In this document: positions 1-64,000 of the stretch, one piece after another | Layout: each line of letters starts with the position of its first letter | Position numbering within the stretch: the first letter of the stretch is position 1 | Assembly (NCBI GenBank): GCA_016794035.1 | Contig: JAEUHS010000052.1 | Span: 1-64,000, forward strand | DNA from: Planctomycetota bacterium | Lineage (GTDB): Bacteria; Planctomycetota; UBA1135; UBA2386 | Direction of reading: 5' to 3' | Length of the DNA: 64,000 nt | The notes under the pieces: generated by a model | Told to the model about the DNA's origin: nothing | Databases searched by the model: none | Seen by the model: only the letters and a program-made list of their open reading frames with translations | Position numbers and translations under genes: made by a program

Positions 1-303
1 GTGCACGGGGAACACGTGCTTGTAGCCGGTCAGCTTGCGCACCACGGCCTCCAACTCGAAGAACGACTTGCAGCCGGCGTAGCTCTCGTCGCCGGTCATG
101 ATCGCCGCCCACTGCTGCGCCGACATCGCGCCGGTGCCGGAGTCGGTCAGCAGGTCGATCATCACGTCCTCGGCGCGCAGCCGGAACAGGTTGTGGTGCG
201 CCGCGTCGAGCAGCCGCGCGCGTTCGGCTTCGGTCGTGATCCGAAACGGCTCGACGGACTTGATGCGGAACGGTTCGAGGACGGTCTTCACGTCGCTCAG
301 CAT
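1..303 (-). CDS. Tryptophanase / tyrosine phenol-lyase family, N-terminal fragment
   Basis: The first 101 codons of a PLP-dependent beta-eliminating lyase read leftwards off the window edge. Visible motifs are typical of TnaA and Tpl: [14 protein letters not shown] near the start, then [19 protein letters not shown] around residues 45-65, then [11 protein letters not shown] and YKHVFPVH at the edge. The family splits L-tryptophan to indole, or L-tyrosine to phenol, plus pyruvate and ammonia in the cytoplasm. The EPFRIKSVE segment and the MSAQQW stretch look closer to tyrosine phenol-lyase than to E. coli tryptophanase, but the substrate-defining residues and the PLP lysine lie outside the window, so specificity is open. 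The ATG at 303 is chosen because it sits a few residues before the conserved EPFRI motif. An in-frame GTG lies at 321. Confidence 0.88.
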
Positions 304-439
304 CGCCGCTGCGAGGTGCACCGCCGAGCCGCAGAGCGGCGTAGACGGCATGGCACGAAGGGCGGTGCCGCCGGCCGGCGGCAGGCGGCGATCGTCACGC
401 GACCGGGGAGGAGTCACCGGCCTCGGCCCGGCAGGCCCC

Positions 440-457
440 GGCGGTGAGAACGCCGCC
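440..457. terminator. Weak GC hairpin after the exported-protein gene
   Basis: GGCGG at 440-444 pairs with CCGCC at 453-457 around an 8-base loop. It starts immediately after the stop codon of the 460-1410 gene and before the lyase gene. There is no T tract on the minus strand, so a terminator role is only a guess. Confidence 0.25.
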
Positions 458-459
458 CG

Positions 460-1410
460 TCACCGCAGCCGCAGCAGGAACTTCGTCGCGTCGTCGAGTT
501 CCGGCGCTTCGGCCAGTCCGTGCCTGGCGAACTGGACCGTGTAGAGCAACACGGACTCCTGCTTGCCGGGCTTGCGGGTCGGCAGACCGTCCTTCCACGC
601 CGGCTTCGCCTCGCCTGCCTGCTCGTCTTCGTCGGCCTCGGCATCCTCGGCGGCGCCGGCACCCTGCACCTGCACCTGGAAGGCGCCGAAGCCGCCGGTC
701 TGCTCGTAGACCTTGACGGCGACCTGCAGCAGGTCGCCGTTGTCGGGGTCGACGGCCAGCGCCAGGTGCACCGAACACTCGGTGTCGGGCAGCTGCATGT
801 CGCCGAAGCCGCCGCCGACGACGAACACCGCGCCGAAGCTGCCGCCGACCTCCGGCAGGACGCCGCTGTCGACGAACTCGCGGGCCAGTTCGTGCTCGAG
901 CTTCAGCGACAGCACCGCGACCCGGCGCTCGCCGACCTTGTCCGCGGTGACGTTCTCGACCCGCCGCGCCGCCGCCGGCAACCCCTGCAGCACCGTGCAG
1001 AGCAGGCTCGGGTCGAGCGTGAACGGCACCGCCCGCCCGGAACCGAGCTTCTTCGCCCGCAGCTTCCATGCGTCGCCGACCTTGGTGACCATGCGGCCGC
1101 CGTGCCGCAGGAAGCGGTCGTGGTCGGTCTCGCCCCAGACCAGCCCTTGCTGCCAGCCGCCTTCGACCACGACCTGCTCGCCGCCGATCGGGAAGCCGGC
1201 GCCGCGCATCATCGCCAGATCGTGCGACTCCGTGGTGCGGAACGTGCCGCGCCCGAACGCCTGCAGCTTCGCGAGGGCGGTGTCGACCAGCCGGGCGGCG
1301 GCCGGCGAGTCGGCGGCGGGCAGCGCGGGCACGGGCGGCGCCACGGGCGCGTCGCCTTGCGCCGGCAAGGACACGAGCAGGGTGCAGACAGCGGCGAGCG
1401 GGATTCGCAT
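460..1410 (-). CDS. Exported protein of unknown function
   Basis: This 316-residue protein starts with a clear Sec signal peptide (MRIPLAAVCTLLVSLPAQG, cleavage after about residue 19) followed by a proline/alanine-rich linker. The rest is soluble, with no membrane segments, and contains an acidic stretch near residue 265 rich in Asp, Glu and Ala. I recognise no catalytic motif. The size, linker and tone resemble periplasmic proteins such as the one at 9348-11084. It lies upstream of the lyase gene on the same strand with a 156-bp gap, so co-transcription is uncertain. The ATG at 1410 is preferred because it directly precedes the signal peptide; the longer reading frame further upstream has no coding character. 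Confidence 0.75.
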   Translation of the reverse strand: MRIPLAAVCTLLVSLPAQGDAPVAPPVPALPAADSPAAARLVDTALAKLQAFGRGTFRTTESHDLAMMRGAGFPIGGEQVVVEGGWQQGLVWGETDHDRFLRHGGRMVTKVGDAWKLRAKKLGSGRAVPFTLDPSLLCTVLQGLPAAARRVENVTADKVGERRVAVLSLKLEHELAREFVDSGVLPEVGGSFGAVFVVGGGFGDMQLPDTECSVHLALAVDPDNGDLLQVAVKVYEQTGGFGAFQVQVQGAGAAEDAEADEDEQAGEAKPAWKDGLPTRKPGKQESVLLYTVQFARHGLAEAPELDDATKFLLRLR

Positions 1411-1491
1411 GAGGGCCTCGGAGTCCGGCGATCATACGCGGCGCACCGGCGACCGGCCCGCGGCGCCGCCTCGGCGACGGCGGCCACCGGG

Positions 1492-1704
1492 TCACGGCTG
1501 CAGCGTGATCGACAGCCCGCGCGAGGACGCCAACTCGTGCCATCCCGGACTGCAGGTGTCGCCCAGCCCGGCGTCGGCCAGCCAGAACGACTGCACATGC
1601 AGGGTGACGCCGGCGAAGTCGAACGACTGCGCGATCAGGCTGCGCGGCGACAGCAAGGCGACTGCGAATGTCGTCGGGCGCATGGGCGTACGTGCCCTTG
1701 GCAC
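1492..1704 (-). pseudogene. Possible remnant of a secreted protein's C-terminal module
   Basis: The 327-bp gap between 1411 and 1737 holds no intact gene, but this short frame ends in a pattern (LHVQSFWLADAG, then GLSITLQP and stop) that resembles the C-terminus of the LamG protein at 15578-16714 (AWAVQSMVLDPCG, then ALSLAVLP and stop). In both, a hydrophobic strand with Q-S is followed by a short Gly/Ser-rich turn and a final strand ending in Leu-x-Pro. No signal peptide or upstream domain survives in frame. It may be the decayed tail of a secreted protein gene. A chance match in a short frame cannot be excluded. Confidence 0.3.
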
Positions 1705-1737
1705 TGCGAACCCGTGGGCGCAACCGGCCGCCCCGCC

Positions 1738-2154
1738 TCACGCGCCGCCAACGGCCACCAGCGTCGCCCACCCGACCAGACACCCGAACAGCAGCGGCAG
1801 CAGGCAGCCCTTCTTCGCGCCGGCGGGCACCGGCACGACACGGTCGAGCAGGTCCTTCGCCTCCTTCAGGCCGAGCCCGCGCTGTTCGCGCAGCAGCTTG
1901 ATGGCTTCGATGCGGTTGCCGGCCGCCGCAGCCGCGAGCACGTCGGGCGGCAGGTCCTCCGCGGCCGTGGCGGCAGCGCGCGCCTCGAGCTGCTGCAGCA
2001 CGTGCGCCGGCACCGGCGCGCCGCTGCCGACCGCGTCGATGATGCTCTTGGCGTCGGCGAGGCCGAGCCCGGTCGCCTCGCGCAGCAGCCGGATCGCCTC
2101 GATCTTGTGACCGGCGGCGACCAGTTCGGCGATGTGTTGTGGGATGTCGGTCAT
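1738..2154 (-). CDS. Tandem L7/L12-C-terminal-like protein with a C-terminal membrane segment
   Basis: The 138-residue product has two copies of a helix pair of the kind found in the C-terminal domain of ribosomal protein bL12: HKIEAIRLLREATGLGLADAK at about residues 16-36 and NRIEAIKLLREQRGLGLKEAK at about 80-100. They are separated by an Ala-rich linker and followed by one hydrophobic segment near residues 116-136. It is not a ribosomal protein, because the L10-binding N-terminal domain is absent and a membrane anchor is present. Its ATG overlaps the TGA of the upstream M14 peptidase gene (ATGA, 2151-2154), so the two are probably translated together. The function is unknown. The long reading frame extending upstream to 2610 is a shadow of the peptidase gene. 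Confidence 0.8.
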   Translation of the reverse strand: MTDIPQHIAELVAAGHKIEAIRLLREATGLGLADAKSIIDAVGSGAPVPAHVLQQLEARAAATAAEDLPPDVLAAAAAGNRIEAIKLLREQRGLGLKEAKDLLDRVVPVPAGAKKGCLLPLLFGCLVGWATLVAVGGA

Positions 2155-4823
2155 CGTTCCTGCTCCTTGCCGGCCGTGAGAATGCCCTGGAAGAACAGCT
2201 TGCAGGTGCCGAGCGGCTGGCCGCGATAGGTGACGTCGGGCCCGTACAGCAGCACGCGGCCCCTGCCGACGTGCGCGCACAGCACCGCCGCCTTGCCGGC
2301 CAGGTACTGTTCGCCGATCGCCCAGCCGCTGAGCAACGGGTCCATCGTGCGATAGCGCGCGACGACGTCGATCGGCGCGCGTGGGTCTTCGACCGCCAGC
2401 AGCACCGAGCTGCCGGTCACCATCGCCGCGAGCTCGCGCGAGCAGCCGCGCGCGACCGGGTGCCGGGTGTCGACCTCGAGCGCGAGCAGCGAACCGGGCA
2501 CGAAGAACTCGTCGCGGCGCGTGCGGCGTTCGGCGTCGTCGCGGGTCTCGTCGACGACGTGCGTGCCGACCTTGACCGGCAGGTCGAAGTGGCGCACGAC
2601 CTTGTCGCATTCGCCGCCGAGCGCGATCAGCGTGCCGCCCGCTTCGACGAACGTGCGCAGCGCCGGCAGCGCGTGCTCACCGGTCAGGCGCGTCGCACGC
2701 GACGCGAGGTTGCTCCAGTCCTCGAACGGCGGCAGCGCCGCGGCGAGCGCCGGGAGGTTCTGTTCGTCGATGCGCTGCGCGGCGCGCTCGAGATCGCGCG
2801 GGCCCGGCAGGCCGGTGTGGAACACCAGCACGTCGAAGTCGCGCGCGAGGTCGCCGGCCTCGATGCGATCGCCCCAGACCTGCTGCACCGGGAAGCCGAA
2901 CTCCTGCAGCAGCCACTGGTCCCAGCCGGTCGGCATGTGGCCGCCGAAGACGTCGAACAGGCCGAGTCGCGGCGCGCGCACCGGTTGCCGCGCTTCGCGC
3001 GTCGACACCTCGGCGGCCACGGCGCGCACGCCGAGCGTCGCCGCCGCGTCGCGCAGCACCGTCGTCGCCGCGTCGCTGCGCGGGATCCAGTAGTGTCCGA
3101 GCGGCGACCATTCGACCTCGCAGCCGGCCGCCAGCAGCCGGTTGACGGCGATCGTGCTGTGGCTGTCGCGCGGATCGAGTTGCCAGCCTGCCCCCGGCGA
3201 CGCGAGCAGCTGTGCGGCGAAGCGCTCGCCGTCGGCGACCGGCGCGAACGGCCCGTCGAGCGCCTCGAAGCAACGCTCCACCTGCACGTCCATCTGCAGC
3301 GCCAGCGTCCAGCCGGCCGAGTCGTACGGCGGCACCGGCTTGCCGTCGCGCACGTCGTCGGGATGCCACTGCGGCTCGAACTGGTCGAGCACGTGGGCGC
3401 GGTAGGCCTGGTCGCATCGCACCACCAGCGACCCCGCGGGCATCACGGCACCGTTGATCGGGAACGCCGCCGTCGCCCGCTGCACCTCGACCCCGCAGCG
3501 CATCAGCGCGCGCGCGAACCGCTGCGCCGCGCTCCAGTCGGGCTGGTCGCTGCGCAGCACGTAGGCGCGCGGATCGCGCAGCAGGGGATCGGCGAACACC
3601 GACTCAGGATCGGCGCGCATGCGGGCCGCGTCGACCAGCCGCGGCGTCGGCGTCCAGTGGTCCCGGCTGCCGCGCTCGATCGCGCGGCTCGCCATCGTCC
3701 AGATGCCGAGCAGCACCTCCTCGCGGTGGCGCGCCGCGTAGTCGAGGATCGCGAAGTTCGCGGTCTGCAGGTACTCGACCGTCTGCCGCGCGTGCCAGAG
3801 CTGGCTCGGCACCGGATCCGGGTAGTCACCGCTCGGCAGGCGGCGTTCGAGGGTCTGCACGATGGGCGTCGGTTCGGGCTTGCCGAACGCCTCGGTCAGG
3901 ATGCCGATCACGTTGTGGAAGTAGCCGGTCGAGCGCAGGCCGCCGTTCCACCAGCCCGAGTACGGCGCGCCGCTGCGCGAGATCACGCCGGGTTTGCCCT
4001 CGAACGCGAAGCGCTGGTTCATGTGCGCGCTGACGATCTCGATGCCGCGCACGACCATCGGGTCGGTGTAGTAGTTGTGCGGATCGCGGAACGGCGGCGT
4101 GAACACGATCGTGCCGGCCGGCGCCGACTGGTGGTGGTTGTAGACGATCTGCGGGCACCAGTCGGTGTAGAAGACGCGGTTGGCGTTCTGCGCCTCGAGC
4201 TGGTTGCAGGCGTAGAAGTCGCGGTTGTTGTCGTGGCCGACGTAGCGCTGGTAGAGCACCGGGATCGTCATGCGGCCGGTCGCGCGGTAGGCGTTCGCGA
4301 CCAGTTCGTAGCCGTCGGGGTTGACCGGGCAGACCAGCAGCACGACCTCGTCGAGGATGCGGGCCACCTCTTCGTCGTCGCGCGAGGCCATCTGCCAGAC
4401 CAGTTCGAGGATGTTCTGGCCGGCGATCGCCTCGGTCGCGTGCAGACCGCCGTCGATCCAGACCACCGCGCGGCCTTCGTTCGCCAACGCGCGCGCGGTC
4501 GCCGCGTCGCCGCGGCCCTGCGCCAGCTGGCAGCTGATCGCGCGCAGGCGTTCGCGGCGCGCCTGGTTGGCCGGCGACGTGATCACGGCCATCTGCATGC
4601 GCTGGCCGTAGCTGGTCGCGCCCATGTCGACGAGGCGCACGCGCGGCGTCGCCGCCTCGACGGCGCGGAACCAGCGCACCATGTCGGTGTAGTTGCACAG
4701 CCGGCCGTCGGCGCCGACCTCGTGGCCGAGGAACGCCAGCGGACTCGGCGCCTGCGCGGCGACCGCGGCCGTGAAGACCGCGACAACGGCCAGCGAAACG
4801 ATGGACGACGGGAGGGCACGCAT
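2151..4823 (-). CDS. Secreted M14-family zinc carboxypeptidase with a C-terminal amidotransferase-like domain
   Basis: This 890-residue exported protein starts with a signal peptide (cleavage after about residue 24, ending AVAAQA). The peptidase domain spans roughly residues 35-330. It shows the zinc motif H-A-T-E in GGLHATEAIAG near residue 127, the CPVNPDGYE substrate-binding segment, the third zinc ligand candidate in YNHHQS near residue 228, and a candidate catalytic glutamate in ILTEAFG near residue 311. A C-terminal region of roughly 250 residues (from about RLGLFDVFGGHMPTGWDQW) looks like the class-I glutamine-amidotransferase-like fold found at the end of many large bacterial M14 proteins. 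It should trim peptides outside the cytoplasmic membrane. The gene is divergent from the DNA methylase, with only 13 bp between the start codons. Confidence 0.88.
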   Translation of the reverse strand: MRALPSSIVSLAVVAVFTAAVAAQAPSPLAFLGHEVGADGRLCNYTDMVRWFRAVEAATPRVRLVDMGATSYGQRMQMAVITSPANQARRERLRAISCQLAQGRGDAATARALANEGRAVVWIDGGLHATEAIAGQNILELVWQMASRDDEEVARILDEVVLLVCPVNPDGYELVANAYRATGRMTIPVLYQRYVGHDNNRDFYACNQLEAQNANRVFYTDWCPQIVYNHHQSAPAGTIVFTPPFRDPHNYYTDPMVVRGIEIVSAHMNQRFAFEGKPGVISRSGAPYSGWWNGGLRSTGYFHNVIGILTEAFGKPEPTPIVQTLERRLPSGDYPDPVPSQLWHARQTVEYLQTANFAILDYAARHREEVLLGIWTMASRAIERGSRDHWTPTPRLVDAARMRADPESVFADPLLRDPRAYVLRSDQPDWSAAQRFARALMRCGVEVQRATAAFPINGAVMPAGSLVVRCDQAYRAHVLDQFEPQWHPDDVRDGKPVPPYDSAGWTLALQMDVQVERCFEALDGPFAPVADGERFAAQLLASPGAGWQLDPRDSHSTIAVNRLLAAGCEVEWSPLGHYWIPRSDAATTVLRDAAATLGVRAVAAEVSTREARQPVRAPRLGLFDVFGGHMPTGWDQWLLQEFGFPVQQVWGDRIEAGDLARDFDVLVFHTGLPGPRDLERAAQRIDEQNLPALAAALPPFEDWSNLASRATRLTGEHALPALRTFVEAGGTLIALGGECDKVVRHFDLPVKVGTHVVDETRDDAERRTRRDEFFVPGSLLALEVDTRHPVARGCSRELAAMVTGSSVLLAVEDPRAPIDVVARYRTMDPLLSGWAIGEQYLAGKAAVLCAHVGRGRVLLYGPDVTYRGQPLGTCKLFFQGILTAGKEQER

Positions 4824-4836
4824 GCGCCGCCATGGT

Positions 4837-6090
4837 ATGCACAGACCCCGCTCCGATCCCGTGCGCTACGACCGACGACACCACGCCGCCCGCCACACCG
4901 ACGAATACGTCTTCCACCAGCTGCTGCCCTACCTCGGCAACAAGAGGCACCTGCTGGACGTGATCGGCGAGGCGCTCGATGCGACCGGCCTGCGGCCGTA
5001 CGACAGCACGTTCGTCGACGCGTTCGCCGGCAGCGGCGTCGTGTCGCGCTTCGCCAAGCAGCGTGGCTTCCAGGTCGTCAGCAACGACTGGGAGCCCTAC
5101 GCGCAGGTGCTCAACACCGCGGCGATCGCCTGCGACGGCCCACCCGCGTGCACGGCGCTCGGCGGCTACGAGGCGGCGATCGCGACGCTGAACGCGCTGC
5201 CCGGCGTCGACGGCTGGGTCACACGGCACCTGTGCCCCGCCGACGACGCGGCGCCCGACCCGACCCACGAACGCCTGTTCTACCGCCGGGCGACCGGCCG
5301 CCGCATCGATGCGATCCGTGCCTGCATCGCCGAGTGGCAGCAGAACGGCCACGTCGACACCGCCGGCGCCGCCTGCCTGCTGGCGCCGCTGCTGTACCAG
5401 GCGTGCTGGCTCGCCAACACCAGCGGCGTGTTCAAGGGCTTCCACGCCGGCTGGGGCGGCAGCAACGGCACCGCGCTGCACCGCATCCTCGCCGACCTGT
5501 GGCTGTCGCCGCAGCGCTTCCTCGCCAACGATCGCGGTCATCGGGTGCTCTGCACCGACGCGATGCACCTGCACCAGGAGCTGCCGGCCAGGCCCGACGT
5601 CGTCTACGTCGATCCGCCGTACAACCAGCATCCCTACGCCAGCAACTACCACGTGCTGAACTCGCTGGTCGTCTGGGACCGGCCCGACCTGCCGCCGCCG
5701 AGCGAACGCGGCTGGAAGGCGGCCATCCGGCCGGACTGGCGCGAGCGCCGGAGCCCGTTCAACGACCGCCGCGCCGCGGCGGGAGCGTTCGCCCGGCTGC
5801 TCGACCGCCTCGACGCGCCGTGGCTGCTGGTCAGCTACAGCACCGACGGCACGATCCCGCTCGAGGACTTCGTCACCGCGGCTGCCGACCGCGGCGCGCT
5901 GCGCGTGTTCTGCCGCAGCTACAAGCGCTACCGCACGAGCCCGACGCGCCCGTCGCCACGCCCTCGCAACGTCGAGTTCGTGCTCAACATCGACACCCGC
6001 CGCCGCGACGGCGGAGCCGCGACCAACGCCCTCGCCGAGATCCGCGCCTGTGCCGACGAGGTCGACGCCGCCGGCAGAGACGGAACGTGA
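4837..6090 (+). CDS. D12-class N6-adenine DNA methyltransferase
   Basis: The product (about 417 residues) carries the hallmarks of the D12 class of adenine methylases. These are LLPYLGNKRHLL near residue 25, the SAM-binding motif FVDAFAGSGVVS near residue 50, and the catalytic motif DPPYNQHPYASNYH near residue 260. It would transfer a methyl group from SAM to N6 of adenine in a specific DNA site. No restriction endonuclease or specificity subunit is nearby, so it looks like an orphan methylase or the methylase half of a system whose partner lies elsewhere. The ATG at 4837 is the last candidate before the conserved core; an in-frame ATG at 4822 would overlap the start of the divergent M14 gene. 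The recognition sequence cannot be read from the protein by eye. Confidence 0.88.
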   Translation: MHRPRSDPVRYDRRHHAARHTDEYVFHQLLPYLGNKRHLLDVIGEALDATGLRPYDSTFVDAFAGSGVVSRFAKQRGFQVVSNDWEPYAQVLNTAAIACDGPPACTALGGYEAAIATLNALPGVDGWVTRHLCPADDAAPDPTHERLFYRRATGRRIDAIRACIAEWQQNGHVDTAGAACLLAPLLYQACWLANTSGVFKGFHAGWGGSNGTALHRILADLWLSPQRFLANDRGHRVLCTDAMHLHQELPARPDVVYVDPPYNQHPYASNYHVLNSLVVWDRPDLPPPSERGWKAAIRPDWRERRSPFNDRRAAAGAFARLLDRLDAPWLLVSYSTDGTIPLEDFVTAAADRGALRVFCRSYKRYRTSPTRPSPRPRNVEFVLNIDTRRRDGGAATNALAEIRACADEVDAAGRDGT

Positions 6091-6229
6091 GCTACCGAGG
6101 AACGGGCGGGGTGGCGGCTACGCCCGCCCATGCTGGCGCTGACGGCGCTGCGCGCCGCAGCTCAGCGGCGACCGGCCAAGTCGCACCGTGGCTCCATGCC
6201 TTGGGGACCGTGTCCTCACGGATGGAGTG

Positions 6230-7213
6230 CTACTGCGGCTTCTTCGGCGCCGGCAGGTAGTGCACGCCGTTCTCGCTGCGCGTGCTGTCGAGCGCGAACG
6301 CGTCGCGGTTGTCGAGGAAGTCGATCACGTACTTGCTCTGGATCGCGAAGTTCAGGCCCTGGAAGCCCTGGTAGCCGGCGCTGTTGACGCCGACGACTTC
6401 GCCGCGCAGGTTGAACAGCGGACCGCCCGAGTTGCCGGGATTGATCGGCGTCGTGATCTGGAAGTGGCAGCGGCCTTCGAACGTGCGGTTCGTGACGCTG
6501 ATGATGCCGCTGCTGACGGTGCGGTCGAGGCCGATCGGCGCGCCGATCGCGTAGACCGTGTCGCCGACGCGCATCGCGTCGCTGTCGCCGAGGAACACCG
6601 TCTTCAACGGCAGGTCCTGCGGCGGCTCCATCTTCACCAGCGCGAGATCCAGCGTCGGCGCGATCGCGGCGACCTTGCACTTGCGCACCGTGCGCGGCTC
6701 GAAGCCGTTCCTGCCGACCTGGTAGACGACGACGTCGACCTCGACCTCGCGCTCGACGACGTGGAAGTTGGTGACGATCCAGCCATCGGCGTGCGTGACG
6801 AAGCCCGAGCCCTGGCCGCCGGCGGCCTCGATCTTGACCACGGCCTCGCCCATGACCTTCGCGCCCTCGGCGACCGAACGCTCCGGCAGCTCGGCGCGCG
6901 ACCACAGCGCGCGCCGTTCGACGCGGCCGGTGCGCGCGCCGTCGACCGACTCGCGGTGCAGAACGGCGGCGGTCGGCACCTTCAGCACGTCGAAGCCGAC
7001 GTCGAGGAAGATCGTGCTCTCGCTGACGCGCAGCACACGGCCCTGCAGTCTGCAGCCGTTGCCGAGATCGAGCGCCTCGACCCGACCCTCGACGGGGCCC
7101 TCGACCCGGTCGACGACGGCCGGCCGCGTCTCGACGATCGACGGCGGCGCCGGCGGCGGATCTTGCCAGCAGAACAGCACGGTCATGGTTGCGAGCAGCA
7201 TCGCCACAACCAT
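6230..7213 (-). CDS. Exported trypsin-like (HtrA-type) serine protease
   Basis: This 327-residue protein has a hydrophobic N-terminus (a signal peptide or anchor ending near residue 16). An N-terminal segment of about 90 residues is followed by a chymotrypsin-fold protease domain at about 115-300. The triad is visible: His in NFHVVE (near 149), Asp in TLDLALVK (near 188) and Ser in NPGNSGGPLF (near 260). The oxyanion-hole context and GSGFV loop are those of the DegP/HtrA family. No PDZ domain follows, so it is shorter than DegP and ends about 45 residues after the catalytic domain. It probably degrades or senses misfolded envelope proteins. Its start and that of the divergent gene at 7228 are 14 bp apart; in-frame ATGs at 7201 and 7186 are alternatives. 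Confidence 0.88.
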   Translation of the reverse strand: MVVAMLLATMTVLFCWQDPPPAPPSIVETRPAVVDRVEGPVEGRVEALDLGNGCRLQGRVLRVSESTIFLDVGFDVLKVPTAAVLHRESVDGARTGRVERRALWSRAELPERSVAEGAKVMGEAVVKIEAAGGQGSGFVTHADGWIVTNFHVVEREVEVDVVVYQVGRNGFEPRTVRKCKVAAIAPTLDLALVKMEPPQDLPLKTVFLGDSDAMRVGDTVYAIGAPIGLDRTVSSGIISVTNRTFEGRCHFQITTPINPGNSGGPLFNLRGEVVGVNSAGYQGFQGLNFAIQSKYVIDFLDNRDAFALDSTRSENGVHYLPAPKKPQ

Positions 7214-7227
7214 AGATTGCGGTCCGG

Positions 7228-9342
7228 ATGCACGCCACGTTCAGAGTCGTCTCGCTCGGGTCCCTGCTCGCCGCCGCCGCCGCGGCCCAGGGAACGCCGC
7301 CGCCGATCCCGGTCGAACTGCGCTCGCGCTTCGGCTTCGAAGGCCCGCTGATCACCAAGATCGGCGACGGCATCGGCAACCTGCGCATCGCCGACTTCGA
7401 CGGCGACGGCAAGCTCGAAGCCGTGGTGTCGGACGCCCGGCGCGCGCGGCTGGTGATCCTGCGCACCGACGGTACGCAGACGACGCTCGACCCGGTACCG
7501 ACACGCGGCCAGATCGCCGGCTATGCGCTCGCCGACGTGCACGGCGACGGCAAGGCGGACCTGCTGCTGGTCGACGCGCGCGGCCGGCTGACGGTGCAGC
7601 ACCCGGGCGGCGACGCGACGACTGCGCCGCTCGACCTCGGCCTCGGCGGCCGTGGCGTGGGGCTGCAGGCCGGCGACCTGGACGGCGACGGCAAGCAGGA
7701 CCTGGTCGCGCTGGTGCGCGGCAAGATGCGCTGGGTCACCGACATCGCCGGCCAGCCGAAGCTGTCGGCGATCGAGCCGCTCGAGGACAACGTGCACAGC
7801 TTCCACGTCGTCGACGTCGACGGCGACGGCCACGTCGACTTCGTCTGCTGCGTCGCGGGCACGAAGATGAACCTGCGGCTGCGGCGCGGCCACGGCGACG
7901 GCACGTTCGGCCCGTGGCGCATCGCCGGCGTCGACGATCTGCTGCACGTGTTCCCGGCCAGGCTCGCCGACGGCGGCAACGCGCTGGCGACGATCGAAGG
8001 GCCGCACCGCCGCGTGTCGCTGCAGACCTACGCCGACCACGGCGGCGACGCCGCGCTCGAGTGGTGGTCGTTCGACGAGGGCCAGAAGGACGCGCCGATG
8101 GCGGTCGGGGACCTCGACGGCGATGGCGACGACGACGTCGTCGTGCTGCAGCCCGAACGCGCGCAGATGACGTTCTTCGAGTGGCGCGACGGCACCTTCG
8201 TGCCGCGCCCGCTGCCGACGCTCGCCGGCGTCGCGTCGGTCGCGATCGGCGACGTCGACCGCGACGGCAGGCTGGACCTCGTGCTCGCGAGCCCCGAGGA
8301 GGAGACGCTGGCGTGGCAGTCGGGCGCCCGGCCGCTCGACGAGTTCCCGGTGCAGATCGCCTGCGTCGACAAGCCGGTCGCGGTCGCCGTGCACCCCGCC
8401 GGCGGCGTGCTGGTGCTGGCGCGCACCGACAAGCGCGACGCGCACATCGACCGGGTCGCACCCGGCGGCGAACCGCAGCGCCTGGTCGAGCTCGGCCGCC
8501 TGCCGGCCGATCCGGTGCGGCTGCTGGCCGCCGACGTCGGCGATGCGGACGGCCTCGAGTTGGCGTTCGTCGTGCCGAGCGAAGGTCTGCGCACGGTGTC
8601 GATCGGCGGCGCCGGCACGGACGTGAAGAAGGTCGGCAAGGGCGACGGCACCGCCGGCTTCACGCGCAAGATGGACGACGGCGCGCTGGCCCTGTGCGTG
8701 CACGAGGGCCAACCGGCGCTGCTGGCGGTGCGCGAGCGCTTCGTGCGCCGCTTCCGCGTCGACGAGGCCGGGCAGGTGCGTGTGCTGACGCAGGACAACG
8801 GGCCGGAGGGCCTCGCCGAACTGAGCCTCGCCGCCGAACTGCCGGGCGGCGCCATGCTCTACCTCGACAAGAAGAACGACAAGCTGGTGCGCACGCGGCC
8901 GGGCGCGCCGGCGACCGCGATCGAGGTGCCGGCGTTCGACTTCACGCGCCTGCTCGCGCACGGCGACGCCGCCGTGCTGGTCAGCACGCGCGGCCTGCTG
9001 CGGGTGCCGTTCGGCGGCGGCCCGTCGCTGCGGCCGGTGGCCGTGCACGAGCCGCCCACCGATCGCACCTATTACTGGAGCGGCGAGTACGGCGACTTCG
9101 ACCACGACGGCCGGATCGACCTCGTCGTCGTCGACCGCCGCCTGCCCGGCGTGCAGATCCTGGCCGGCGGCGAGGGCCGCCTCGACCGCGCCGTCGCCGT
9201 GCCGGTGTTCGAGGCGCCGCCCAGTGACCAACCCGACAGTGAGCCGCGCGAACTGGCCACTGGCGACCTCGACGGCGACGGCCGCACCGACTTCGTGCTG
9301 CTCGCACACGACCGCGTCCTGATCTACCTGCAACAGAAGTGA
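7228..9342 (+). CDS. Exported FG-GAP/VCBS beta-propeller repeat protein
   Basis: The 704-residue product begins with a signal peptide (MHATFRVVSLGSLLAAAAAAQ). It contains about nine copies of an acidic repeat of the form DxDGDGxxDxxx, for example ADFDGDGKLEAVV, GDLDGDGKQDLVA, VDVDGDGHVDFVC, GDVDRDGRLDLVL and GDLDGDGRTDFVL. These are the calcium-binding loops of integrin-like FG-GAP/VCBS blades, so the protein is expected to fold as one or two beta-propellers outside the cell membrane, probably binding a ligand or another surface protein. There is no catalytic domain. The stop codon overlaps a GTG (GTGA at 9339-9342), and the next gene begins at once, so the two form an operon. Confidence 0.88.
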   Translation: MHATFRVVSLGSLLAAAAAAQGTPPPIPVELRSRFGFEGPLITKIGDGIGNLRIADFDGDGKLEAVVSDARRARLVILRTDGTQTTLDPVPTRGQIAGYALADVHGDGKADLLLVDARGRLTVQHPGGDATTAPLDLGLGGRGVGLQAGDLDGDGKQDLVALVRGKMRWVTDIAGQPKLSAIEPLEDNVHSFHVVDVDGDGHVDFVCCVAGTKMNLRLRRGHGDGTFGPWRIAGVDDLLHVFPARLADGGNALATIEGPHRRVSLQTYADHGGDAALEWWSFDEGQKDAPMAVGDLDGDGDDDVVVLQPERAQMTFFEWRDGTFVPRPLPTLAGVASVAIGDVDRDGRLDLVLASPEEETLAWQSGARPLDEFPVQIACVDKPVAVAVHPAGGVLVLARTDKRDAHIDRVAPGGEPQRLVELGRLPADPVRLLAADVGDADGLELAFVVPSEGLRTVSIGGAGTDVKKVGKGDGTAGFTRKMDDGALALCVHEGQPALLAVRERFVRRFRVDEAGQVRVLTQDNGPEGLAELSLAAELPGGAMLYLDKKNDKLVRTRPGAPATAIEVPAFDFTRLLAHGDAAVLVSTRGLLRVPFGGGPSLRPVAVHEPPTDRTYYWSGEYGDFDHDGRIDLVVVDRRLPGVQILAGGEGRLDRAVAVPVFEAPPSDQPDSEPRELATGDLDGDGRTDFVLLAHDRVLIYLQQK

Positions 9343-9347
9343 ACCCG

Positions 9348-11084
9348 ATGATCCTGGCCCGACTCTCTCTCCCCCTGCTGCTCGGCGCGGCGCTCGTCGC
9401 CCAGCAGACGTCCGCCGAACCCGCGGTCGCCGCCAACCGCTTCGTGCCGGCCGACTCGTGCCTGGTCGTACGCATGGCGGCGCCGGCGAAGTGGCAGCAG
9501 CAGTTCGCGAAGACGCAGGTGATGAAGCTGCTGCAGGCGAAGACGCTGGCGCCGCTGCTCGAGCAGATGCGGGCCGGCGACGAGGCGATGCTGGAGCAGC
9601 TGCGTTCGGACGGGTTCGACGCCGACCTGGTCGAGAAGCTGCTGCACGACTACACCGGCGACCTGATCGTCTCGCTGCAGATCGACTGGGACGATCTGGC
9701 TGCCGCGATGGGCGAGGGCCGCACGCCGGCGATGAGCATCGTCGTCGCCCTGACGCCGGGTGCGGGCCTCGACCTCGCCGCGCTGGCGACCGAGATCGGC
9801 AAGGCGACCGAACGCGAGACCGAGAATCGCCGTGCCCTGCGCGACGTGACCGTCGGCGACCTGCGCCTGCGCGTCACCGCCGATGCAGACCAGATCCAGG
9901 CCAACGTGCCGGCGATGGTCGACGGCCATCTGGTGATGGTGATGGTGTTCGGCGGCGACTTCGAGCCGGCGGCCACCCGCCTGCTGGGCGCCGCGGACCG
10001 CTACCAGGGCGAAATCGGCACCCAGCCGCTGTCCGTGCACGGCAAGCTGGCGCCGATGATGGCGAAGATGCTGCCCGCGCTCGCCGACGAAGCCGACGCG
10101 AACGGCGCCCCGTTCGACGTCGGCGCGCTGCTGCAGAGCCTCGGACTCGGCGCGCTCGACACGTTCGCGATGTCGGTCGCGGCCGACGACCAGCACGCCA
10201 CCGCCGAGTTCGCCCTGACGCTCGGCGACGCGGATCCTGGCATCTTCGGCGCGATGCTCGTCGACGAGCAGCCCCGGCTGCTGTCGCTGGTGCCGCCGAC
10301 GAACGACTGGTTCAGCGTCGGCCACGTCGACTGGAACGCCATCTACGGCACGCTGACGCAGCTGTGGGACGAACTCGCCGACCTGGTGCCGATGTCGCGC
10401 GAGGACGCCGAGGGTGCGTTCGCGGACGCGATGAAGGTGCGGCTGCGCGAGGACCTGTTCGCCCACCTCGGCACCGAGATGCTGTCGCTGCAGGCCTACG
10501 ACCCGAACGCCGCCGACGAGGACCTCGACGAGGACCCGATGAGCGCGCTCGGCCAGCTGTGTTTCGTCGTCGCGCTGCGCAACGGCAAGGCGTTCGGCGA
10601 GTCGCTGGAGACGGCGCTGCGCGCGCGCGGCCTGCACGCGAGCCGCAAGACCGAGGAGTACGCCGGCACCAAGGTCTACCTGCTGCGTCTCGCCGGCCTG
10701 CTCGAGGTCGAGTACGCGGTGACCGACGACCTGCTGCTGATCGCACCCGGCAAGGGCGAAGGCGGCCGCCGCAACCTGCGCGCCGTGCTCGACGCCAGGC
10801 AGCACGGCGCCGCCGGCGAGCCGCCGACCGTGCTGCAGGCGCACCTGAAGGAACTGCCGGCGGGCTGGACCGGCGTGTCGGTCGCGCCGGTCGCGGCGAT
10901 GCTCGACAACTTCCGCACCGGGTTCGCCGCGGCCGCGGCGAGCGACGAGTTCCCCATGGATCTCGACGAGGTCACGGCCGTGCTCGAAGGCCTCGCCGGC
11001 GACGTGCAGCGCCTCGGCATCGAGCACCTGATCTCGACGACCTACACGACCAAGCGCTCGCTGAAGGCGCGGTTGCGCTGGTAG
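9348..11084 (+). CDS. Exported protein of unknown function, in an operon with the VCBS protein
   Basis: This 578-residue protein has a signal peptide (MILARLSLPLLLGAALVAQQ) and a soluble alpha/beta body with many short hydrophobic strands alternating with charged helices. There are no cysteine clusters or recognised catalytic motifs. The overall pattern suggests a periplasmic protein with two repeated halves: similar VVALTPG- and VVALRNG-type strands occur near residues 130 and 405. The ATG at 9348 precedes the signal peptide directly. A GTG at 9339 overlapping the previous stop codon is the alternative and would add three residues. The placement 5 bp after the VCBS gene suggests a shared transcript. 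Confidence 0.75.
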   Translation: MILARLSLPLLLGAALVAQQTSAEPAVAANRFVPADSCLVVRMAAPAKWQQQFAKTQVMKLLQAKTLAPLLEQMRAGDEAMLEQLRSDGFDADLVEKLLHDYTGDLIVSLQIDWDDLAAAMGEGRTPAMSIVVALTPGAGLDLAALATEIGKATERETENRRALRDVTVGDLRLRVTADADQIQANVPAMVDGHLVMVMVFGGDFEPAATRLLGAADRYQGEIGTQPLSVHGKLAPMMAKMLPALADEADANGAPFDVGALLQSLGLGALDTFAMSVAADDQHATAEFALTLGDADPGIFGAMLVDEQPRLLSLVPPTNDWFSVGHVDWNAIYGTLTQLWDELADLVPMSREDAEGAFADAMKVRLREDLFAHLGTEMLSLQAYDPNAADEDLDEDPMSALGQLCFVVALRNGKAFGESLETALRARGLHASRKTEEYAGTKVYLLRLAGLLEVEYAVTDDLLLIAPGKGEGGRRNLRAVLDARQHGAAGEPPTVLQAHLKELPAGWTGVSVAPVAAMLDNFRTGFAAAAASDEFPMDLDEVTAVLEGLAGDVQRLGIEHLISTTYTTKRSLKARLRW

Positions 11085-11109
11085 CGCCGGCGCCGTCGCG
11101 CCGGGGCGC

Positions 11110-11976
11110 CTACCAGGCGTAGAAGCCCTGACCGCTCTTCTTGCCGAGCCTGCCCTCGGCGACCATGCGCCGCATCAGCTCGGGCGCGCGGAAGCCGGGG
11201 TGGTCGAGTTCCTGCCGCAGGTAGTCGGCGATCGCGAGCCGCACGTCGAGGCCGACCAGGTCGGTGAGCCGCAGCGGCCCCATCGGGTGGCCGTAGCCGA
11301 GCACCATCGCCTTGTCGATGTCCTCGGCGCTGGCGACGCCCGCCTCGAGCATGCGGATCGCCTCGAGGCCGAGGCACACGCCGAGTCGCGAACTGGCGAA
11401 GCCGGGGCTGTCCAGCACCAGGATCGGCTCCTTGCCGAGCTGCCGGGCATACGCGGTGACCGCGTCGATCGTCGGCGGCGACGTCGATGCGGTGCGCACC
11501 AGCTCCAGCAGCGCCATCAGCGGCACCGGATTGAAGAAGTGCATGCCGATGCAGCGCTCGGGGCCGGCGACGCCGGCGAACACCTTGCCCAGCGACAGCG
11601 ACGAGGTGTTGCTGGCCAGCACGCAGTCCTTCGCGACGACGCCGGCGAGTTCGCGGAACAGACCGTTCTTCAGCTCGAGCTGTTCGGGCACCGCCTCGAT
11701 CACCAGCTGCGCGTTCTTCGCCGCGCCGGCCCGATCGGTCGTGACCGTGATACGCGTCAGCACGGCGTCGCGCTGCTCGGCGGCGACCTTGCCCTTGTCG
11801 ACGCCCTTCTGCAGGAAGTCGCGGATGCGCGAGAGGCCCTTCTGCACGAACGCGTCGGTGAGGTCCTGCAGCACCACGCTCGAACCGGCCTGGGCGCACA
11901 CCTGCGCGATGCCGGCACCCATCGTGCCTGCGCCCAGCACCGCCACCGTCGGAAACTTCGCTTCGCTCATCGGCAT
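11110..11976 (-). CDS. 3-hydroxyacyl-CoA (3-hydroxybutyryl-CoA) dehydrogenase
   Basis: The 288-residue enzyme has an N-terminal NAD-binding Rossmann motif (VAVLGAGTMGAGIAQV). The family signatures ASNTSSLS and GMHFFNPVPLM cover the catalytic His and substrate region, and the C-terminal helical domain includes the GYGHPMGPL segment. It oxidises (S)-3-hydroxyacyl-CoA to 3-oxoacyl-CoA with NAD(P)+, or runs in reverse in butyrate-type synthesis. The length fits the stand-alone PaaH/Hbd type rather than the fused FadB type. The ATG at 11976 overlaps the TGA of the upstream enoyl-CoA hydratase gene (TGATG). A second ATG at 11970 is the other possible start. Together the two genes encode consecutive steps of fatty-acid beta-oxidation. 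Confidence 0.93.
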   Translation of the reverse strand: MPMSEAKFPTVAVLGAGTMGAGIAQVCAQAGSSVVLQDLTDAFVQKGLSRIRDFLQKGVDKGKVAAEQRDAVLTRITVTTDRAGAAKNAQLVIEAVPEQLELKNGLFRELAGVVAKDCVLASNTSSLSLGKVFAGVAGPERCIGMHFFNPVPLMALLELVRTASTSPPTIDAVTAYARQLGKEPILVLDSPGFASSRLGVCLGLEAIRMLEAGVASAEDIDKAMVLGYGHPMGPLRLTDLVGLDVRLAIADYLRQELDHPGFRAPELMRRMVAEGRLGKKSGQGFYAW

Positions 11977-12740
11977 CAACCCTTCTTCGGCTTGTTCAGG
12001 AACGCGTCCATGCGCGCCCGCTTGTCGTCACTGTCGAACAGCACGGCCTGCACGTGGCTCTCGAACGCGGTCGCGTTCTCCTGCCCGGGCCGCGACAGCG
12101 CGTTGAGCGCCCGCTTGGCACCGCGCACCGCGAGGCGCCCGTTCTGCGCGATGTCGTTCGCCAGCGCGAGCGCCGCGTCGACCACCTCGCCGTCCGGCAC
12201 GACCACGTTGGCCAGCCCGATGCGCAGCGCCTCGTCGGCGGCGACCATGCGGCCGGTGTAGATCAGTTCGCGCGCGCGGCCCAGGCCGCACAGACGCGGC
12301 AGCCGATAGGTGCCGCCGGCCGCCGGGATGATGCCGAGCTTGACCTCGGGCTGGCCGAGCTTCGCCGACTGGCCGAGCACGCGCAGGTCGCAGGCGATCG
12401 CCAGTTCGCAGCCGCCGCCGAGCGCGAAGCCGCGGATCGCCGCGATCACCGGCGCCGGAAACTCCTCGATGCGCCCGAAGATGCCGCTGTTGATCGCCTT
12501 CAGCGCGTCGCGCGAGGTGCGCTCGCGCAGCTGCGCGATGTCGGCGCCGGCCGCGAAGGCCTTCTCGCCGGCGCCGGTGATCACCAGCGCCGCGACCGAC
12601 TCGTCGTGCCACAGCGCGTCGAGCACCGCGTGCAGGCCGTCGACCATCTGCTGGTCGATCGCGTTGCGCCGCTCGGGCGCGTTCAGGGTCACGAGAACGG
12701 CGTCGCCGCGGCGTTCGTGCAGGACTCGGGGCTCGCTCAT
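11976..12740 (-). CDS. Enoyl-CoA hydratase/isomerase (crotonase family)
   Basis: The 254-residue protein is a full crotonase. The oxyanion-hole segment AAGADIAQL lies near residue 62, and GGGCELAIACDLR near 105 holds one catalytic glutamate position. The second lies in GQPEVKLGIIPAAGGTYRL near 130. Both glutamates used by hydratases are present, which favours hydration of 2-enoyl-CoA over a specialised isomerase. It works just before the dehydrogenase encoded by the next gene, with which it shares a TGATG stop/start overlap. The ATG at 12740 gives the usual short N-terminus; the ATG at 12752 would add four residues. Confidence 0.93.
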   Translation of the reverse strand: MSEPRVLHERRGDAVLVTLNAPERRNAIDQQMVDGLHAVLDALWHDESVAALVITGAGEKAFAAGADIAQLRERTSRDALKAINSGIFGRIEEFPAPVIAAIRGFALGGGCELAIACDLRVLGQSAKLGQPEVKLGIIPAAGGTYRLPRLCGLGRARELIYTGRMVAADEALRIGLANVVVPDGEVVDAALALANDIAQNGRLAVRGAKRALNALSRPGQENATAFESHVQAVLFDSDDKRARMDAFLNKPKKG

Positions 12741-12850
12741 GGGGCCGAGCATCTTGCCGCGGCGGCGCGGCGGAGGGAAACGCGGGCTTGCGGCGGAGGC
12801 GCGTTTCTCGTTCGGTTCCGGTCACGACGATCCGAACCGGGGTGATCCGC

Positions 12851-13666
12851 ATGCGCAAGACGACGACTGCCTGCTCCTCGCTCTGCCTGCTCGCAGTGAC
12901 GGCCTGCGTCCAGGTGGGGCCGATGCCCGTTGCGACCTCGCCGGCGACGGCCTTCGTCGGCGCCGCCGCACGCCCCCAGGAACCCGGCACCGAGCCGCCG
13001 CCGCGCCGCGCCGCGCCGCAACGGCCCGGCAAGCCCTACGAGCAGACCCGCGCGCGGCTGCTCTACTTCCGCGAGGACATCGAACTCGAGCGGCTCGACG
13101 TCGACTTCGACACCGCGCCCGACGGCACGCTGCGCGACATCGACCGCGATCGCTTCGGTTTCCGCGCCGAGTTCGGCCGCGGCTCCGGCGGTTTCTTCCA
13201 GCTGTTCGGCGAGAACTTCCGCGCGCCGATGTTGTCGGCCGAAGAACTCGACTGCGTCGGCATCGGCGGCGGCGTCGCCGGCACCCCGGTCGTCGGGGAG
13301 ACCGGCCAGGTCCAGTTCCTGGTGCCGTACCGGTTCGAGGTCGACCTGGTCTACGGCTCCGAGTCCGTCGCCGGCTTCGACGAGGACCTCGCCTACCTCG
13401 AGGGCATGTTCGAACTCGGCTTCGGCGCGCGGGTGTTCGGCGTGCAGGCGTCGTCGGGCGTGCAGCTGCGCAGCCTGGCCGGCCGGTTCGACTCGGACAA
13501 CCCGGCCTCGCCGTCGAACTCCGACCCGGCGGTGCTGTCCGGCACCAACGTCGGCGGCTACCTCGAACTGCTCTACAAGCACGAACGCGTGCCGCTGATG
13601 GCCCGCCTGCGCGGCCTCGTCGGCGACGTGCGCGGCGTCGAGTTCTCGTTCGGGTTCGCGTTCTAG
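12851..13666 (+). CDS. Putative outer-membrane lipoprotein
   Basis: The 271-residue product starts with a lipoprotein signal peptide. A Lys-containing n-region is followed by LLAVTAC, with the lipid-modified cysteine near residue 18. A proline/arginine-rich linker follows. The rest has alternating hydrophobic and polar stretches, many glycines, and ends in FSFGFAF with a terminal phenylalanine, as in many outer-membrane beta-barrel proteins. I recognise no named family. The start at 12851 is preferred over the upstream in-frame Met at 12788 because it places the lipobox correctly. It stands alone between two minus-strand groups. Confidence 0.7.
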   Translation: MRKTTTACSSLCLLAVTACVQVGPMPVATSPATAFVGAAARPQEPGTEPPPRRAAPQRPGKPYEQTRARLLYFREDIELERLDVDFDTAPDGTLRDIDRDRFGFRAEFGRGSGGFFQLFGENFRAPMLSAEELDCVGIGGGVAGTPVVGETGQVQFLVPYRFEVDLVYGSESVAGFDEDLAYLEGMFELGFGARVFGVQASSGVQLRSLAGRFDSDNPASPSNSDPAVLSGTNVGGYLELLYKHERVPLMARLRGLVGDVRGVEFSFGFAF

Positions 13667-13688
13667 CGCCCGGCCCTCGCCGCAGCTC

Positions 13689-13910
13689 TCAGCGCACGTA
13701 CGACAGCAGGAAGAGCGTCAGCACGACGATCAGGACGGCACCCACGGCCACCACCCGCTGGTACAGGCGGATGTGCGCCTTCTGCCGCGCCACCGACTCT
13801 TCGACCAGCTGCAGCGAACGCGTCGCCTGTTCGCGGTATTCGGCGAGATGCTGCTGCTGCAGATCGCGGATCTGCTCGAGCAGCGCGCGGACCTGACTGG
13901 CGTCGTCCAT
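13689..13910 (-). CDS. Small membrane protein with a coiled coil
   Basis: This 73-residue protein has an N-terminal amphipathic helix rich in Gln, Glu and Leu with heptad-like spacing (residues 5-45). A single hydrophobic segment near residues 50-70 (VVAVGAVLIVVLTLFLLSYV) ends three residues before the C-terminus. It is a tail-anchored type of protein with its soluble helix in the cytoplasm. No family is recognised. The gene is followed on the other strand by the end of the lipoprotein gene, 22 bp away. Similar tail-anchored coiled-coil proteins are often oligomeric scaffolds, but nothing here fixes a role. Confidence 0.6.
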   Translation of the reverse strand: MDDASQVRALLEQIRDLQQQHLAEYREQATRSLQLVEESVARQKAHIRLYQRVVAVGAVLIVVLTLFLLSYVR

Positions 13911-13960
13911 GGTGGCGGCAGTCTACGCGTTCGCGGCATGCGCCCGAGGGCGCGGCCGGT

Positions 13961-14422
13961 TCAGATCGCCTGCCCGCACTCCTGGCAGAACTTCGAGTCC
14001 TCTTCGTTGAGCTTGCCGCAGGCACGGCACTTGACCATCACGACCTTCTCGGGCCGGGCACCGAGGTCGATGTCGGCCTCGTCGAGCGCGTCCTTGACCA
14101 TGCCCCCCGCCATGCGGCTGTAGGGTTCGAGTTCGCCGCGCGCGCGCTCGGGGTCGAGCACGACCCCCGAGCCGGCGAGGCCGCGGGCGCCGATGCTGCG
14201 CAGCACGCCGCCGACGAACATCAGGGCCATGCCGACGATGGCGCGGCCCATCAACGAACTGCCCCGGTCGTCGAAGTTCGTGAAGTCGCCGAAGTGCATG
14301 GCGCTGCTGACGAAGGTCGAGCCGAACACCAACAGGCCGACCACCATCGACACCATGCCGAAGTAGTAGAAGACCTTGCGTTCTGCCGGGATCTGCCTGC
14401 GCCTGCGGGCTCTGGTGGGCAT
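13961..14422 (-). CDS. Membrane protein with a C-terminal zinc ribbon
   Basis: The 153-residue product has two hydrophobic segments, near residues 18-40 (starting FYYFGMVSMVVGLLVFG) and 58-78 (AIVGMALMFVGGVL). A soluble region follows, and then a C-terminal zinc ribbon: CRACGKLNEEDSKFCQECG has two Cys-x2-Cys pairs, so it should bind one zinc ion. The basic N-terminus (MPTRARRRR) suggests the positive-inside rule places it in the cytoplasm. The start at 14422 removes an unlikely extension beginning with a GTG at 14458. The function is unknown. Confidence 0.72.
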   Translation of the reverse strand: MPTRARRRRQIPAERKVFYYFGMVSMVVGLLVFGSTFVSSAMHFGDFTNFDDRGSSLMGRAIVGMALMFVGGVLRSIGARGLAGSGVVLDPERARGELEPYSRMAGGMVKDALDEADIDLGARPEKVVMVKCRACGKLNEEDSKFCQECGQAI

Positions 14423-14482
14423 TTGCCGGCAGTCTACCGTCCCGACCGATCGACGCACATCGCGTTCGTTCCGAGGCGCGCC

Positions 14483-15172
14483 CTACCGCTCGACTCCCGC
14501 GTGCGCGAGCGCCGACGGCGTCTGGCAGCCGACGATCGCCGGCGCCTCGCGGATCAGTGCGTCGTTCGCGAGCGCGGCGACCATGAACAGGGCGAAGTCG
14601 ATGCGGCGCGTGCGGTTGCTCGCGAGCACCGGGTCGCCGACGTGGCGGCTCCACACCGGCAGGCCCTGGCTGGCGCCTTCCTCGAGGTCGCTGCCACGCA
14701 CCACGGTCCAGCGCGTGTCGCTGGCGAAGATGCGCCGGCACGCCTCGACCTGGTCGTCGAGGTCGGCGAAGCGCAGCCACCGCGCGACGCGGCCGAAGAT
14801 CGCCACGGTCCAGCGCAGCGAGCGCGAGTAGACGTCCTTGCCGTCGCGCGTGATGTGCCAGCCGCACGAGAACACCAGCCGCGCGCCGCGCGGCGCGAGA
14901 TCGAGCACGGCCTGGGCGGTGCCGGTCGCGTAGCCGTGCACGCCCCACGGCACCAGCACCGTCAGCACGCCGTCGCAACCGGCGACCGCGCGTCCGACCA
15001 CGGCGCGGTCGTCGGTCGGCCCGGGCACGATCGTGATGCGGTCGCCGAATGGCGCCAGCTTGCCGACGCTGCGTTCGCGACAGACCCCGACGACATCGTG
15101 GCCGCGATCGAGGGCGTGCTGGACCATGTAGCGGCCGAGCTTGCCGGAGGCGCCGAGGATACAGACTCGCAT
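14483..15172 (-). CDS. NAD(P)-binding NmrA/SDR-like protein
   Basis: The 229-residue protein begins with a classic dinucleotide-binding motif (MRVCILGASGKLGRYMVQHAL). It has the general shape of atypical short-chain dehydrogenases of the NmrA/TMR type, including DDRAVVGRAVAGCDGVL near residue 60 and a substrate-side C-terminal half. No Tyr-x3-Lys catalytic pair is evident, so it may be a redox sensor or isomerase-like protein rather than a standard SDR. The start at 15172 is fixed by the motif beginning at once after the Met. It is followed after 60 bp by the zinc-ribbon membrane protein gene on the same strand. Confidence 0.8.
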   Translation of the reverse strand: MRVCILGASGKLGRYMVQHALDRGHDVVGVCRERSVGKLAPFGDRITIVPGPTDDRAVVGRAVAGCDGVLTVLVPWGVHGYATGTAQAVLDLAPRGARLVFSCGWHITRDGKDVYSRSLRWTVAIFGRVARWLRFADLDDQVEACRRIFASDTRWTVVRGSDLEEGASQGLPVWSRHVGDPVLASNRTRRIDFALFMVAALANDALIREAPAIVGCQTPSALAHAGVER

Positions 15173-15206
15173 CGTTCCAGCGCGCCATGGTGCATGCCGT
15201 GCGCGT

Positions 15207-15536
15207 TCATGTCGAGGCCGCGACCCAATGCAGCGCCGCATAGGCGACACCGGCGAGGTACAGCCCGCCGAACACGGTCTTGTTGTGCTGCGCCAGCCAG
15301 CGCGGCAGGTAGATGTCGAAGTTCGGCCGCCGGTCGTCGGTGTGCCGCGCCGCGACCGCGGTCAGCGGACAGCTCCAGCGATGGCACAGCAGCACGACGA
15401 CCTCGACGGCGACGATCGCCACGAGCCAGGCCGCCACGCCGTGCGCGCCCCGCCAGCTGGCGACCGGAATGGCGACGATGCAGCCGGCGAAGAACGCCCA
15501 GACGACCGTGTGCAGCACCTTGACCGCGATCAGCAC
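15207..15536 (-). CDS. Small multi-pass membrane protein
   Basis: The 109-residue product starts at a GTG (15536) and contains three hydrophobic segments: near residues 5-25, 34-52 and 88-105. Between the second and third lies a conserved-looking motif, CPLTAVAARHTDDRRPNFDI, followed by YLPRWLAQHNK. Similar short proteins of unknown function with a CPLT-x-Asp-Asp-Arg-Arg segment exist in many Gram-negatives. No ATG exists in frame upstream within the 41 bp to the previous gene, so GTG is the likely start. It lies 34 bp before the NmrA-like gene on the same strand. Confidence 0.72.
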   Translation of the reverse strand: MLIAVKVLHTVVWAFFAGCIVAIPVASWRGAHGVAAWLVAIVAVEVVVLLCHRWSCPLTAVAARHTDDRRPNFDIYLPRWLAQHNKTVFGGLYLAGVAYAALHWVAAST

Positions 15537-15577
15537 GCGGCGAGGCGCGGCGGACGTCGACGATGCCCGGTCCGCGG

Positions 15578-16714
15578 CTACGGCAGCACCGCGAGCGACA
15601 AGGCGTTCGACGCGGTGTAGCCCTGCGGGCCGCACGGATCGAGCACCATCGACTGCACCGCCCACGCGAAGCCCGGCGGGAACGCCGCGCCGATCGGCAT
15701 GCCGAGCCGCGCGGCGCCGAGGCTGTTGGCGGTCACCGTGGTGACCTGCATGCCCGCGGTGTCGAGGAACACGTCGACGCCCAGCAGCGGGAACGGCGTC
15801 GGGATCACGGCGAACGCGATGCCCCAGCCGACCAGCGCGTTGGGCGGCGTGCGGGTGCAGACCGCGCCGAAGGCCAGGTTGAGCGCGGTCGGCGTCGACG
15901 TCGGCGCCAGCGACAGGGCGCCGAGGCAGCCGGGCGTGCTCGTGCCCGACGGCAGGCCGGCGAAGCCCGGCGTGGTCAGCACCGGCGCCGTCGCGGACGG
16001 CACGAACGTGCCGCCGGCCGTGCCGTGCATCGTGCTGCTCGAGTCGAGCAGGTTGCCGTTCAGGTTCCAGGTCGACACGAGGCCCGGCACCGCGAGCAGT
16101 TCCTCGTTCATCGTCGCCTGGATCTCGGCCTGCGTGCGCGCGAACGGCCACAGGCGCACCTCGTCGATCTGGCCGTTCCACACCTCGATCGGCGTCGCGA
16201 CGTCGCTGCCCTTGCCGATGCGGAACACCTCGCTGTTGAGGTCGCGGATCGGGCCGCTGCCGGGCGCCGTACCGACCGGGACGCCGTTGACGTAGAGCAC
16301 CGCGGTGGCGCCGTCGTAGGTCGCGGCCACGTGCGTCCAGGTCAGCAGCTGGCCCGCGGTGAACGTCCAGCTGATCGTCGGCGAACTGGTGGCGGTGACG
16401 ACCTTCCAGCGCAGGATCTTCGCGCCGATGTTGTCGGCGTTGACGCGCAGGAAGTAGTCCTCGCTGCCGCCGACGCTGATGCCCTGTCGCACGATCGTCG
16501 GGTAGCGGTAGCCGGTGCCCAGCGTCGCGTCGTCGTAGGTGATCCACGCCTCGACGGTGATGCCGCTCTTCGGCACCACCTGCGGCGAGTACGGGACCTC
16601 GATGTAGCCGTCGACGGTGTTGCTGAACGCGGCGCCCATGTTCTGGGCCGGGGTCGGCGACAGCGTCGCCAGCAGCGCGAGGGCGGACAGGAACGCAGTG
16701 CGAGTGGTGTTCAT
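15578..16714 (-). CDS. Secreted LamG (concanavalin-A-like) domain protein
   Basis: This 378-residue secreted protein has a signal peptide (residues 1-23, ending SPTPAQ). It has one LamG/concanavalin-like jelly-roll domain at about residues 35-210, recognised by ITVEAWITYDD, TWTHVAATYDGATAVLYVNG and GQIDEVRLWPFARTQAEI. A C-terminal module of about 110 residues ends NALSLAVLP and may be a sorting or anchor-like domain. LamG domains bind carbohydrates or other proteins. A good ribosome-binding site (GGAAGG) precedes the ATG at 16714. The C-terminal module is the one that the short remnant at 1492-1704 resembles. Confidence 0.85.
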   Translation of the reverse strand: MNTTRTAFLSALALLATLSPTPAQNMGAAFSNTVDGYIEVPYSPQVVPKSGITVEAWITYDDATLGTGYRYPTIVRQGISVGGSEDYFLRVNADNIGAKILRWKVVTATSSPTISWTFTAGQLLTWTHVAATYDGATAVLYVNGVPVGTAPGSGPIRDLNSEVFRIGKGSDVATPIEVWNGQIDEVRLWPFARTQAEIQATMNEELLAVPGLVSTWNLNGNLLDSSSTMHGTAGGTFVPSATAPVLTTPGFAGLPSGTSTPGCLGALSLAPTSTPTALNLAFGAVCTRTPPNALVGWGIAFAVIPTPFPLLGVDVFLDTAGMQVTTVTANSLGAARLGMPIGAAFPPGFAWAVQSMVLDPCGPQGYTASNALSLAVLP

Positions 16715-16812
16715 GGCCTTCCGGGGTGAGGGGAGGGCCGATGGTAGCCCGGATCGCAGGCGACGGGGCGGACGGGGCGGGGCGGCACCGTTCTCCCATG
16801 TGCGGTGCAACG

Positions 16813-17625
16813 TCAGCGAACGTGGCGACCGGCAGAATGCCCGGCTCCTGGTCCGACGGGCGCCTTCTCCCAATCCACCGGATCCCGGCGGCTCGATCGA
16901 GTCGAGCCGCGCCTGCACCTGCTCGGGACGCGCTGCCGGTCGTTCCTGGCCAGGCCTCCGGGCAGTTCGACGTAACCGGCTCCGGCGGCGAGGTCGCGGT
17001 TGTGCAGCCGGCGCACCCGCTCGATGTGCTGGGCGAGGTCGTCGCGCGCGGCGCGGGGCAGCATGGTGAAGCGATCTCTGTCACCCTTGCCGCGCCGAAC
17101 GGCGATCTGGTTGCGGTCGAAGTCGACGTCCTTGATGCGCAGGTGACAGCACTCGAGCAGGCGCATGCCGGTGCCGTAGAGCAGGACGGCCATCAGGTGC
17201 GGCACGCCATCGATCTGCGCCAGGACGGCACGCACCTCGTCGCGTGACAGCACGACGGGCAGGCGCGGCGGGGTCACGACGCGCAGCAGGTCGTCGAGCC
17301 ACGGCAGGTCCTGACCGAGCACCTCGCGGTACAAGAACAGCAGCGCAGCGAGCGCCTGGTTCTGGGTCGCGGCGGCGACTCGGTGGTGCGTCGCCAGTTG
17401 GTTGAGAAAGGCGGTCGCCTGGTCGACGCCGAACGTGGCCGGATCGGCGCGTTCGCATAACAACCAGTAGCGGCGGATCCAGCCGAGGTATGCCTCCTCG
17501 GTGCGGGGGCTCAGGTGGCGCACGCGGATCGCTTCGCGCACGCGGTCGCCGAGCCGCCGGGGCGGGGGCGCAGCCGGTCCTTCTCGCTGGTCGGGTGCCC
17601 GCATGGGTTCGTTGCTCGTCGACAT
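16813..17625 (-). pseudogene. Integron-type tyrosine recombinase (IntI-like), truncated at the 3' end
   Basis: The first 220 or so residues align well by eye with IntI integron integrases. They include the SAM-like N-terminal domain (HLSPRTEEAYLGWIRRY, NQALAALLFLYREVLG, DLPWLDDLLR), the catalytic arginine in LLYGTGMRLLECCHLRIKDV near residue 155, and the RRGKGDRDR segment. The frame follows the family up to the LPGGLAR position, where IntI proteins continue with KYP and the integron-specific patch. Here it runs into unrelated Arg/Ser-rich sequence and stops at residue 270. The HxxR and tyrosine nucleophile motifs are missing in all frames, so it should be inactive. No attI or attC-like array is obvious nearby. 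It is most likely a relic of an integron or a chromosomal integrase. Confidence 0.82.
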
Positions 17626-17662
17626 GGCGCTCCCCCTCCTGTCGGCAACCGGGGGCAGGTCC

Positions 17663-18310
17663 CTACCCCGCGCGGCGGAACGTCAGGTTGATGCGGCACC
17701 GCCCGAACAGCGGGTGCACACCTTCCTTCACCGGCAGCACGCCGTGGAAGCACCGCCGCGACGGTCCGCCCCACACCAGCACGTCGCCGTGGACCAGCGG
17801 CAGGCGCTGCGCCTTGTCGCCGCGCTGCGCGCCGCCGAACAGGAACACGGCTGGCAGGCCGAGCGACACCGACACGATCGGCTGCGTGAAGTCGCGTTCG
17901 TCGACGTCCTGGTGCAGGGTCATGCGGGCGCCGGGTTCGTAGCGGTTGACGAGGCAGGCGTCGGGTTCGAAGTTCGCATGGCCCGCCTCGGCGGCGGCGC
18001 GCGCAGCCAGCGCGGCGAACTCGCCGGGCATCGGTGGCCAGGGGCGACCGGATAGCGGATCGTCGGGCTGGTAGCGATAGCCGCGCGCATCGGTGACCCA
18101 GCCGAATGCGCCGCAGTTGCTCATCGCGACGGACATGCGGCGGCCGCCCGGCGTCGACATCTGGCGGAACGGCGTGGTGGCGACCACTGCCGCGATCGTG
18201 GCCAGCAGCTGATGCTCGCGCTCGCGCGCGAAGCCGCCGAGCCACAACGCGCCCGGCGCGAACGCGCGGCGCGCGTGTTCGGGTCGGTGTTCGAACAGGT
18301 CTCGCTGCAT
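17663..18310 (-). CDS. alkB: AlkB-type alpha-ketoglutarate-dependent DNA repair dioxygenase
   Basis: The 215-residue enzyme shows the full AlkB signature. The iron ligands are His and Asp in LHQDVDE near residue 132 and a second His in RCFHGVLP near 188, and the 2-oxoglutarate-binding arginines are in the C-terminal RINLTFR. The substrate-lid region contains MSVAMSNCGAFGW and YRYQP as in E. coli AlkB. It oxidatively demethylates 1-methyladenine and 3-methylcytosine in DNA or RNA. The ATG at 18310 gives the standard N-terminus (MQRDLFE); the longer frame reaching 18352 is less likely. It is divergent from the HerA-like ATPase gene with 40 bp between starts, so the two may share a control region. 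Confidence 0.93.
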   Translation of the reverse strand: MQRDLFEHRPEHARRAFAPGALWLGGFAREREHQLLATIAAVVATTPFRQMSTPGGRRMSVAMSNCGAFGWVTDARGYRYQPDDPLSGRPWPPMPGEFAALAARAAAEAGHANFEPDACLVNRYEPGARMTLHQDVDERDFTQPIVSVSLGLPAVFLFGGAQRGDKAQRLPLVHGDVLVWGGPSRRCFHGVLPVKEGVHPLFGRCRINLTFRRAG

Positions 18311-18350
18311 GCAATGGCCGCCGGCGCCCGCTAGCTTGCCCCGTCCCGCC

Positions 18351-20786
18351 ATGGACTACGAGCAACTCGGCGTCTTCTACCTCGGCAAGCGCTTCGATCC
18401 GGCGACCCAGCAGATCACCGACGAGCCGATCCTGTACGACAGCAAGGACCTGACGACGCACGGCATGTGCGTCGGCATGACCGGCAGCGGCAAGACCGGC
18501 CTGTGCCTGTCGCTGATCGAGGAGGCCGCGATCGACGGCATCCCGGTGCTGGCGATCGATCCGAAGGGCGACCTCGGCAATCTGCTGCTGACGTTCCCCG
18601 AGCTGCGGCCCGCCGACTTCCTGCCGTGGATCGATGCCGACGAGGCGGCGCGCAAGGGGCGCACGGTCGAACAGCACGCCGAGGCGACCAGCGCGCAGTG
18701 GCGCGACGGGCTCGCGCAGTGGCAGCAGGACGGCGACCGCATCCGCCGGCTGCGGGCGGCGGCCGACTTCGCGATCTACACGCCGGGCTCCGACGCCGGG
18801 CTGCCGCTGTCGCTGCTGAAGGGCTTCGCGGCGCCGCCGCCGGCGCTGCGCGAGGACCGCGAGGCGTTCGCGGCGCGCGTGCAGACGGCGTGCTCGGGCC
18901 TGCTGTCGCTGCTCGGCATCGACGCCGACCCGCTGCGCAGCCGCGAGCACCTGTTCCTCGGCAACGTGCTCGAGCACCACTGGCGCGCCGGCAAGGACCT
19001 CGACCTCGCCGACCTCGTGCGCGCGGTGCAGGAGCCGCCGTTCCAGCGCATCGGCGTCATGGACGTCGAGACGATGTTCCCGGCCAAGGACCGCTTCGGC
19101 CTGGCGATGGCGCTCAACGGCCTGCTCGCGTCGCCGGCGTTCGCGGCGTGGAGCGACGGCGAACCGCTCGACGTGCAACGCCTGCTGTGGACGGCCGACG
19201 GCCGGCCGCGCGTCAGCGTGATCTCGATCGCGCACCTGCCCGACGACCAGCGCATGTTCTTCGTCACGCTGCTGCTCAGCGAAGTGGTGGCCTGGATGCG
19301 GCAGCAGGCGGGCACCAGCTCGTTGCGCGCGCTGCTCTACATGGACGAAGTGTTCGGCTTCCTGCCGCCGACCGCGAACCCGCCGAGCAAGCTGCCGATG
19401 ATGACGCTGCTGAAGCAGGCGCGCGCCTACGGCGTCGGCGTGATGCTGGCGACGCAGAACCCGGTCGATCTCGACTACAAGGCGCTGTCGAACATGGGTA
19501 CGTGGTTCCTCGGCCGGCTGCAGACCGAGCGCGACAAGCTGCGCGTGCTCGACGGCCTCGAAGGCGTCTCGGCACAGACCGGCGCGGCGTTCGACCGCGC
19601 GGCCGTCGACCGCCTGCTGTCGGGCATGCAGGGGCGCACGTTCCTGCTGCACAACGTGCACGACGACGGCCCGGTGCTGCTGCACACGCGCTGGGCGATG
19701 AGCTACCTGCGCGGGCCGATGACCCGCGCGCAGATCGAGCTGGTGATGCGGGAACGCAGGCAGGTCGCGGCGCCGCGGCGGCCCGACGTGCGCGGCGACA
19801 TCGCGGCGGCGGCCGCGGCGAGCGCCGGCGCCAGGGACGCGGCGGCCGGACGCCCGGTGCTGCCCGACGGCGTCGTGCAGCGCTTCCAGGCGGCGCGCCG
19901 GGCGCCCGCTGCCGGCCAGCGACTGGTCTACCGGCCCGCGCTGCTGGGTTCGGCGGTGCTGCACTACCAGTCGAGCAAGGACCAGGTCGACCTGTGGCGC
20001 GAGTGCACGGTCGTGGCGCCGCTGCAGGAACAGCTGGACGCCAACCCGTGGGACGACACCGGCGTCGTCGTGACCGAGCCGACGCTCGACTTCGACGAGC
20101 AGCCGATCGACGGCGCGGGGTTCGCGCCGCTGCCGCCGGGCGCCTCGCAGCCCAAGGCCTACGCGAGCTGGGGCAAGCAGCTGAAGGACGAGCTGTACCG
20201 GACGCAGGCGTTGCAGCTCCTGTGGTGTCCGGCGCTGAAGCAGGGCAGCCAGCCCGGCGAGAGCGAGGGTGACTTCCGCGCGCGGCTGCAGCAGTCGCTG
20301 CGCGAGCAACGCGACCGCGCGGTCGCCAAGCTGCAGGACACGTTCCAGCCGAAGCTGCAGCGGCTGCAGGAACGGGTGCGCAACGCCGAGCAGGTGGTCC
20401 AGAAGCAGGCCGAGCAGCGGCGCGGCGCCGGGATCAGCGCGGTGCTGAACGTCGGCACGTCGATCCTCGGCGCGCTGTTCGGCCGCAAGAAGGTGTCGAC
20501 CGGCGTCACGACCGCGATCAAGGGCATGAGCCGCGTCGGCAGCGAACACGGCGACGTGCGCCGCGCCCAGGAGGACATTGCCTCGCTGCGGCAGCAGCAG
20601 CAGGATCTCGACCGCGAGTTCCAGGACGAGGTCGCGCGCGTGCAGTCGCAGTTCGAGCCGGCCGCGATCGTGCTGGAGCCGCGCGAGATCGCGCCGAAGA
20701 AGACCGACATCAAGGTCGAGGAAGTCGTGCTGCTGTGGACGCCATGGGCCATCGGCAAGAGCGGCGAGACGCCGCTCGCGTCCTGA
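18351..20786 (+). CDS. HerA/FtsK-like ATPase (DUF87-type) with a C-terminal coiled coil
   Basis: The 811-residue protein has a Walker A motif (CVGMTGSGKTGLCL, near residue 45), an IDPKGDLGNL segment typical of HerA/VirB4-like ATPases, a Walker B motif (LLYMDEVFGFLP near 330) and an ATQNPVDLDY sensor region. The C-terminal third is rich in Arg, Glu and Gln with long heptad stretches (about residues 640-780), interrupted by a short hydrophobic, glycine-rich segment (SAVLNVGTSILGALFG). Such enzymes form hexameric pumps that move DNA or protein. No NurA nuclease or toxin partner is encoded next to it, so its substrate is unknown. It is divergent from alkB. Confidence 0.85.
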   Translation: MDYEQLGVFYLGKRFDPATQQITDEPILYDSKDLTTHGMCVGMTGSGKTGLCLSLIEEAAIDGIPVLAIDPKGDLGNLLLTFPELRPADFLPWIDADEAARKGRTVEQHAEATSAQWRDGLAQWQQDGDRIRRLRAAADFAIYTPGSDAGLPLSLLKGFAAPPPALREDREAFAARVQTACSGLLSLLGIDADPLRSREHLFLGNVLEHHWRAGKDLDLADLVRAVQEPPFQRIGVMDVETMFPAKDRFGLAMALNGLLASPAFAAWSDGEPLDVQRLLWTADGRPRVSVISIAHLPDDQRMFFVTLLLSEVVAWMRQQAGTSSLRALLYMDEVFGFLPPTANPPSKLPMMTLLKQARAYGVGVMLATQNPVDLDYKALSNMGTWFLGRLQTERDKLRVLDGLEGVSAQTGAAFDRAAVDRLLSGMQGRTFLLHNVHDDGPVLLHTRWAMSYLRGPMTRAQIELVMRERRQVAAPRRPDVRGDIAAAAAASAGARDAAAGRPVLPDGVVQRFQAARRAPAAGQRLVYRPALLGSAVLHYQSSKDQVDLWRECTVVAPLQEQLDANPWDDTGVVVTEPTLDFDEQPIDGAGFAPLPPGASQPKAYASWGKQLKDELYRTQALQLLWCPALKQGSQPGESEGDFRARLQQSLREQRDRAVAKLQDTFQPKLQRLQERVRNAEQVVQKQAEQRRGAGISAVLNVGTSILGALFGRKKVSTGVTTAIKGMSRVGSEHGDVRRAQEDIASLRQQQQDLDREFQDEVARVQSQFEPAAIVLEPREIAPKKTDIKVEEVVLLWTPWAIGKSGETPLAS

Positions 20787-20823
20787 CGGAACCGGGTGGC
20801 AGCCGCTACGTTGGGCCGCCGCC

Positions 20824-22293
20824 ATGAAACCGACCCGCCTTCTCGTCGCCACTCTGCTGCTCACGGCCTCGGCCGCGGCGCAGGGGCAGGCGCTCACGAT
20901 CTACAACCAGAACTTCGCCGTCGTGCGCGACCAGGTCGCGCTCGACCTGCAGCAAGGCCAGAACGACGTGCAGTTCGTCGGCGTCACGACGCAGCTCGAA
21001 CCCGATTCCGTGGTGCTGCGCGATCCGAGCGGCAAGGTGGCGTTGGCGGTGCTGGAGCAGAACTACCGCGCCGACACGATCTCGCAGGGGCTGCTGCTGC
21101 AGCGCTACGAGGGCCAGGAGATCGACTTCGTGGTCACGGACCGCGACGGCAGCGAGCGTACGGTGCGCGGCCGGATCGTGCGCAGCGGCTACGTGCCCGC
21201 CTTCGCCGCCAACCGGAACCAGGGCGGCGAGGCGCCGATCGTCGAGGTCGGTGGCAAGCTGCGCTTCTCGCTGCCCGGCCAGCCGCTGTTCCCGGCGCTG
21301 ACCGACGACGCGATCCTGCAACCGACGCTGCACTGGCGGCTGTTCGCCGACGCGGCCGCCAGGCTCGACGCCGAAGTCAGCTACGTCACCGCCGGCCTGA
21401 GCTGGCAGGCGTCCTACAACCTGATCGCGCCGGAGCAGGGCGACGTGATGGACATCGTCGGCTGGGTCACGATCGACAACCAGTCGGGCAAGGCGTTCCC
21501 CGAGGCGACGATCAAGCTGATGGCCGGCGACGTGAACAAGATCCAGCCCGAAGGTGGCCCACGGAGCGGCGGCGACGACATGTTCCTCGGCGGCATGCGC
21601 AGGGCAGCCGCTCCGGAAGTCACCGAGAAGGCCTTCGACGAGTTCCACCTCTACTCGCTGCCGCTGCCGACGACGCTGCACGACCGCCAGCAGAAGCAGG
21701 TCGAGTTCGTGCGCGCGATCGGCGTCAAGACGCAGACGCTCTACATCTACAACGGCGCCGACACGGGCCCCTACCGCGGCTGGAACATGGAGACGATCCG
21801 CAACCAGCCCGACTACGGCACGCAGAGCAACCCGAAGGTCTGGGTGATGCGCGAGTTCCTGAACACCGAGGCGAACGGGCTCGGCATCCCGCTGCCCAAG
21901 GGCCGCACGCGCTTCTACCGCCGCGACGACGCCGACGGTCGGCTCGAGTTCACCGGCGAGAACCTGATCGACCACACGCCGAAGGACGAGAGGGTCCGCA
22001 TCTACACCGGCGACGCGTTCGACGTGGTCGGGGAACGCAAGCGCACCGACTACGGGCTCAGCAACAACCAGCACCAGCTCGAGGAGGCGTTCGAGATCCG
22101 CGTGCGCAACCAGAAGGACACCGCCATCGAGGTGCGCATCGCCGAGCGGCTGTACCGCTGGCTGAACTGGCGGGTGATCCAGAAGTCGCACGACTTCGTG
22201 CAGACCGACGCGCAGAACATCGAGTTCCGCGTGCAGGTGCCGCCGGGCGGCGAGACGGTCGTGACCTACCGCGTGCGCTACGACTGGCAGTGA
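20824..22293 (+). CDS. Exported DUF4139-domain protein
   Basis: The 489-residue product has a signal peptide ending near residue 20 (LLLTASAAAQ). It opens with LTIYNQNFAVVRDQV, the usual start of DUF4139 proteins, and continues with a long beta-rich domain including ASYNLIAPEQGDVMDIVGWVT near residue 205 and a DUF4139-like C-terminus (EEAFEIRVRNQKDTAIEVRI). Members of this family are secreted or periplasmic and lack a known activity. The gene lies 37 bp after the HerA-like gene and 12 bp before the sigma factor gene, so it may be co-transcribed with both. Confidence 0.8.
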   Translation: MKPTRLLVATLLLTASAAAQGQALTIYNQNFAVVRDQVALDLQQGQNDVQFVGVTTQLEPDSVVLRDPSGKVALAVLEQNYRADTISQGLLLQRYEGQEIDFVVTDRDGSERTVRGRIVRSGYVPAFAANRNQGGEAPIVEVGGKLRFSLPGQPLFPALTDDAILQPTLHWRLFADAAARLDAEVSYVTAGLSWQASYNLIAPEQGDVMDIVGWVTIDNQSGKAFPEATIKLMAGDVNKIQPEGGPRSGGDDMFLGGMRRAAAPEVTEKAFDEFHLYSLPLPTTLHDRQQKQVEFVRAIGVKTQTLYIYNGADTGPYRGWNMETIRNQPDYGTQSNPKVWVMREFLNTEANGLGIPLPKGRTRFYRRDDADGRLEFTGENLIDHTPKDERVRIYTGDAFDVVGERKRTDYGLSNNQHQLEEAFEIRVRNQKDTAIEVRIAERLYRWLNWRVIQKSHDFVQTDAQNIEFRVQVPPGGETVVTYRVRYDWQ

Positions 22294-22305
22294 GCCGTCG
22301 CGGCG

Positions 22306-22878
22306 GTGGATTTCCCGAATAGCATCGGGGCGTTGCGACGACCTGTCCCCGTGCCCACCGCCGCGCCGACCGCGAACGCCTCCCCGCTCCTGGCCGGACC
22401 GGACTCGTCGCTCGACGGCTTGCGCACCGGGATCCAGCGCTATCTGCGCGCGCTCGGCGCCAGCGTCGACGAGGCCGACGACCTGGCGCAGGAGGTGCTG
22501 GTGGTCGGCTGCGGCACGGCGCTGCCGCCGGACGCTGCCGCGGCGCGCGCGTTCCTGCGCGGCGTCGCCCGCAACCACTGGCTGCGCACGAAGCGCTGGT
22601 GGCGCCGCCGCCGCGAACGCGAGGTCGCGCTGGCCGTCGACGAACTGTGGCAGGCGACCGCCGACGCCGACGACGGCGAGGCGCTGCTGGCGAACCTGCG
22701 TGAGTGCCTCGGCCTGCTGCAGGCGCGTACGCGGCGCGCGCTCGAACTGCACTACCGCGACGGGCTCGACTGGAACGACGTGGCGGCGCAGATCGGGCTG
22801 CGGCCGAACGGCACCAAGACGCTGGTGCAGCGCGCGCGGCAGGCGTTGCGCAGCTGCATCGAACGGAGGACGACATGA
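22306..22878 (+). CDS. ECF-family RNA polymerase sigma factor
   Basis: The product (190 residues from the GTG at 22306; 175 if the in-frame GTG at 22351 is used) has region 2 near residues 38-85 (ASVDEADDLAQEVLVVG, AFLRGVARNHWLRTKRW). It has region 4 near residues 140-185 (RTRRALELHYRDGLDWNDVA, then GTKTLVQRARQAL). These are the two domains of extracytoplasmic-function sigma factors. There is no ATG in frame and no clear Shine-Dalgarno at either GTG, so the start is uncertain. The stop codon overlaps the ATG of the following LRR membrane protein (ATGA at 22875-22878), the arrangement typical of a sigma/anti-sigma pair. Confidence 0.87.
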   Translation: MDFPNSIGALRRPVPVPTAAPTANASPLLAGPDSSLDGLRTGIQRYLRALGASVDEADDLAQEVLVVGCGTALPPDAAAARAFLRGVARNHWLRTKRWWRRRREREVALAVDELWQATADADDGEALLANLRECLGLLQARTRRALELHYRDGLDWNDVAAQIGLRPNGTKTLVQRARQALRSCIERRTT

Positions 22879-24530
22879 CGACGGCACGCACGGCGCTCTC
22901 GATCGCGAAGCAACGGCAGCTCGACTGGCTGCTCGGCGAAGTGCTCGGCCGCGCCGCCGCGCGCGGATCGACGGCGACCGTTCGCCTGCGGCCGTGGCTC
23001 GCGGCTGCGCTGCTCGCGCTGGGGCTCGCGGCCGCGTTCGGCACCGCGCTGCTGCGCGACGCGTCGGGCACGGCGCCCGTGCAGGACCCCGCCGAGGCGA
23101 TCGACTGGATCGAGTGCCACGGCCCGGCGCAGATCGCCACGATCCCCGCCGACGTCGTCGACCTGAAGTGCTTCGACTTCGACGACGCCGCGCTGGTGCA
23201 CCTGCCGCACTTCGCGCAGCTGCAGCGCCTCGACCTCAGCGGCATGGACGTCAACGATCGCGGCTACGCGGTGGCGCTGAAGATCACCGACGCCGGGCTG
23301 GCCCACCTGAACGGGCTGCCCGGCCTGCGCTGGCTGTCGCTGGCCGGGTGTCGCGAGGTGAAAGGCGAAGGCCTGCGCGTGCTCGAGAACCTGCCGCAGC
23401 TCGAACACCTCGATCTGACGTCCACGGGGGTCGAGTCCCCGGCCATCGACCGCCTGCCCTGGCTGTTCAGCCTGCGCGAACTGTCGCTGAGCTACTGCAT
23501 GGCCTTCCACGGCCGTTCGCTGGCCGAGGTCGCCAGGGTCGCGGGCCTGCGCCGGCTCGAACTGCGCGGCTGCACGACGCTGTCGGCCGCCGACGTGATG
23601 CCGCTGGCGAAGCTGACGCAGCTGCGCCATCTGGACCTGCGCGACTGCCAGGGCCGGTTCCGCGGGCAACGCGCCGCGGTGCTCGACGACGTGACCGGCG
23701 GCGAAGCGCCGGAGCCGCCGCCGACCGAGGACGGCATCGGCATCACCGACGCCAGCGTCGCGGCGCTCGGCGACCTGAAGCTCGAGACGCTGCTGCTCGG
23801 CGGCTCCGAGTCGCTGACCGATGCGGTCGGCGCGACGCTGGCGAAGATGGCCACGCTGCGCACGCTCGACCTGTCGAACCTGCCGCACACGACCGGTTCC
23901 CTGCTCGACCAGGTGCCGCGCAGCCTCGCATCGCTGGCGATCGACGAGAACGAACACTACGAGCCGCGCGCGCTGGCCGGTCTGCGTCGCTTCGCCGGGC
24001 TGCAGGAACTCGGCCTCGCCGGCCTCGGCCAGCTGGAGCCGGCCACCCTGGCGGACGTGCTCGCGGGCGTGCAACTGACGTCGCTGCGACTCGGCGGCAC
24101 CCGGCGATGGCGGCGGGATGGACCGCACATCCGGTCGCCGCGCCTCGACAGCTCGAGCGTCGAGATGCTCGCCCGACAGCGTTCGTTGCGCCGGCTCGAC
24201 CTGTCGCTCGCGGCATGGGTCGACGATGCGACGGTGGTCGGGCTGCGGCAACTGCCTGCACTGGTGGAGCTGGACCTCTCGTACGTTCGCCAGTTGCGGC
24301 CGTCGTCGTTGGCGGCGTTGGCGCAGTGCCGATCCCTGCGAGAGCTGACGCTGGACTTCTGCGAGTGGCTCGATCGCAGCGCGCTCGAACGACTGACCGG
24401 TCTGTCGCTGCGGCGCCTCGATCTCTACGGCACGAGGCTGTTCGTCGGCCACATCCGCGAGATCGCCAAGGCCTGGCCCGGCTGCGTGATCAAGCTGCCG
24501 GACGGTCAGACGTATCGCGCGCCGCGGTGA
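22875..24530 (+). CDS. Membrane-anchored leucine-rich-repeat protein, putative anti-sigma factor
   Basis: The 551-residue protein has a cytoplasmic N-terminus of about 38 residues (containing IAKQRQLDWLLGEVLG), one membrane segment (PWLAAALLALGLAAAFGTAL, about 39-58) and an external region of leucine-rich repeats. The repeats are of the ribonuclease-inhibitor or F-box type, for example LQRLDLSGMDV, LRWLSLAGCREV, LRRLELRGCTTL, LRHLDLRDCQGR and LRRLDLSLAAWV. A ribosome-binding site GGAGGA lies just before the ATG inside the end of the sigma gene. By position it should be the anti-sigma partner of the ECF factor, with the short N-terminus holding the sigma factor and the repeats sensing something outside. 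That role is inference. Its 3' end overlaps the 3' end of the convergent gene by 41 bp. Confidence 0.85.
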   Translation: MTTARTALSIAKQRQLDWLLGEVLGRAAARGSTATVRLRPWLAAALLALGLAAAFGTALLRDASGTAPVQDPAEAIDWIECHGPAQIATIPADVVDLKCFDFDDAALVHLPHFAQLQRLDLSGMDVNDRGYAVALKITDAGLAHLNGLPGLRWLSLAGCREVKGEGLRVLENLPQLEHLDLTSTGVESPAIDRLPWLFSLRELSLSYCMAFHGRSLAEVARVAGLRRLELRGCTTLSAADVMPLAKLTQLRHLDLRDCQGRFRGQRAAVLDDVTGGEAPEPPPTEDGIGITDASVAALGDLKLETLLLGGSESLTDAVGATLAKMATLRTLDLSNLPHTTGSLLDQVPRSLASLAIDENEHYEPRALAGLRRFAGLQELGLAGLGQLEPATLADVLAGVQLTSLRLGGTRRWRRDGPHIRSPRLDSSSVEMLARQRSLRRLDLSLAAWVDDATVVGLRQLPALVELDLSYVRQLRPSSLAALAQCRSLRELTLDFCEWLDRSALERLTGLSLRRLDLYGTRLFVGHIREIAKAWPGCVIKLPDGQTYRAPR

Positions 24531-25504
24531 CGCCGTCGCGACCGCCGTAGCGCGCGCAGTACAACACCAGCGCCGCCAACACCGTCGGCACCGCCGCCAA
24601 CGCCGGCCAGTGATCCGCGACCGGCCGTTCGACCTGGATCAGCCCCACCGCCATCCACGCCGCCAACGGCGCCGTGCGCAGCAGCGCGACGATCGGCACC
24701 AGCAGGTAGACGAGGTGGTGGTACCACACCAGCGGACTCGCCATCGTCATCACCACGACCAGCCGCGCGTACACCCCCGGCCCGCGCAACGCGAACACCA
24801 GCGCGGCGACGCACACCGCCTTGTGCAGCATCGCGGCCGCACCCTCGCCGCAGCAGCGGAGCCACAGCACCTGGGGGCTCAGGTTCATGTAGTCGAACCG
24901 GCTGTTCGCGGCGCGCAGCGACACGTCGACGTAGGTGCCGAGGTACTCGACCTTCCACACCAGCGCCGCCGCCGCCGACAGCAGCAGCACCACCACTCCG
25001 GCGGCGCCGATCGCGCGCCACTGCCGCCGCACGACGAAGTGCAGCCCGAGCAGCAGAGGCGACGTCTTCAGCACCACCGCGACCGCGAGCGCCGTGCCGG
25101 CGGCGACCTGGCTACCGCGGTTCGACCACAGCAGCGCCAGCGCCAGCGCCAGCAGCACGAACGTGTTGATCTGGCCCGCATACAGGTCGTCCCACAGCGG
25201 CGCGAAGCACAGCAACAGCAGCGGCGAAAGCGAGCCCGCCAGCGACGATCCAGGGCCAGTGACCCGTTGCAGCGAACGGCGCCACCAGGAACAGGGCGGC
25301 CGGGTGGTAGAGGAAGCTGGGTCCGATCTCGAAGGGCAGGTAGGGGTTGTCGCCATGGTTGGCCTTCGCCAGCGCGTGCGCGTAGATCTGGAAGTCGCCA
25401 GCCACGGGGAACGACACCGCCAGCCGCGACACGGCGTACCAGGTCGTCACGCACAGGCAGCCGGACACGGCGAACTGCACCAGCAGACGGCGGGGGTCGA
25501 CCAT
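24490..25504 (-). pseudogene. Glycosyltransferase family 87 (DUF2029-like) membrane protein, frameshifted
   Basis: Two frames together make one protein. The N-terminal part (starting MVDPRRLLVQFAVSG at 25504) has a membrane segment, NHGDNPYLPFEIGPSFLYHP and a second hydrophobic stretch. The C-terminal part (LYAGQINTFVLLALALALLW, then many membrane segments and YHHLVYLLVPIVAL) runs to 24490. The acidic/NPY and YxP...GQIN pattern is typical of integral membrane glycosyltransferases that use polyprenyl-phosphate sugars. The frame changes near 25240 by one base. The distance between YHP and GQIN is also a bit short. This is either a natural frameshift and pseudogene, or a sequencing error in GC-rich DNA. 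Confidence 0.78.
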
Positions 25505-25542
25505 CGACACCCAGGATGCCGGCGCGGCCGCCGCGCCACAAG

Positions 25543-26580
25543 TCACGGCAGCAGCACGACCTTGCCGAGCGCCTCGCGCGCCTCGAGCAGCCGGTGCGCC
25601 TCGCCGACCTGTGCCATCGGCAGTTCGCGTGCGAGCACGGTGCGCAGGCGACCCTGGTCGAACAGCCGCAGGATCGTGCGCAGATCGCCCTTGCTGCCCA
25701 TCGTCGAGCCGAGGATCGACAGGCTCTTGAAGAACACGGCGTGCAGCGACAGCGGCACGTTGCCGCCGGTGGTCGCGCCGCAGGTCACCAGCCGGCCGCC
25801 GCGCTGCAGACACTTCATCGAGCCCGTGAACGTCGCCTCCCCCACGTGCTCGAACACCACGTGCACGCCGGCCCTGCCGGTCAGCGACCGGACCTCGGCG
25901 ACGAAGTCCGCGGCCCGGTAGTCGATCACGTGGTGCGCGCCGAGCGCCTTCACCTGCGCACACTTCTCGGGTCCACCGGCGGTCGCGATCACCTGTGCGC
26001 CGAGCACGTTGGCGATCTGCACCGCGGCGCTGCCGACGCCCGACAGGCCCGCGTGCACCAGCACCGTCTCGCCGGCGCGCAGCTCGGCGCGGCGCACCAG
26101 CATGTTCCACGCGGTCTGGAACACGAGGCAGATCGACGCGGCCTCGGGCGCGCTCAGCGCGCGCGGCTTCGCGGCGATGTTCGCGGCCGGCACGCAGACG
26201 AACGCGGCGCTGGTGCCGTCACAGCTCTCGCCGAGGATGTGGTAGTCGCGGCACAGCTGGTCGACCCCGCTCTGGCACGCCTCGCACGCGCCGCACGACA
26301 CGCCGGGCAGCACGACGACCGGGTCGCCTGCCTTGCAGCCGGTGACGCCCGGCCCGAGCGCGTCGACGACGCCGCACGCGTCGCTGCTCGGGATCAGCGG
26401 CAGCGGAAACGTGTGGCCCGGCACGCCGCGGCGCACCCAGGTGTCCAGGTGGTTGAGGCCGATCGCCTGCACGCGCACACGCACCTGGCCCGGCGCCGGC
26501 ACCGGCACCGGCCGTTCTTCGAGCCGCAGTCGGTCGAACCCGCCGTGCTCGCGCACGACGACGCAGGGCATGTTCGCCAT
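25543..26580 (-). CDS. Zinc-type alcohol dehydrogenase / quinone-oxidoreductase-like enzyme
   Basis: The 345-residue protein is a medium-chain dehydrogenase. The N-terminal GroES-like domain includes AIGLNHLDTWVRRG, the structural-zinc loop is CGACEACQSGVDQLC, and the Rossmann motif VLVHAGLSGVGSAAVQIA lies near residue 165. The four structural-zinc cysteines are present. The usual catalytic-zinc Cys at the start of the GroES domain is replaced by Asn in the GLNHLD motif, as in a known subgroup of quinone-reductase-like enzymes. Substrate is not predictable. The ATG at 26580 is chosen because it begins the conserved core (MANMPCVVV); the frame extends upstream to 26661 with no family support. 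The 197-bp region to 26777 holds the promoters of this gene and of the divergent cytochrome gene. Confidence 0.88.
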   Translation of the reverse strand: MANMPCVVVREHGGFDRLRLEERPVPVPAPGQVRVRVQAIGLNHLDTWVRRGVPGHTFPLPLIPSSDACGVVDALGPGVTGCKAGDPVVVLPGVSCGACEACQSGVDQLCRDYHILGESCDGTSAAFVCVPAANIAAKPRALSAPEAASICLVFQTAWNMLVRRAELRAGETVLVHAGLSGVGSAAVQIANVLGAQVIATAGGPEKCAQVKALGAHHVIDYRAADFVAEVRSLTGRAGVHVVFEHVGEATFTGSMKCLQRGGRLVTCGATTGGNVPLSLHAVFFKSLSILGSTMGSKGDLRTILRLFDQGRLRTVLARELPMAQVGEAHRLLEAREALGKVVLLP

Positions 26581-26777
26581 CGCGCCGGCGACCATACCAC
26601 CCTCGAGTGCCGGCAGCAGCCGCGCGGACGCGGCAACCGGCTTCGGGCGAAGCGCTTGCACGCGCGGGCCTGTCCCACGGCCGAACGGCCCATTGTCATG
26701 CCCATGTCATTCCCTAGCATTGCGTCGACTCGCGCCGCGTGCGCGAAACGCCACCACGAACCACGACAGGTATCCAC

Positions 26778-27458
26778 ATGAACCTCCTCGCCTTGGCCTC
26801 CGTCGGCTGCGGGCTGCTGCTGCTGCCCCTGCTGAGTCCCTCCCAGCCGGAAACCACGTTCCCCGCCGGCGGTCGCTACATCGGCGCGGCGATGTGCAAG
26901 AACTGCCACAACGGCGCCGACAAGGGCGACGCGTACGACCACTGGTCGAAGACGGAGCACGCGAAGGCCTTCGAGACGCTCGCGTCGGACAAGGCCAAGG
27001 AGGTCGCCAAGCAGCTCGGCATCGAGGATCCGCAGAAGAGCGAGAAGTGCCTGAAGTGCCACGTCACCGCCTACGGGGTCGACAAGAAGGAGATCAAGGC
27101 CAGCTTCAAGGCCGAGATGGGCGTGCAGTGCGAGAGCTGCCACGGTCCGGGCGAAGACCACCAGAAGAAGCGCTTCGCCGAGGCGATGAAGCCGGGCACC
27201 ACGCCGTCCGAGATCACCGCCGACGAGATCCACGCCTCCCGCTCGATCGACACCTGCGGCAAGTGCCACAACAAGGAGAGCCCCACCTACAAGCCGTTCT
27301 GTCTCAAGGAGCGCATGCAGAAGATCGAGCACCTCGACCCGCGCAAGAAGCGCACGGACGAAGAACTCGCCAAGCTGCGCGCCACCGACGGCCCCGACTG
27401 TGAGGTCTGCGGCGCCACCAAGGACGCGGCGGCCAAGAAGGAAGGCGCGGACAAGTAG
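26778..27458 (+). CDS. Exported tetraheme cytochrome c (cytochrome c554-like)
   Basis: The 226-residue protein has a signal peptide (MNLLALASVGCGLLLLPLLS) and four CxxCH haem motifs: CKNCH, CLKCH, CESCH and CGKCH. Between them are conserved stretches (YDHWSKTEHAKAFETL, AYGVDKKEIKASF, GVQCESCHGPGEDH) found in cytochrome c554-like proteins that carry electrons in the periplasm. A fifth CxxC near the C-terminus (CEVCG) lacks the histidine and is not a haem site. The tail is Lys/Ala-rich. The gene stands alone but is close to the other multihaem genes of this region and may feed or drain them. Confidence 0.92.
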   Translation: MNLLALASVGCGLLLLPLLSPSQPETTFPAGGRYIGAAMCKNCHNGADKGDAYDHWSKTEHAKAFETLASDKAKEVAKQLGIEDPQKSEKCLKCHVTAYGVDKKEIKASFKAEMGVQCESCHGPGEDHQKKRFAEAMKPGTTPSEITADEIHASRSIDTCGKCHNKESPTYKPFCLKERMQKIEHLDPRKKRTDEELAKLRATDGPDCEVCGATKDAAAKKEGADK

Positions 27459-27479
27459 TCACGCCACGTCCCCTGCCCG

Positions 27480-27513
27480 ACGGCCACGTCCCCGCATGCG
27501 AGGGCGTGGCCGT
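27480..27513. terminator. Strong bidirectional stem-loop terminator
   Basis: ACGGCCACG at 27480-27488 and CGTGGCCGT at 27505-27513 form a perfect 9-bp stem with a loop that can extend the helix by pairing CCC with GGG. A T-rich tail (TCTCGTTTC) follows on the plus strand. It lies between the ends of the convergent tetraheme and NapC-like genes and probably ends transcription from both sides. Confidence 0.7.
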
Positions 27514-27531
27514 TCTCGTTTCGGGCCCGCG

Positions 27532-28908
27532 TCAGCGTGGCTCGACGCCGAACTGGCGCAGCAGCGTCGGGTCGCTGGACTTCTCGGCCAGCACCGCGTG
27601 GCACTTGCTGCAGTCGGCCGAGATCGACTCGCCGTCGGCGTCCAGGTGCTGGCCGTCATGGCACCGCATGCAGCCGCGGTGGCCGATGAAGTTCGGGTAG
27701 GTGCCCCAGACGATGTTCATGTCGGGGTGCACGTTGCGCAGCCAGATGTCGGCCACGGCCTTCGCCGCAGCCTCGAGCAGCCCGCGCTTGCCCTCGTCGA
27801 GACCGCCGTCTTGCGCGTAGGCCTGTTCGAGATCGCCGAGGATCGCGGCTGATGCGCCGTCGCGCGGCCACGGCTTCTGCAGCGCGGCCAGCGCGAACTT
27901 GCGGATGCTCGGCAGCTGCCGCGAGATCCTGCCGGCGGCAATCGCCATGTCGACGGCAGCATCGGGCTCCTGCTGGTGGTGCCCCGGCTGGTTGTGGCAG
28001 TCGATGCAGTCCATGCGGCGCAGCTCGCCTGCCGGCCGCTTGCTCGGATCCTCGCCATCCAGCGTGAAGATGCGCTCCTTGCCCTGCGCATCGACGTAGC
28101 GGATCCAGTCGATCTGCTCGCGCCGGCCGGTGCTGACGAACGACACTTCGACGCCGGCGTTGGCGTGCCAGTGGATGCCGGTGCCGCTGTCGTCCTGCAG
28201 CGTGCCGCCGATCTTCATCAGCAGCACGTTGGTGACCGGCGTCACCGCGGCGTCGTCGCCGAAGTGCTCCCGCACGACGAGACGGTCGGCGCCGACCTTG
28301 GCGGCCCAGTGGCAGTTCTCGCAGATCTCGCTGGCGTCGCGCAGCGTGTGCACCGGCGTCGGGATCGGCCGCGCATGCGTGTCGAAGGCGACGCCGGCGA
28401 CCTGCCGCAGGCCCGACAGCTTGGCCTGCACGAACGCGCCGACGCCGGGTCCGATGTGGCACTCGACGCAGGCGATCTTCGCGTGCGGCGCGTCGAGCGA
28501 CATGCCGTAGGTCGGTGCCATCACCGTGTGGCACACGGTGCCGCAAAACTGTTGGCTGTCCATGTAGTGCACGGCCTCGTAGCCGGCCGTGCCGACCGTG
28601 GCGAGGTTGACGACCGTCAGCACGCCGAGCACCGGTACGATGCGCATCGGTTTGTCCTTGAGCACCGCCATGCGCGCGCGCAACTGGCCGCGGAAGACGA
28701 GCAGGCCGATCGGCACGAGCACGATGCCGAACACGAACACCGCCGGCAGCAGCAGGAACGCGAACAGCCCCAGGTAGGCGCCGTGGCCGCCGCCGTGCAA
28801 AGCGACGTAGACCAGCGTCGTGACGAACGCCATGAAGGCCAGGGTGGTGACGACGGCACCGGTGGCCGTGATCCAGTTCGATCGCAGGAGACTCAGGAAT
28901 CGTTGCAT
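27532..28908 (-). CDS. Hexaheme NapC/NirT-type membrane cytochrome c
   Basis: The 458-residue protein has three N-terminal membrane segments (about residues 14-35, 43-68 and 88-105) followed by a large periplasmic part. It has six haem motifs: an unusual first site of CxxxCH type (FCGTVCHTVM near residue 120), then CVECH, CENCH, CIDCH, CMRCH and CSKCH. The CGTVCHTVM...HAKIACVECHIGPG segment is typical of NapC/NirT/NrfH-family quinol dehydrogenases. These take electrons from membrane quinol and pass them to periplasmic partners. The extra membrane segments and long C-terminal part distinguish it from NapC. It is convergent with the tetraheme gene and divergent from the DUF2339 gene at 29076. 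Confidence 0.92.
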   Translation of the reverse strand: MQRFLSLLRSNWITATGAVVTTLAFMAFVTTLVYVALHGGGHGAYLGLFAFLLLPAVFVFGIVLVPIGLLVFRGQLRARMAVLKDKPMRIVPVLGVLTVVNLATVGTAGYEAVHYMDSQQFCGTVCHTVMAPTYGMSLDAPHAKIACVECHIGPGVGAFVQAKLSGLRQVAGVAFDTHARPIPTPVHTLRDASEICENCHWAAKVGADRLVVREHFGDDAAVTPVTNVLLMKIGGTLQDDSGTGIHWHANAGVEVSFVSTGRREQIDWIRYVDAQGKERIFTLDGEDPSKRPAGELRRMDCIDCHNQPGHHQQEPDAAVDMAIAAGRISRQLPSIRKFALAALQKPWPRDGASAAILGDLEQAYAQDGGLDEGKRGLLEAAAKAVADIWLRNVHPDMNIVWGTYPNFIGHRGCMRCHDGQHLDADGESISADCSKCHAVLAEKSSDPTLLRQFGVEPR

Positions 28909-29075
28909 GACGGTCCGCGCGCGAGGTGGTGCCTGCCGGCGGCAGTGGCACAGGAACCCAGACGATGCGTGCCGGGCACGGTGTGTGCAATGCGTGCCGC
29001 GTCGTACCTTCGCATCGTCTGCGTCACTACGCACTGTTTCGTAGCGACGCGGCACACTCCCACGCGGGCGCCGCC

Positions 29076-30845
29076 ATGGATCCACGACACACGCAGCCAG
29101 ACGACGATCGCCTGGCCGAGGTCGAAGAACGGCTTCGTTCCCTGCAGCAGCATGTGGAACAACTGACGCGCCGCGTGCAGGCGATCGAGGGCGGAGCCCC
29201 CACCACCACCACTCGCGCAGACGGCGCCACACTGCCGACTGACACGAGCACCGCTGCGAGCGGATCGTGGCTGCAGCACTCGGCACTGCTGCGGCGCATC
29301 GCGACCATCTCGTTCGTGCTGGTGCTGGCCCTGGTGCTGCGAACGCTGACCGACAGCGAGGTCGTCACCAGCACGGTCGGCGTGCGGCTAGGCATCGGCT
29401 ACGCACTCCTGTTGCTGGCAGTCGGCTGGCACCACCTCGCCGGCGATCGTGCGGGGCAGCGGGTGTACAGCATCTGCGGCGCGCTGCTGCTCTGCGCGCT
29501 CGTGCTGGAGACGCACTCCCGCTTCGACTACCTCGGCAGCGCGAGCGCACATGGGTTGCTGGTCGGCACGCTGGTCGCGTGCGCGCTGCTCGGCATGCGC
29601 TATCACGCCCCGGTCGTCGCCGAGGCCGGCGTGCTCACAGCGGCGCTGTCCTCGCTGGTGATCGGGTTCCCGATGCCCGAGTTCCACATCACGGCGGCGA
29701 CGCTGCTGCTCGCGATGCTGGCGGCCGCGGCGTTGGTCGGCCGGCGACGCACGCCGTGGCTGCACTGGGCCGTACTCGCGTTGCTGCTGTTCTTCTGGTC
29801 GCTGTGGGCGGCGAAGCTGCATGCCCCGCTGGTACGAGCAGAGACGATCCCGCCGGCGCTGCGCCTGCCGTGGTTCCTGCCGGCGCTCGCGACGACGTTC
29901 GTGGTGCTGCTCGGCATCGGCCACCGCCGCCTGCGGGCCGGGAGCCAGGCGTTCGCGCTCGTGCTGCCGACGTGGAACGTGCTGTGGGCCTTCGCCGCCG
30001 CCGCGGCAGTCGTCGTGCCATGGCACGCAGCCGGGCGCTGGCTCGGGGTCGCGGCGCTCGCGGTCGCCGCGCTGCACCTCCTCCTCGCATGGCGCTTCGC
30101 CAGCCCGGCACCCGGCAACGTCGTCGCGACCGGCAGCATGGTCCTCGCCGCGACCGCGGCGTTCATGCCCGGTACCTGGCTGGCCATCGGCGATCTGCCG
30201 GTAGCCACCCTGTGCTGGTCGCTCGCCGCATGGGGCATCGCCTGGTGGTCGGGCCGACTGGGCAGCGGCGGCATGCGCGCCCTCGCCTGCGGCCTGCAGG
30301 TCGCGGCCGTGGGCACGGCGATCACCGCCGGCGCCTTCGCGGCACCGGCCGCTGCGACTTGGCGGGCCGCGGCGCTCGCGGCGGCGCTGGCCACGACCGC
30401 CGGACTGCACTACCGCTGGACACGCTCGACGCCGCCCGCGCAGACATCCTGGTACCACCGCCTGACGGCGACGGACCGGCCCGGCGAGCTGACGCTGTGG
30501 GCCGCCGTGGCGGCGGTGTTCGGCTGCCTGCGCGTGGTCCTGCACGCGCTGCTGGCGACGATGCCGGTCGACCTCGACAACGCCTTCGCCGGCGCCCAGT
30601 CGGTGCTACTGAACGGCATCGCGATCACGACGATGATCCTGGCCCAGCGCCACCACAGTCGCCCCGCCATGCGCACCGCCGTGTCCGTCACCGTACTCGG
30701 CGGCATCAAGGTGTTCGCCTCCGACCTGCTGACGCTGCACGGCATCCCGCTGGTGCTCAGCGTCTTCTCGTTCGGCGTGACCGCGGCCGTCGGATCGCTC
30801 GTGGTCGGACGATGGCAGCGGGCCGCGGGCCTGTCGCCGGCCTGA
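29076..30845 (+). CDS. DUF2339-like polytopic membrane protein
   Basis: The 589-residue product starts with a soluble coiled-coil region (RLAEVEERLRSLQQHVEQL near residue 12) and a Thr/Ala-rich linker. About 16-18 hydrophobic segments make up the rest of the protein, with no large soluble loop. This matches the DUF2339 family, whose function is unknown. The ATG at 29076 precedes the coiled coil. An earlier frame opening at 28926 lacks coding character. Its stop codon abuts the stop of the convergent NrfD gene (TGATCA at 30843-30848), leaving no intergenic space. Confidence 0.82.
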   Translation: MDPRHTQPDDDRLAEVEERLRSLQQHVEQLTRRVQAIEGGAPTTTTRADGATLPTDTSTAASGSWLQHSALLRRIATISFVLVLALVLRTLTDSEVVTSTVGVRLGIGYALLLLAVGWHHLAGDRAGQRVYSICGALLLCALVLETHSRFDYLGSASAHGLLVGTLVACALLGMRYHAPVVAEAGVLTAALSSLVIGFPMPEFHITAATLLLAMLAAAALVGRRRTPWLHWAVLALLLFFWSLWAAKLHAPLVRAETIPPALRLPWFLPALATTFVVLLGIGHRRLRAGSQAFALVLPTWNVLWAFAAAAAVVVPWHAAGRWLGVAALAVAALHLLLAWRFASPAPGNVVATGSMVLAATAAFMPGTWLAIGDLPVATLCWSLAAWGIAWWSGRLGSGGMRALACGLQVAAVGTAITAGAFAAPAAATWRAAALAAALATTAGLHYRWTRSTPPAQTSWYHRLTATDRPGELTLWAAVAAVFGCLRVVLHALLATMPVDLDNAFAGAQSVLLNGIAITTMILAQRHHSRPAMRTAVSVTVLGGIKVFASDLLTLHGIPLVLSVFSFGVTAAVGSLVVGRWQRAAGLSPA

Positions 30846-32111
30846 TCAGCGCGCCAGCGCCGCCGCGCCGTGTTCGACCGGATCGACCGGATCGATGCCG
30901 GCGGCCCGGAACTCGCCGAGCATGATCGGCGTGGCGACCTTGACCATCAGCGTGAACAACAGGAAGCCGACCGAGAAGATGCCGGCGGCGATCCACAGCT
31001 CCGAGTTCGACGGGAAGTACTCGTAGATCTCGCCGAGCGTGTCCGGCGTCATGCCCGGGATCACCAGCCCCATGCCCTTCTCGAGGTAGACGCCGATCCA
31101 GATCAGCACGCAGCCGATGTTCAGCGTGATCGGGTTGCGTCGCGTCGTCGGGATCAGGAACAGCACGAAGGCCGCGATCGAGCATCCGACCGACAGCCAC
31201 ATGTACGGCACGATCGCCGTGTGTCCGCCGATGCCGAAGAACATGTAGCGCATGAACACGAGGTGCTCCGTGTTGGAGTAGACGTCCTTGAAGACCTCGG
31301 CGCCGAGCAGGAACAGGTTGATGAACATCGTGTATGCCATCAGCTCCGCCACCTTCCAGATCGCGCGGTCGTCGATCTCGAACCGCGTGAAGCGCCGCAG
31401 CAACTGCATCAGGATCAGCAGCACGGCCGGGCCCGAGCACAGCGCCGAGGCGATGAAGCGCGGCGCCAGGATCGACTGGTTCCAGAACGGCCGCGCCGGC
31501 AGGCCGTTGTAGAGGAACGCAGTGACGGTGTGGATCGCGATCGCGGCCGGGATCGAGAACAGCACCAGCGGCAGGAACACCTTCTTGCGCGGTTGCCGCC
31601 CGCGATACAGCGAGAACAGCATGTAGGTGACGATCACCAGGTTGAGCACCAGGTAGCCGTTCAGCACGACGACGTCCCAGGCCAGCATCGACTGCGGCAG
31701 ATTCAGGGATCCGAGCCCGGGGATCAGGTGCCAGAAGCGCTCGGGGTGGCCGATGTCGACCGTCACGAACAGGCCGCACATCACGATCGACGCGATGGCC
31801 AGCAGTTCGCCGAGCACCACGACCTCCTTGATCGGCTTCCAGTTGTAGACGTAGGCCGGGATCACCAGCAGCACCGCCGCGGCGGCGACGCCGACCAGGA
31901 ACGTGAAGTTGCCGATGTAGAACGCCCAGGAGACCTGGTCGCGCATGTTGGTGGTGATCAGACCTTCCTGCAGCTGGCGCACGTAGTAGGCGGCGCCGAT
32001 GCCGATCGGCACCAGCAACGCCGACACCCAGAGCCAGTACCAGGCGTTACCGCGCAGCACGATCCTGAGGCTGCCGAGCACGAACTGCCAGAAGTTGCGG
32101 AGCGTGGCCAC
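30846..32111 (-). CDS. NrfD/PsrC-family quinone-interacting membrane subunit
   Basis: The 421-residue protein has about ten membrane segments and the motifs of the NrfD/PsrC group: WAFYIGNFTFLVGVAAA, ELLAIASIVMCGLFVTVDIG and PERFWHLIPGLGS near residues 65-135, and DYIGFFG-type turns later. This subunit exchanges electrons between the membrane quinone pool and an Fe-S partner outside the membrane. It starts with GTG at 32111, 7 bp after the stop of the Fe-S protein gene, as in most CISM-type complexes. It is the last gene of the porin/cytochrome operon and shares its stop region with the convergent DUF2339 gene. Confidence 0.93.
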   Translation of the reverse strand: MATLRNFWQFVLGSLRIVLRGNAWYWLWVSALLVPIGIGAAYYVRQLQEGLITTNMRDQVSWAFYIGNFTFLVGVAAAAVLLVIPAYVYNWKPIKEVVVLGELLAIASIVMCGLFVTVDIGHPERFWHLIPGLGSLNLPQSMLAWDVVVLNGYLVLNLVIVTYMLFSLYRGRQPRKKVFLPLVLFSIPAAIAIHTVTAFLYNGLPARPFWNQSILAPRFIASALCSGPAVLLILMQLLRRFTRFEIDDRAIWKVAELMAYTMFINLFLLGAEVFKDVYSNTEHLVFMRYMFFGIGGHTAIVPYMWLSVGCSIAAFVLFLIPTTRRNPITLNIGCVLIWIGVYLEKGMGLVIPGMTPDTLGEIYEYFPSNSELWIAAGIFSVGFLLFTLMVKVATPIMLGEFRAAGIDPVDPVEHGAAALAR

Positions 32112-32118
32112 TGGCGCC

Positions 32119-33009
32119 TCACAGGCCGTAGAAGTAGAAGAAGCGCGGGCGCGTGTTCAGCTCGCTCTTGAGCACGAAGACGCGCTTGTTCTCGAGCACC
32201 GCGCGGACCTCGGAGTCCGGGTCCAGCAGGTTGCCGAACTTGCGCGCACCGACCGGGCACACCTCGACGCAAGCCGGATAGCGGCCGTTGCGCACCCGCT
32301 GGATGCAGAACGTGCATTTCTCGACGACGCCCTTCGAGCGCGGACGATTGCCGAGGTAGTGGGTCTTCGGGTTCAGCTGCTCGGCCGGGATCTGGGGCTC
32401 GGCGTAGTTGAAGTGGCGGGCGCCATAGGGGCACGCCGACATGCAGCAGCGGCAGCCGATGCACCAGTCGTAGTCGATCACGACGATGCCGTCCTTCTCG
32501 CGCCAGGTCGCGCCGACGGGACAAGACTTCACGCACGGCGGGTTCTCGCACTGCTGGCACGCGACCGGCAAATAGAAGTGGCCGTCGCGCGGCACCTGCT
32601 CGGCGTCGTAGTAGGCATCGGCGTGGGCGAAGTCGACGCCCTTGTCCTTGTCCATCTCGAGCACGCGGATCCACTGCACCTGCGGGTCGCGGCTCTGGTT
32701 GTTCTCCTCGACGCACGCGTAGACGCAGCGCCGGCAGCCGATGCAGCGCGAGATGTCGAGCGCATAGCCGAACTCGGCGCCTGCCATCGGCGGTTCGACG
32801 CCGACCGTGACCTCCTTGCCGAAGCGCGCCGTGTTGGACTTCTCCAGCCCGGCGACGAGGTCCTTCTTCTCGGCCTCCGACATCTCGCGGAAGCGCGACT
32901 GGAACCAGCCGGTGTGTGTCAGGTCCGAGCAGCCGGCAGCCGTGGCCGCCGCCGCGCAGCTGGCGACCGCACACAGGAACTCGCGACGCGACGGCAAGGT
33001 CTGCTTCAC
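32119..33009 (-). CDS. Tat-exported four-cluster Fe-S protein (NrfC/PsrB-like)
   Basis: The 296-residue protein begins with a twin-arginine signal (SRREFL) that also has a lipobox-like TAAGC, so it is likely exported folded and lipid-anchored. Sixteen cysteines in four groups (CIGCRRCVYAC, CQQCENPPCVKSCP, CIGCRCCMSACP, and CTFC followed by CVEVCP) should bind four [4Fe-4S] clusters, as in NrfC, PsrB and DmsB. It would pass electrons between the NrfD membrane subunit and the haem proteins. The GTG start at 33009 overlaps the stop of the tetraheme lipoprotein gene (GTGA at 33006-33009) and has a GGAG ribosome-binding site. There is no molybdopterin subunit in this operon. Confidence 0.93.
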   Translation of the reverse strand: MKQTLPSRREFLCAVASCAAAATAAGCSDLTHTGWFQSRFREMSEAEKKDLVAGLEKSNTARFGKEVTVGVEPPMAGAEFGYALDISRCIGCRRCVYACVEENNQSRDPQVQWIRVLEMDKDKGVDFAHADAYYDAEQVPRDGHFYLPVACQQCENPPCVKSCPVGATWREKDGIVVIDYDWCIGCRCCMSACPYGARHFNYAEPQIPAEQLNPKTHYLGNRPRSKGVVEKCTFCIQRVRNGRYPACVEVCPVGARKFGNLLDPDSEVRAVLENKRVFVLKSELNTRPRFFYFYGL

Positions 33010-33560
33010 TTCGGTTCTCCTCGGCCAGCCAGACCCTCGGGGCGGACGGGCGGTGGCATCGGCTTCAACGGCTGGAACTTCGGCGCATGCGCGGAGTGGC
33101 AGTTCACGCACAGCAGGTAGGTCTTGTGTCCGTTCCACTCGCCCGAGCGGCGACCGTGCACACCCGCACGCCAGTCGCGGTACTTGTCGCCATGGCACTG
33201 CCCACAGAGACGGTAGGACTCCGTGAAATCGACCAGGGCGCCGCTCGCCAGGTGCAGCTTGTCGCGGCTCTCCGCCGAGTGGCAGTCGAGGCACCAGCGA
33301 TGCTCCTCGTCGTGGTGCAGCACGATCTCCGCGTGCGCCATCTCCATCGGGCGCCGCGTCCGGTTGACCGGGATCTCGGGGTCGTGGCAATCGGTGCACG
33401 GAAACGCGCCCTCGGTGAACGGCGGCGGCGGCACCTCGATCTTCTCGCCAGGGTGCCGGCCGAGCGCCGACGGCACACCTGGGAACGACTCCTCGTGTGG
33501 CGCGAGGTCGCAGGCGCAAAGGGCCAGGACCAACAACCCGATCGGCGGCAGCGGTTTCAG
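33006..33560 (-). CDS. Tetraheme cytochrome c lipoprotein
   Basis: The 184-residue product has four CxxCH sites: CTDCH, CLDCH, CGQCH and CVNCH. Many extra histidines can serve as second axial ligands. No ATG in the frame fits. A CTG at 33560, with AGGAGG six bases upstream, gives MKPLPPIGLLVLALCACD, a good lipoprotein signal with the lipid cysteine at 17 and Asp after it. In E. coli that Asp would keep the protein in the inner membrane; whether the rule holds here is unknown. An upstream GTG at 33629 is the other start but has no ribosome-binding site and adds an unlikely basic leader. Its stop overlaps the start of the Fe-S protein gene. It likely links the Fe-S protein to the 13-heme cytochrome. 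Confidence 0.88.
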   Translation of the reverse strand: MKPLPPIGLLVLALCACDLAPHEESFPGVPSALGRHPGEKIEVPPPPFTEGAFPCTDCHDPEIPVNRTRRPMEMAHAEIVLHHDEEHRWCLDCHSAESRDKLHLASGALVDFTESYRLCGQCHGDKYRDWRAGVHGRRSGEWNGHKTYLLCVNCHSAHAPKFQPLKPMPPPVRPEGLAGRGEPK

Positions 33561-33738
33561 GGACAGCCTCCTCGATGGCGGCCGGCGGCCGCATCCGTGG
33601 TGAGCGTCGAAGAACCTGCGGGCCACCACACGTTGGTGGTGGACGAGCAGCCCCGGATAGTGAACCGCAGTGCGCCCCGGGAATGCCTACGCTGCTGTGG
33701 GCAGGGTCAGCGGCGAAAGAGCGCAGCCGGCCCGAGCG
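33561..33738 (-). other. Intercistronic gap with a small hairpin
   Basis: The 178-bp gap between the 13-heme and tetraheme genes holds no gene. CCACCA (33623-33628) and TGGTGG (33634-33639) can form a 6-bp stem. Without a T tract it is not a clear terminator. It could mark an RNA processing or attenuation site between the two halves of the operon, or it could be chance. Confidence 0.3.
33567..33572 (-). promoter_or_regulatory. Ribosome-binding site AGGAGG that selects a CTG start
   Basis: AGGAGG on the minus strand lies six bases before CTG at 33560, the best spacing for any start in this frame. It is the main reason for choosing that rare start over GTG at 33629. Confidence 0.65.
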
Positions 33739-34776
33739 TCACCGATGGCAGCTGTTGCAGTCGGAGCCGTTGTCGGCGTGCGGCAGCGGCTGGCCCATGC
33801 CGTGGCACTGGCGGCAGTTCATGCCGGCGGTGTGGTCGGCCGGCTTCGGCATCGCCGACTGGTGGCTCGGCGTGCTCTTGTGGCACGTGTAGCACTCGGT
33901 GTACTGCACCGGCAGGTGGCAGCCGACGCAGTGGTTGCTGGTGGTACCGCCGAACGAGCCGAAGTGGCTGATCGGCCGCGTCTCCTGATGGCACACGTCG
34001 CACGAGTCCGTGCGGTGGCAGGTGGCGCAGTTCTGCCGGTCCATGCGGGCGTGCAGCCCATGGCCGCGCCGCCGGAAGTAGTTGTCGTGGTTGTCCGGCG
34101 GCACCGACAGATGGCACGTCTTGCAGCTGGATTCGTCGTGGCACAGCGCGCAGTCGCTGACCGTCGCCTCGTCGTGCGCCCGCACGGTCTGACCGTGCAC
34201 CTTCTGCCACTGGAACGCGTGGGAGTCCGGCGCCACGTCGACGCGCAGACGCTGATGGCAGGTCGCGCAGTCGTTCGCCACCCGCTGCTCGCGGTGGCAG
34301 CTCTCGCAGTCCCGCATGTCGAGCGCGATGCGGCGGTCGACGTACTCGCTCGCCTCGATGCCGACGTGACAGATGTTGCACTCGATCGGCCTGGTCGCGT
34401 GCTGGCGGTGCGAGAACACGATCTCGTCGTCGAGCCGGCTCAGGTGCTGGGCCTTGTAGGTGTCGCCGTCGAACAGCACGTCGACCTTGCGCTCGGGTGG
34501 CTTGTCGGCGTCGAGGTTCTCGTGGCAGAGGTTGCAGGCGCCGCGCACGGGCATGCCTGGCGCGTCCTCGCTCTCCCAGTTCATGTGGCAGTCGCCGCAC
34601 TCGAGCCCTTCCTTCTGGTGCACCGCGTGACTGAAGCCGAACGGCCGGTCCTGCGGCGAGAACACCTGGAACAGGGCGCAGCCGGTGGCGGCGAGCCCCC
34701 ACAGCACCAGCAACATGCGGCGACCGGTCGTGCGGGTGGGGTTGCCGCCGCCCGCGTCGTGTGTCAGAAGCGCCAT
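33739..34776 (-). CDS. Thirteen-heme cytochrome c (MtrA-like electron-conduit candidate)
   Basis: The 345-residue protein contains thirteen CxxCH motifs, in order CGDCH, CNLCH, CNICH, CESCH, CATCH, CALCH, CKTCH, CATCH, CDVCH, CVGCH, CYTCH, CRQCH and CNSCH. That is about one haem per 26 residues, close to MtrA (ten haems in a similar size). Many non-motif histidines are available as distal ligands. The N-terminal hydrophobic stretch (LLVLWGLAATGC) contains a lipobox, so it may be lipid-anchored. The ATG at 34776 overlaps the porin stop by 13 bp; the Met at 34716 is an alternative. Next to a porin, it should form an outer-membrane electron wire of the MtrAB/PioAB type. Confidence 0.92.
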   Translation of the reverse strand: MALLTHDAGGGNPTRTTGRRMLLVLWGLAATGCALFQVFSPQDRPFGFSHAVHQKEGLECGDCHMNWESEDAPGMPVRGACNLCHENLDADKPPERKVDVLFDGDTYKAQHLSRLDDEIVFSHRQHATRPIECNICHVGIEASEYVDRRIALDMRDCESCHREQRVANDCATCHQRLRVDVAPDSHAFQWQKVHGQTVRAHDEATVSDCALCHDESSCKTCHLSVPPDNHDNYFRRRGHGLHARMDRQNCATCHRTDSCDVCHQETRPISHFGSFGGTTSNHCVGCHLPVQYTECYTCHKSTPSHQSAMPKPADHTAGMNCRQCHGMGQPLPHADNGSDCNSCHR

Positions 34777-36095
34777 GTGACCCCCAGGCGAAGACGGTAG
34801 TACTGGTCGATGTCGTCGTCCTCGACCTCGAAGTCGCCTTCGAGCGTCACCGCGTCGCTGGTCCTGTGCCGCAGCTTCCCGTACCAGGTGCGGACGTGGT
34901 CGCGCTCGCTGTTGGTGAACAGGTCGAACTTGTAGAGCGAGTAGTAGGTGCCGATCGACACCGTGCTCTTGCCGAGTTCGTAGGTGGCGTCGCCGCCCCA
35001 GCTGCGCACGAGCTGACCGTCGCTGTTCCACAGGTCGCCGGTGCCGCTCAGGGTCAGACCCTTCGGCCCCCAGTCGTGCAGGTTCACGGTCCCGTAGTAG
35101 TGGTCGTAGTCGCGGTTGTAGAAGCCGACGTCGCTGCGGTCGCGCACGCGCCGCAGATCCGTCGCCGCCTGCAGCTGCACCAGCTGCGAGACGTCCTTCG
35201 CCGCCAGCACGGACACCTGGTCGTAGGGCCGCAGCTCGTTGAGCGAGTTGAAGAACGGATCGGCCTCGAGCACCAGGTCGCCCTGGGAGCGCAGCAGCGC
35301 GTAGTAGGACGCCTGCAGCAGCAGACCCCAGTCGCTCTGGCGCCAGGTCGCCCGCGCGCGCGCGTCGCGATCCCGGTCGCCGATGCGTGAGTACTGCAGT
35401 TCGGTCTGCAGATGCTCGCCGAGGTCCTGCCAGAACCCGGCGGCGACCAGGTCGTCGCCCTGGCCCAGCAGACGGCCATCCTCCTCGATGTGCATGTAGT
35501 CGAGGCGGAATCGCCCGCGGCGCCACGGGCGCAGCTGCGCGTAGACGCCGCCGATGAGGTCGCCCGAGTGCGACGCCTCGTAGAGGTGCGTGGAGGCACC
35601 GGCGTAGGCGCCGACCTGGAACGCGAGGTCCCCGAACTCCGCCGACGTCACGTGCGCGCCGTCGAGGAAGGCGACCTCGGGAGTCTCGTAGATGGACTGC
35701 CTGCCGATGCGCACCAACGAGAAGCCGCCGAGGCGATGCAGGTCGACGTAGGCGTCGTAGACCAGGCCGTCGAGACGCTGACCGTAGGTGTCGCTGAGGC
35801 CCGTGAACGTGCCGTCGGTCCCGTCCATGTCGTAGGCGAGCCGGCCCATGAAGTGGGCGCTGACCGCGTGCCGTTCGGCATCGCCGGCATCGAGCGACAG
35901 CGTCGTCAGCAGATCGTTGTCGGTGTCGTCGCCGGTCCACCGCAGGTAGTAGCGCGACGTCAACCGACCGCGAACGAGCGCGGGCGGCGGCGGCGTGGTC
36001 GCCGCCGCGGCGGCCGCCGGCTGCTGCGGCGACGCCGGGTCCGGCCCCTGCGCGGCGAGCCCGGCACACGCCAGCACGGGCCCCAGCAGCAGCAT
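34764..36095 (-). CDS. Outer-membrane beta-barrel protein (porin of a porin-cytochrome conduit)
   Basis: The 443-residue product has a signal peptide (MLLLGPVLACAGLAAQ) and a Pro/Ala-rich linker. About 20 alternating amphipathic strands follow, rich in Tyr, Trp, Asp and Arg and without long hydrophobic helices. It ends in RLRLGVTWRF, with the C-terminal Phe required by the barrel-assembly machinery. The size is smaller than MtrB (about 28 strands) but fits other conduit porins. The ATG at 36095 is chosen because it begins the signal peptide. Its 3' end overlaps the 13-heme gene by 13 bp, which ties the two together. The 219 bp upstream hold no gene and should carry the operon promoter. Confidence 0.82.
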   Translation of the reverse strand: MLLLGPVLACAGLAAQGPDPASPQQPAAAAAATTPPPPALVRGRLTSRYYLRWTGDDTDNDLLTTLSLDAGDAERHAVSAHFMGRLAYDMDGTDGTFTGLSDTYGQRLDGLVYDAYVDLHRLGGFSLVRIGRQSIYETPEVAFLDGAHVTSAEFGDLAFQVGAYAGASTHLYEASHSGDLIGGVYAQLRPWRRGRFRLDYMHIEEDGRLLGQGDDLVAAGFWQDLGEHLQTELQYSRIGDRDRDARARATWRQSDWGLLLQASYYALLRSQGDLVLEADPFFNSLNELRPYDQVSVLAAKDVSQLVQLQAATDLRRVRDRSDVGFYNRDYDHYYGTVNLHDWGPKGLTLSGTGDLWNSDGQLVRSWGGDATYELGKSTVSIGTYYSLYKFDLFTNSERDHVRTWYGKLRHRTSDAVTLEGDFEVEDDDIDQYYRLRLGVTWRF

Positions 36096-36314
36096 CCCCG
36101 CGCGTCGGTGGGTCGCACCCGCGCACCACGCAGGGCGACGATCCGGCACCGGCGGAGCGACGATCGAGGTGGGCGGCGCCTGGTTCACGCCGCTGGAAGC
36201 TACGCGGAAGCCGCCGCCGATGCCGCCGCACAATGGCCCGAAAACGCGCCTACGAACTCGTTGGCGTCGCCCTACGCCGCCGGGCCACCGGCGACCGCGA
36301 TCGCCGCGGCGGTC

Positions 36315-36791
36315 TCAGCTCTCCATCGTCGCGTGCAGGAACCAGGCGTGCTTCTCGAACATCGTCACGATGCCCGTCAGGCCGTCGACGGTGTCGTCGT
36401 CCTTGTGCTCCAGGGCGATGTTGCGCGCCGCACGCACGCCGGCCAGGTAGGTCTCGATGCGCTCGGCGAGCAGGCGGACGTGCTCCATGTCCTTGGTCAC
36501 GTCCTGCGGGTAGTCGCTGAGCCGCGAGTGCTTGGCGACGTGGCGCGCGGTGCCGACCGCGAGGCTGCCGAGCGTGCGGACGCGCTCCGCGAGGTCGTCG
36601 TTCTGCGTCTGCAGATCGGTCGCGAACTGGTCGAACAGCGGGTGCAGGGCCGCGAACTGCGGCCCCTTGATGTTCCAATGCGCGACCTTGATCTGCGAGT
36701 GCAGGTCGATGCCGTCGGTCAGCACCGGCAGCAGCGCGTCACAGATCTTCTTGCGGACGTCGGCGGGAATCTGGCTCGGGGAGTTCTTCAT
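36315..36791 (-). CDS. dps: Dps-type DNA-binding ferritin
   Basis: The 158-residue protein has the Dps core. The ferroxidase-site signature includes HSQIKVAHWNIKGPQF and a spaced Asp/Glu pair in FDQFATDLQTQNDDLAERV near residue 60-75. Dps proteins form 12-mers that oxidise and store iron with hydrogen peroxide and protect DNA under stress. The ATG at 36791 has a good AGGAGA ribosome-binding site. It is 56 bp after a Fur-family regulator gene on the same strand and probably lies in its regulon. The N-terminal tail (KNSPSQIPADVRKKI) has a few lysines, so DNA binding is possible but not assured. Confidence 0.93.
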   Translation of the reverse strand: MKNSPSQIPADVRKKICDALLPVLTDGIDLHSQIKVAHWNIKGPQFAALHPLFDQFATDLQTQNDDLAERVRTLGSLAVGTARHVAKHSRLSDYPQDVTKDMEHVRLLAERIETYLAGVRAARNIALEHKDDDTVDGLTGIVTMFEKHAWFLHATMES

Positions 36792-36847
36792 GTCGTCTCC
36801 TGGGTCTCGTGGGGGGAATCGTCGGGGAGTGGCGTCTGGATGCGCGG

Positions 36848-37261
36848 TCAGCCGCGGGTGCGTCGCCCGCGCACGACGACCATGTATTCGCGCACGTCGA
36901 CGCCCTCGAGCTGGTCGACCTTGCCGACCCGCAGCGCGGACCACGGGATGTCCTCGATCCGGCCGGTCACGTCGTCGACGAAGTGGTGGTGCGGGGCCAC
37001 GTGCGGGTCGAACACGACGCAGCCTTCGGCCAGCACCAGCTGCCGCAACAGCCCGTGTTCGGTGAACAGCTGCAGCGTGTTGTAGACCGTCGCGCGCGAG
37101 ACCATCGGGAAGTCGGTCTTGACCCGCTGCCAGACCTCGTCCGCCGACGGATGCTCGCTGGTCGCCAGCACGTAGCCGGCGATGGCGACGCGCTGCGCCG
37201 ACGGCCGGATGCCGGCGCGTTCGAGGCGGTCGATCAGGTCGGCGGCGGTGGTCTTGCTCAT
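36848..37261 (-). CDS. Fur-family (PerR/Irr-like) metal- or peroxide-responsive regulator
   Basis: The 137-residue protein has the winged-helix of the Fur family (IRPSAQRVAIAGYVL, FPMVSRATVYNTLQLF) and the metal-site HHH motif in PHHHFVDDVTGRIEDIPW. The Cys-x2-Cys pairs of the structural zinc site in classic Fur/PerR are missing. PerR/Irr-like family members without them exist. Its place before dps suggests a peroxide or iron response. The ATG at 37261 is 13 bp from a palindrome (37274-37292) that should be its own operator. The upstream extension to 37333 has no family support. Confidence 0.9.
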   Translation of the reverse strand: MSKTTAADLIDRLERAGIRPSAQRVAIAGYVLATSEHPSADEVWQRVKTDFPMVSRATVYNTLQLFTEHGLLRQLVLAEGCVVFDPHVAPHHHFVDDVTGRIEDIPWSALRVGKVDQLEGVDVREYMVVVRGRRTRG

Positions 37262-37273
37262 CGTTCCTGCTCT

Positions 37274-37292
37274 ATTTAGACTATGTCTAAAT
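37274..37292. promoter_or_regulatory. Perfect palindrome, probable Fur/PerR-family operator
   Basis: ATTTAGACTATGTCTAAAT is an 8-base inverted repeat around a TAT centre in strongly AT-rich sequence that stands out from the GC-rich surroundings. It lies just upstream of the Fur-family regulator gene and resembles PerR/Irr-type boxes (TTAGA-n-TCTAA cores). It is likely an autoregulatory operator overlapping the promoter of the regulator-dps unit. Confidence 0.8.
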
Positions 37293-37369
37293 ATCGGCGA
37301 TGTCAAGATCAGCACGAGGCGCCCCGGGCCCACCCGCCGACGGCAGCGGTTGTCGTCCGCGCGGCCGGA

Positions 37370-37942
37370 TCAGCCGCCGAGCCGCTCGGCCGTGTGCACC
37401 AGCCGCTGCAGCACCTTCTGCACGCCGGCCATGTGCCTGCCGTCCAGCAGCGCACCGTCGGGCCCGAACGCGCTCGCGGCGCCGCCGAGCGCGAACTGCT
37501 CGGTGATCACCAGCAGACCGAGGTTCATCAGGATCTGGCGCAGATGCACGAGACCGCGCAGGCCGCCGAGCGCGCCCGGCGAACTCGACAGCAACCCGGC
37601 GACCTTGCCCTGGAACACCGACACGCCGGGCTCCGGCGCGTGCGGCCGCGACAGCCAGTCGAGCGTGTTCTTCAGCACGGCGGGGATCGAGGCGTTGTAC
37701 TCCGGCGACACGACCAGCAGCGCGTCGTGCTGCTGCACGACGGCGCGCAGCCGCACCGCCGCCGCGGGCAGCCCATCGGCCGCCTCGAGGTCGCCGTCGT
37801 AGAGCGGCATCGCGTAGTCGCGCAGGTCGATGCAGGTCGCAGCGGTGCCGTTCGCCTCGGCGAGCTGGCAGGCGGCGCGCGCGAGTTGCTTGCTGAACGC
37901 GCCCGTGCGCAGCGAACCGGGCACGCAGAGGAGCTTCGTCAT
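37370..37942 (-). CDS. NADPH-dependent FMN reductase
   Basis: The 190-residue flavodoxin-fold protein begins MTKLLCVPGSLRTGAFSKQLA, the usual phosphate-binding motif of the FMN_red family. It has VVSPEYNASIPAVLKNTLDW near residues 77-96 (flavin ring binding) and a GLLSSSPGALGGLR loop. It reduces FMN or other quinone/azo-type acceptors with NAD(P)H in the cytoplasm. Its ATG overlaps the stop of the Aas-like gene (ATGA at 37939-37942), so it is translated after it. Substrate preference and any link with the acyltransferase are unknown. Confidence 0.9.
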   Translation of the reverse strand: MTKLLCVPGSLRTGAFSKQLARAACQLAEANGTAATCIDLRDYAMPLYDGDLEAADGLPAAAVRLRAVVQQHDALLVVSPEYNASIPAVLKNTLDWLSRPHAPEPGVSVFQGKVAGLLSSSPGALGGLRGLVHLRQILMNLGLLVITEQFALGGAASAFGPDGALLDGRHMAGVQKVLQRLVHTAERLGG

Positions 37943-40900
37943 TCGGCGGCGATCGTAGTCCCGGCCGCTTCCAGGCAAAGCTCCTTCACGCGACGCAGGT
38001 CGAGCTTGCCGGTGCCGAGCAGCGGCAGCGCCGCCACCTGCACGAACTGGTCGGCGCGCGGCACGAACAGCGCCGGCAGGCCGCGCGTCGTCAGCTGCTG
38101 CAGCACGGCCTTGCGCTGCGGTTCGTCGAGCGTGGTCAGCACCATCAGGCGCTCGCCCTTGCGCGGGTCGGGCACGCCGCAGACCGCGAACGCGCGCTGC
38201 TCGCCGCCGAAGCACTGCTGCAGGTGCTCCTCGACGGTGCCGTGCGGCACCATCTCGCCGCCGATCTTGCTGAAGCGCGACAGGCGGTCGGTCAGGAACA
38301 GGAACCCGTCCTCGTCGAGACGGCCGATGTCGCCGGTGACGTAGCTGCCCTCGTGCAGCGCCGCGGCGGTCAGATCGTCGCGGCCCAGGTAGCCGCGCAT
38401 CACGTTCGCGCCGCGCACCAGCACCAGCCCCGGTTCGCCGGCCGGCAGCGGTCGCCGGGTCTCGGGATCGACGATGGCCACCGCGACGCCGGGCAACGGC
38501 CGCCCCACCGAACCGCGGCGCGAACCCGCCTGGTAGAAACCCGCGGCGCGGTAGCCCGGCGTGCTGACGGCGACGACCGGCGCACACTCGGTGCAGCCGT
38601 AACCCTGCACCGGCCGGATGCCGAAGCGGTCGGCGAACGCATCGGCCAGCGTCTCGGTCAGCTTCTCGGCGCCGGTCAGCACGACGCGCAGCGAACCGAA
38701 CTGCCCCGGCTCGCAGCGCCGGTGGTAGAGCTGCAGGAACGTCGGCGTCGCCAGCAGGATCGTCGCGCGGTGCCGCGCGACCAGGTCGCCGACCGCGGCC
38801 GCGTCGAGCGGGTTGGGATGGAACACGATGCCGGCGCCCTGCTGCAGGCCGTACCACAGCGCCAGGTTGCCGAACGAGTGGAACAGCGGCAGCACGCCGA
38901 CGAGGCGGTCCTCGTGCTCGAGCGGGATCACCTGCGCCACGCCGTCGCAGTTGGCCTGCACGTTCGTGTGCGTCAGTTCGATGCCCTTCGGCTCGCCGGT
39001 GCTGCCGCTGCTGAAGATGACGACCGCGGTGTCGGTGCTGGCGACCGGCCGCACGGCGCCGCAGGCACGTTCGAGCGAGCCGAGCGGCAGCACGAGCGCC
39101 GACAGCGCCGCGCGCAGGCGTTCTCCACGACCGACGTTCGCGAGCACGTCTTCGAGCAGCACCAGCTCGACGTCGGGCGGCAGCTGCAGCGGCACACGTT
39201 CGAGGAACGCGCGCGACGTCAGCACCGTGCGCAGCGAGGCCTGTCGCACGCTCGAGGCGAACGACGCGGCGCCGACCGTGTAGTTCAGCGGCACCGCGAC
39301 CCGCCCAGCGAGGCTGGCGGCGATGCCGGCCAGCGCGCCGGCGATCGACGGCGGCAGCAGGATGCCGACGCGCTGCTGTCCGGCCCACGACACGCGCAAC
39401 CGCCGCGCCAGCACGACGGCGGCGGCGAGCGCGCCCAGCCGCGACAGGTGCCGGCCCTGCGTGTCGGCCAGCGCCGCTCGCCACGGCGCGCGGCGCACGC
39501 GGCGCACGAACGCGTGGTGCAGCGGCCGCAGCTCGCGCGCGCGCAGCCGGAAGGCCCGCTCGGCCAGCAACTCGACGCGGCGACGCACCGCCTCGGGCGG
39601 CGTCGTGTTGTCGACGGCGTGGTCGAACGACACCGTCACCGGACACGGCACCTGCGTCGGCCACCACTGCAGGCGCCCCTGCCGCGCGCTGAGCAGGCCG
39701 CCGTAGACGCGGTCGAGGTGCACCGGCACGATCCTGGCGCTGCGCCCCTTGACGATGCGCTGCAGACCGCGCCGGAACGGCAGCGTGCTGCCCATGCGCG
39801 AGATCTCCCCCTCGGCGAACAGGCAGACCAGTTCGCCGGCGTCGAGCGCTGCGCCGGCGTCGCGCAGCGCGCGCAGCAGCACGCGCGGCCCGCCGCCGCC
39901 GCTGATCGGGATCGCCCGCATCGCACGCAGGAACGGCTTCAGGTACCAGCGTTCGTACCAGTACTGCTCGACGACGAACCGGATCGGGCGATCGGTCGCC
40001 GCCAGCAGGAACAGCGCGTCGAGGAACGACACGTGGTTGGGCACCAGCAGGGCGCCGCCGGTCTCCGGCACGTGGCGCGCGCCGAGCACGCGCACGCGGT
40101 AGAGCGAGTGCGCCGCGAGGATCACGAACAGCCGCAGCAGCGCCTCCGGCAGCAGCCAGATCGCCCACCCGGTCGCGACCAGCGTCAGCCCGGCGGCGAC
40201 GACGAGGATCGTCGCGACGTCGGCGCCGAGATTCGCCAGCAGCAGGCACCCGAAGGTGCCGGCCAGGATGCCCGCGAACGACAGGCCGTTGACCAGCGCG
40301 ATCACGGCGCCGCGCCGCGCGGCCGGTGCGCGCCACTGCAGCAGCGCGTTCAGCGGCACGACGACGAAGCCGCTGGCGACGCCGAGCAGCGACATCAGCA
40401 CGAACGTGCCGACCCGCCCCGGCACCAGCAGCCCCATCGCGCCGGTGCCGAACGCCAGGCCCAGCGCACCGAGCGGGATCAGCCCGGTCTCGACCTTGCC
40501 GTCGGCGATGCGGCCGGCGAGCAGCGAGCCCGCACCGACGCCGATCGCGAACAGCGCGTAGGGCACGCCCGAACAGGTGTCGTCGAGCAGCAGCACCTGC
40601 TTGCCGTAGATCAGCACGTCCTGCCCGAGCAGGCTGGCCAGGCCCCAGAACACCACCGAGCCCAGCATCGCCAGCCACAGCACGCGGTCGGCCCGCAGCG
40701 CGCGCCAGGCGGCCGCCAGCGTCGGCCCGAACGGTTCCGCGCTGCCGCTCGGCGCCACGCGCGGCAACGACAACGACGCCACCAGCCCCACCACCGCGAG
40801 CGCGGTCAGCAGCGCGCCGGCGAGCCAGACCCGGGCACCGCAGGCGTCGAGCAGCAGGCCGCCGGCGACGGTGCCGAGGATGATCGCCAGGAAGCTCGCC

Positions 40901-41364
40901 GCCTCGAGCCGCCCGTTCGCGCCCGAGAGCTGCTCGTGCGGCAGGATCTCCGGCAGGATGCCGTACTTGGCCGGCGCGAACAGCGCGCTCTGCGCGCCCA
41001 TGCCCGCCAGCACGACCAGCGGCAGCCAGCCGTCCGGCGCCAGCCACAGCGCCACGGTGCCGGCGAGCATCAGCAGCACCTCGGCGAACTTGGTCCAGAC
41101 CACCAGCGAGCGCTTGCCGACCCGGTCGCCGAGCGCCATCGCCGGCAGGCAGAACAGCATCAGCGGCAGCGTGAACACCGCCGTCGCCAACGTCGTCGCC
41201 GTCTGCTTCGCCGACTCGCCCTGCTCGCCCGCCGCGGCGATCGCCAGCAGCACGAGCAGCATCTTGAACGCGTTGTCGTTGAAGGCGCCGAAGAACTGCG
41301 CGATCAGCAGGCCGCGGATGCGCGGGGCCGGGGTCGGCAACGGGTCGGTGGCGGTCTCGGTCAT
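37939..41364 (-). CDS. aas: Trifunctional MFS lysolipid transporter / acyltransferase / acyl-ACP ligase (Aas-like)
   Basis: The 1141-residue protein fuses three parts. Residues 1-420 form an LplT-like MFS transporter with about 12 membrane segments (LIAQFFGAFNDNAFKMLLVL near the start). Residues 420-640 form a PlsC-type acyltransferase with NHVSFLDALFL (HxxxxD type) and the EGEISRMG motif. Residues 650-1140 form an AMP-binding acyl ligase with VIFSSGSTGEPKGIELTH and GYGCTECAPVVAVS. Such fusions take up lysophospholipids and re-acylate them with an activated fatty acid. The start at 41364 begins the conserved MFS core; an in-frame ATG at 41415 also exists. It is divergent from a LysR gene, 89 bp away. 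Confidence 0.92.
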   Translation of the reverse strand: MTETATDPLPTPAPRIRGLLIAQFFGAFNDNAFKMLLVLLAIAAAGEQGESAKQTATTLATAVFTLPLMLFCLPAMALGDRVGKRSLVVWTKFAEVLLMLAGTVALWLAPDGWLPLVVLAGMGAQSALFAPAKYGILPEILPHEQLSGANGRLEAASFLAIILGTVAGGLLLDACGARVWLAGALLTALAVVGLVASLSLPRVAPSGSAEPFGPTLAAAWRALRADRVLWLAMLGSVVFWGLASLLGQDVLIYGKQVLLLDDTCSGVPYALFAIGVGAGSLLAGRIADGKVETGLIPLGALGLAFGTGAMGLLVPGRVGTFVLMSLLGVASGFVVVPLNALLQWRAPAARRGAVIALVNGLSFAGILAGTFGCLLLANLGADVATILVVAAGLTLVATGWAIWLLPEALLRLFVILAAHSLYRVRVLGARHVPETGGALLVPNHVSFLDALFLLAATDRPIRFVVEQYWYERWYLKPFLRAMRAIPISGGGGPRVLLRALRDAGAALDAGELVCLFAEGEISRMGSTLPFRRGLQRIVKGRSARIVPVHLDRVYGGLLSARQGRLQWWPTQVPCPVTVSFDHAVDNTTPPEAVRRRVELLAERAFRLRARELRPLHHAFVRRVRRAPWRAALADTQGRHLSRLGALAAAVVLARRLRVSWAGQQRVGILLPPSIAGALAGIAASLAGRVAVPLNYTVGAASFASSVRQASLRTVLTSRAFLERVPLQLPPDVELVLLEDVLANVGRGERLRAALSALVLPLGSLERACGAVRPVASTDTAVVIFSSGSTGEPKGIELTHTNVQANCDGVAQVIPLEHEDRLVGVLPLFHSFGNLALWYGLQQGAGIVFHPNPLDAAAVGDLVARHRATILLATPTFLQLYHRRCEPGQFGSLRVVLTGAEKLTETLADAFADRFGIRPVQGYGCTECAPVVAVSTPGYRAAGFYQAGSRRGSVGRPLPGVAVAIVDPETRRPLPAGEPGLVLVRGANVMRGYLGRDDLTAAALHEGSYVTGDIGRLDEDGFLFLTDRLSRFSKIGGEMVPHGTVEEHLQQCFGGEQRAFAVCGVPDPRKGERLMVLTTLDEPQRKAVLQQLTTRGLPALFVPRADQFVQVAALPLLGTGKLDLRRVKELCLEAAGTTIAAE

Positions 41365-41453
41365 GGGCAGGCTCGCTGGCACAGGCGAAGTATCGCCGCC
41401 GCGTTCGTTCCACATGAGGAAGTTGTGCTGCAGGCTTCGATAAGCTGTGCTTC

Positions 41454-42344
41454 ATGATCGACCTGCATCGACTGGCCGGCTTCCATCTCGTCGCCACCCA
41501 GGGCGGCTATGCGCGCGCGGCTCGCGCCGCCAGCTACCCGATCACCCAACCGGCGCTGCACCAGCAGGTGAGGAAGCTCGAGGCCGAGGTCGGCCTGCAG
41601 CTGCTGGAGCGGGTCGGCAAGGACCAGATGCGGCCGACGCCGGCCGGCGCGCACCTGCTCGCGTTCGTGGCGCCGTTCCTGCGCGATCTGCCGCAGGTGG
41701 TGCAGAGCCTGCGCACCGGTGAGTTCGACGGCGCGCTGTCGATCCAGGCCGAGTCGCTGCTGATCCGGCAGCTGCTGCCGGACTGGCTGCTGGCGTTCCG
41801 CCGGCGGCGGCCGCGGGCGCAGCTGCATCTGCAGGAACTGCTGCAGACCGACGTCTCGCTCTTGCGCACCGGTCGGGCCGACGTGCTGGTCGCCTACCTG
41901 CCCGAGGTGCCCGACGACATCGCCAGCCAGGTCGTGGCGGAGGTGCATCCGTGCCTGGTCGTGCCGCGCGATCGCGCCGGCGCGCGCGGCCGGGCGCCGG
42001 CGCTGGCGACGCTGACGGACCTGCCGTTCCTGAGCTACCCGGTCGGCAGCCGACAGTATTCCCTGCAGCTGCAGGCCCTGATCGGCCACGGCGTCGAGCC
42101 CGTGCAGACCATCAGCCTGGACTCGGCGGACCTGATCCTCGGCTTCGTCGAGTCCGGCATGGGCTGGTCGCTGGTGCCGAGCCTGGACCCGGGCGGTCCG
42201 GCCGGACGCCGGCTGGCTGCGTTCCCATGGGGCCGTCCGCGCGTCACCTTCCCGGTCCGCCTCGCCTGGCGGCGCGACGCGCCCGCGAACCCGGTGCTCG
42301 ATGCGCTGATCGCCTGCGCGCCGAAACCACCGCGGCGCAGATGA
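41454..42344 (+). CDS. LysR-type transcriptional regulator
   Basis: The 296-residue protein has the LysR winged helix-turn-helix at residues 3-60 (LAGFHLVATQGGYARAARAA, then PITQPALHQQVRKLEAEVGL). The co-inducer-binding domain follows at about 90-290, with ESLLIRQLLPDWLLAFRRRR at its start. Such proteins bind upstream of a divergent gene, here the Aas-like gene, and respond to a small ligand that cannot be guessed from the sequence. The start is set by MIDLHRLAGFHLV, a normal LysR N-terminus. Confidence 0.92.
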   Translation: MIDLHRLAGFHLVATQGGYARAARAASYPITQPALHQQVRKLEAEVGLQLLERVGKDQMRPTPAGAHLLAFVAPFLRDLPQVVQSLRTGEFDGALSIQAESLLIRQLLPDWLLAFRRRRPRAQLHLQELLQTDVSLLRTGRADVLVAYLPEVPDDIASQVVAEVHPCLVVPRDRAGARGRAPALATLTDLPFLSYPVGSRQYSLQLQALIGHGVEPVQTISLDSADLILGFVESGMGWSLVPSLDPGGPAGRRLAAFPWGRPRVTFPVRLAWRRDAPANPVLDALIACAPKPPRRR

Positions 42345-42406
42345 GTCGCGGCGGCCCGGGCCGTAGTCTGGCCGGGGAGCTACGATCGGCGCGCGCCGAG
42401 GATCGA

Positions 42407-45115
42407 ATGGACAAGAAGGTACTGCTGCTGTCATCGCTGCTGGCACTGCTGCTGTTCTGCGTCGTCGGTGCCTGGTGGCTGTCGGGCGAGACGACGATCT
42501 CGGTGGCCCACGCCGCCGATGCAGCGGCGCCGCGCGGCGCCGTGCCGTCCGATGCGAGGCCCGACACCGGCGCCGCCGCGGCGACGCCGGCGCCGTCGAC
42601 GGCCGGTCCGGTGCGAGCCACCGCGGCGGCGGCCAGCGCGTCGGGGCTGCCGTTCCCCGCGGACGCGACCTGGGTGCCGGTGCTCGTCGTCGACAAGGTG
42701 ACGCGCGCACCGGTCGCCGGCGCCGAGGTCGGCTGGGTCGGCGAGACGATCGAGGCGTACTTCGAGTCGATGGACCAGTTCGACGTCGACACGATCTTCG
42801 TCTGGCGATCGCTCGACCTGCAGATCGACCGCGCCGGCTGGCGCACCACGACCGACGAGAACGGCATCGCGCGCGTCACCTTCCAGCGGTGGACCACGGT
42901 CGTCGCCGCCGACGCGGGCCGCTACGGTCAGCTGCACCTGCACGAGAACACGCTCGCGCCACCCGGCGGCTGGGTGCTCGAACTGGGGCCGGAACTCGCG
43001 CTGACGGTGCAGGTGGTCGACGAGCAGGGCACCCCGGCCGCCGACGTGCTGCTGGCGGTCGGCGTGGTCGACGAAGGCGAACGCATGCACTTCTGGGGCT
43101 GGGGACCGATCGCCCGCACCAGGGCGCCGGACGGCATCGCGGTGCTGCGCCATCTGCAGCAACTGGCGGACGACGAGGCGGGCGGCGCGACCGAACCCGG
43201 ATCGGCGCCGCGCTGGCGCGCGCGCACCTACGTGCCGGGCCACGACGACCCGGGCGTGCCGTTCGCGCTCGATGCACTGCCGGACGAGCCGATCGTGCTG
43301 CGGCTGCCGGCGTGCGGCCGCGTGCGCGCGCGTGCCGAGGTCGGTGGCCGCCCGGCGCCGGGGTTCGCCGGCGCCGGCCTGGCCGAGTTCGTCGAACAGC
43401 AGCGCGGCTGGCGACCGGACTACGTGCACCTGTACCGGCCGATCGACGCCGATGGCTGGGTGCGCTTCGCCCACGTGCCGCTCGGTCGCGAGTTCCACGC
43501 CAGCAGCCACGGCAACGGCACGCTGTCGACGCGCTTCACCGGCCCGATCGCGCGCGACCAGGAGGTCACCGTCGTGATCACGCCCTCGACGGACACCATG
43601 CTGCTGAGCGGCCGCATGCTCGAGGCGGAGCGCCAGCCGATGCGCCACACGACGTTCCAGCTCGACGCCGAAGGCCCGCAGATCCACGCCTACGCCGGCT
43701 TCCGCACCGACGACCAGGGCCGCTTCCTGGTCGCGGTCGGCAGTTCGTGCGACGACAACCTGGTCGAACAGCTGCGGTTCGAGAACGAGCGCCGCGGCCG
43801 CCCCCCGCTGCGCCTCGAACTGCCGCCGCGCACGCTGCGGCAGGGCGTCGAGGACCTGGGTGACCTGGTGATGTCCGGCGGCAAGCTGATCGTCGCCGGC
43901 ACGTTCGTCGACGCCGACGGGCCGCATCGCAAGGACGTGTCGTTCTGGCTCGAACGCTTCGAGCCGACCGCGGAACCGGGCGAGGCCTGGCAGGGCGTGC
44001 ACGACGTGCTGCAGCACCAGGACGGCACCGGCCGCTTCGAACTGCGCGGCGACGTCGCACCGGGGCGTCTGCGGCTGGCGTTCGGCACCCACGACAAGCT
44101 GCCGATGGAACCCGTGGAGTTCGAGGTCGGCGCCGAGCACCTCGAGATCCGCCTCGCGACCGGCCATGCGTTGGCGGCGACCATCCTGCAGAACAAGGGC
44201 GCACCGGCGGAGGGCCTGTATGCGGTGCTGCAACCGGCGGGACCGATCGCCGATGCCGAGCAGTGGCGCCGCGACGAGGACCGCTTCCGCGTCGATCCGT
44301 GGAGCGAGGACGGCGAACGGCTGTTCCTCCAATGGCCGGCGCTGCCCGCGGGCAGCTACACGCTGGCGCTGCACCTGTGGACGCGCGCCGAGCCGATCCT
44401 GCGGCTCGCCGACGTGCAGGTACCGGGGCCGGCCGCCGGCGACCCCCGGCTCGCGGACATCGACCTGCGCGCTGCCGTGCGCACCGTGGTGCTGAGCCTG
44501 TTCGGTGCCGACGGCAGGCCGATCGAGTCGCCCGAAGGCGTGGCGTTCGCGACCGACCAGGATCCCGCCGCGACCTGGCAGGGCATGCAGATCTACGACA
44601 CGCCGACGAAGCTGCTGCTGCCGGCCGGCGGCACCAGCGAACTGCTGCTGGGTCTGCGCGGCTTCCAGCCGCGGCGCGTGCTGGTCACCGGCGACCGGCT
44701 CGACGTCCGCCTCGACCCGTGGCCGACGCTCGAGATCGTCGTCGCCGGCGTGCCGGAGCTGCCGGCGAAGGCCAAGGTGCTGGCCCATCTGCGACCGACG
44801 ACGCCGAACGAGGCGCCGTATCGTGCGCAGTGGTCCAGGGGCCAGCGCGGCGAGTACTTCGACGTGCCGCGGCAGGGCGGCGAAGTCGTCGCCGGGCGCG
44901 CCACCGTCGCCGTGGGCCAGGGCCCGCATCGCGTCGAGCTGGAGCTGGTCGGCTTCCACGAACGCATTCCGCTGCCGGGCGCCGAACCGGGGCTGGTGCT
45001 GCCCAACAGCGGCCGCGTGCAGGTGGCGGTGCCGGCACCGTCGTGGACCGCGGCGCTCGAGCAGTTCGAGCAGGCACGGGATCGGCAGCAGGAGCGTCGG
45101 CAGCGGCGCCGGTGA
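42407..45115 (+). CDS. Envelope protein with carboxypeptidase-regulatory/Ig-like repeats
   Basis: The 902-residue protein has a single membrane segment or uncleaved signal (residues 3-25, KKVLLLSSLLALLLFCVVGA) and an Ala/Pro/Thr-rich linker (30-80). About seven beta-sandwich modules follow, resembling carboxypeptidase-regulatory domains, each with a V-x-D-x-x-T/G-x-P-x-A-G-A-x-V type start, for example VVDKVTRAPVAGAEVGWV and VVDEQGTPAADVLLAVGV. No enzyme motif is visible. It is likely a periplasmic or surface adhesion/scaffold protein. The same general architecture occurs in the protein at 49026-50954. The C-terminus (ARDRQQERRQRRR) is strongly basic. Confidence 0.78.
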   Translation: MDKKVLLLSSLLALLLFCVVGAWWLSGETTISVAHAADAAAPRGAVPSDARPDTGAAAATPAPSTAGPVRATAAAASASGLPFPADATWVPVLVVDKVTRAPVAGAEVGWVGETIEAYFESMDQFDVDTIFVWRSLDLQIDRAGWRTTTDENGIARVTFQRWTTVVAADAGRYGQLHLHENTLAPPGGWVLELGPELALTVQVVDEQGTPAADVLLAVGVVDEGERMHFWGWGPIARTRAPDGIAVLRHLQQLADDEAGGATEPGSAPRWRARTYVPGHDDPGVPFALDALPDEPIVLRLPACGRVRARAEVGGRPAPGFAGAGLAEFVEQQRGWRPDYVHLYRPIDADGWVRFAHVPLGREFHASSHGNGTLSTRFTGPIARDQEVTVVITPSTDTMLLSGRMLEAERQPMRHTTFQLDAEGPQIHAYAGFRTDDQGRFLVAVGSSCDDNLVEQLRFENERRGRPPLRLELPPRTLRQGVEDLGDLVMSGGKLIVAGTFVDADGPHRKDVSFWLERFEPTAEPGEAWQGVHDVLQHQDGTGRFELRGDVAPGRLRLAFGTHDKLPMEPVEFEVGAEHLEIRLATGHALAATILQNKGAPAEGLYAVLQPAGPIADAEQWRRDEDRFRVDPWSEDGERLFLQWPALPAGSYTLALHLWTRAEPILRLADVQVPGPAAGDPRLADIDLRAAVRTVVLSLFGADGRPIESPEGVAFATDQDPAATWQGMQIYDTPTKLLLPAGGTSELLLGLRGFQPRRVLVTGDRLDVRLDPWPTLEIVVAGVPELPAKAKVLAHLRPTTPNEAPYRAQWSRGQRGEYFDVPRQGGEVVAGRATVAVGQGPHRVELELVGFHERIPLPGAEPGLVLPNSGRVQVAVPAPSWTAALEQFEQARDRQQERRQRRR

Positions 45116-45180
45116 ATGCACGCGAGCCGCGGCTTGCGCGGCGGACGATCGCGGCCCACGATGCGCCCTCGAACCGCACC

Positions 45181-45417
45181 GTGAGCGACGCCCCCATCCA
45201 ATCCGTCTCGATCGAGGCCGGCTGCATCTCCTGCAAGCTGTGCCAGGACATCGCGCCGGAGGTGTTCCGCGTCGACGACGATGCCGATTGCGTGGTGCTG
45301 GCGGACGCCGCCCGACACTTCACGACCCGGCGCGAGGACATCGAACAGGCCGCGCGCGACTGCCCGGTCGAGGTGATCAGGCTCGAACGCGCGGCGGCGC
45401 CGGCATCGCGGACCTGA
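45181..45417 (+). CDS. Single-cluster ferredoxin
   Basis: The 78-residue protein has CISCKLCQDIAPEVF near residue 16 and a fourth cysteine in CPVEVI near residue 62, the layout of small bacterial [4Fe-4S] ferredoxins with one cluster (the Cys-x2-Cys-x2-Cys triad and remote Cys-Pro). It is a soluble cytoplasmic electron carrier. GTG at 45181 is the chosen start. A GTG at 45112 that overlaps the stop of the preceding gene (GTGA) would add 23 basic residues. A partner enzyme is not evident. Confidence 0.87.
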   Translation: MSDAPIQSVSIEAGCISCKLCQDIAPEVFRVDDDADCVVLADAARHFTTRREDIEQAARDCPVEVIRLERAAAPASRT

Positions 45418-45438
45418 TGCCGGCGGTGAGCCGCGCGA

Positions 45439-48400
45439 TCAGGCGTTCGGCGTCGTCACCGAGACGTTGAAGTACTTCGCCGCCGGATGGTGGCAGATGA
45501 TCGCCGAGGTGCTCTGTTCCGGATGCAGCTGGAACTCCTCGCTGAGCGTGACGCCGATGCGCGACGCCTCGAGCAGCGGCAGCAGCTTGGCCTGGTCCTC
45601 GAGGTTCGGGCAGGCCGGATAGCCGAACGAATAGCGGCTGCCCTGGTACTTCTGCTTGAACAGGTCGTCGATCGCGTCGGCGTCGTGGACGGCGATGCCG
45701 AGCTGCTGGCGCATGCGCTTGTGCCAGTACTCGGCGAGCGCCTCGGCCCCTTCGACCGACAGGCCGTGGAAGTGCAGGTAGTCGTCGTAGCGGTTCTCAC
45801 GGAACAGCCGCTCGCTCTCCTGCGTCGCCACGGCGCCCATCGTCACCAGCGAGAAGCCGACGACGTCGATGCGCCCGCTGTCCCTGCTGGCGAAGAAGTC
45901 GGCCAGGCAGAGGCGGCGGCCGCCGGTCTGGCGCGGGAAGTCGAAGCGGCACAGCTCGCGCGCAGTGTCCTGCGGATCGAGCACGATCAGCGTGTTGCGG
46001 TCGCTGACACAGGGCCAGTAGCCGTAGACGACGCGCGGCTCCAGGGTCTTGTCGGCACGCACCCGCTGCTGCCATTCGCGGAAGCGCGGCTCGACGAACT
46101 CGGCGACGAACTTCAGGTACTCGGCCTCGCCGCGCTTGCCCTGGCGGTACTGCCACTGCAGCCGGAACAGCGCCTTCTTGTTGACGTACTGCAGCACCGT
46201 GCCGAGGTCGAGCTCCGCCGGGCCGACCACCGCGGCGCCCCAGAACGGCGGCTTCGGGATCGTCACGGCCGGCTCGACGCCGCTGTCGACGTACTCGGTG
46301 AACGCGTGCTCGAGCAGCTTCTCCTTCTCGGCACGCGTCATGCGTCGGTGGCTGGTCACGCGCTTCTGCGGCGTCTGCGTCTGCGTGACCGTCTTGGCCT
46401 TCGCGCGACCGGTCAGCTCGTCCATGATGTGCAGGCCGGAGAACGCGTCGGCGCCGTAGTAGACCGGACCGCTGGTGTAGGCGGCGCGCAGGTCCTGCTC
46501 GACGTAGTGGCGATTCAGCGCCGCGCCGCCGCAGACGACCGGCACGGTCAGCGCGCGCTGGCTCATCAGCTCGAGGTTCTCCTTCATCACCACGGTCGAC
46601 TTGACCAGCAGCCCGCTCATGCCGATCGCGTCGGCCTTGTGCTCCTTGGCGGCTTCGAGGATCTGTTCGACCGGCACCTTGATGCCGAGGTTGACGACCC
46701 GGTAGCCGTTGTTGCTGACGACGATGTCGACCAGGTTCTTGCCGATGTCGTGCACGTCGCCACGCACGGTCGCGAGCACCATCGTACCCTTGGTCTCGCC
46801 CTCGACCTTCTCCATGAACGGCTGCAGGTAGGCGACCGCGGCCTTCATGCACTCGGCGCTCTGCAGCACGAACGGCAGCTGCATCTCGCCGCTGCCGAAC
46901 AGCTCGCCGACGACCTTCATGCCGTCGAGCAGGATGTCGTTGACGATCTCGAGCGGCTTGTACTTCTCGCGCGCCTCGTCGAGGTGCTTGCCGATGCCGA
47001 TCTTCTTGCCGTCGATGATGCGCTTCTTCAGCCGCTCTTCGATCGACAGCGTGTTCTCGTCGGCGGCCGCGCCCATGTCGACGCGTTTCTTGCTGGTGAA
47101 GCGCTCGATGAACTCGAACAGCGGGTCGTAGCCCTCTTTCCGGCGATCGTAGATCAGGTCGAGCGTGATCCGCCGATCCTCGTCGTCGAGCTTGTGCGTC
47201 GGGATGATCTTGCTGGCGTGCACGATCGCGGCGTCGAGCCCGTGCTTGCGCGCCTCGGCCAGATAGACCGAGTTGAGGATCTGGCGCGGGTACGGGTCGA
47301 GGCCGAAGCTGATGTTCGACAGGCCGAGGATCGTGCGCACGCCCGGCAGGTGCCGCTTGATCAGCTCGATGCCCTTCAGCGTCTGCAGGCCGGCGTCGCG
47401 GGAGGCCTCGTCGCCGGAGCCGATCGTGAAGGTCAGCGGATCGAAGATCAGGTCGCCCGGCCGCAGTCCGTGGCGGTCGACGACGATGTCGTGCAGGCGC
47501 TTCGCGACCTCGAGCTTGCGCTCCGCGGTCTTCGCCATGCCGTCCTCGTCGATCGTCAGCGCGACGAACATCGCGCCATAGCGGCGCGCGAGCCGGCACA
47601 GCGCGTCGGCCTTGCCCTCGCCGTCCTCGAGGTTGATCGAGTTGATGATCGCGCGGCCCGGGATCGCCTGCAGCGCCTTCTCGACCACGTCGATCTGCGT
47701 GCTGTCGACCATCACCGGCGCCGTCACCTGCTGCACCAGCGGCTGCAGCAGCTGCAGCATGTCGCCCGCCTCGTCGCGGCCGACGTAGGCCATGCAGACG
47801 TCGAGCACGTGCGATCCCTCGTGCACCTGCTCCTTCGCCATCTGCAGCATGCCCTCGACGTCGCCGGCGAGCATCAGCTCCTTGAACTTCCGGCTGCCGT
47901 TCGCATTGGTGCGCTCGCCGACGATCAGCGGCCCGGAGTCCTGGTCGAGCGGCACCGAGTGGAACAGCGATGCCAGCTGTGGCTGGTAGTCGACCGGCCG
48001 CGCCGCCGGCACCAGGCCTTCGACCGCGGCCGCGACCGCCTGCACGTGTTCGGGCGTGGTGCCGCAGCAGCCGCCGACGACGCCGATGCCGAACTCCTGC
48101 ACGAAACGCGCCTGGAAGCGCGCCAACTCGGCCGGCGTCAGGTCGTAGACCGCGAGCCCGCCGACGTTGCGCGGCAGGCCGGCGTTGGGCATCACCATGA
48201 TCGTGCGCGTCGTGGTCTTGCCGAGGTGGCGCACCGACTCCTGCATCAGGTCGGGGCCGGTCGCGCAGTTGAGGCCGATCACGTCGACCGGCAGCGCCTC
48301 GAGCGTGGTGACCGCCGCGGCGATGTCGCTGCCGACCAGCATCGTGCCGGTGGTCTCGATCGTCACCGTGCAGAAGATCGGCACCTCGCGGCCCTCCTCC

Positions 48401-48966
48401 TGCATCGCGTCGCGCGCCGCGTTGATCGCGATCTTGACCTGCAGGATGTCCTGGCAGGTCTCGATGTTGAGGCAGTCGACGCCGCCGGCGATCAGGCCGC
48501 GGCAGTAGACCTTGTAGCCCTCGTACATCTGCTGCGTGCCGATGTGGCCCAACGTGACCAGCTTGGTGCCGGGCCCGACCGAGCCGGCGACGAAGCGCGG
48601 CCGCGCGTGGGTGGCCACGCGATTCGCCGCGTTGCGCGCCACCTCGGCGGCCAGGCGGTTGAGTTCGAACGCGCGGTGGCCGATGCCGAACTCGTCGAGC
48701 ACGTAGGGCAGGCCGCCGAACGAGTTGGTCTCGACGACGTCGGCGCCGGCCGCGAAGTAGCGTTCGTGGATCGCACCGATCACGTCGGGCCGGGTCTCGA
48801 CCAGCAGTTCGTTGCAGCCCTCGAGGCCACGGAAGTCGTCGAGCGTCAGCTGCGCCGACTGGATCTGCGTGCCCATGCCGCCGTCGAACACCAGCACGCG
48901 CTCCCGCAGGACGCGCAGGATCGGGAACTGCTCGAGGCGGGCGACGGGATCGAAACGGGGGGTCAT
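45439..48966 (-). CDS. metH: Cobalamin-dependent methionine synthase
   Basis: The 1175-residue protein is a complete MetH with all four modules. The homocysteine-binding domain (1-330) has zinc cysteines in GLNCATGPD near 232 and GGCCGTTPEH near 297. The methyltetrahydrofolate-binding domain (340-620) has the VGERTNANGS and NISFGL segments. The B12 domain (640-880) has the cobalt-ligand histidine in RGDVHDIGKNL near 737. The AdoMet reactivation domain (890-1175) has YSFGYPACPNL and IGVTLSEEFQLHPEQST. It makes methionine from homocysteine and 5-methyl-THF and needs cobalamin. The ATG at 48966 gives the standard N-terminus. Only 59 bp separate it from the upstream gene, so a cobalamin riboswitch does not fit there. 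Confidence 0.97.
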   Translation of the reverse strand: MTPRFDPVARLEQFPILRVLRERVLVFDGGMGTQIQSAQLTLDDFRGLEGCNELLVETRPDVIGAIHERYFAAGADVVETNSFGGLPYVLDEFGIGHRAFELNRLAAEVARNAANRVATHARPRFVAGSVGPGTKLVTLGHIGTQQMYEGYKVYCRGLIAGGVDCLNIETCQDILQVKIAINAARDAMQEEGREVPIFCTVTIETTGTMLVGSDIAAAVTTLEALPVDVIGLNCATGPDLMQESVRHLGKTTTRTIMVMPNAGLPRNVGGLAVYDLTPAELARFQARFVQEFGIGVVGGCCGTTPEHVQAVAAAVEGLVPAARPVDYQPQLASLFHSVPLDQDSGPLIVGERTNANGSRKFKELMLAGDVEGMLQMAKEQVHEGSHVLDVCMAYVGRDEAGDMLQLLQPLVQQVTAPVMVDSTQIDVVEKALQAIPGRAIINSINLEDGEGKADALCRLARRYGAMFVALTIDEDGMAKTAERKLEVAKRLHDIVVDRHGLRPGDLIFDPLTFTIGSGDEASRDAGLQTLKGIELIKRHLPGVRTILGLSNISFGLDPYPRQILNSVYLAEARKHGLDAAIVHASKIIPTHKLDDEDRRITLDLIYDRRKEGYDPLFEFIERFTSKKRVDMGAAADENTLSIEERLKKRIIDGKKIGIGKHLDEAREKYKPLEIVNDILLDGMKVVGELFGSGEMQLPFVLQSAECMKAAVAYLQPFMEKVEGETKGTMVLATVRGDVHDIGKNLVDIVVSNNGYRVVNLGIKVPVEQILEAAKEHKADAIGMSGLLVKSTVVMKENLELMSQRALTVPVVCGGAALNRHYVEQDLRAAYTSGPVYYGADAFSGLHIMDELTGRAKAKTVTQTQTPQKRVTSHRRMTRAEKEKLLEHAFTEYVDSGVEPAVTIPKPPFWGAAVVGPAELDLGTVLQYVNKKALFRLQWQYRQGKRGEAEYLKFVAEFVEPRFREWQQRVRADKTLEPRVVYGYWPCVSDRNTLIVLDPQDTARELCRFDFPRQTGGRRLCLADFFASRDSGRIDVVGFSLVTMGAVATQESERLFRENRYDDYLHFHGLSVEGAEALAEYWHKRMRQQLGIAVHDADAIDDLFKQKYQGSRYSFGYPACPNLEDQAKLLPLLEASRIGVTLSEEFQLHPEQSTSAIICHHPAAKYFNVSVTTPNA

Positions 48967-49025
48967 CGAGCGCAAACGGCGGCGCAGCATACGCCGCGCG
49001 GCCGATCCCCGGCCACGCTTTCCTG

Positions 49026-50954
49026 TCACCTCGGCGGCAGCTCCACGCGCAGCAGACCGCCCGCGCTGGGGATCGTCGCGTCGACGATCGCCGAGCGATG
49101 GCCCGGCGCGCTGACGTAGCACCGCATCGCACCGTGCGGCAGCCCGCGCAGGGCGACGCGGCCCTCGTTCGCCTCGGCGCAGTGGTCACCGACCACCACG
49201 GCAGCCGCCAGCGGCGTGCCATCGGGCGCGACGATGTCGAGGTCCAGCGCGCCGGCCGGCGGCACGATCGTCCACGGACCCGCACCTCGCAGCACGGTGC
49301 GGAACGGCAGCACGGACCCGCCGCGTTGCACGACGACCGCGTCGCCCTCGCGCAGGTCCGGGCCGAGCCACGCGCCGCCCTCGTCGACGGGCCAGCCGTG
49401 CGTGTCGCCGACCTCCTGCCAGCCGGGCCGCGCGAACGACACCTCGGCGTCCGGCAGCGGCGCACCGTTCGCATCGAGCACCCGCAGCTGCGGCGACCGC
49501 CCGACGACGACGTCGCCGAGGTCGACGCGCCCGCCGTATCCGGGCACCAGCACCCACAGCAGGCGGGACGGCGGCTCCTGGCCGGTCGTCGCCACCTCGA
49601 ACAGCTGCCAGCCACGTTCCACGTCGGCGGCGACCTCGAAGCCGGCGGCGGCAGCGTGCCACGGGCTGTCGTCGTCGCCATCGGACCACGAGTCCCGCCA
49701 GCGCACGCGCGCGGCGATCGGCGCGCCGGCGGCGTCGACGGCACGGCCGCTGACGCGCGCCTGCCGCGGCCAGCGCACGACCAGGGGATCCGGCACCGCG
49801 GCACCGTCCGCGAACGGGAACTCCCGCTCCTCGGCGCGCTGCTCGGCGTCCTCGGTCACGGTCAGCACGAACGGCGCCCCCACGGGCACCTCGACCTCGG
49901 CCGGATCCTCGCCGCCGCCGTCGGGCTGGCCCGGGTAGTAGACGGTCAGCGACACCACCTCGGTCGGCGCGTCCTCCACCAGCACGCGCACGCGCCGCGT
50001 CTGCGGCGGCACGGCCGGCGGATTCGCCGTCGTTTCGACCGGACCATGGTGCACCGCCGGGTCGCCGAGGTCCGGCAGGCGCAACGTCACCGGGTACGGG
50101 TCGGGCCCGTGCACGTCGAAGTAGACGTCGCGCCCGGTCGGCGTCACGACCTTGAACGGGTAGTCGTCGGGCCGCGCGCCGAGCACGGTGAACGAACCGT
50201 CGGCCGCGGTGCGGGCCCACGGCCCACGGTGCTTGCCGCCGCCGCAGACGAACGCGCCCGCGACCGGCTGGCCGTCGTGGTCGACGACGCGGCCGGTCTG
50301 CGCCGGCCCGAACGCGCACTGCACGACCATCGGCGGCTCGCCGGGCCGCCAGCGCACCGAGTCGTAGAAGAAGTGCAGCCCCGGGTGCTGCACGTAGAGG
50401 TCGGCGATGCCCTGCTGCGGGTCGATGCCGCGCAGCACCGCGAAGCCGTTCGCGGCGGCGGTCGCGGTGGCGATGTCGGGCGAGTGCCCGCAACCGCCGC
50501 AGAAGCCGATGCGCGCCCCACCGGCCGGCCGGCCCGCCCAGTCCTGGACCTCCAGCGGCACGTCGAACGTGCGGCCGAGGCGCCAGATCGGCGCGACGTG
50601 GTCGCCGCGTTCCGCCACCCCCAGCGTCGGGTGCTTCATCACCTGCCAGTACCAGCCGCGCTTGCCGTCCGGCTGCGGGATGCGCACGAAGCCGTCGGCG
50701 TCGCTGACGCCGCGGTGCGTGAACCAGAACTCGCCGGCGATCGGGTGGTCGCTCTCGGCGACCAGGAACACCTCGGCGCCGGCGATCGGCTCGCCGCTGA
50801 GGTCGTCGACCAGGCGCGTCAGATAGGGCCCGCTGCCGGTCGCGGTCGCGCCGGGGAACAGTTCGTCGGCGATGGTCACCTGTTGGGCGGACAGGCCGAC
50901 GGCGGCGAGCAGGGCGACGAACGGGAGACTGCAGCGCAGGAGGGACAGGTTCAT
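49026..50954 (-). CDS. Secreted carboxypeptidase-regulatory-type repeat protein
   Basis: The 642-residue protein has a signal peptide (residues 1-23, ending LSAQQ). Its beta-sandwich repeats of the carboxypeptidase-regulatory type include LVDDLSGEPIAGAEVFLVAE, VVDHDGQPVAGAFVCGGG and AVDAAGAPIAARVRW. Acidic and Pro-rich linkers separate them. A segment near residue 165 (IGFCGGCGHS) has two close cysteines. There is no catalytic motif. It probably acts at the cell surface. The gene is 59 bp upstream of metH but very different in function; the short gap may mean shared transcription. The flagellar fliN gene ends 84 bp upstream of its start. Confidence 0.8.
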   Translation of the reverse strand: MNLSLLRCSLPFVALLAAVGLSAQQVTIADELFPGATATGSGPYLTRLVDDLSGEPIAGAEVFLVAESDHPIAGEFWFTHRGVSDADGFVRIPQPDGKRGWYWQVMKHPTLGVAERGDHVAPIWRLGRTFDVPLEVQDWAGRPAGGARIGFCGGCGHSPDIATATAAANGFAVLRGIDPQQGIADLYVQHPGLHFFYDSVRWRPGEPPMVVQCAFGPAQTGRVVDHDGQPVAGAFVCGGGKHRGPWARTAADGSFTVLGARPDDYPFKVVTPTGRDVYFDVHGPDPYPVTLRLPDLGDPAVHHGPVETTANPPAVPPQTRRVRVLVEDAPTEVVSLTVYYPGQPDGGGEDPAEVEVPVGAPFVLTVTEDAEQRAEEREFPFADGAAVPDPLVVRWPRQARVSGRAVDAAGAPIAARVRWRDSWSDGDDDSPWHAAAAGFEVAADVERGWQLFEVATTGQEPPSRLLWVLVPGYGGRVDLGDVVVGRSPQLRVLDANGAPLPDAEVSFARPGWQEVGDTHGWPVDEGGAWLGPDLREGDAVVVQRGGSVLPFRTVLRGAGPWTIVPPAGALDLDIVAPDGTPLAAAVVVGDHCAEANEGRVALRGLPHGAMRCYVSAPGHRSAIVDATIPSAGGLLRVELPPR

Positions 50955-51037
50955 GCGGAGGGCGCGGCGCCAGCAAGTGCGGTGCCGTATCGTCGCAGGT
51001 CCGCCCGCGGCGCGCAGCGCGGCGCGCCGGTGTGTGG

Positions 51038-51430
51038 CTACCGCAGGCTCTCGAGCCGACCGGCCGCGTCCACCACCTGCGTGATGCGCAGGCCGTACGA
51101 GTCGTCCACCAGCACGACCTCGCCGCGCGCGACGAGCTTGCCGTTGACGCGCAGGTCGACCGGCTCCTCGGCCTTCTTGTCGAGCGAGATCACGCTGCCG
51201 GGCACCAGCCGCAGCACCTCGTCGAGGCTCATCTGCGCGCGCCCGACCTCGACCGAGATCGGGATCTCGACGTCGAGCAGCAGGTCCAGGTTGCGCGCGC
51301 TCTCGGCCTTGGCGCCGGGGCCGAGCTGGCCGAACGCGACCGGCTGCACCGCAGCGGCGGCCAGATCGGCCCCCGCCTTGGCGACGTCCGCCGCGTTCCA
51401 GTCCGCGTCCGAGAGGTTCTGCTCGCTCAT
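51038..51430 (-). CDS. fliN: Flagellar motor switch protein FliN
   Basis: The 130-residue protein has a variable Ala-rich N-terminus (1-45) and a C-terminal SpoA domain (LLDVEIPISVEVGRAQMSLD, LVPGSVISLDKKAEEPVDLR, then GEVVLVDDSYGLRI), the FliN signature. It forms the lower C-ring that carries CheY-P response and export-chaperone contacts. It is the last gene of the flagellar operon, and its ATG overlaps the fliM stop (ATGA at 51427-51430). Confidence 0.95.
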   Translation of the reverse strand: MSEQNLSDADWNAADVAKAGADLAAAAVQPVAFGQLGPGAKAESARNLDLLLDVEIPISVEVGRAQMSLDEVLRLVPGSVISLDKKAEEPVDLRVNGKLVARGEVVLVDDSYGLRITQVVDAAGRLESLR

Positions 51431-52428
51431 GCCCGGTCGGCCATCACATCGACAACCTGGAGCCCCAATCTGTTGCCGATCCGGCCGACGTGACCGGTGA
51501 ACTTCGGCCGCCCCTGGACCGGCACGATCGCCGGTTGGCCGAGCCGCGCGGTCAACGGGATCACGTCGCCGGGCTGCAGGTCGAGCAGCTGCCGCAGACG
51601 GATGCGCGCGCCGCCGAGTTCGACCGCGAGGTCGAGGTCGATGTCCTTGACGGTGACCGCGACCTTGTCGCGCAGCGCGCCCGGCTCCAGCGTGGCGACG
51701 GTGTCGCGGCCGAAGCGGTCGAGCAGCGGCTCCAGCGACGCGAACGGGATCATCAGCCGCAGGTCGCCCATCAGGAAGTCGCCGGTGGCCTGGAAGTAGA
51801 TCGCCAGCACCACGTCCTGCGACGGCAGGATCTGCGCCATCGACGGATTGCAGAACCGGTTCTGCAGCGTCCACTTCAGCTTCACGACCTCGGTCAGGCT
51901 CTCGCAGATGCGATCGAGACACGGCCCGACCAGGGCCTCGGCGACGGTGTGCTCGGCCGCGGTGAAGTCCTTCGGCACCTTGTTGACCTTGCCGGAACCA
52001 CCGAGGATGCGGTCGACGGCGCCGTACAGCAGGCTGGTGCTGGCGGTGAACAACACCGGCAGCCGGAACGGCTCCATCTGCAGCACGTAGATCGAGACCG
52101 GCCCGGGCAGCTGGTCGAGCCAGCTGCCGAAGCGCAGCTGCTCGACGGCGACGCAGTCGCAGCGCGTGTCGAGCCGCAGCTTGTCGCTGATCGTCGCCGA
52201 CAGCAGCTTGCCGGCGCTCTCGAAGTAGCGCTCGATGCCGCGCAGCTGCTCACGCCCGAGCCGGTTCGGCTTCAGCAGGTCGACCGGGCTCACCACGCGA
52301 TCCGACAGCGTCAGCAGCGGCGCGACCGGCGGCAGGCCGAGGCCCGGATCCGGTTCGACGGCGCCGCCCTCGCTGCGGAACATCTGCAGCAGGGTGTCGA
52401 TCTCTTCGTTGGTGAGGATCTCGTTCAC
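51427..52428 (-). CDS. fliM: Flagellar motor switch protein FliM
   Basis: The 333-residue protein begins ILTNEEIDTLLQMF, close to the CheY-binding N-terminal motif of FliM. It continues with the middle domain (GIERYFESAGKLLSATISD near residue 70, then the GPISIY-like CLPGPVSIYVLQMEPF region) and ends in a SpoA domain (IDLDLAVELGGARIRLRQLL). It forms the C-ring and binds phosphorylated CheY to switch rotation. It overlaps fliN by 4 bp and follows fliL by 13 bp. The presence of the CheY-binding motif implies a chemotaxis system elsewhere in the genome. Confidence 0.95.
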   Translation of the reverse strand: MNEILTNEEIDTLLQMFRSEGGAVEPDPGLGLPPVAPLLTLSDRVVSPVDLLKPNRLGREQLRGIERYFESAGKLLSATISDKLRLDTRCDCVAVEQLRFGSWLDQLPGPVSIYVLQMEPFRLPVLFTASTSLLYGAVDRILGGSGKVNKVPKDFTAAEHTVAEALVGPCLDRICESLTEVVKLKWTLQNRFCNPSMAQILPSQDVVLAIYFQATGDFLMGDLRLMIPFASLEPLLDRFGRDTVATLEPGALRDKVAVTVKDIDLDLAVELGGARIRLRQLLDLQPGDVIPLTARLGQPAIVPVQGRPKFTGHVGRIGNRLGLQVVDVMADRA

Positions 52429-52441
52429 GGCGCTTCCGATC

Positions 52442-52960
52442 TCACTGCATCAACCACTTGCTCCACATCACCCGGCTGACGCGCGCCAGCTTGACGCCGT
52501 TCTGCTCGGGGAACAGCGTGCGGTCGAGGTCGTCCATCAGGTCCTTCTCGAGCATGCGCACGCCCGACTCGGACTGCAGCTCCTCCATGCTGCGTGTCTT
52601 CAGCAGCAGCAGCACGTTGGAGTTGGCGAGCTCCCAGTGCTCCTTGATCTGCTCGAAGGCGGCCGCCTCCTGGTCCTCGCGCACGCGGTAGACGAACTTC
52701 AGAGCCACGCGACCGATGCCCTTGCCGGCCTTGGTGCGCGGATTGAACTCGTGCTGGATCGGGTCGGGATGCGTCACGTCGAGGGTCTCGTAGACCTTGA
52801 CGGGCTGCGCCACCTCGATCGTCTTCGGCGGGACGGCGAACACCACGCCGGCGCCGCCGACGATGGCGCCGACGGCGATCAGGACGAGGGGCGGCAGGCC
52901 CTTCTTCTTGTTGGCACCCTCGGCGGGGCTGTCTGCTGCTTTGGTCTTCTCTTCGGCCAC
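52442..52960 (-). CDS. fliL: Flagellar basal-body protein FliL
   Basis: The 172-residue protein has a cytoplasmic Lys-rich N-terminus, one membrane segment (PPLVLIAVGAIVGGAGVVFAV, about 23-42) and a periplasmic domain ending LARVSRVMWSKWLMQ. The spacing and the ALKFVYRVRED and MLEKDLMDDLDRTL segments match FliL, which stabilises the stator and rod. The gap of 109 bp to the upstream MotE-like gene is the largest within the flagellar cluster and may hold an internal promoter. Confidence 0.85.
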   Translation of the reverse strand: MAEEKTKAADSPAEGANKKKGLPPLVLIAVGAIVGGAGVVFAVPPKTIEVAQPVKVYETLDVTHPDPIQHEFNPRTKAGKGIGRVALKFVYRVREDQEAAAFEQIKEHWELANSNVLLLLKTRSMEELQSESGVRMLEKDLMDDLDRTLFPEQNGVKLARVSRVMWSKWLMQ

Positions 52961-53069
52961 GTTGTGTCACTCCGCGCTGCCGATCCTCGCCTGCGTCCCT
53001 ATCGGCCGGCTGCACGCCCGGTGTTGAACTCTTCCACGCCTGTTCGAAGTCGCCGCAGAGCCGCGCCGG

Positions 53070-54155
53070 TCAGCGGCCTTTCGCCGATGCCGCCGACTCC
53101 TTGCTGACGCTCATGCGCTTCTTCAGCACGTCCTGCACCAGCGCGTTCGGCAGGCCGGCGAGGATCTCGTTGACCTTGTCCTTCTCCATGAACTCGAGCA
53201 CCTTCAGGATCTCGTCCTGGCCCTGCTCGGTCTTCCACTGGTCCTGCAAGATCTCGGCCGCCTTGCTGGCCTCGAAGGCCGCCAGCGTCTGCGCGTTGCG
53301 CTTCAGCGACGCGACCTCGTCGTTGCGCACCAGCTTCACCTGTTCCTGGAACTTCTGGATGCGCGCGTCGAGTTCGCGATGGCGCTGATCGATCTTGGTG
53401 CGCTCGGCGCCGAGTTCGGTCTGCCGCCGCGAGATGTCGTCGGCGAGCTCCTGCAGCTCCTGTTCGCGCAGGTCGAGCGCGACCTTGCGCCGCTCGATGT
53501 CGGCCATCACGCCCTGCACGCGTTGCCAGGCTTCGTTGAGCTGCTCGGGCGTCAGCCCCGACGGCATGCCGTCGAAGCGGAAGTAGCCACCCGGCGCGTA
53601 CTTCGTGTGGCGGTCGGCCGCCAGCTCCTGCTCGATGCGCCGCATGTCGTTCGCGACCGCGACCTCGCCGCTCGGCGCCGCCGGTGGCGGTGCGTGGCCG
53701 GCCGCGCCGTGCGACTCCTCGCCGTGGCCTTCGTTGCTGCCGGCATCGTGGCCGCCGTGGTCGCCGCCCGCCGCGTCGTCATGGCCGCCGCCGTGCGGAT
53801 CCGCGGCCGGCTGCTCGGGTGCGACCACCGAACGGCCGGTCTTCTTGCGGATCGGACCGGCCGGCTCGCCGTCGGCGCGCGGCGGGTCCTGCGGCCCGGA
53901 GGCGTCGAGCGCCGTGCCGGGGGCGCCGCCGTGGGTCGCGTCGGCCGCAGCGCCGCCCTTCGGGTCGTGCGCGGCGTCGTGCGCGTCACCGCCTGCGTCG
54001 GCAGCCGGTGCCGGCGGCGCCGGGAACAACGAGTTCAGCAGCGGGATGTTCGCGGTGCCGTCGTGGTTCAGCCGGCCGGTCGCCGCGAGGCCACCGACCA
54101 GCGAACCGGCGAACAACAGCGCGCCGAGGACGATCTTGATCAACATCGATTTCAT
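53070..54155 (-). CDS. MotE-like flagellar protein with a His/Gly-rich linker
   Basis: The 361-residue protein has a short N-terminus, one membrane segment (about 4-25) and a 140-residue low-complexity linker very rich in His, Gly, Asp and Ala (for example PHGGGHDDAAGGDHGGHDAG). A long coiled coil follows (about 210-320), with a C-terminal MgtE-N/FliG-like segment (EILKVLEFMEKDKVNEILAG near 325). This fits the MotE/YlxF position in flagellar operons. The histidine-rich linker is unusual for the family and could bind divalent metal. The ATG at 54155 overlaps the fliJ stop (ATGA). Confidence 0.75.
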   Translation of the reverse strand: MKSMLIKIVLGALLFAGSLVGGLAATGRLNHDGTANIPLLNSLFPAPPAPAADAGGDAHDAAHDPKGGAAADATHGGAPGTALDASGPQDPPRADGEPAGPIRKKTGRSVVAPEQPAADPHGGGHDDAAGGDHGGHDAGSNEGHGEESHGAAGHAPPPAAPSGEVAVANDMRRIEQELAADRHTKYAPGGYFRFDGMPSGLTPEQLNEAWQRVQGVMADIERRKVALDLREQELQELADDISRRQTELGAERTKIDQRHRELDARIQKFQEQVKLVRNDEVASLKRNAQTLAAFEASKAAEILQDQWKTEQGQDEILKVLEFMEKDKVNEILAGLPNALVQDVLKKRMSVSKESAASAKGR

Positions 54156-54610
54156 GCCTGGTCCACTCCGTGCTGCTCGGCGTCGTGACGCTGCGCGTGA
54201 CGTCCGAGACTGGCCAACTCGTCGATCTCGCTCTGCTCGGCGCGCCGCGCGTCGTCGCGCCATTCTTCGTGGCGCTGGTCGTGCAGCTGCCGCAGCGTGC
54301 GCAGTTCACGCGTCTTGACGACGAACTCGGCGCGCGCGACGTCGAGCTTCTTCTGCGCCTTGCCCTGCTCGGTGCGCAGGCGCCACTGGTGCCGCCGCAG
54401 GCCGGTCTCGAGCCCGCGCGCGAGCTGCCCGACCGCGCCGCGGTCGGCCGCCTGGTCGGCGCAGTCCCGCAGACCCTGCGCGACCGCGGCGAGGCGCTGG
54501 TCGAACACCGACACCTCGGCGACCGCCGCCGCCAGTTCGCGGCGGGCGTTGCGCTCCAGCTGGGAGCGCAGCCGCAACAGGGGCGCCAGTCGGAACCGGA
54601 AACGTCGCAT
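54152..54610 (-). CDS. fliJ: Flagellar export chaperone FliJ
   Basis: The 152-residue protein is a long helical hairpin rich in Arg, Glu, Gln and Ala. It begins MRRFRFRLAPLLRLRSQLE, the usual FliJ start, with heptad patterns throughout. FliJ connects the FliI ATPase ring with FlhA and helps substrate delivery. Position between fliI and the MotE-like gene, and the ATGA overlap with the latter, support the call. There is a 73-bp gap to fliI. Confidence 0.88.
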   Translation of the reverse strand: MRRFRFRLAPLLRLRSQLERNARRELAAAVAEVSVFDQRLAAVAQGLRDCADQAADRGAVGQLARGLETGLRRHQWRLRTEQGKAQKKLDVARAEFVVKTRELRTLRQLHDQRHEEWRDDARRAEQSEIDELASLGRHAQRHDAEQHGVDQA

Positions 54611-54683
54611 GCGACCGGTATCGGCCGTGGCATGGGCCGATGCTGAGCGGAAACCGGCGCGGCGCCCGCGCCGGCGCCGGCGG

Positions 54684-55997
54684 CTACGGGCCGGCGATCA
54701 GCTGCAGCGCCTTCATGGTGTCCGCGACCGCGCGCGACTCGGCGCCGTGGAACAGCAGGCTCTCGATCGAGCCGATCTTGGCGATCGCCTGGTCGAGCAG
54801 CGGATCGGCGCCCTTGCGGTAGGCACCGACCGACACCAGGTCGCGGTTCTCCTCGTAGTGCGCCATCCACTCGCGCACCTTGCGCGCCCGGCGCTGGTGG
54901 TCGGCGCTGGTCACCTTGGGCATCAGACGGCTGATCGAGGCCAGCACGTCGATGGCCGGGAACCGACCGCGCTCGGCGATGCGGCGGCTCAGCACGACGT
55001 GGCCGTCGAGGTAGCCGCGCAGCGCGTCCGCCACCGGCTCGTTCATGTCGTCGCCGTCGACGAGCACGGTGAACAGACCGGTGATCGTGCCGATGCCGTC
55101 GCTGCCGAGCCGTTCGACGAGCCGCGGCAACGACGCGAACAGCGACGGCGGGTAGCCGCGCAGCGTCGGCGGTTCGCCGGCGGCGAGGCCGACCTCGCGC
55201 ACCGCCATCGCGTAGCGCGTCACCGAGTCCATCATGAACATCACGTCGGCGCCCTGGGCGCGGAACCACTCGGCGATCGTGACCGCGCACAGCGGCGCCT
55301 TCGTGCGCAACATCGGTGCGGCGTCCGACGTGCAGGCGACGACGACGCTCTTCTGCAGGCCCTCGGGGCCGAGCGCCTCGGTGACGAACTCGCCGACCTC
55401 GCGGCCACGTTCGCCGATCAGCGCGATGACGTTGACCTGGCCGGCACCGCTGCGGGCGATCGAGCCCATCAGCGTCGACTTGCCGACGCCGGAGCCGGCG
55501 AAGATGCCGATGCGCTGGCCTTTGCCACAGGTGATCATGCCGTCGATCGCGGCGACGCCGGTCTCGATCGGCTGCGTGATCGGCGTGCGCTGCAGCGGCC
55601 CCGGCGCGTCGCCGGTGACGGGGCGCAGCGACGCCACGATCGGCGGACCGCCGTCCAACGGCCGGCCGAGCGCGTCGACGACGCGCCCGAGCAGGGCCGG
55701 CCCGACCGGCACGGCGACGGCGCGATGTTCGTTCTGCACGCGGTCCCAAGGCGCCACGCCGTGCTGGTCGCCGAGCGCCATCACGACGGCGTCGCTGCGG
55801 TCGAAGCCGACGACCTCGGCCGGGATGCGCAGCTGGCCGCCTTCGGCCTCGATCGTGCACAGATCACCGATCGCCGCACCGAGTCCGGTGACGTGGATCG
55901 CGATGCCACGGATCGCGCGCACGCGGCCCTCGGCGCGCGGCCGGTTGACGGCGCGCGCGGCGTCGACGGCGCGCTGCAACGCGGCGGGCAACGTCAC
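54684..55997 (-). CDS. fliI: Flagellum-specific ATPase FliI
   Basis: The 437-residue protein has the Walker A motif GIFAGSGVGKSTLMGSIARS near residue 170, the family signature LIGERGREVGEFV and a Walker B region (DVMFMMDSVTRYAMAVREVG). It forms the hexameric ATPase at the base of the flagellar type-III export gate. The GTG start at 55997 overlaps the fliH stop (GTGA at 55994-55997). The ATP-binding loops are complete, so it should be active. The frame continuing upstream to 56255 runs inside fliH and is ignored. Confidence 0.95.
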   Translation of the reverse strand: MTLPAALQRAVDAARAVNRPRAEGRVRAIRGIAIHVTGLGAAIGDLCTIEAEGGQLRIPAEVVGFDRSDAVVMALGDQHGVAPWDRVQNEHRAVAVPVGPALLGRVVDALGRPLDGGPPIVASLRPVTGDAPGPLQRTPITQPIETGVAAIDGMITCGKGQRIGIFAGSGVGKSTLMGSIARSGAGQVNVIALIGERGREVGEFVTEALGPEGLQKSVVVACTSDAAPMLRTKAPLCAVTIAEWFRAQGADVMFMMDSVTRYAMAVREVGLAAGEPPTLRGYPPSLFASLPRLVERLGSDGIGTITGLFTVLVDGDDMNEPVADALRGYLDGHVVLSRRIAERGRFPAIDVLASISRLMPKVTSADHQRRARKVREWMAHYEENRDLVSVGAYRKGADPLLDQAIAKIGSIESLLFHGAESRAVADTMKALQLIAGP

Positions 55998-56587
55998 GAC
56001 GCGGCCTCGCGCCGCACTTCGGCGGCGACGCGTTCGAGCGCGTCGCGCGGGTCGTAGCGCAGCCGGCCCGCCTCGGTCTCGGCCCGCACACCGCCGCGCG
56101 GAATCGACGGATCGGCGACGAACCGCGCCGCGGCGACCTCGTCGCGGACCTCGTCGATGCGCCGCAGTCGTTCCTGCACGAGCTGGAGGTCCTCGGGATG
56201 CAGCCGCACGACCAGATCGGTCGGCGTGGCGCCGTGCACGCAGTCGCGCAGGCACCGCACCACCGTGGGGGTCGGATCGACCAGGCCCTTGTCGAGCGCC
56301 GCGCCGACGATCTCCCGCGCGATGCCGAGTCCCAGTTCGACCGCGAGCGCGGCGACCTCGTCGAGGCGCGCGCCGACCTGCGTCGACAGCTCCGACACCG
56401 TGCGCTGCGCCTGCGCCACCAGGCGCTCGACCAGCTCGCTCTCCGCCACGCGGCGCGCCTCGCGTCGACCGAGGTCGAGCAGCGAGACGACGGTGGCTGC
56501 CTGCGCCGTGCCGGCGCGCGCATGCCGCGGCAGCAGCCGGATGCCGACGATCGAGGTCGCGGCGGCGTTCTGCGTGGTCGTCGGCAT
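55994..56587 (-). CDS. fliH: Flagellar assembly protein FliH
   Basis: The 197-residue protein has the FliH-like pattern. An N-terminal variable tail (1-50) is followed by a helical stretch with small-residue repeats (VAALAVELGLGIAREIVG) and a C-terminal segment with RLHPEDLQLVQERL and PRGGVRAETEAGRLRYDP. FliH holds FliI in the cytoplasm and at the export gate. It sits between fliG (4 bp upstream) and fliI (overlap of 4 bp). Confidence 0.87.
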   Translation of the reverse strand: MPTTTQNAAATSIVGIRLLPRHARAGTAQAATVVSLLDLGRREARRVAESELVERLVAQAQRTVSELSTQVGARLDEVAALAVELGLGIAREIVGAALDKGLVDPTPTVVRCLRDCVHGATPTDLVVRLHPEDLQLVQERLRRIDEVRDEVAAARFVADPSIPRGGVRAETEAGRLRYDPRDALERVAAEVRREAAS

Positions 56588-56591
56588 CGCC

Positions 56592-57614
56592 TCAGACCAT
56601 CTGCTCGGCCGCGTTGGCCGGCTTGATGTCGCCCTTGTCCATCATGTCGCGGATCATGCCGAGGATCTCGTTCTGCGCCTGCATCACGTCGGACAGCGGC
56701 GTCGGCCCCAGGTTGTCGCGCTCCTCCGTGACCATGTCGGCGGCGCGCTTGCTGAGATTGCCGAGGATCGCCTGCTCGACGACCGGGATCGCGGCCTTCA
56801 GCGACACCGCGAGCTGGCGCGAATCGACGGCGGCCAGCACCTTCTGCATGCCCTTCTTGTCGAGCTTGGCGATGTCGTCGAACGTGAACATCTCCTCGCG
56901 GATCGCGACCGCGATGTCGGCGTCGCTGGCCTCGATCTTCTCGAGCACGGCCTTCTCGCCGCCACCGAGGTTGTTCAGGATCGAGGCCGCGGCCTTGATC
57001 CAGGCCTTCGGCTCGCTGCGCAAGGTCGTGAGACCGAGGTCCTTGACCTTCTTGCGCATGACCTCCAGCACCCGCTGCACGACGTCGGCCGGCGTGCGGT
57101 CGAGCGTCGCCACCCGCAGCACGAGGTTGGCGCGCAGATCCTCGTCGAGGAAGTTCAGCACCTCGCCGCCCTTCTTGCGGTCGAGGTGGGCGATGAACAC
57201 GGCGGCGATCTGCGGATGCTCTTCGGTCAGCAGGTTGGCGAGATCCTCGGCGGTCAGCGCCTCGAACATCGCGAACGGCCGCTTGGCCAGGATGTCGCTG
57301 TTGGCTCGCTTGGCGACGTCGCCGCTGCGCTCCTCGCCGAACGCACGCGTCAGCACGCCGCGCATCAGGCCGCCGACGTCGCCGAGGCCCATGCCGCCCT
57401 GCCGCAGGCGCTGCACGACGCCCTGGTAGACGCGGCGGATGCTCTCGCGGTCGACGGCGATCTCCTGCAACTCCTGCATCGCCCGCGTCACCTTGTCGAC
57501 GGTGTCGTCGGAGAAGTTGCGCATCACCTTCGCGGCCAGCTCCGGGTCGATCGACAGGAGCAGCATCGCGATGGCGCGTTCGGTGCTGACGTTGAGTCGG
57601 AGATCGTCGCTCAC
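56592..57614 (-). CDS. fliG: Flagellar motor switch protein FliG
   Basis: The 340-residue protein shows the FliG organisation: an N-terminal FliF-binding domain, a middle domain (TAEDLANLLTEEHPQIAAVF, around residues 115-140) with the EHPQ motif, and a C-terminal torque domain with charged helices (EIEASDADIAVAIREEMFTF-like region near 220-245, then KAAIPVVEQAILGNLSKRA). It starts with GTG at 57614. It links the MS ring to the stator. The 13-bp gap after fliF and 4 bp before fliH show operon structure. Confidence 0.95.
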   Translation of the reverse strand: MSDDLRLNVSTERAIAMLLLSIDPELAAKVMRNFSDDTVDKVTRAMQELQEIAVDRESIRRVYQGVVQRLRQGGMGLGDVGGLMRGVLTRAFGEERSGDVAKRANSDILAKRPFAMFEALTAEDLANLLTEEHPQIAAVFIAHLDRKKGGEVLNFLDEDLRANLVLRVATLDRTPADVVQRVLEVMRKKVKDLGLTTLRSEPKAWIKAAASILNNLGGGEKAVLEKIEASDADIAVAIREEMFTFDDIAKLDKKGMQKVLAAVDSRQLAVSLKAAIPVVEQAILGNLSKRAADMVTEERDNLGPTPLSDVMQAQNEILGMIRDMMDKGDIKPANAAEQMV

Positions 57615-57627
57615 GGGTGCGTCCAGG

Positions 57628-59118
57628 TCAGGCCTTCTGCTCCATCAGCCACGACTCCAGCAGCCGCGCGAGCGCGGCCGGATCGCTGGCGATCGTGCGT
57701 TCGATCTCGCGACGCATGCGCTTCTGCTGCTCCTCGGGCGTCAGGTTCTCCTCCTTGGCATCCGAACGACCGCCGCCGCCGACCGGGTCGGCGCTCGCCG
57801 CGCCGCGCGGAGCGGCGCGCCGGAACAGTCCGCGCAGGAACAGCACCACGACGACCACGCCGAGGATCTGCCCGACGGTCGGGCCCCAGCGCAGCGCGAC
57901 GTCGACCATGGTCGGGCCGCTGGCGACCGCGGCTTCGGCATCCATCGGCGCGAACTCGCCGGCCATCGTGCTGAAGGCCTCCGGCTTGTCGCGCGCCGGG
58001 TCCCAGCCGACGATCGCCTTGACCGTGCTGACCAGGTCCTCCTTGTTGAAGCCGGTCTGCTCCAGCGACTTGTCGTAGAGCACCGCGACCGCCATGCGCC
58101 GGATGTCGGGCGCCATGCGACCCGTGCGCCGCTCGCCGATCTCGGTGACGAACTCGCGGTCGCGGGTCTCGTTCTTGCTCGTGTTCTTGTCACGCTCGCC
58201 CTCGCCGCTGGGCTTGCCCGTCGTGTCGGTGGCGTCCTTGCTGAACTTCTCCGACTTGACGATCGGGTCGGGCGGCAGCACCTTCTCGGTGGTCGTCTCC
58301 CACGACGGGTCGAGCTCGACGATCACCGACACGCTGGTCTTGCCCGGCCACATCTGGTCGAGCCGCTGCTGGCACAGCTGCGTGCGCGCCTCGCTCATCG
58401 TGCGCTGCAGGTTCAGGAACTCCGACGAGCCGCCGCCCGCGTCGCGATCGGCGTCGTAGCGCCAGCGCTGGTTGCCGGTCGCGCTGACGATCTCGACGTT
58501 GCTCAGCGGCACCATCAGCTGCGACGACGCCACCGACGCGGCGCTGCGCGCCACCGGCTCGAACGGCACCGAGCCCTTGAGCCGCAGCACCACGGTCGCG
58601 CTGGGCCGCACCTCGTTGTCGCGATCCTGGAACGCGGCGGTGCGACGCGGCCGGCTGGCGGCGACGGTCACCGACGCGACGCCGTCGAGCATCGCGATCG
58701 CCGACGCGGCCTGCGCGCGCGACGCGGCGTCGAGCTTCCAGGCCTTGGTCTCGGCGTCGTCGATCAGGCTCGTGCCCCCGCCCAGCACCGGCGCGGCGCC
58801 GCCGTTGAGGCCGGCCTGGCGCTTTGCCATGTTGGCGAGTCCGACCTTGGACCGCTCGACGCGGAACGTCTTGCCGTCGTCGGCGACGACGTAGGAGATG
58901 CCGCCCTTCTGCAGCGCCTGCTGCATCTGCGCGATCTCCTCGTTGGTGTTCGCGGTGAACACCGTCTCGTAGCTCGGCTGTCCGGCGAACCAGACCACGA
59001 CGCCGAGGCCGACGATCGTGGCCACCATGACGGCGCTGACGACGAGCCGCTGGCCACCGTCGAGACGGTTCCAGATGCCCTTCAGCTGCGCCAGGATCTC
59101 GTTGAGGAAGAATCGCAT
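57628..59118 (-). CDS. fliF: Flagellar MS-ring protein FliF
   Basis: The 496-residue protein has two membrane segments, near residues 22-45 (LVVSAVMVATIVGLGVVVWF) and near 400 (VGQILGVVVVVLFLRGLF). The ring-building motifs between them include ETVFTANTNEEIAQMQQAL, KVGLANMAKRQAG and VTVAASRPRR. The C-terminal FliG-binding tail is acidic/basic (EEQQKRMRREIERTIASDP). It is the first ring assembled in the basal body. The ATG at 59118 is 3 bp after the fliE stop. Confidence 0.93.
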   Translation of the reverse strand: MRFFLNEILAQLKGIWNRLDGGQRLVVSAVMVATIVGLGVVVWFAGQPSYETVFTANTNEEIAQMQQALQKGGISYVVADDGKTFRVERSKVGLANMAKRQAGLNGGAAPVLGGGTSLIDDAETKAWKLDAASRAQAASAIAMLDGVASVTVAASRPRRTAAFQDRDNEVRPSATVVLRLKGSVPFEPVARSAASVASSQLMVPLSNVEIVSATGNQRWRYDADRDAGGGSSEFLNLQRTMSEARTQLCQQRLDQMWPGKTSVSVIVELDPSWETTTEKVLPPDPIVKSEKFSKDATDTTGKPSGEGERDKNTSKNETRDREFVTEIGERRTGRMAPDIRRMAVAVLYDKSLEQTGFNKEDLVSTVKAIVGWDPARDKPEAFSTMAGEFAPMDAEAAVASGPTMVDVALRWGPTVGQILGVVVVVLFLRGLFRRAAPRGAASADPVGGGGRSDAKEENLTPEEQQKRMRREIERTIASDPAALARLLESWLMEQKA

Positions 59119-59121
59119 GGA

Positions 59122-59511
59122 TCAGGTAGCGGACCTCGACAGCTTCTCCCAGGCGTCGACGAGCTTGTTGCGCACTTCGAGCAGCAGGTTGAACGCGACC
59201 TCGCTCTTGCTCGACGCGATCAGCACGTCGTGCAGTTCGACGCCCTCGCCGAGCGCCAGGCCGCGGGTCTTCGCCTGCACGTCCTGCTGCAGCGCGTGCA
59301 CCTGTGCGATCGAATCGGCGAGCATGCCCTCGAACGCGCCGCCGTCGCCCTTCTGGCGCGGCCCGCCGGGCAGCTGCGCGCCGAAGCGCTCGGGATCCTG
59401 CACGCCGGGCGCCGCGGGCCCCTTGTCGCCCTGCTTGCCGAGCTGCTCCAGCGCGCCGCGCAGCTGCGACGGGTCGAAACCGGGCAGGGATGGTAGATCG
59501 AAGCCACTCAT
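59122..59511 (-). CDS. fliE: Flagellar hook-basal body protein FliE
   Basis: The 129-residue protein ends in a typical FliE helix (ASKSEVAFNLLLEVRNKLVDAWEK). Before it, a Pro/Gly/Gln-rich N-terminus of about 60 residues is longer and more disordered than in most FliE proteins (about 100-110 residues). FliE joins the MS ring with the rod. It lies 17 bp after flgC and 3 bp before fliF. Confidence 0.85.
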   Translation of the reverse strand: MSGFDLPSLPGFDPSQLRGALEQLGKQGDKGPAAPGVQDPERFGAQLPGGPRQKGDGGAFEGMLADSIAQVHALQQDVQAKTRGLALGEGVELHDVLIASSKSEVAFNLLLEVRNKLVDAWEKLSRSAT

Positions 59512-59528
59512 GGTTCAGGGCGCCGGGA

Positions 59529-59990
59529 TCACCGGCTCATGTTGGTGATCGTGTTCTGCAACATGCTGCGGTAGGTGCGCAGCGCCGTCAGGTTGGCGTC
59601 GAAGCTGCGTTCGATGACCTGCATGTCGACCAGCTCCTGGAACAGGTCGACGTTGCTGCCGAGCACCTTGCCGCTGGCGTCCGCGTCGGGATGACCGGGC
59701 TGGTAGAACACCGGGAACGGCGTCTGGTCCTCGGCGACCCTGGCGAGCTGCACGCCGCTCGCGAGCTTCGCGACCTCGTCGACGCCGGCCTCGCCGCCCT
59801 GCGCCTGTTCGAGCATCTCCTCGAACACCACCACCTTGCGGCGGTACGGCTCGTGCTCCGCGTTGCCGGTGCGGTGCATGTTGCCGAGGTTGGCGGCGAC
59901 GATCTCCGAGCGCTGCAGTTCGGCGCGCAGGCCGGAGGCGGCGATGTCGAAGCCGCGGAACACTCCATGCATCGGGTCGTTCATGGTCAC
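59529..59990 (-). CDS. flgC: Flagellar rod protein FlgC
   Basis: The 153-residue protein has the N-terminal rod signature (GFDIAASGLRAELQRSEIVA, then ANLGNMHRTGN) and the C-terminal helix FDANLTALRTYRSMLQNTIT that packs in the rod. The usual Asn-Ile-Ala-Asn of FlgC is changed to Ala-Asn-Leu-Gly-Asn. It starts with GTG at 59990 overlapping the flgB stop (GTGA); an ATG at 59984 is the alternative. Confidence 0.9.
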   Translation of the reverse strand: MTMNDPMHGVFRGFDIAASGLRAELQRSEIVAANLGNMHRTGNAEHEPYRRKVVVFEEMLEQAQGGEAGVDEVAKLASGVQLARVAEDQTPFPVFYQPGHPDADASGKVLGSNVDLFQELVDMQVIERSFDANLTALRTYRSMLQNTITNMSR

Positions 59991-60334
59991 CTGCCGAAGA
60001 TGGCCTTGTTGAGGGTGGCGAAGTAGCCGCCGGCGCGGCGGGTCATCACGTCGTGCAGCAGCGAGGTCTTGCCGAGGATCGACAGCTCCTCCATCAGCAC
60101 GACGTTGTTGGCGCCGGGCGGTCCCGACAGGTCGCGTTCCACGACCGGCTCGACGGACGCCTCGTCCGCACCCTTGGCGCGCGCCTCGCGCAGCATGTCC
60201 TCGAAGCGGACCTGGTAGCGCTTGAAGCCGGGCACGTTCTGGTTGGCGATGTTGTGCAACGCCGCCTTCGTGCGTCGGCCCAGCACGTCGAGCATGCGCT
60301 GCGTGAATGCCGTGTCGCCGTCGAAATCGATCAT
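59987..60334 (-). CDS. flgB: Flagellar rod protein FlgB
   Basis: The 115-residue product begins MIDFDGDTAFTQRMLDVLGR and has NIANQNVPGFKRYQVRFED, the hallmark of FlgB, with a C-terminal helix (SLLHDVMTRRAGGYFATLNK). It is the first gene of the flagellar operon. The ATG at 60334 is chosen; an upstream ATG at 60361 would add nine residues. Upstream, a TCAA and a GCCGATGC element are 17 bp apart. They resemble a flagellar sigma-28 promoter (TAAA-N15-GCCGATAA) but the spacing is off, so this is only a hint. Confidence 0.88.
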   Translation of the reverse strand: MIDFDGDTAFTQRMLDVLGRRTKAALHNIANQNVPGFKRYQVRFEDMLREARAKGADEASVEPVVERDLSGPPGANNVVLMEELSILGKTSLLHDVMTRRAGGYFATLNKAIFGR

Positions 60335-60497
60335 GGTTTTCGCCACTTGCCGGTCAAGCATCGGCTTGCCGGCCTGTCGCCCTTGAGACCGGATGTTCCC
60401 GCCACGGTCGGGAGGCCGGGTCGGGACGAGTGTCGAACTCCGCCGCACCTCGGCGCGGGGTTTGTTCGCGGCGCGATCCCCGTATGCTGCCGGCCCC

Positions 60498-61493
60498 ATG
60501 TCGCTGCCCCAGCGAACGCCTGCGCCGCGCGACCCGCGCTCGCTGACCTTCCTGCAGGGCGCGAAGCCGCCGGTCCAGGACGCCGCCGCCGCCCTGCGCG
60601 CCGGCCTGCTCGCCGCGCGAGCCGCGATCCCGCCGCGCTTCTTCTACGACGAGCTCGGCTCGCGGCTGTTCGCCGCGATCACGGCGCTCGACGCCTACTA
60701 CCCGACCCGCACCGAGGCCCGGGTGATGCAGGACCACCTGCCGGCGATCGCCGCCGCGCTGCCGGTCACCGGCTGCACGCTGGTCGACGTCGGCGCCGGC
60801 AACTGCGAGAAGGCCGCCGGCCTGTTCGCGACCGTGCAGCCGTCGCGCTACGTCGCCGTCGACATCTCGACCGAGTTCCTGCGCGACGCGTTGCTGCAAC
60901 TGCAGCGGCGGTTCCCGGCGATCGAGATGTGCGGCGTCGCGACCGACTTCGCGCAGCGGCTCGAGCTGCCGCCGGCCGTGCCCCCCGGCCGCCGGCTGTT
61001 CTTCTACCCGGGCTCGTCGATCGGCAACTTCTCGCCGCCGCAGGCCGTGCTGTTCCTGCAGTCGCTGCGCGAGCAGATGCGCGGCGACGGCGTGCTGTGG
61101 ATCGGCGTCGACCTGCAGAAGCCGACGGCGATCCTCGAGCGCGCCTACGACGACGAGCTGGGCGTCACCGCCGCCTTCAACAAGAACGTGCTGCAGCACG
61201 TCAATCGCCTCGCCGGCACCGACTTCGACGTGCGCGACTGGCGGCATGTCGCGTTCTACGACGAGGCGATCGGCCGCATCGAGATGCACCTCGAGGCCGC
61301 GCGCGCCGTCGAGGTCCGCTGGCCCGGCGGCGCCCGTTCGTTCGGCGCCGGTGAGCGCATCCACACCGAGAACTCGTACAAGTACACGACCGACGGCTTC
61401 GGGCGCCTGCTGGCCGATGCCGGTCTGCGCAGCGCCGGCTGCTGGACCGACCCGCAGGGCTGGTTCGGCGTGTTCGTCGCCGAACCGCGATGA
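60498..61493 (+). CDS. egtD: L-histidine N-alpha-methyltransferase EgtD
   Basis: The 331-residue SAM enzyme has the fold and motifs of EgtD. They include ALRAGLLAARAAIPPRFFYD near the start, the SAM-binding LVDVGAGNCEKAAGLF near residue 95, and FFYPGSSIGNFSPPQA near 170. FNKNVLQHVNRLAGTDFDV follows near 230 and HTENSYKYTTDGF near 290. It makes trimethylhistidine (hercynine), the first step of ergothioneine synthesis. Its stop overlaps the start of egtB (ATGA at 61490-61493). It is divergent from flgB with 163 bp between start codons. Confidence 0.95.
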   Translation: MSLPQRTPAPRDPRSLTFLQGAKPPVQDAAAALRAGLLAARAAIPPRFFYDELGSRLFAAITALDAYYPTRTEARVMQDHLPAIAAALPVTGCTLVDVGAGNCEKAAGLFATVQPSRYVAVDISTEFLRDALLQLQRRFPAIEMCGVATDFAQRLELPPAVPPGRRLFFYPGSSIGNFSPPQAVLFLQSLREQMRGDGVLWIGVDLQKPTAILERAYDDELGVTAAFNKNVLQHVNRLAGTDFDVRDWRHVAFYDEAIGRIEMHLEAARAVEVRWPGGARSFGAGERIHTENSYKYTTDGFGRLLADAGLRSAGCWTDPQGWFGVFVAEPR

Positions 61494-62662
61494 ACCCGCG
61501 CCGGCTGACCCCGGCCGACCTGGTGGCGGCGCTCGACGAGGCGCGCCGCGCGACGTTCGCCGCCTCGCTCGATCTCAGCGATGCGCAGTGGATGGTGCCC
61601 TACGACCCGGGCATCCAACCGACCGCGTGGGACCTCGCGCACGTGGCGTGGTTCGCCGAGTTCTGGCTGCTGCGCGGCCCCCACCGGCTCGGCACCGACG
61701 CCCACGTGCACGCCGACAGGCCCGCCCGCTTCGTCGGCCCCGACGAGTGCTACGACTCGGCGCGGATCGCCCACCGCGCCCGCTGGCAGATGCCGTTGTT
61801 CCGGCGCGAGGAACTGCTGGCCCGCATGCAGGACCAGCTCGCCGCCTGCCAGCAGGCGCTGACGACGCGCGCGCCGACGCGCGACGACCTGTACCACGCG
61901 CACTTCGCCGTGTTCCACGAACTGATGCACGTCGAGGCGCTGGCGTGGACGCGCCAGCTGCTCGGCCTGCCGGCGCCGCCCGGGATGTCGATGGCGCGCG
62001 TGCCGGTGCGCCCGCCGGTGTCGCTGCCCGGCGGCGAACACCGGCTCGGCATCGCCGAAGACGAGCCCGGCTTCGCGTTCGACAACGAACGGCCGGGCCC
62101 CACGGTGCAGCTGCTGCCGTTCACGATCGACCCCGCGCCGGTCAGCAACGACCAGTTCGCGGCGTTCGTCGACGACCGCGGCTACGAGCGCCCGGAGTTC
62201 TGGCCCGGCGCCGCCGGCGCGTGGCTGCGGCGCGCACGGCGGCATCTGCCGGTGCGCTGGCGCCACACGAACGGCGGCCACGAACTGCGCTGGTTCGACG
62301 CCTGGATACCGCTGCCACCGGCCGAGCCGGTCGTGCACGTCAGCGCCTACGAGGCCGAGGCCTACTGCCGCTGGGCCGGCCGCCGGCTGCCGACCGCCGC
62401 CGAATGGGAAGTCGCCGCACCGCACGTCCACTGGGGCCAGACGGTCTGGGAGTGGACCGCGGACGCGTTCGCGCCCTACGCCGGCTTCCGACCCGGCCCG
62501 TACCACACCTACTCGGCGCCGTGGTTCCACCACCAGCGCGAGCTGCGCGGCGGCGCGTTCGCCACGCACGGCCTGATGCACGACCACCGCTACCGCAACT
62601 TCTTCGCGCCCGGGCGCACCGACGTGTTCGCCGGCTTCCGCACGGTGGCGGTCGGCGAGTGA
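61490..62662 (+). CDS. egtB: Hercynine oxygenase/sulfoxide synthase EgtB
   Basis: The 390-residue protein has an N-terminal DinB-like domain (1-150) with the iron-binding histidines in TAWDLAHVAWFAEF and VFHELMHVEAL (near 50 and 147). The C-terminal FGE-sulfatase-like domain (180-390) has PVSNDQFAAFVD, WAGRRLPTAAEWEVAA and ELRGGAFATH. It couples hercynine to a thiol with oxygen. Whether it uses gamma-glutamylcysteine or cysteine cannot be read reliably. No egtA, egtC or egtE gene is next to it. Confidence 0.95.
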   Translation: MNPRRLTPADLVAALDEARRATFAASLDLSDAQWMVPYDPGIQPTAWDLAHVAWFAEFWLLRGPHRLGTDAHVHADRPARFVGPDECYDSARIAHRARWQMPLFRREELLARMQDQLAACQQALTTRAPTRDDLYHAHFAVFHELMHVEALAWTRQLLGLPAPPGMSMARVPVRPPVSLPGGEHRLGIAEDEPGFAFDNERPGPTVQLLPFTIDPAPVSNDQFAAFVDDRGYERPEFWPGAAGAWLRRARRHLPVRWRHTNGGHELRWFDAWIPLPPAEPVVHVSAYEAEAYCRWAGRRLPTAAEWEVAAPHVHWGQTVWEWTADAFAPYAGFRPGPYHTYSAPWFHHQRELRGGAFATHGLMHDHRYRNFFAPGRTDVFAGFRTVAVGE

Positions 62663-62876
62663 TGGCGGCCAGGACTGATGTCTTGGGTGTGCGCGCTTCG
62701 GATGCGTGCCCTGACGTGGATCGCAGCGGTGAGATTTCCGGCGGATTTCCGGTCGAGTGACCGTGTTTCGCCCGACGGCCCGGGGTGTTGCGCTCCGGCA
62801 GAACCAGGTGCTCGGTGGGCAGCGCACCGCCGCCTTGGCAGCCTTCCCGCGGCATGCACACTCAGGCCATCCGTTC
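62663..62876. other. Intergenic region between convergent genes
   Basis: The 214 bp between the ends of egtB and the ATP-grasp gene show no open frame of note, no clear stem with a T tract, and no repeat. I see nothing functional in it. Confidence 0.5.
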
Positions 62877-64000
62877 TCAGTGTGCGAGTTGCACGCGCAC
62901 CGTCTCGCCGAACAGGCGCCGGGCACAGGACTCGCCCAGCGCAGCCAGCGCGTCGAAGTCGCGCGCCGACAGGTTCAGCACCGCGAACCGATGCGAGCCG
63001 AACCAGCGGTACTCGCGCCGCAGCGCCGCGCGACCGGCCGCTTCGTGCCACAGTCGCGCTTCGGGATGCGCGCTCTCCAGCCACGGCAGGGCGGCCGGAT
63101 CGGGCTCTGGCCCGGCGCTGCCGTCGAAGCGGCGGAACACGAGGCTGCCGGCGACGGCCGCGACCGGCGCGCGGCGCGGCACCTGCAGCGCGTCCTGGCC
63201 GGTGGCCAGCGCGATCGCGATGCCTTCGACGTCGACGCCGTCGACGTCGCGGTACAGCGTCGCGAACTGACCGGCGCCGCGCGCATTGACCTCGATCACG
63301 CGCACGCTGCCGTCCGCCAGCAGGAACAGTTCGACGTTCCACAGGCCCTGCGTCAGGCCGACCGCCTGCACCGCGGCGATCGCCGCCCCGCGGATGCGTT
63401 CCTGCGCGGCGGCCGGGTGGCGCGACGGGTAGGTGAAGCCGGCGAAGTGGCGTGCGCCGCGCACGGCGCCCGCGTACATCCATTCGTCGACGATGCCCAG
63501 CACGTGCACGGTGCCGCCCTGCACGAAGCCGTCGACGTTGACCTGCGCGCCGTCGAGCGGTTCTTCGAGCAGCAGGCGATCGACCGAACACGGCAGGCGC
63601 ATGCACTGGCCCGCGAGCTGGTCGAACGGCCGCGAGATGCCGCGCAGCAGGAAACGGTCGCGCCACGGCAGCCGCAGGTGCGCCGCCAGTTCGTCGGCGG
63701 AGTCGACGCGCCGCGCCAACGCCGAGAACGCGCCCTTGACCGGCTTGCAGAAGCGCGGCCAGCGATGGCCGGCCGCGTGCACGGCCGCCTCGAGCGCCGG
63801 TGCCGAGCGGCAACGGCGATCGCCGAACGCGAACGGCAGCGCCATCGCCGGCACGTTCTCGCCCGGCATCGCCGCGGCCAGCGTCTGGCGCAGCAGCAGC
63901 TTGTGCTGGGCGCGCACGATCGCGCGCGGGTCGTGGCCCGGCAGGCCCAGCCGCTGCGCCATCAGCGCCGCGGTCAGGCAACCGAGACCGTCGTCGTTGG
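62877..64000 (-). CDS. ATP-grasp enzyme, 5' end cut by the window
   Basis: The 373 visible residues cover most of a carboxylate-amine ligase of the ATP-grasp fold. The N-terminal part (NDDGLGCLTAALMAQRLGLPG at the window edge, then the RAQHKLLLRQTL segment) is followed by the central ATP-binding region (RWPRFCKPVKGAFSAL, DRLLLEEPLDGAQVNVDGFV) and the metal-binding strand LWNVELFLLADGSVRVIEVN. The frame is open to the edge, so the true start is outside. The substrate is unknown. It is convergent with egtB, so it need not belong to ergothioneine synthesis. The Met at 63962 is not a likely start because the conserved fold begins before it. Confidence 0.87.
   Translation of the reverse strand, partial: NDDGLGCLTAALMAQRLGLPGHDPRAIVRAQHKLLLRQTLAAAMPGENVPAMALPFAFGDRRCRSAPALEAAVHAAGHRWPRFCKPVKGAFSALARRVDSADELAAHLRLPWRDRFLLRGISRPFDQLAGQCMRLPCSVDRLLLEEPLDGAQVNVDGFVQGGTVHVLGIVDEWMYAGAVRGARHFAGFTYPSRHPAAAQERIRGAAIAAVQAVGLTQGLWNVELFLLADGSVRVIEVNARGAGQFATLYRDVDGVDVEGIAIALATGQDALQVPRRAPVAAVAGSLVFRRFDGSAGPEPDPAALPWLESAHPEARLWHEAAGRAALRREYRWFGSHRFAVLNLSARDFDALAALGESCARRLFGETVRVQLAH

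Follow-up and report, generated by a model that had tools for sequence, protein, structure and literature searches.

A thirteen-haem predicted lipoprotein cytochrome paired with an outer-membrane barrel in Planctomycetota: a probable porin-cytochrome conduit

The window analysed here, a 64,000-nucleotide stretch of Planctomycetota DNA, encodes a 13-haem c-type cytochrome (c13) that probably carries the electrons in a porin-cytochrome (Pcc) conduit spanning the outer membrane; judged from sequence, we place the probability of this reading at roughly 0.8. A porin-like outer-membrane protein is encoded immediately next to c13, its 22 predicted strands fall in the range of 18-22 given for Pcc porins (PMC4245776), and the 13 haem motifs lie within the range of 5-14 for Pcc cytochromes. 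The outer-membrane multihaem lipoprotein that accompanies most Pcc members is encoded elsewhere in the genome. Among the points against the conduit model are the separate location of this third part, away from the two paired genes, and the number of well-conserved distal histidines, 12 for 13 haems.

The cytochrome gene and its barrel partner

The central features of the locus are as follows.

33739..34776 including the stop codon (coding 33742-34776), minus strand: c13, 13-haem c-type cytochrome and predicted lipoprotein, 345 residues
34678..34680, minus strand: lipobox cysteine C33 (LAATGC) of c13, a cysteine in 24 of 25 aligned sequences
34249..34668, minus strand: ActA/QrcA-like N-terminal domain of c13 (residues 37-176, haems 1-5), recognised by phmmer/hmmsearch, Foldseek and a QrcA profile
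33745..34152, minus strand: C-terminal block of c13 (residues 209-344, haems 6-13), its best conserved part
34764..36095, minus strand: outer-membrane beta-barrel with 22 predicted strands (AlphaFold2 model) and a C-terminal Phe (WRF)

The first-pass annotation had counted thirteen haem motifs in 345 residues, about one per 26, and the translation bears this out: c13 has exactly 13 CxxCH motifs, at residues 60, 81, 133, 157, 170, 209, 218, 250, 259, 283, 295, 321 and 340, or one per 26.5 residues. A chance origin of this density is ruled out by 20,000 composition-preserving shuffles, which gave a mean of 0.18 motifs and a maximum of 4. The protein has 27 cysteines, 26 of them inside the motifs and the remaining one, C33, in the lipobox. 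The start at 34776 is sound because homologues share an M-x-L-L beginning at the equivalent place (MALL, MELL, MDLL, MQLL). In an alignment of 25 Planctomycetota sequences with 31-46% identity to c13, all 13 motifs are invariant in every sequence, and the haem spacing is nearly invariant over the array within this one conserved gene. Twelve non-motif histidines (50, 53, 123, 126, 186, 194, 230, 239, 271, 282, 305 and 333) are kept in 22 to 25 of the 25 rows and a thirteenth, His 315, in 16. The conserved histidines would suffice as distal ligands of 12 haems, as expected for haems that are mostly bis-His.

The annotation had also raised a possible lipobox and, with it, placement at a membrane. 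A small residue followed by cysteine occupies this position in 36 of 39 distinct loci; the N-terminal location and wide conservation of the lipobox make membrane attachment likely. With a signal peptide and a lipobox cysteine, c13 has the features expected of a bacterial lipoprotein, and lipidation is predicted.

The frame of the barrel gene is open upstream to 36233, and its start is taken at the methionine at 36095. By the coordinates of the reading frames, the start of c13 overlaps the 3' end of the barrel gene by 13 nt, which suggests translational coupling. The AlphaFold2 model (pLDDT 83.2, pTM 0.78) is a confident barrel of 22 strands, and a Foldseek search with it retrieves large outer-membrane barrels in general, such as AlgE and usher pores; MtrB is absent among the 50 matches listed. 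The barrel protein alone receives no Pfam assignment, and one of 24 barrel homologues matches MtrB_PioB weakly. Nearly all barrel homologues end in Phe, as is typical of outer-membrane barrels. The barrel beside the cytochrome turns out to be a constant companion: of 41 loci surveyed, 39 distinct ones include DNA upstream of the c13-family gene, and each of them, anammox genomes included, has a barrel homologue immediately upstream in the same orientation. In the other two the contig ends before a barrel could be seen.

The barrel gene is itself preceded (36315-37333, minus strand) by neighbouring genes for a Dps/ferritin-like protein (PF00210) and a FUR-family regulator (PF01475), for which a link to iron or peroxide is possible. 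Further upstream, at 37939-41415 on the minus strand, a single frame of 1158 residues fuses MFS transporter, acyltransferase and AMP-binding ligase domains.

The named relatives of c13 from a single-protein scan all belong to Planctomycetota, the nearest being 59% identical, and a plasmid search gave no match. In a sample of 199 Planctomycetota genomes, 68 have some match to c13, many of them to the ActA-like N-terminal half only, and by a count from the match table the long c13 family occurs in about 39. One genome carries four full-length copies of the family on four contigs (G161). The high-haem Pcc conduit thus appears widespread in Planctomycetota, in most cases with a large multihaem protein encoded close by; in a 2014 survey the phylum was represented among high-haem Pcc systems by one anammox genome (PMC4245776).

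Two-part architecture and the haem-number series

The cytochrome consists of two dissimilar parts. The N-terminal half matches subunit A of alternative complex III (ActA) in phmmer/hmmsearch, Foldseek leads from the predicted model to ActA, and the QrcA profile is matched by 20 of the 25 aligned family sequences. ActA and QrcA are subunits of inner-membrane complexes. The C-terminal block is made largely of dihaem units, with a repeated CxxCH-x4-CxxCH-PxxH pattern, and is the more conserved, with a mean identity of non-motif columns in the 25-sequence alignment of 0.52 against 0.38-0.42 in the N-terminal half. Haems 6-13 are the candidate barrel-crossing segment. The AlphaFold model of c13 is poor at residues 195-298 (pLDDT about 40), and the C-terminal half is too poor for haem placement. 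The outcome that the first-pass annotation had set against a single wire, two unrelated repeats, is only partly borne out: an ActA/QrcA-like module is joined to a remainder of dihaem units, but the two belong to one conserved gene with nearly invariant spacing.

Homologues with 15, 17 and 19 haems carry their extra motifs mostly as dihaem cassettes of about 45 residues (CxxCH-x4/5-CxxCH-PxxH-HG) inserted between haems 5 and 6. The 17-haem and 19-haem homologues (L078 and L077) are built by tandem cassettes of this kind. Two other members (L079 and L081) and the anammox group have gained one haem in the N-terminal half, instead of or besides cassettes. The barrel hardly changes over this series. 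Its mean length is 417 residues at 13 haems and 423 at 15, and the single 17- and 19-haem cases have 428 and 445. Set against the number of haems, barrel length gives a Spearman correlation of 0.30 (p = 0.07), which leaves room for a weak upward trend.

The first-pass annotation had considered that the whole chain might fit inside the barrel. This is disfavoured because haems rise from 13 to 19 at nearly constant barrel length and because the N-terminal half is ActA/QrcA-like. Even the ten-haem MtrA reportedly projects from MtrB into the periplasm by about 30 A (PMC7096707). On the simplest interpretation, which a cytochrome model poor in this region leaves provisional, the additional haems of the 15-19-haem homologues would lie outside the barrel. 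A more specific version, which we put forward tentatively and at somewhat less than even odds, is a modular, lipid-tethered wire across the outer membrane, in which dihaem cassettes (giving 13, 15, 17 or 19 haems) would tune the periplasmic reach between a receiving domain derived from an ActA/QrcA-like protein and a fixed eight-haem segment threading a constant 22-strand barrel. The natural series from 13 to 19 haems at near-constant barrel length makes it testable how much of the wire sits inside the barrel.

Electron supply, surface partner and direction of transfer

Several genes on the downstream side of c13 encode redox proteins, some of them candidate suppliers of its electrons.

33006..33629, minus strand: c4, tetrahaem c-type cytochrome (4 CxxCH; Cytochrome_C7/Paired_CXXCH), candidate periplasmic electron donor
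32119..33009, minus strand: twin-arginine (SRREFL) 4Fe-4S protein, DsrO-like (Fer4_11; DsrO NF045797, E 1e-53, below its cut-off)
30846..32111, minus strand: NrfD-type integral membrane protein, DsrP-like, candidate quinol oxidoreductase (PF03916, E 1e-36; NF045798 DsrP, 412 bits, cut-off 350)
27532..28824, minus strand: membrane-anchored NapC/NrfH-like cytochrome (5 CxxCH; TIGR03153, E 8e-9), start uncertain, possible second quinol entry
26775..27458, plus strand: tetrahaem cytochrome c554-like protein (PF13435, E 1.6e-21)

The trio of c4, 4Fe-4S protein and NrfD protein also follows c13 in two near relatives (L057 and L068). Over the 41 loci an NrfD protein is found near c13 in three and a 4Fe-4S protein in four. 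Given how few family members have it, the module is probably just one of a set of suppliers that can replace one another on the quinol side. NapC/NrfH-like relatives lie near the barrel-c13 pair in three loci (L037, L045 and L047) and cytochrome c554-like relatives in many. A true DsrMKJOP system of sulfite reduction is rejected because a search of the genome found no dsrA, so the DsrP label is not to be taken as sulfate reduction. The NCBIfam equivalog model NF045798 seems to over-reach, as this NrfD protein passes its cut-off in a genome without dsrA.

A large multihaem protein is encoded within 6 kb of the c13 family in 29 of 41 loci, a count that at the locus of the 19-haem homologue includes that homologue itself, beside other large ones. 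Of six large multihaem proteins that were scanned, five come from the vicinity of c13; all six have ten haems and either two or three PF22113 domains of the MtrC/MtrF type. The genome of the window has none beside the barrel-c13 pair; its decahaem protein, a predicted MtrC/MtrF-like lipoprotein, is encoded on another contig (C121), matches MtrF and is 62% identical to a c13-adjacent copy in a genome of the same family (G125). All three conduit parts, barrel, c13 and surface decahaem protein, are therefore present in the genome. A further multihaem frame with 15 CxxCH motifs lies on contig C38 of the same genome (L071), at 6958-8589, near a weak match to a 4Fe-4S protein.

The proposed route begins at the quinol pool, where the NrfD/4Fe-4S module, the NapC-like cytochrome or both would feed small cytochromes of the c4 type. 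These would deliver electrons to the ActA/QrcA-like domain (haems 1-5), which would sit in the periplasm on a cytochrome whose lipid anchor would hold it in the outer membrane's periplasmic leaflet. Haems 6-13 would thread the barrel, and from them the electrons would reach first the decahaem protein at the surface and then an extracellular acceptor. We favour this outward direction, in which the cell would respire an extracellular acceptor; since terminal oxidases are also encoded, it is not the only option of this genome.

Those oxidases would also suit the opposite direction, with Fe(II) or another extracellular donor oxidised by the pair in the manner of PioAB or MtoAB. Inward and outward conduits are built from similar parts, and a two-gene porin-cytochrome pair with no adjacent surface cytochrome resembles the clusters of Fe(II) oxidisers (PMC4245776). 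The genome does encode an MtrC/MtrF-like surface cytochrome, typical of outward conduits, and has no match to the RuBisCO large subunit, a result that bears on the RuBisCO route of carbon fixation only; we regard an inward wire as unlikely. The resemblance to ActA and QrcA, taken with the DsrO-like and DsrP-like genes downstream here and in the two near relatives, would also suit a c13 that is an inner-membrane subunit of the NrfD/4Fe-4S quinol oxidoreductase, with the barrel an unrelated neighbour. It is difficult to reconcile this with a barrel that is adjacent in every visible case while the supposed partner subunits are so seldom near, and the ActA matches are limited to the N-terminal half, leaving the eight-haem block unexplained, so that such an assignment seems very unlikely.

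More improbable still is a c13 displayed on the cell surface and fed by another conduit, the barrel merely exporting or seating it. The lipobox would fit this location, and the surface cytochromes OmcB and MtrC are lipoproteins (PMC6148476), but the genome already has a suitable candidate for this role in its other, large MtrC/MtrF-like lipoprotein, and the multihaem protein that regularly accompanies the barrel is c13 itself. The conduit with c13 as its wire accordingly remains the preferred reading.

Comparison with known systems

The MtrA, DmsE and PioA cytochromes, with MtrB or PioB, work in a like manner, combining a multihaem wire, a barrel and an MtrC-type surface cytochrome. They have 10 haems against 13 in c13, and MtrB is predicted to have 28 strands against 22 here. 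That c13 has more motifs than MtrA in a similar length is confirmed, MtrA having 333 residues and 10 haems (PMC4245776). No match of c13 to the DmsE-family model TIGR03508 is found at E 0.01, although seven of the 25 family sequences match it weakly at E<=0.001; neither a sequence search with c13 nor the full family profile at E 0.01 reaches MtrA, and the profile of the C-terminal block does so (6r2q_A) only at E 0.23. Membership of c13 in the MtrA/DmsE family is rejected on its 13 haems, the missing TIGR03508 match and the marginal MtrA match. ActA of alternative complex III and QrcA of menaquinone reductase match haems 1-5 in sequence and predicted fold and do not match the eight-haem block.

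The OmbB-OmaB-OmcB complex of Geobacter sulfurreducens, compared by description, also has a barrel smaller than MtrB, a cytochrome on the periplasmic side and a surface lipoprotein cytochrome, and its OmaB has 8 haems against 13 in c13. Within the PVC group, Verrucomicrobia have clusters in which a novel porin of at least 20 strands adjoins a multihaem cytochrome; that cytochrome has eight haem sites and is described as periplasmic (PMC5615132). In the open literature consulted we did not find a description of the conserved predicted lipidation, the ActA/QrcA-like receiving domain or the haem series at near-fixed barrel size, and no priority is claimed.

The closest counterpart is the Pcc of Candidatus Kuenenia stuttgartiensis. 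According to Shi et al. (2014), the clusters of Kuenenia and Anaeromyxobacter consist only of a porin and a cytochrome of 338-344 residues with 12-14 haems (PMC4245776), so the exceptional standing first accorded to c13 finds no support, the anammox members being homologous to it. As at the c13 locus, the Kuenenia system has two adjacent genes, for a porin-like outer-membrane protein and a multihaem cytochrome, the latter with 12 or 14 haems in 338-344 residues; the account terms it periplasmic and in its treatment of the cluster discusses no lipobox (PMC4245776), whereas c13 has one. The same authors propose that the additional haems make up for the lack of a surface cytochrome (PMC4245776), a proposal weakened because many 13-haem members have a large multihaem protein alongside; most non-anammox relatives have one nearby, and the anammox homologues do not.

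The anammox homologues have 13-14 CxxCH motifs, and hydrazine synthase alpha is found in six of the seven genomes of family f45 searched, including that of the homologue L036/L056. This protein has 338 residues, a barrel next door, about 31% identity to c13 and 14 haems against 13, the extra one in the N-terminal domain. The anammox homologues fit the description of the Kuenenia Pcc, L036 most closely, and L036 may be that very Kuenenia gene. A later paper reports extracellular electron transfer by anammox bacteria and includes a porin-cytochrome complex in the pathway it proposes (PMC7188810). The c13-barrel pair is thus most likely a further example of the kind already described in Kuenenia, a placement that rests on sequence similarity to the anammox members fitting that description.
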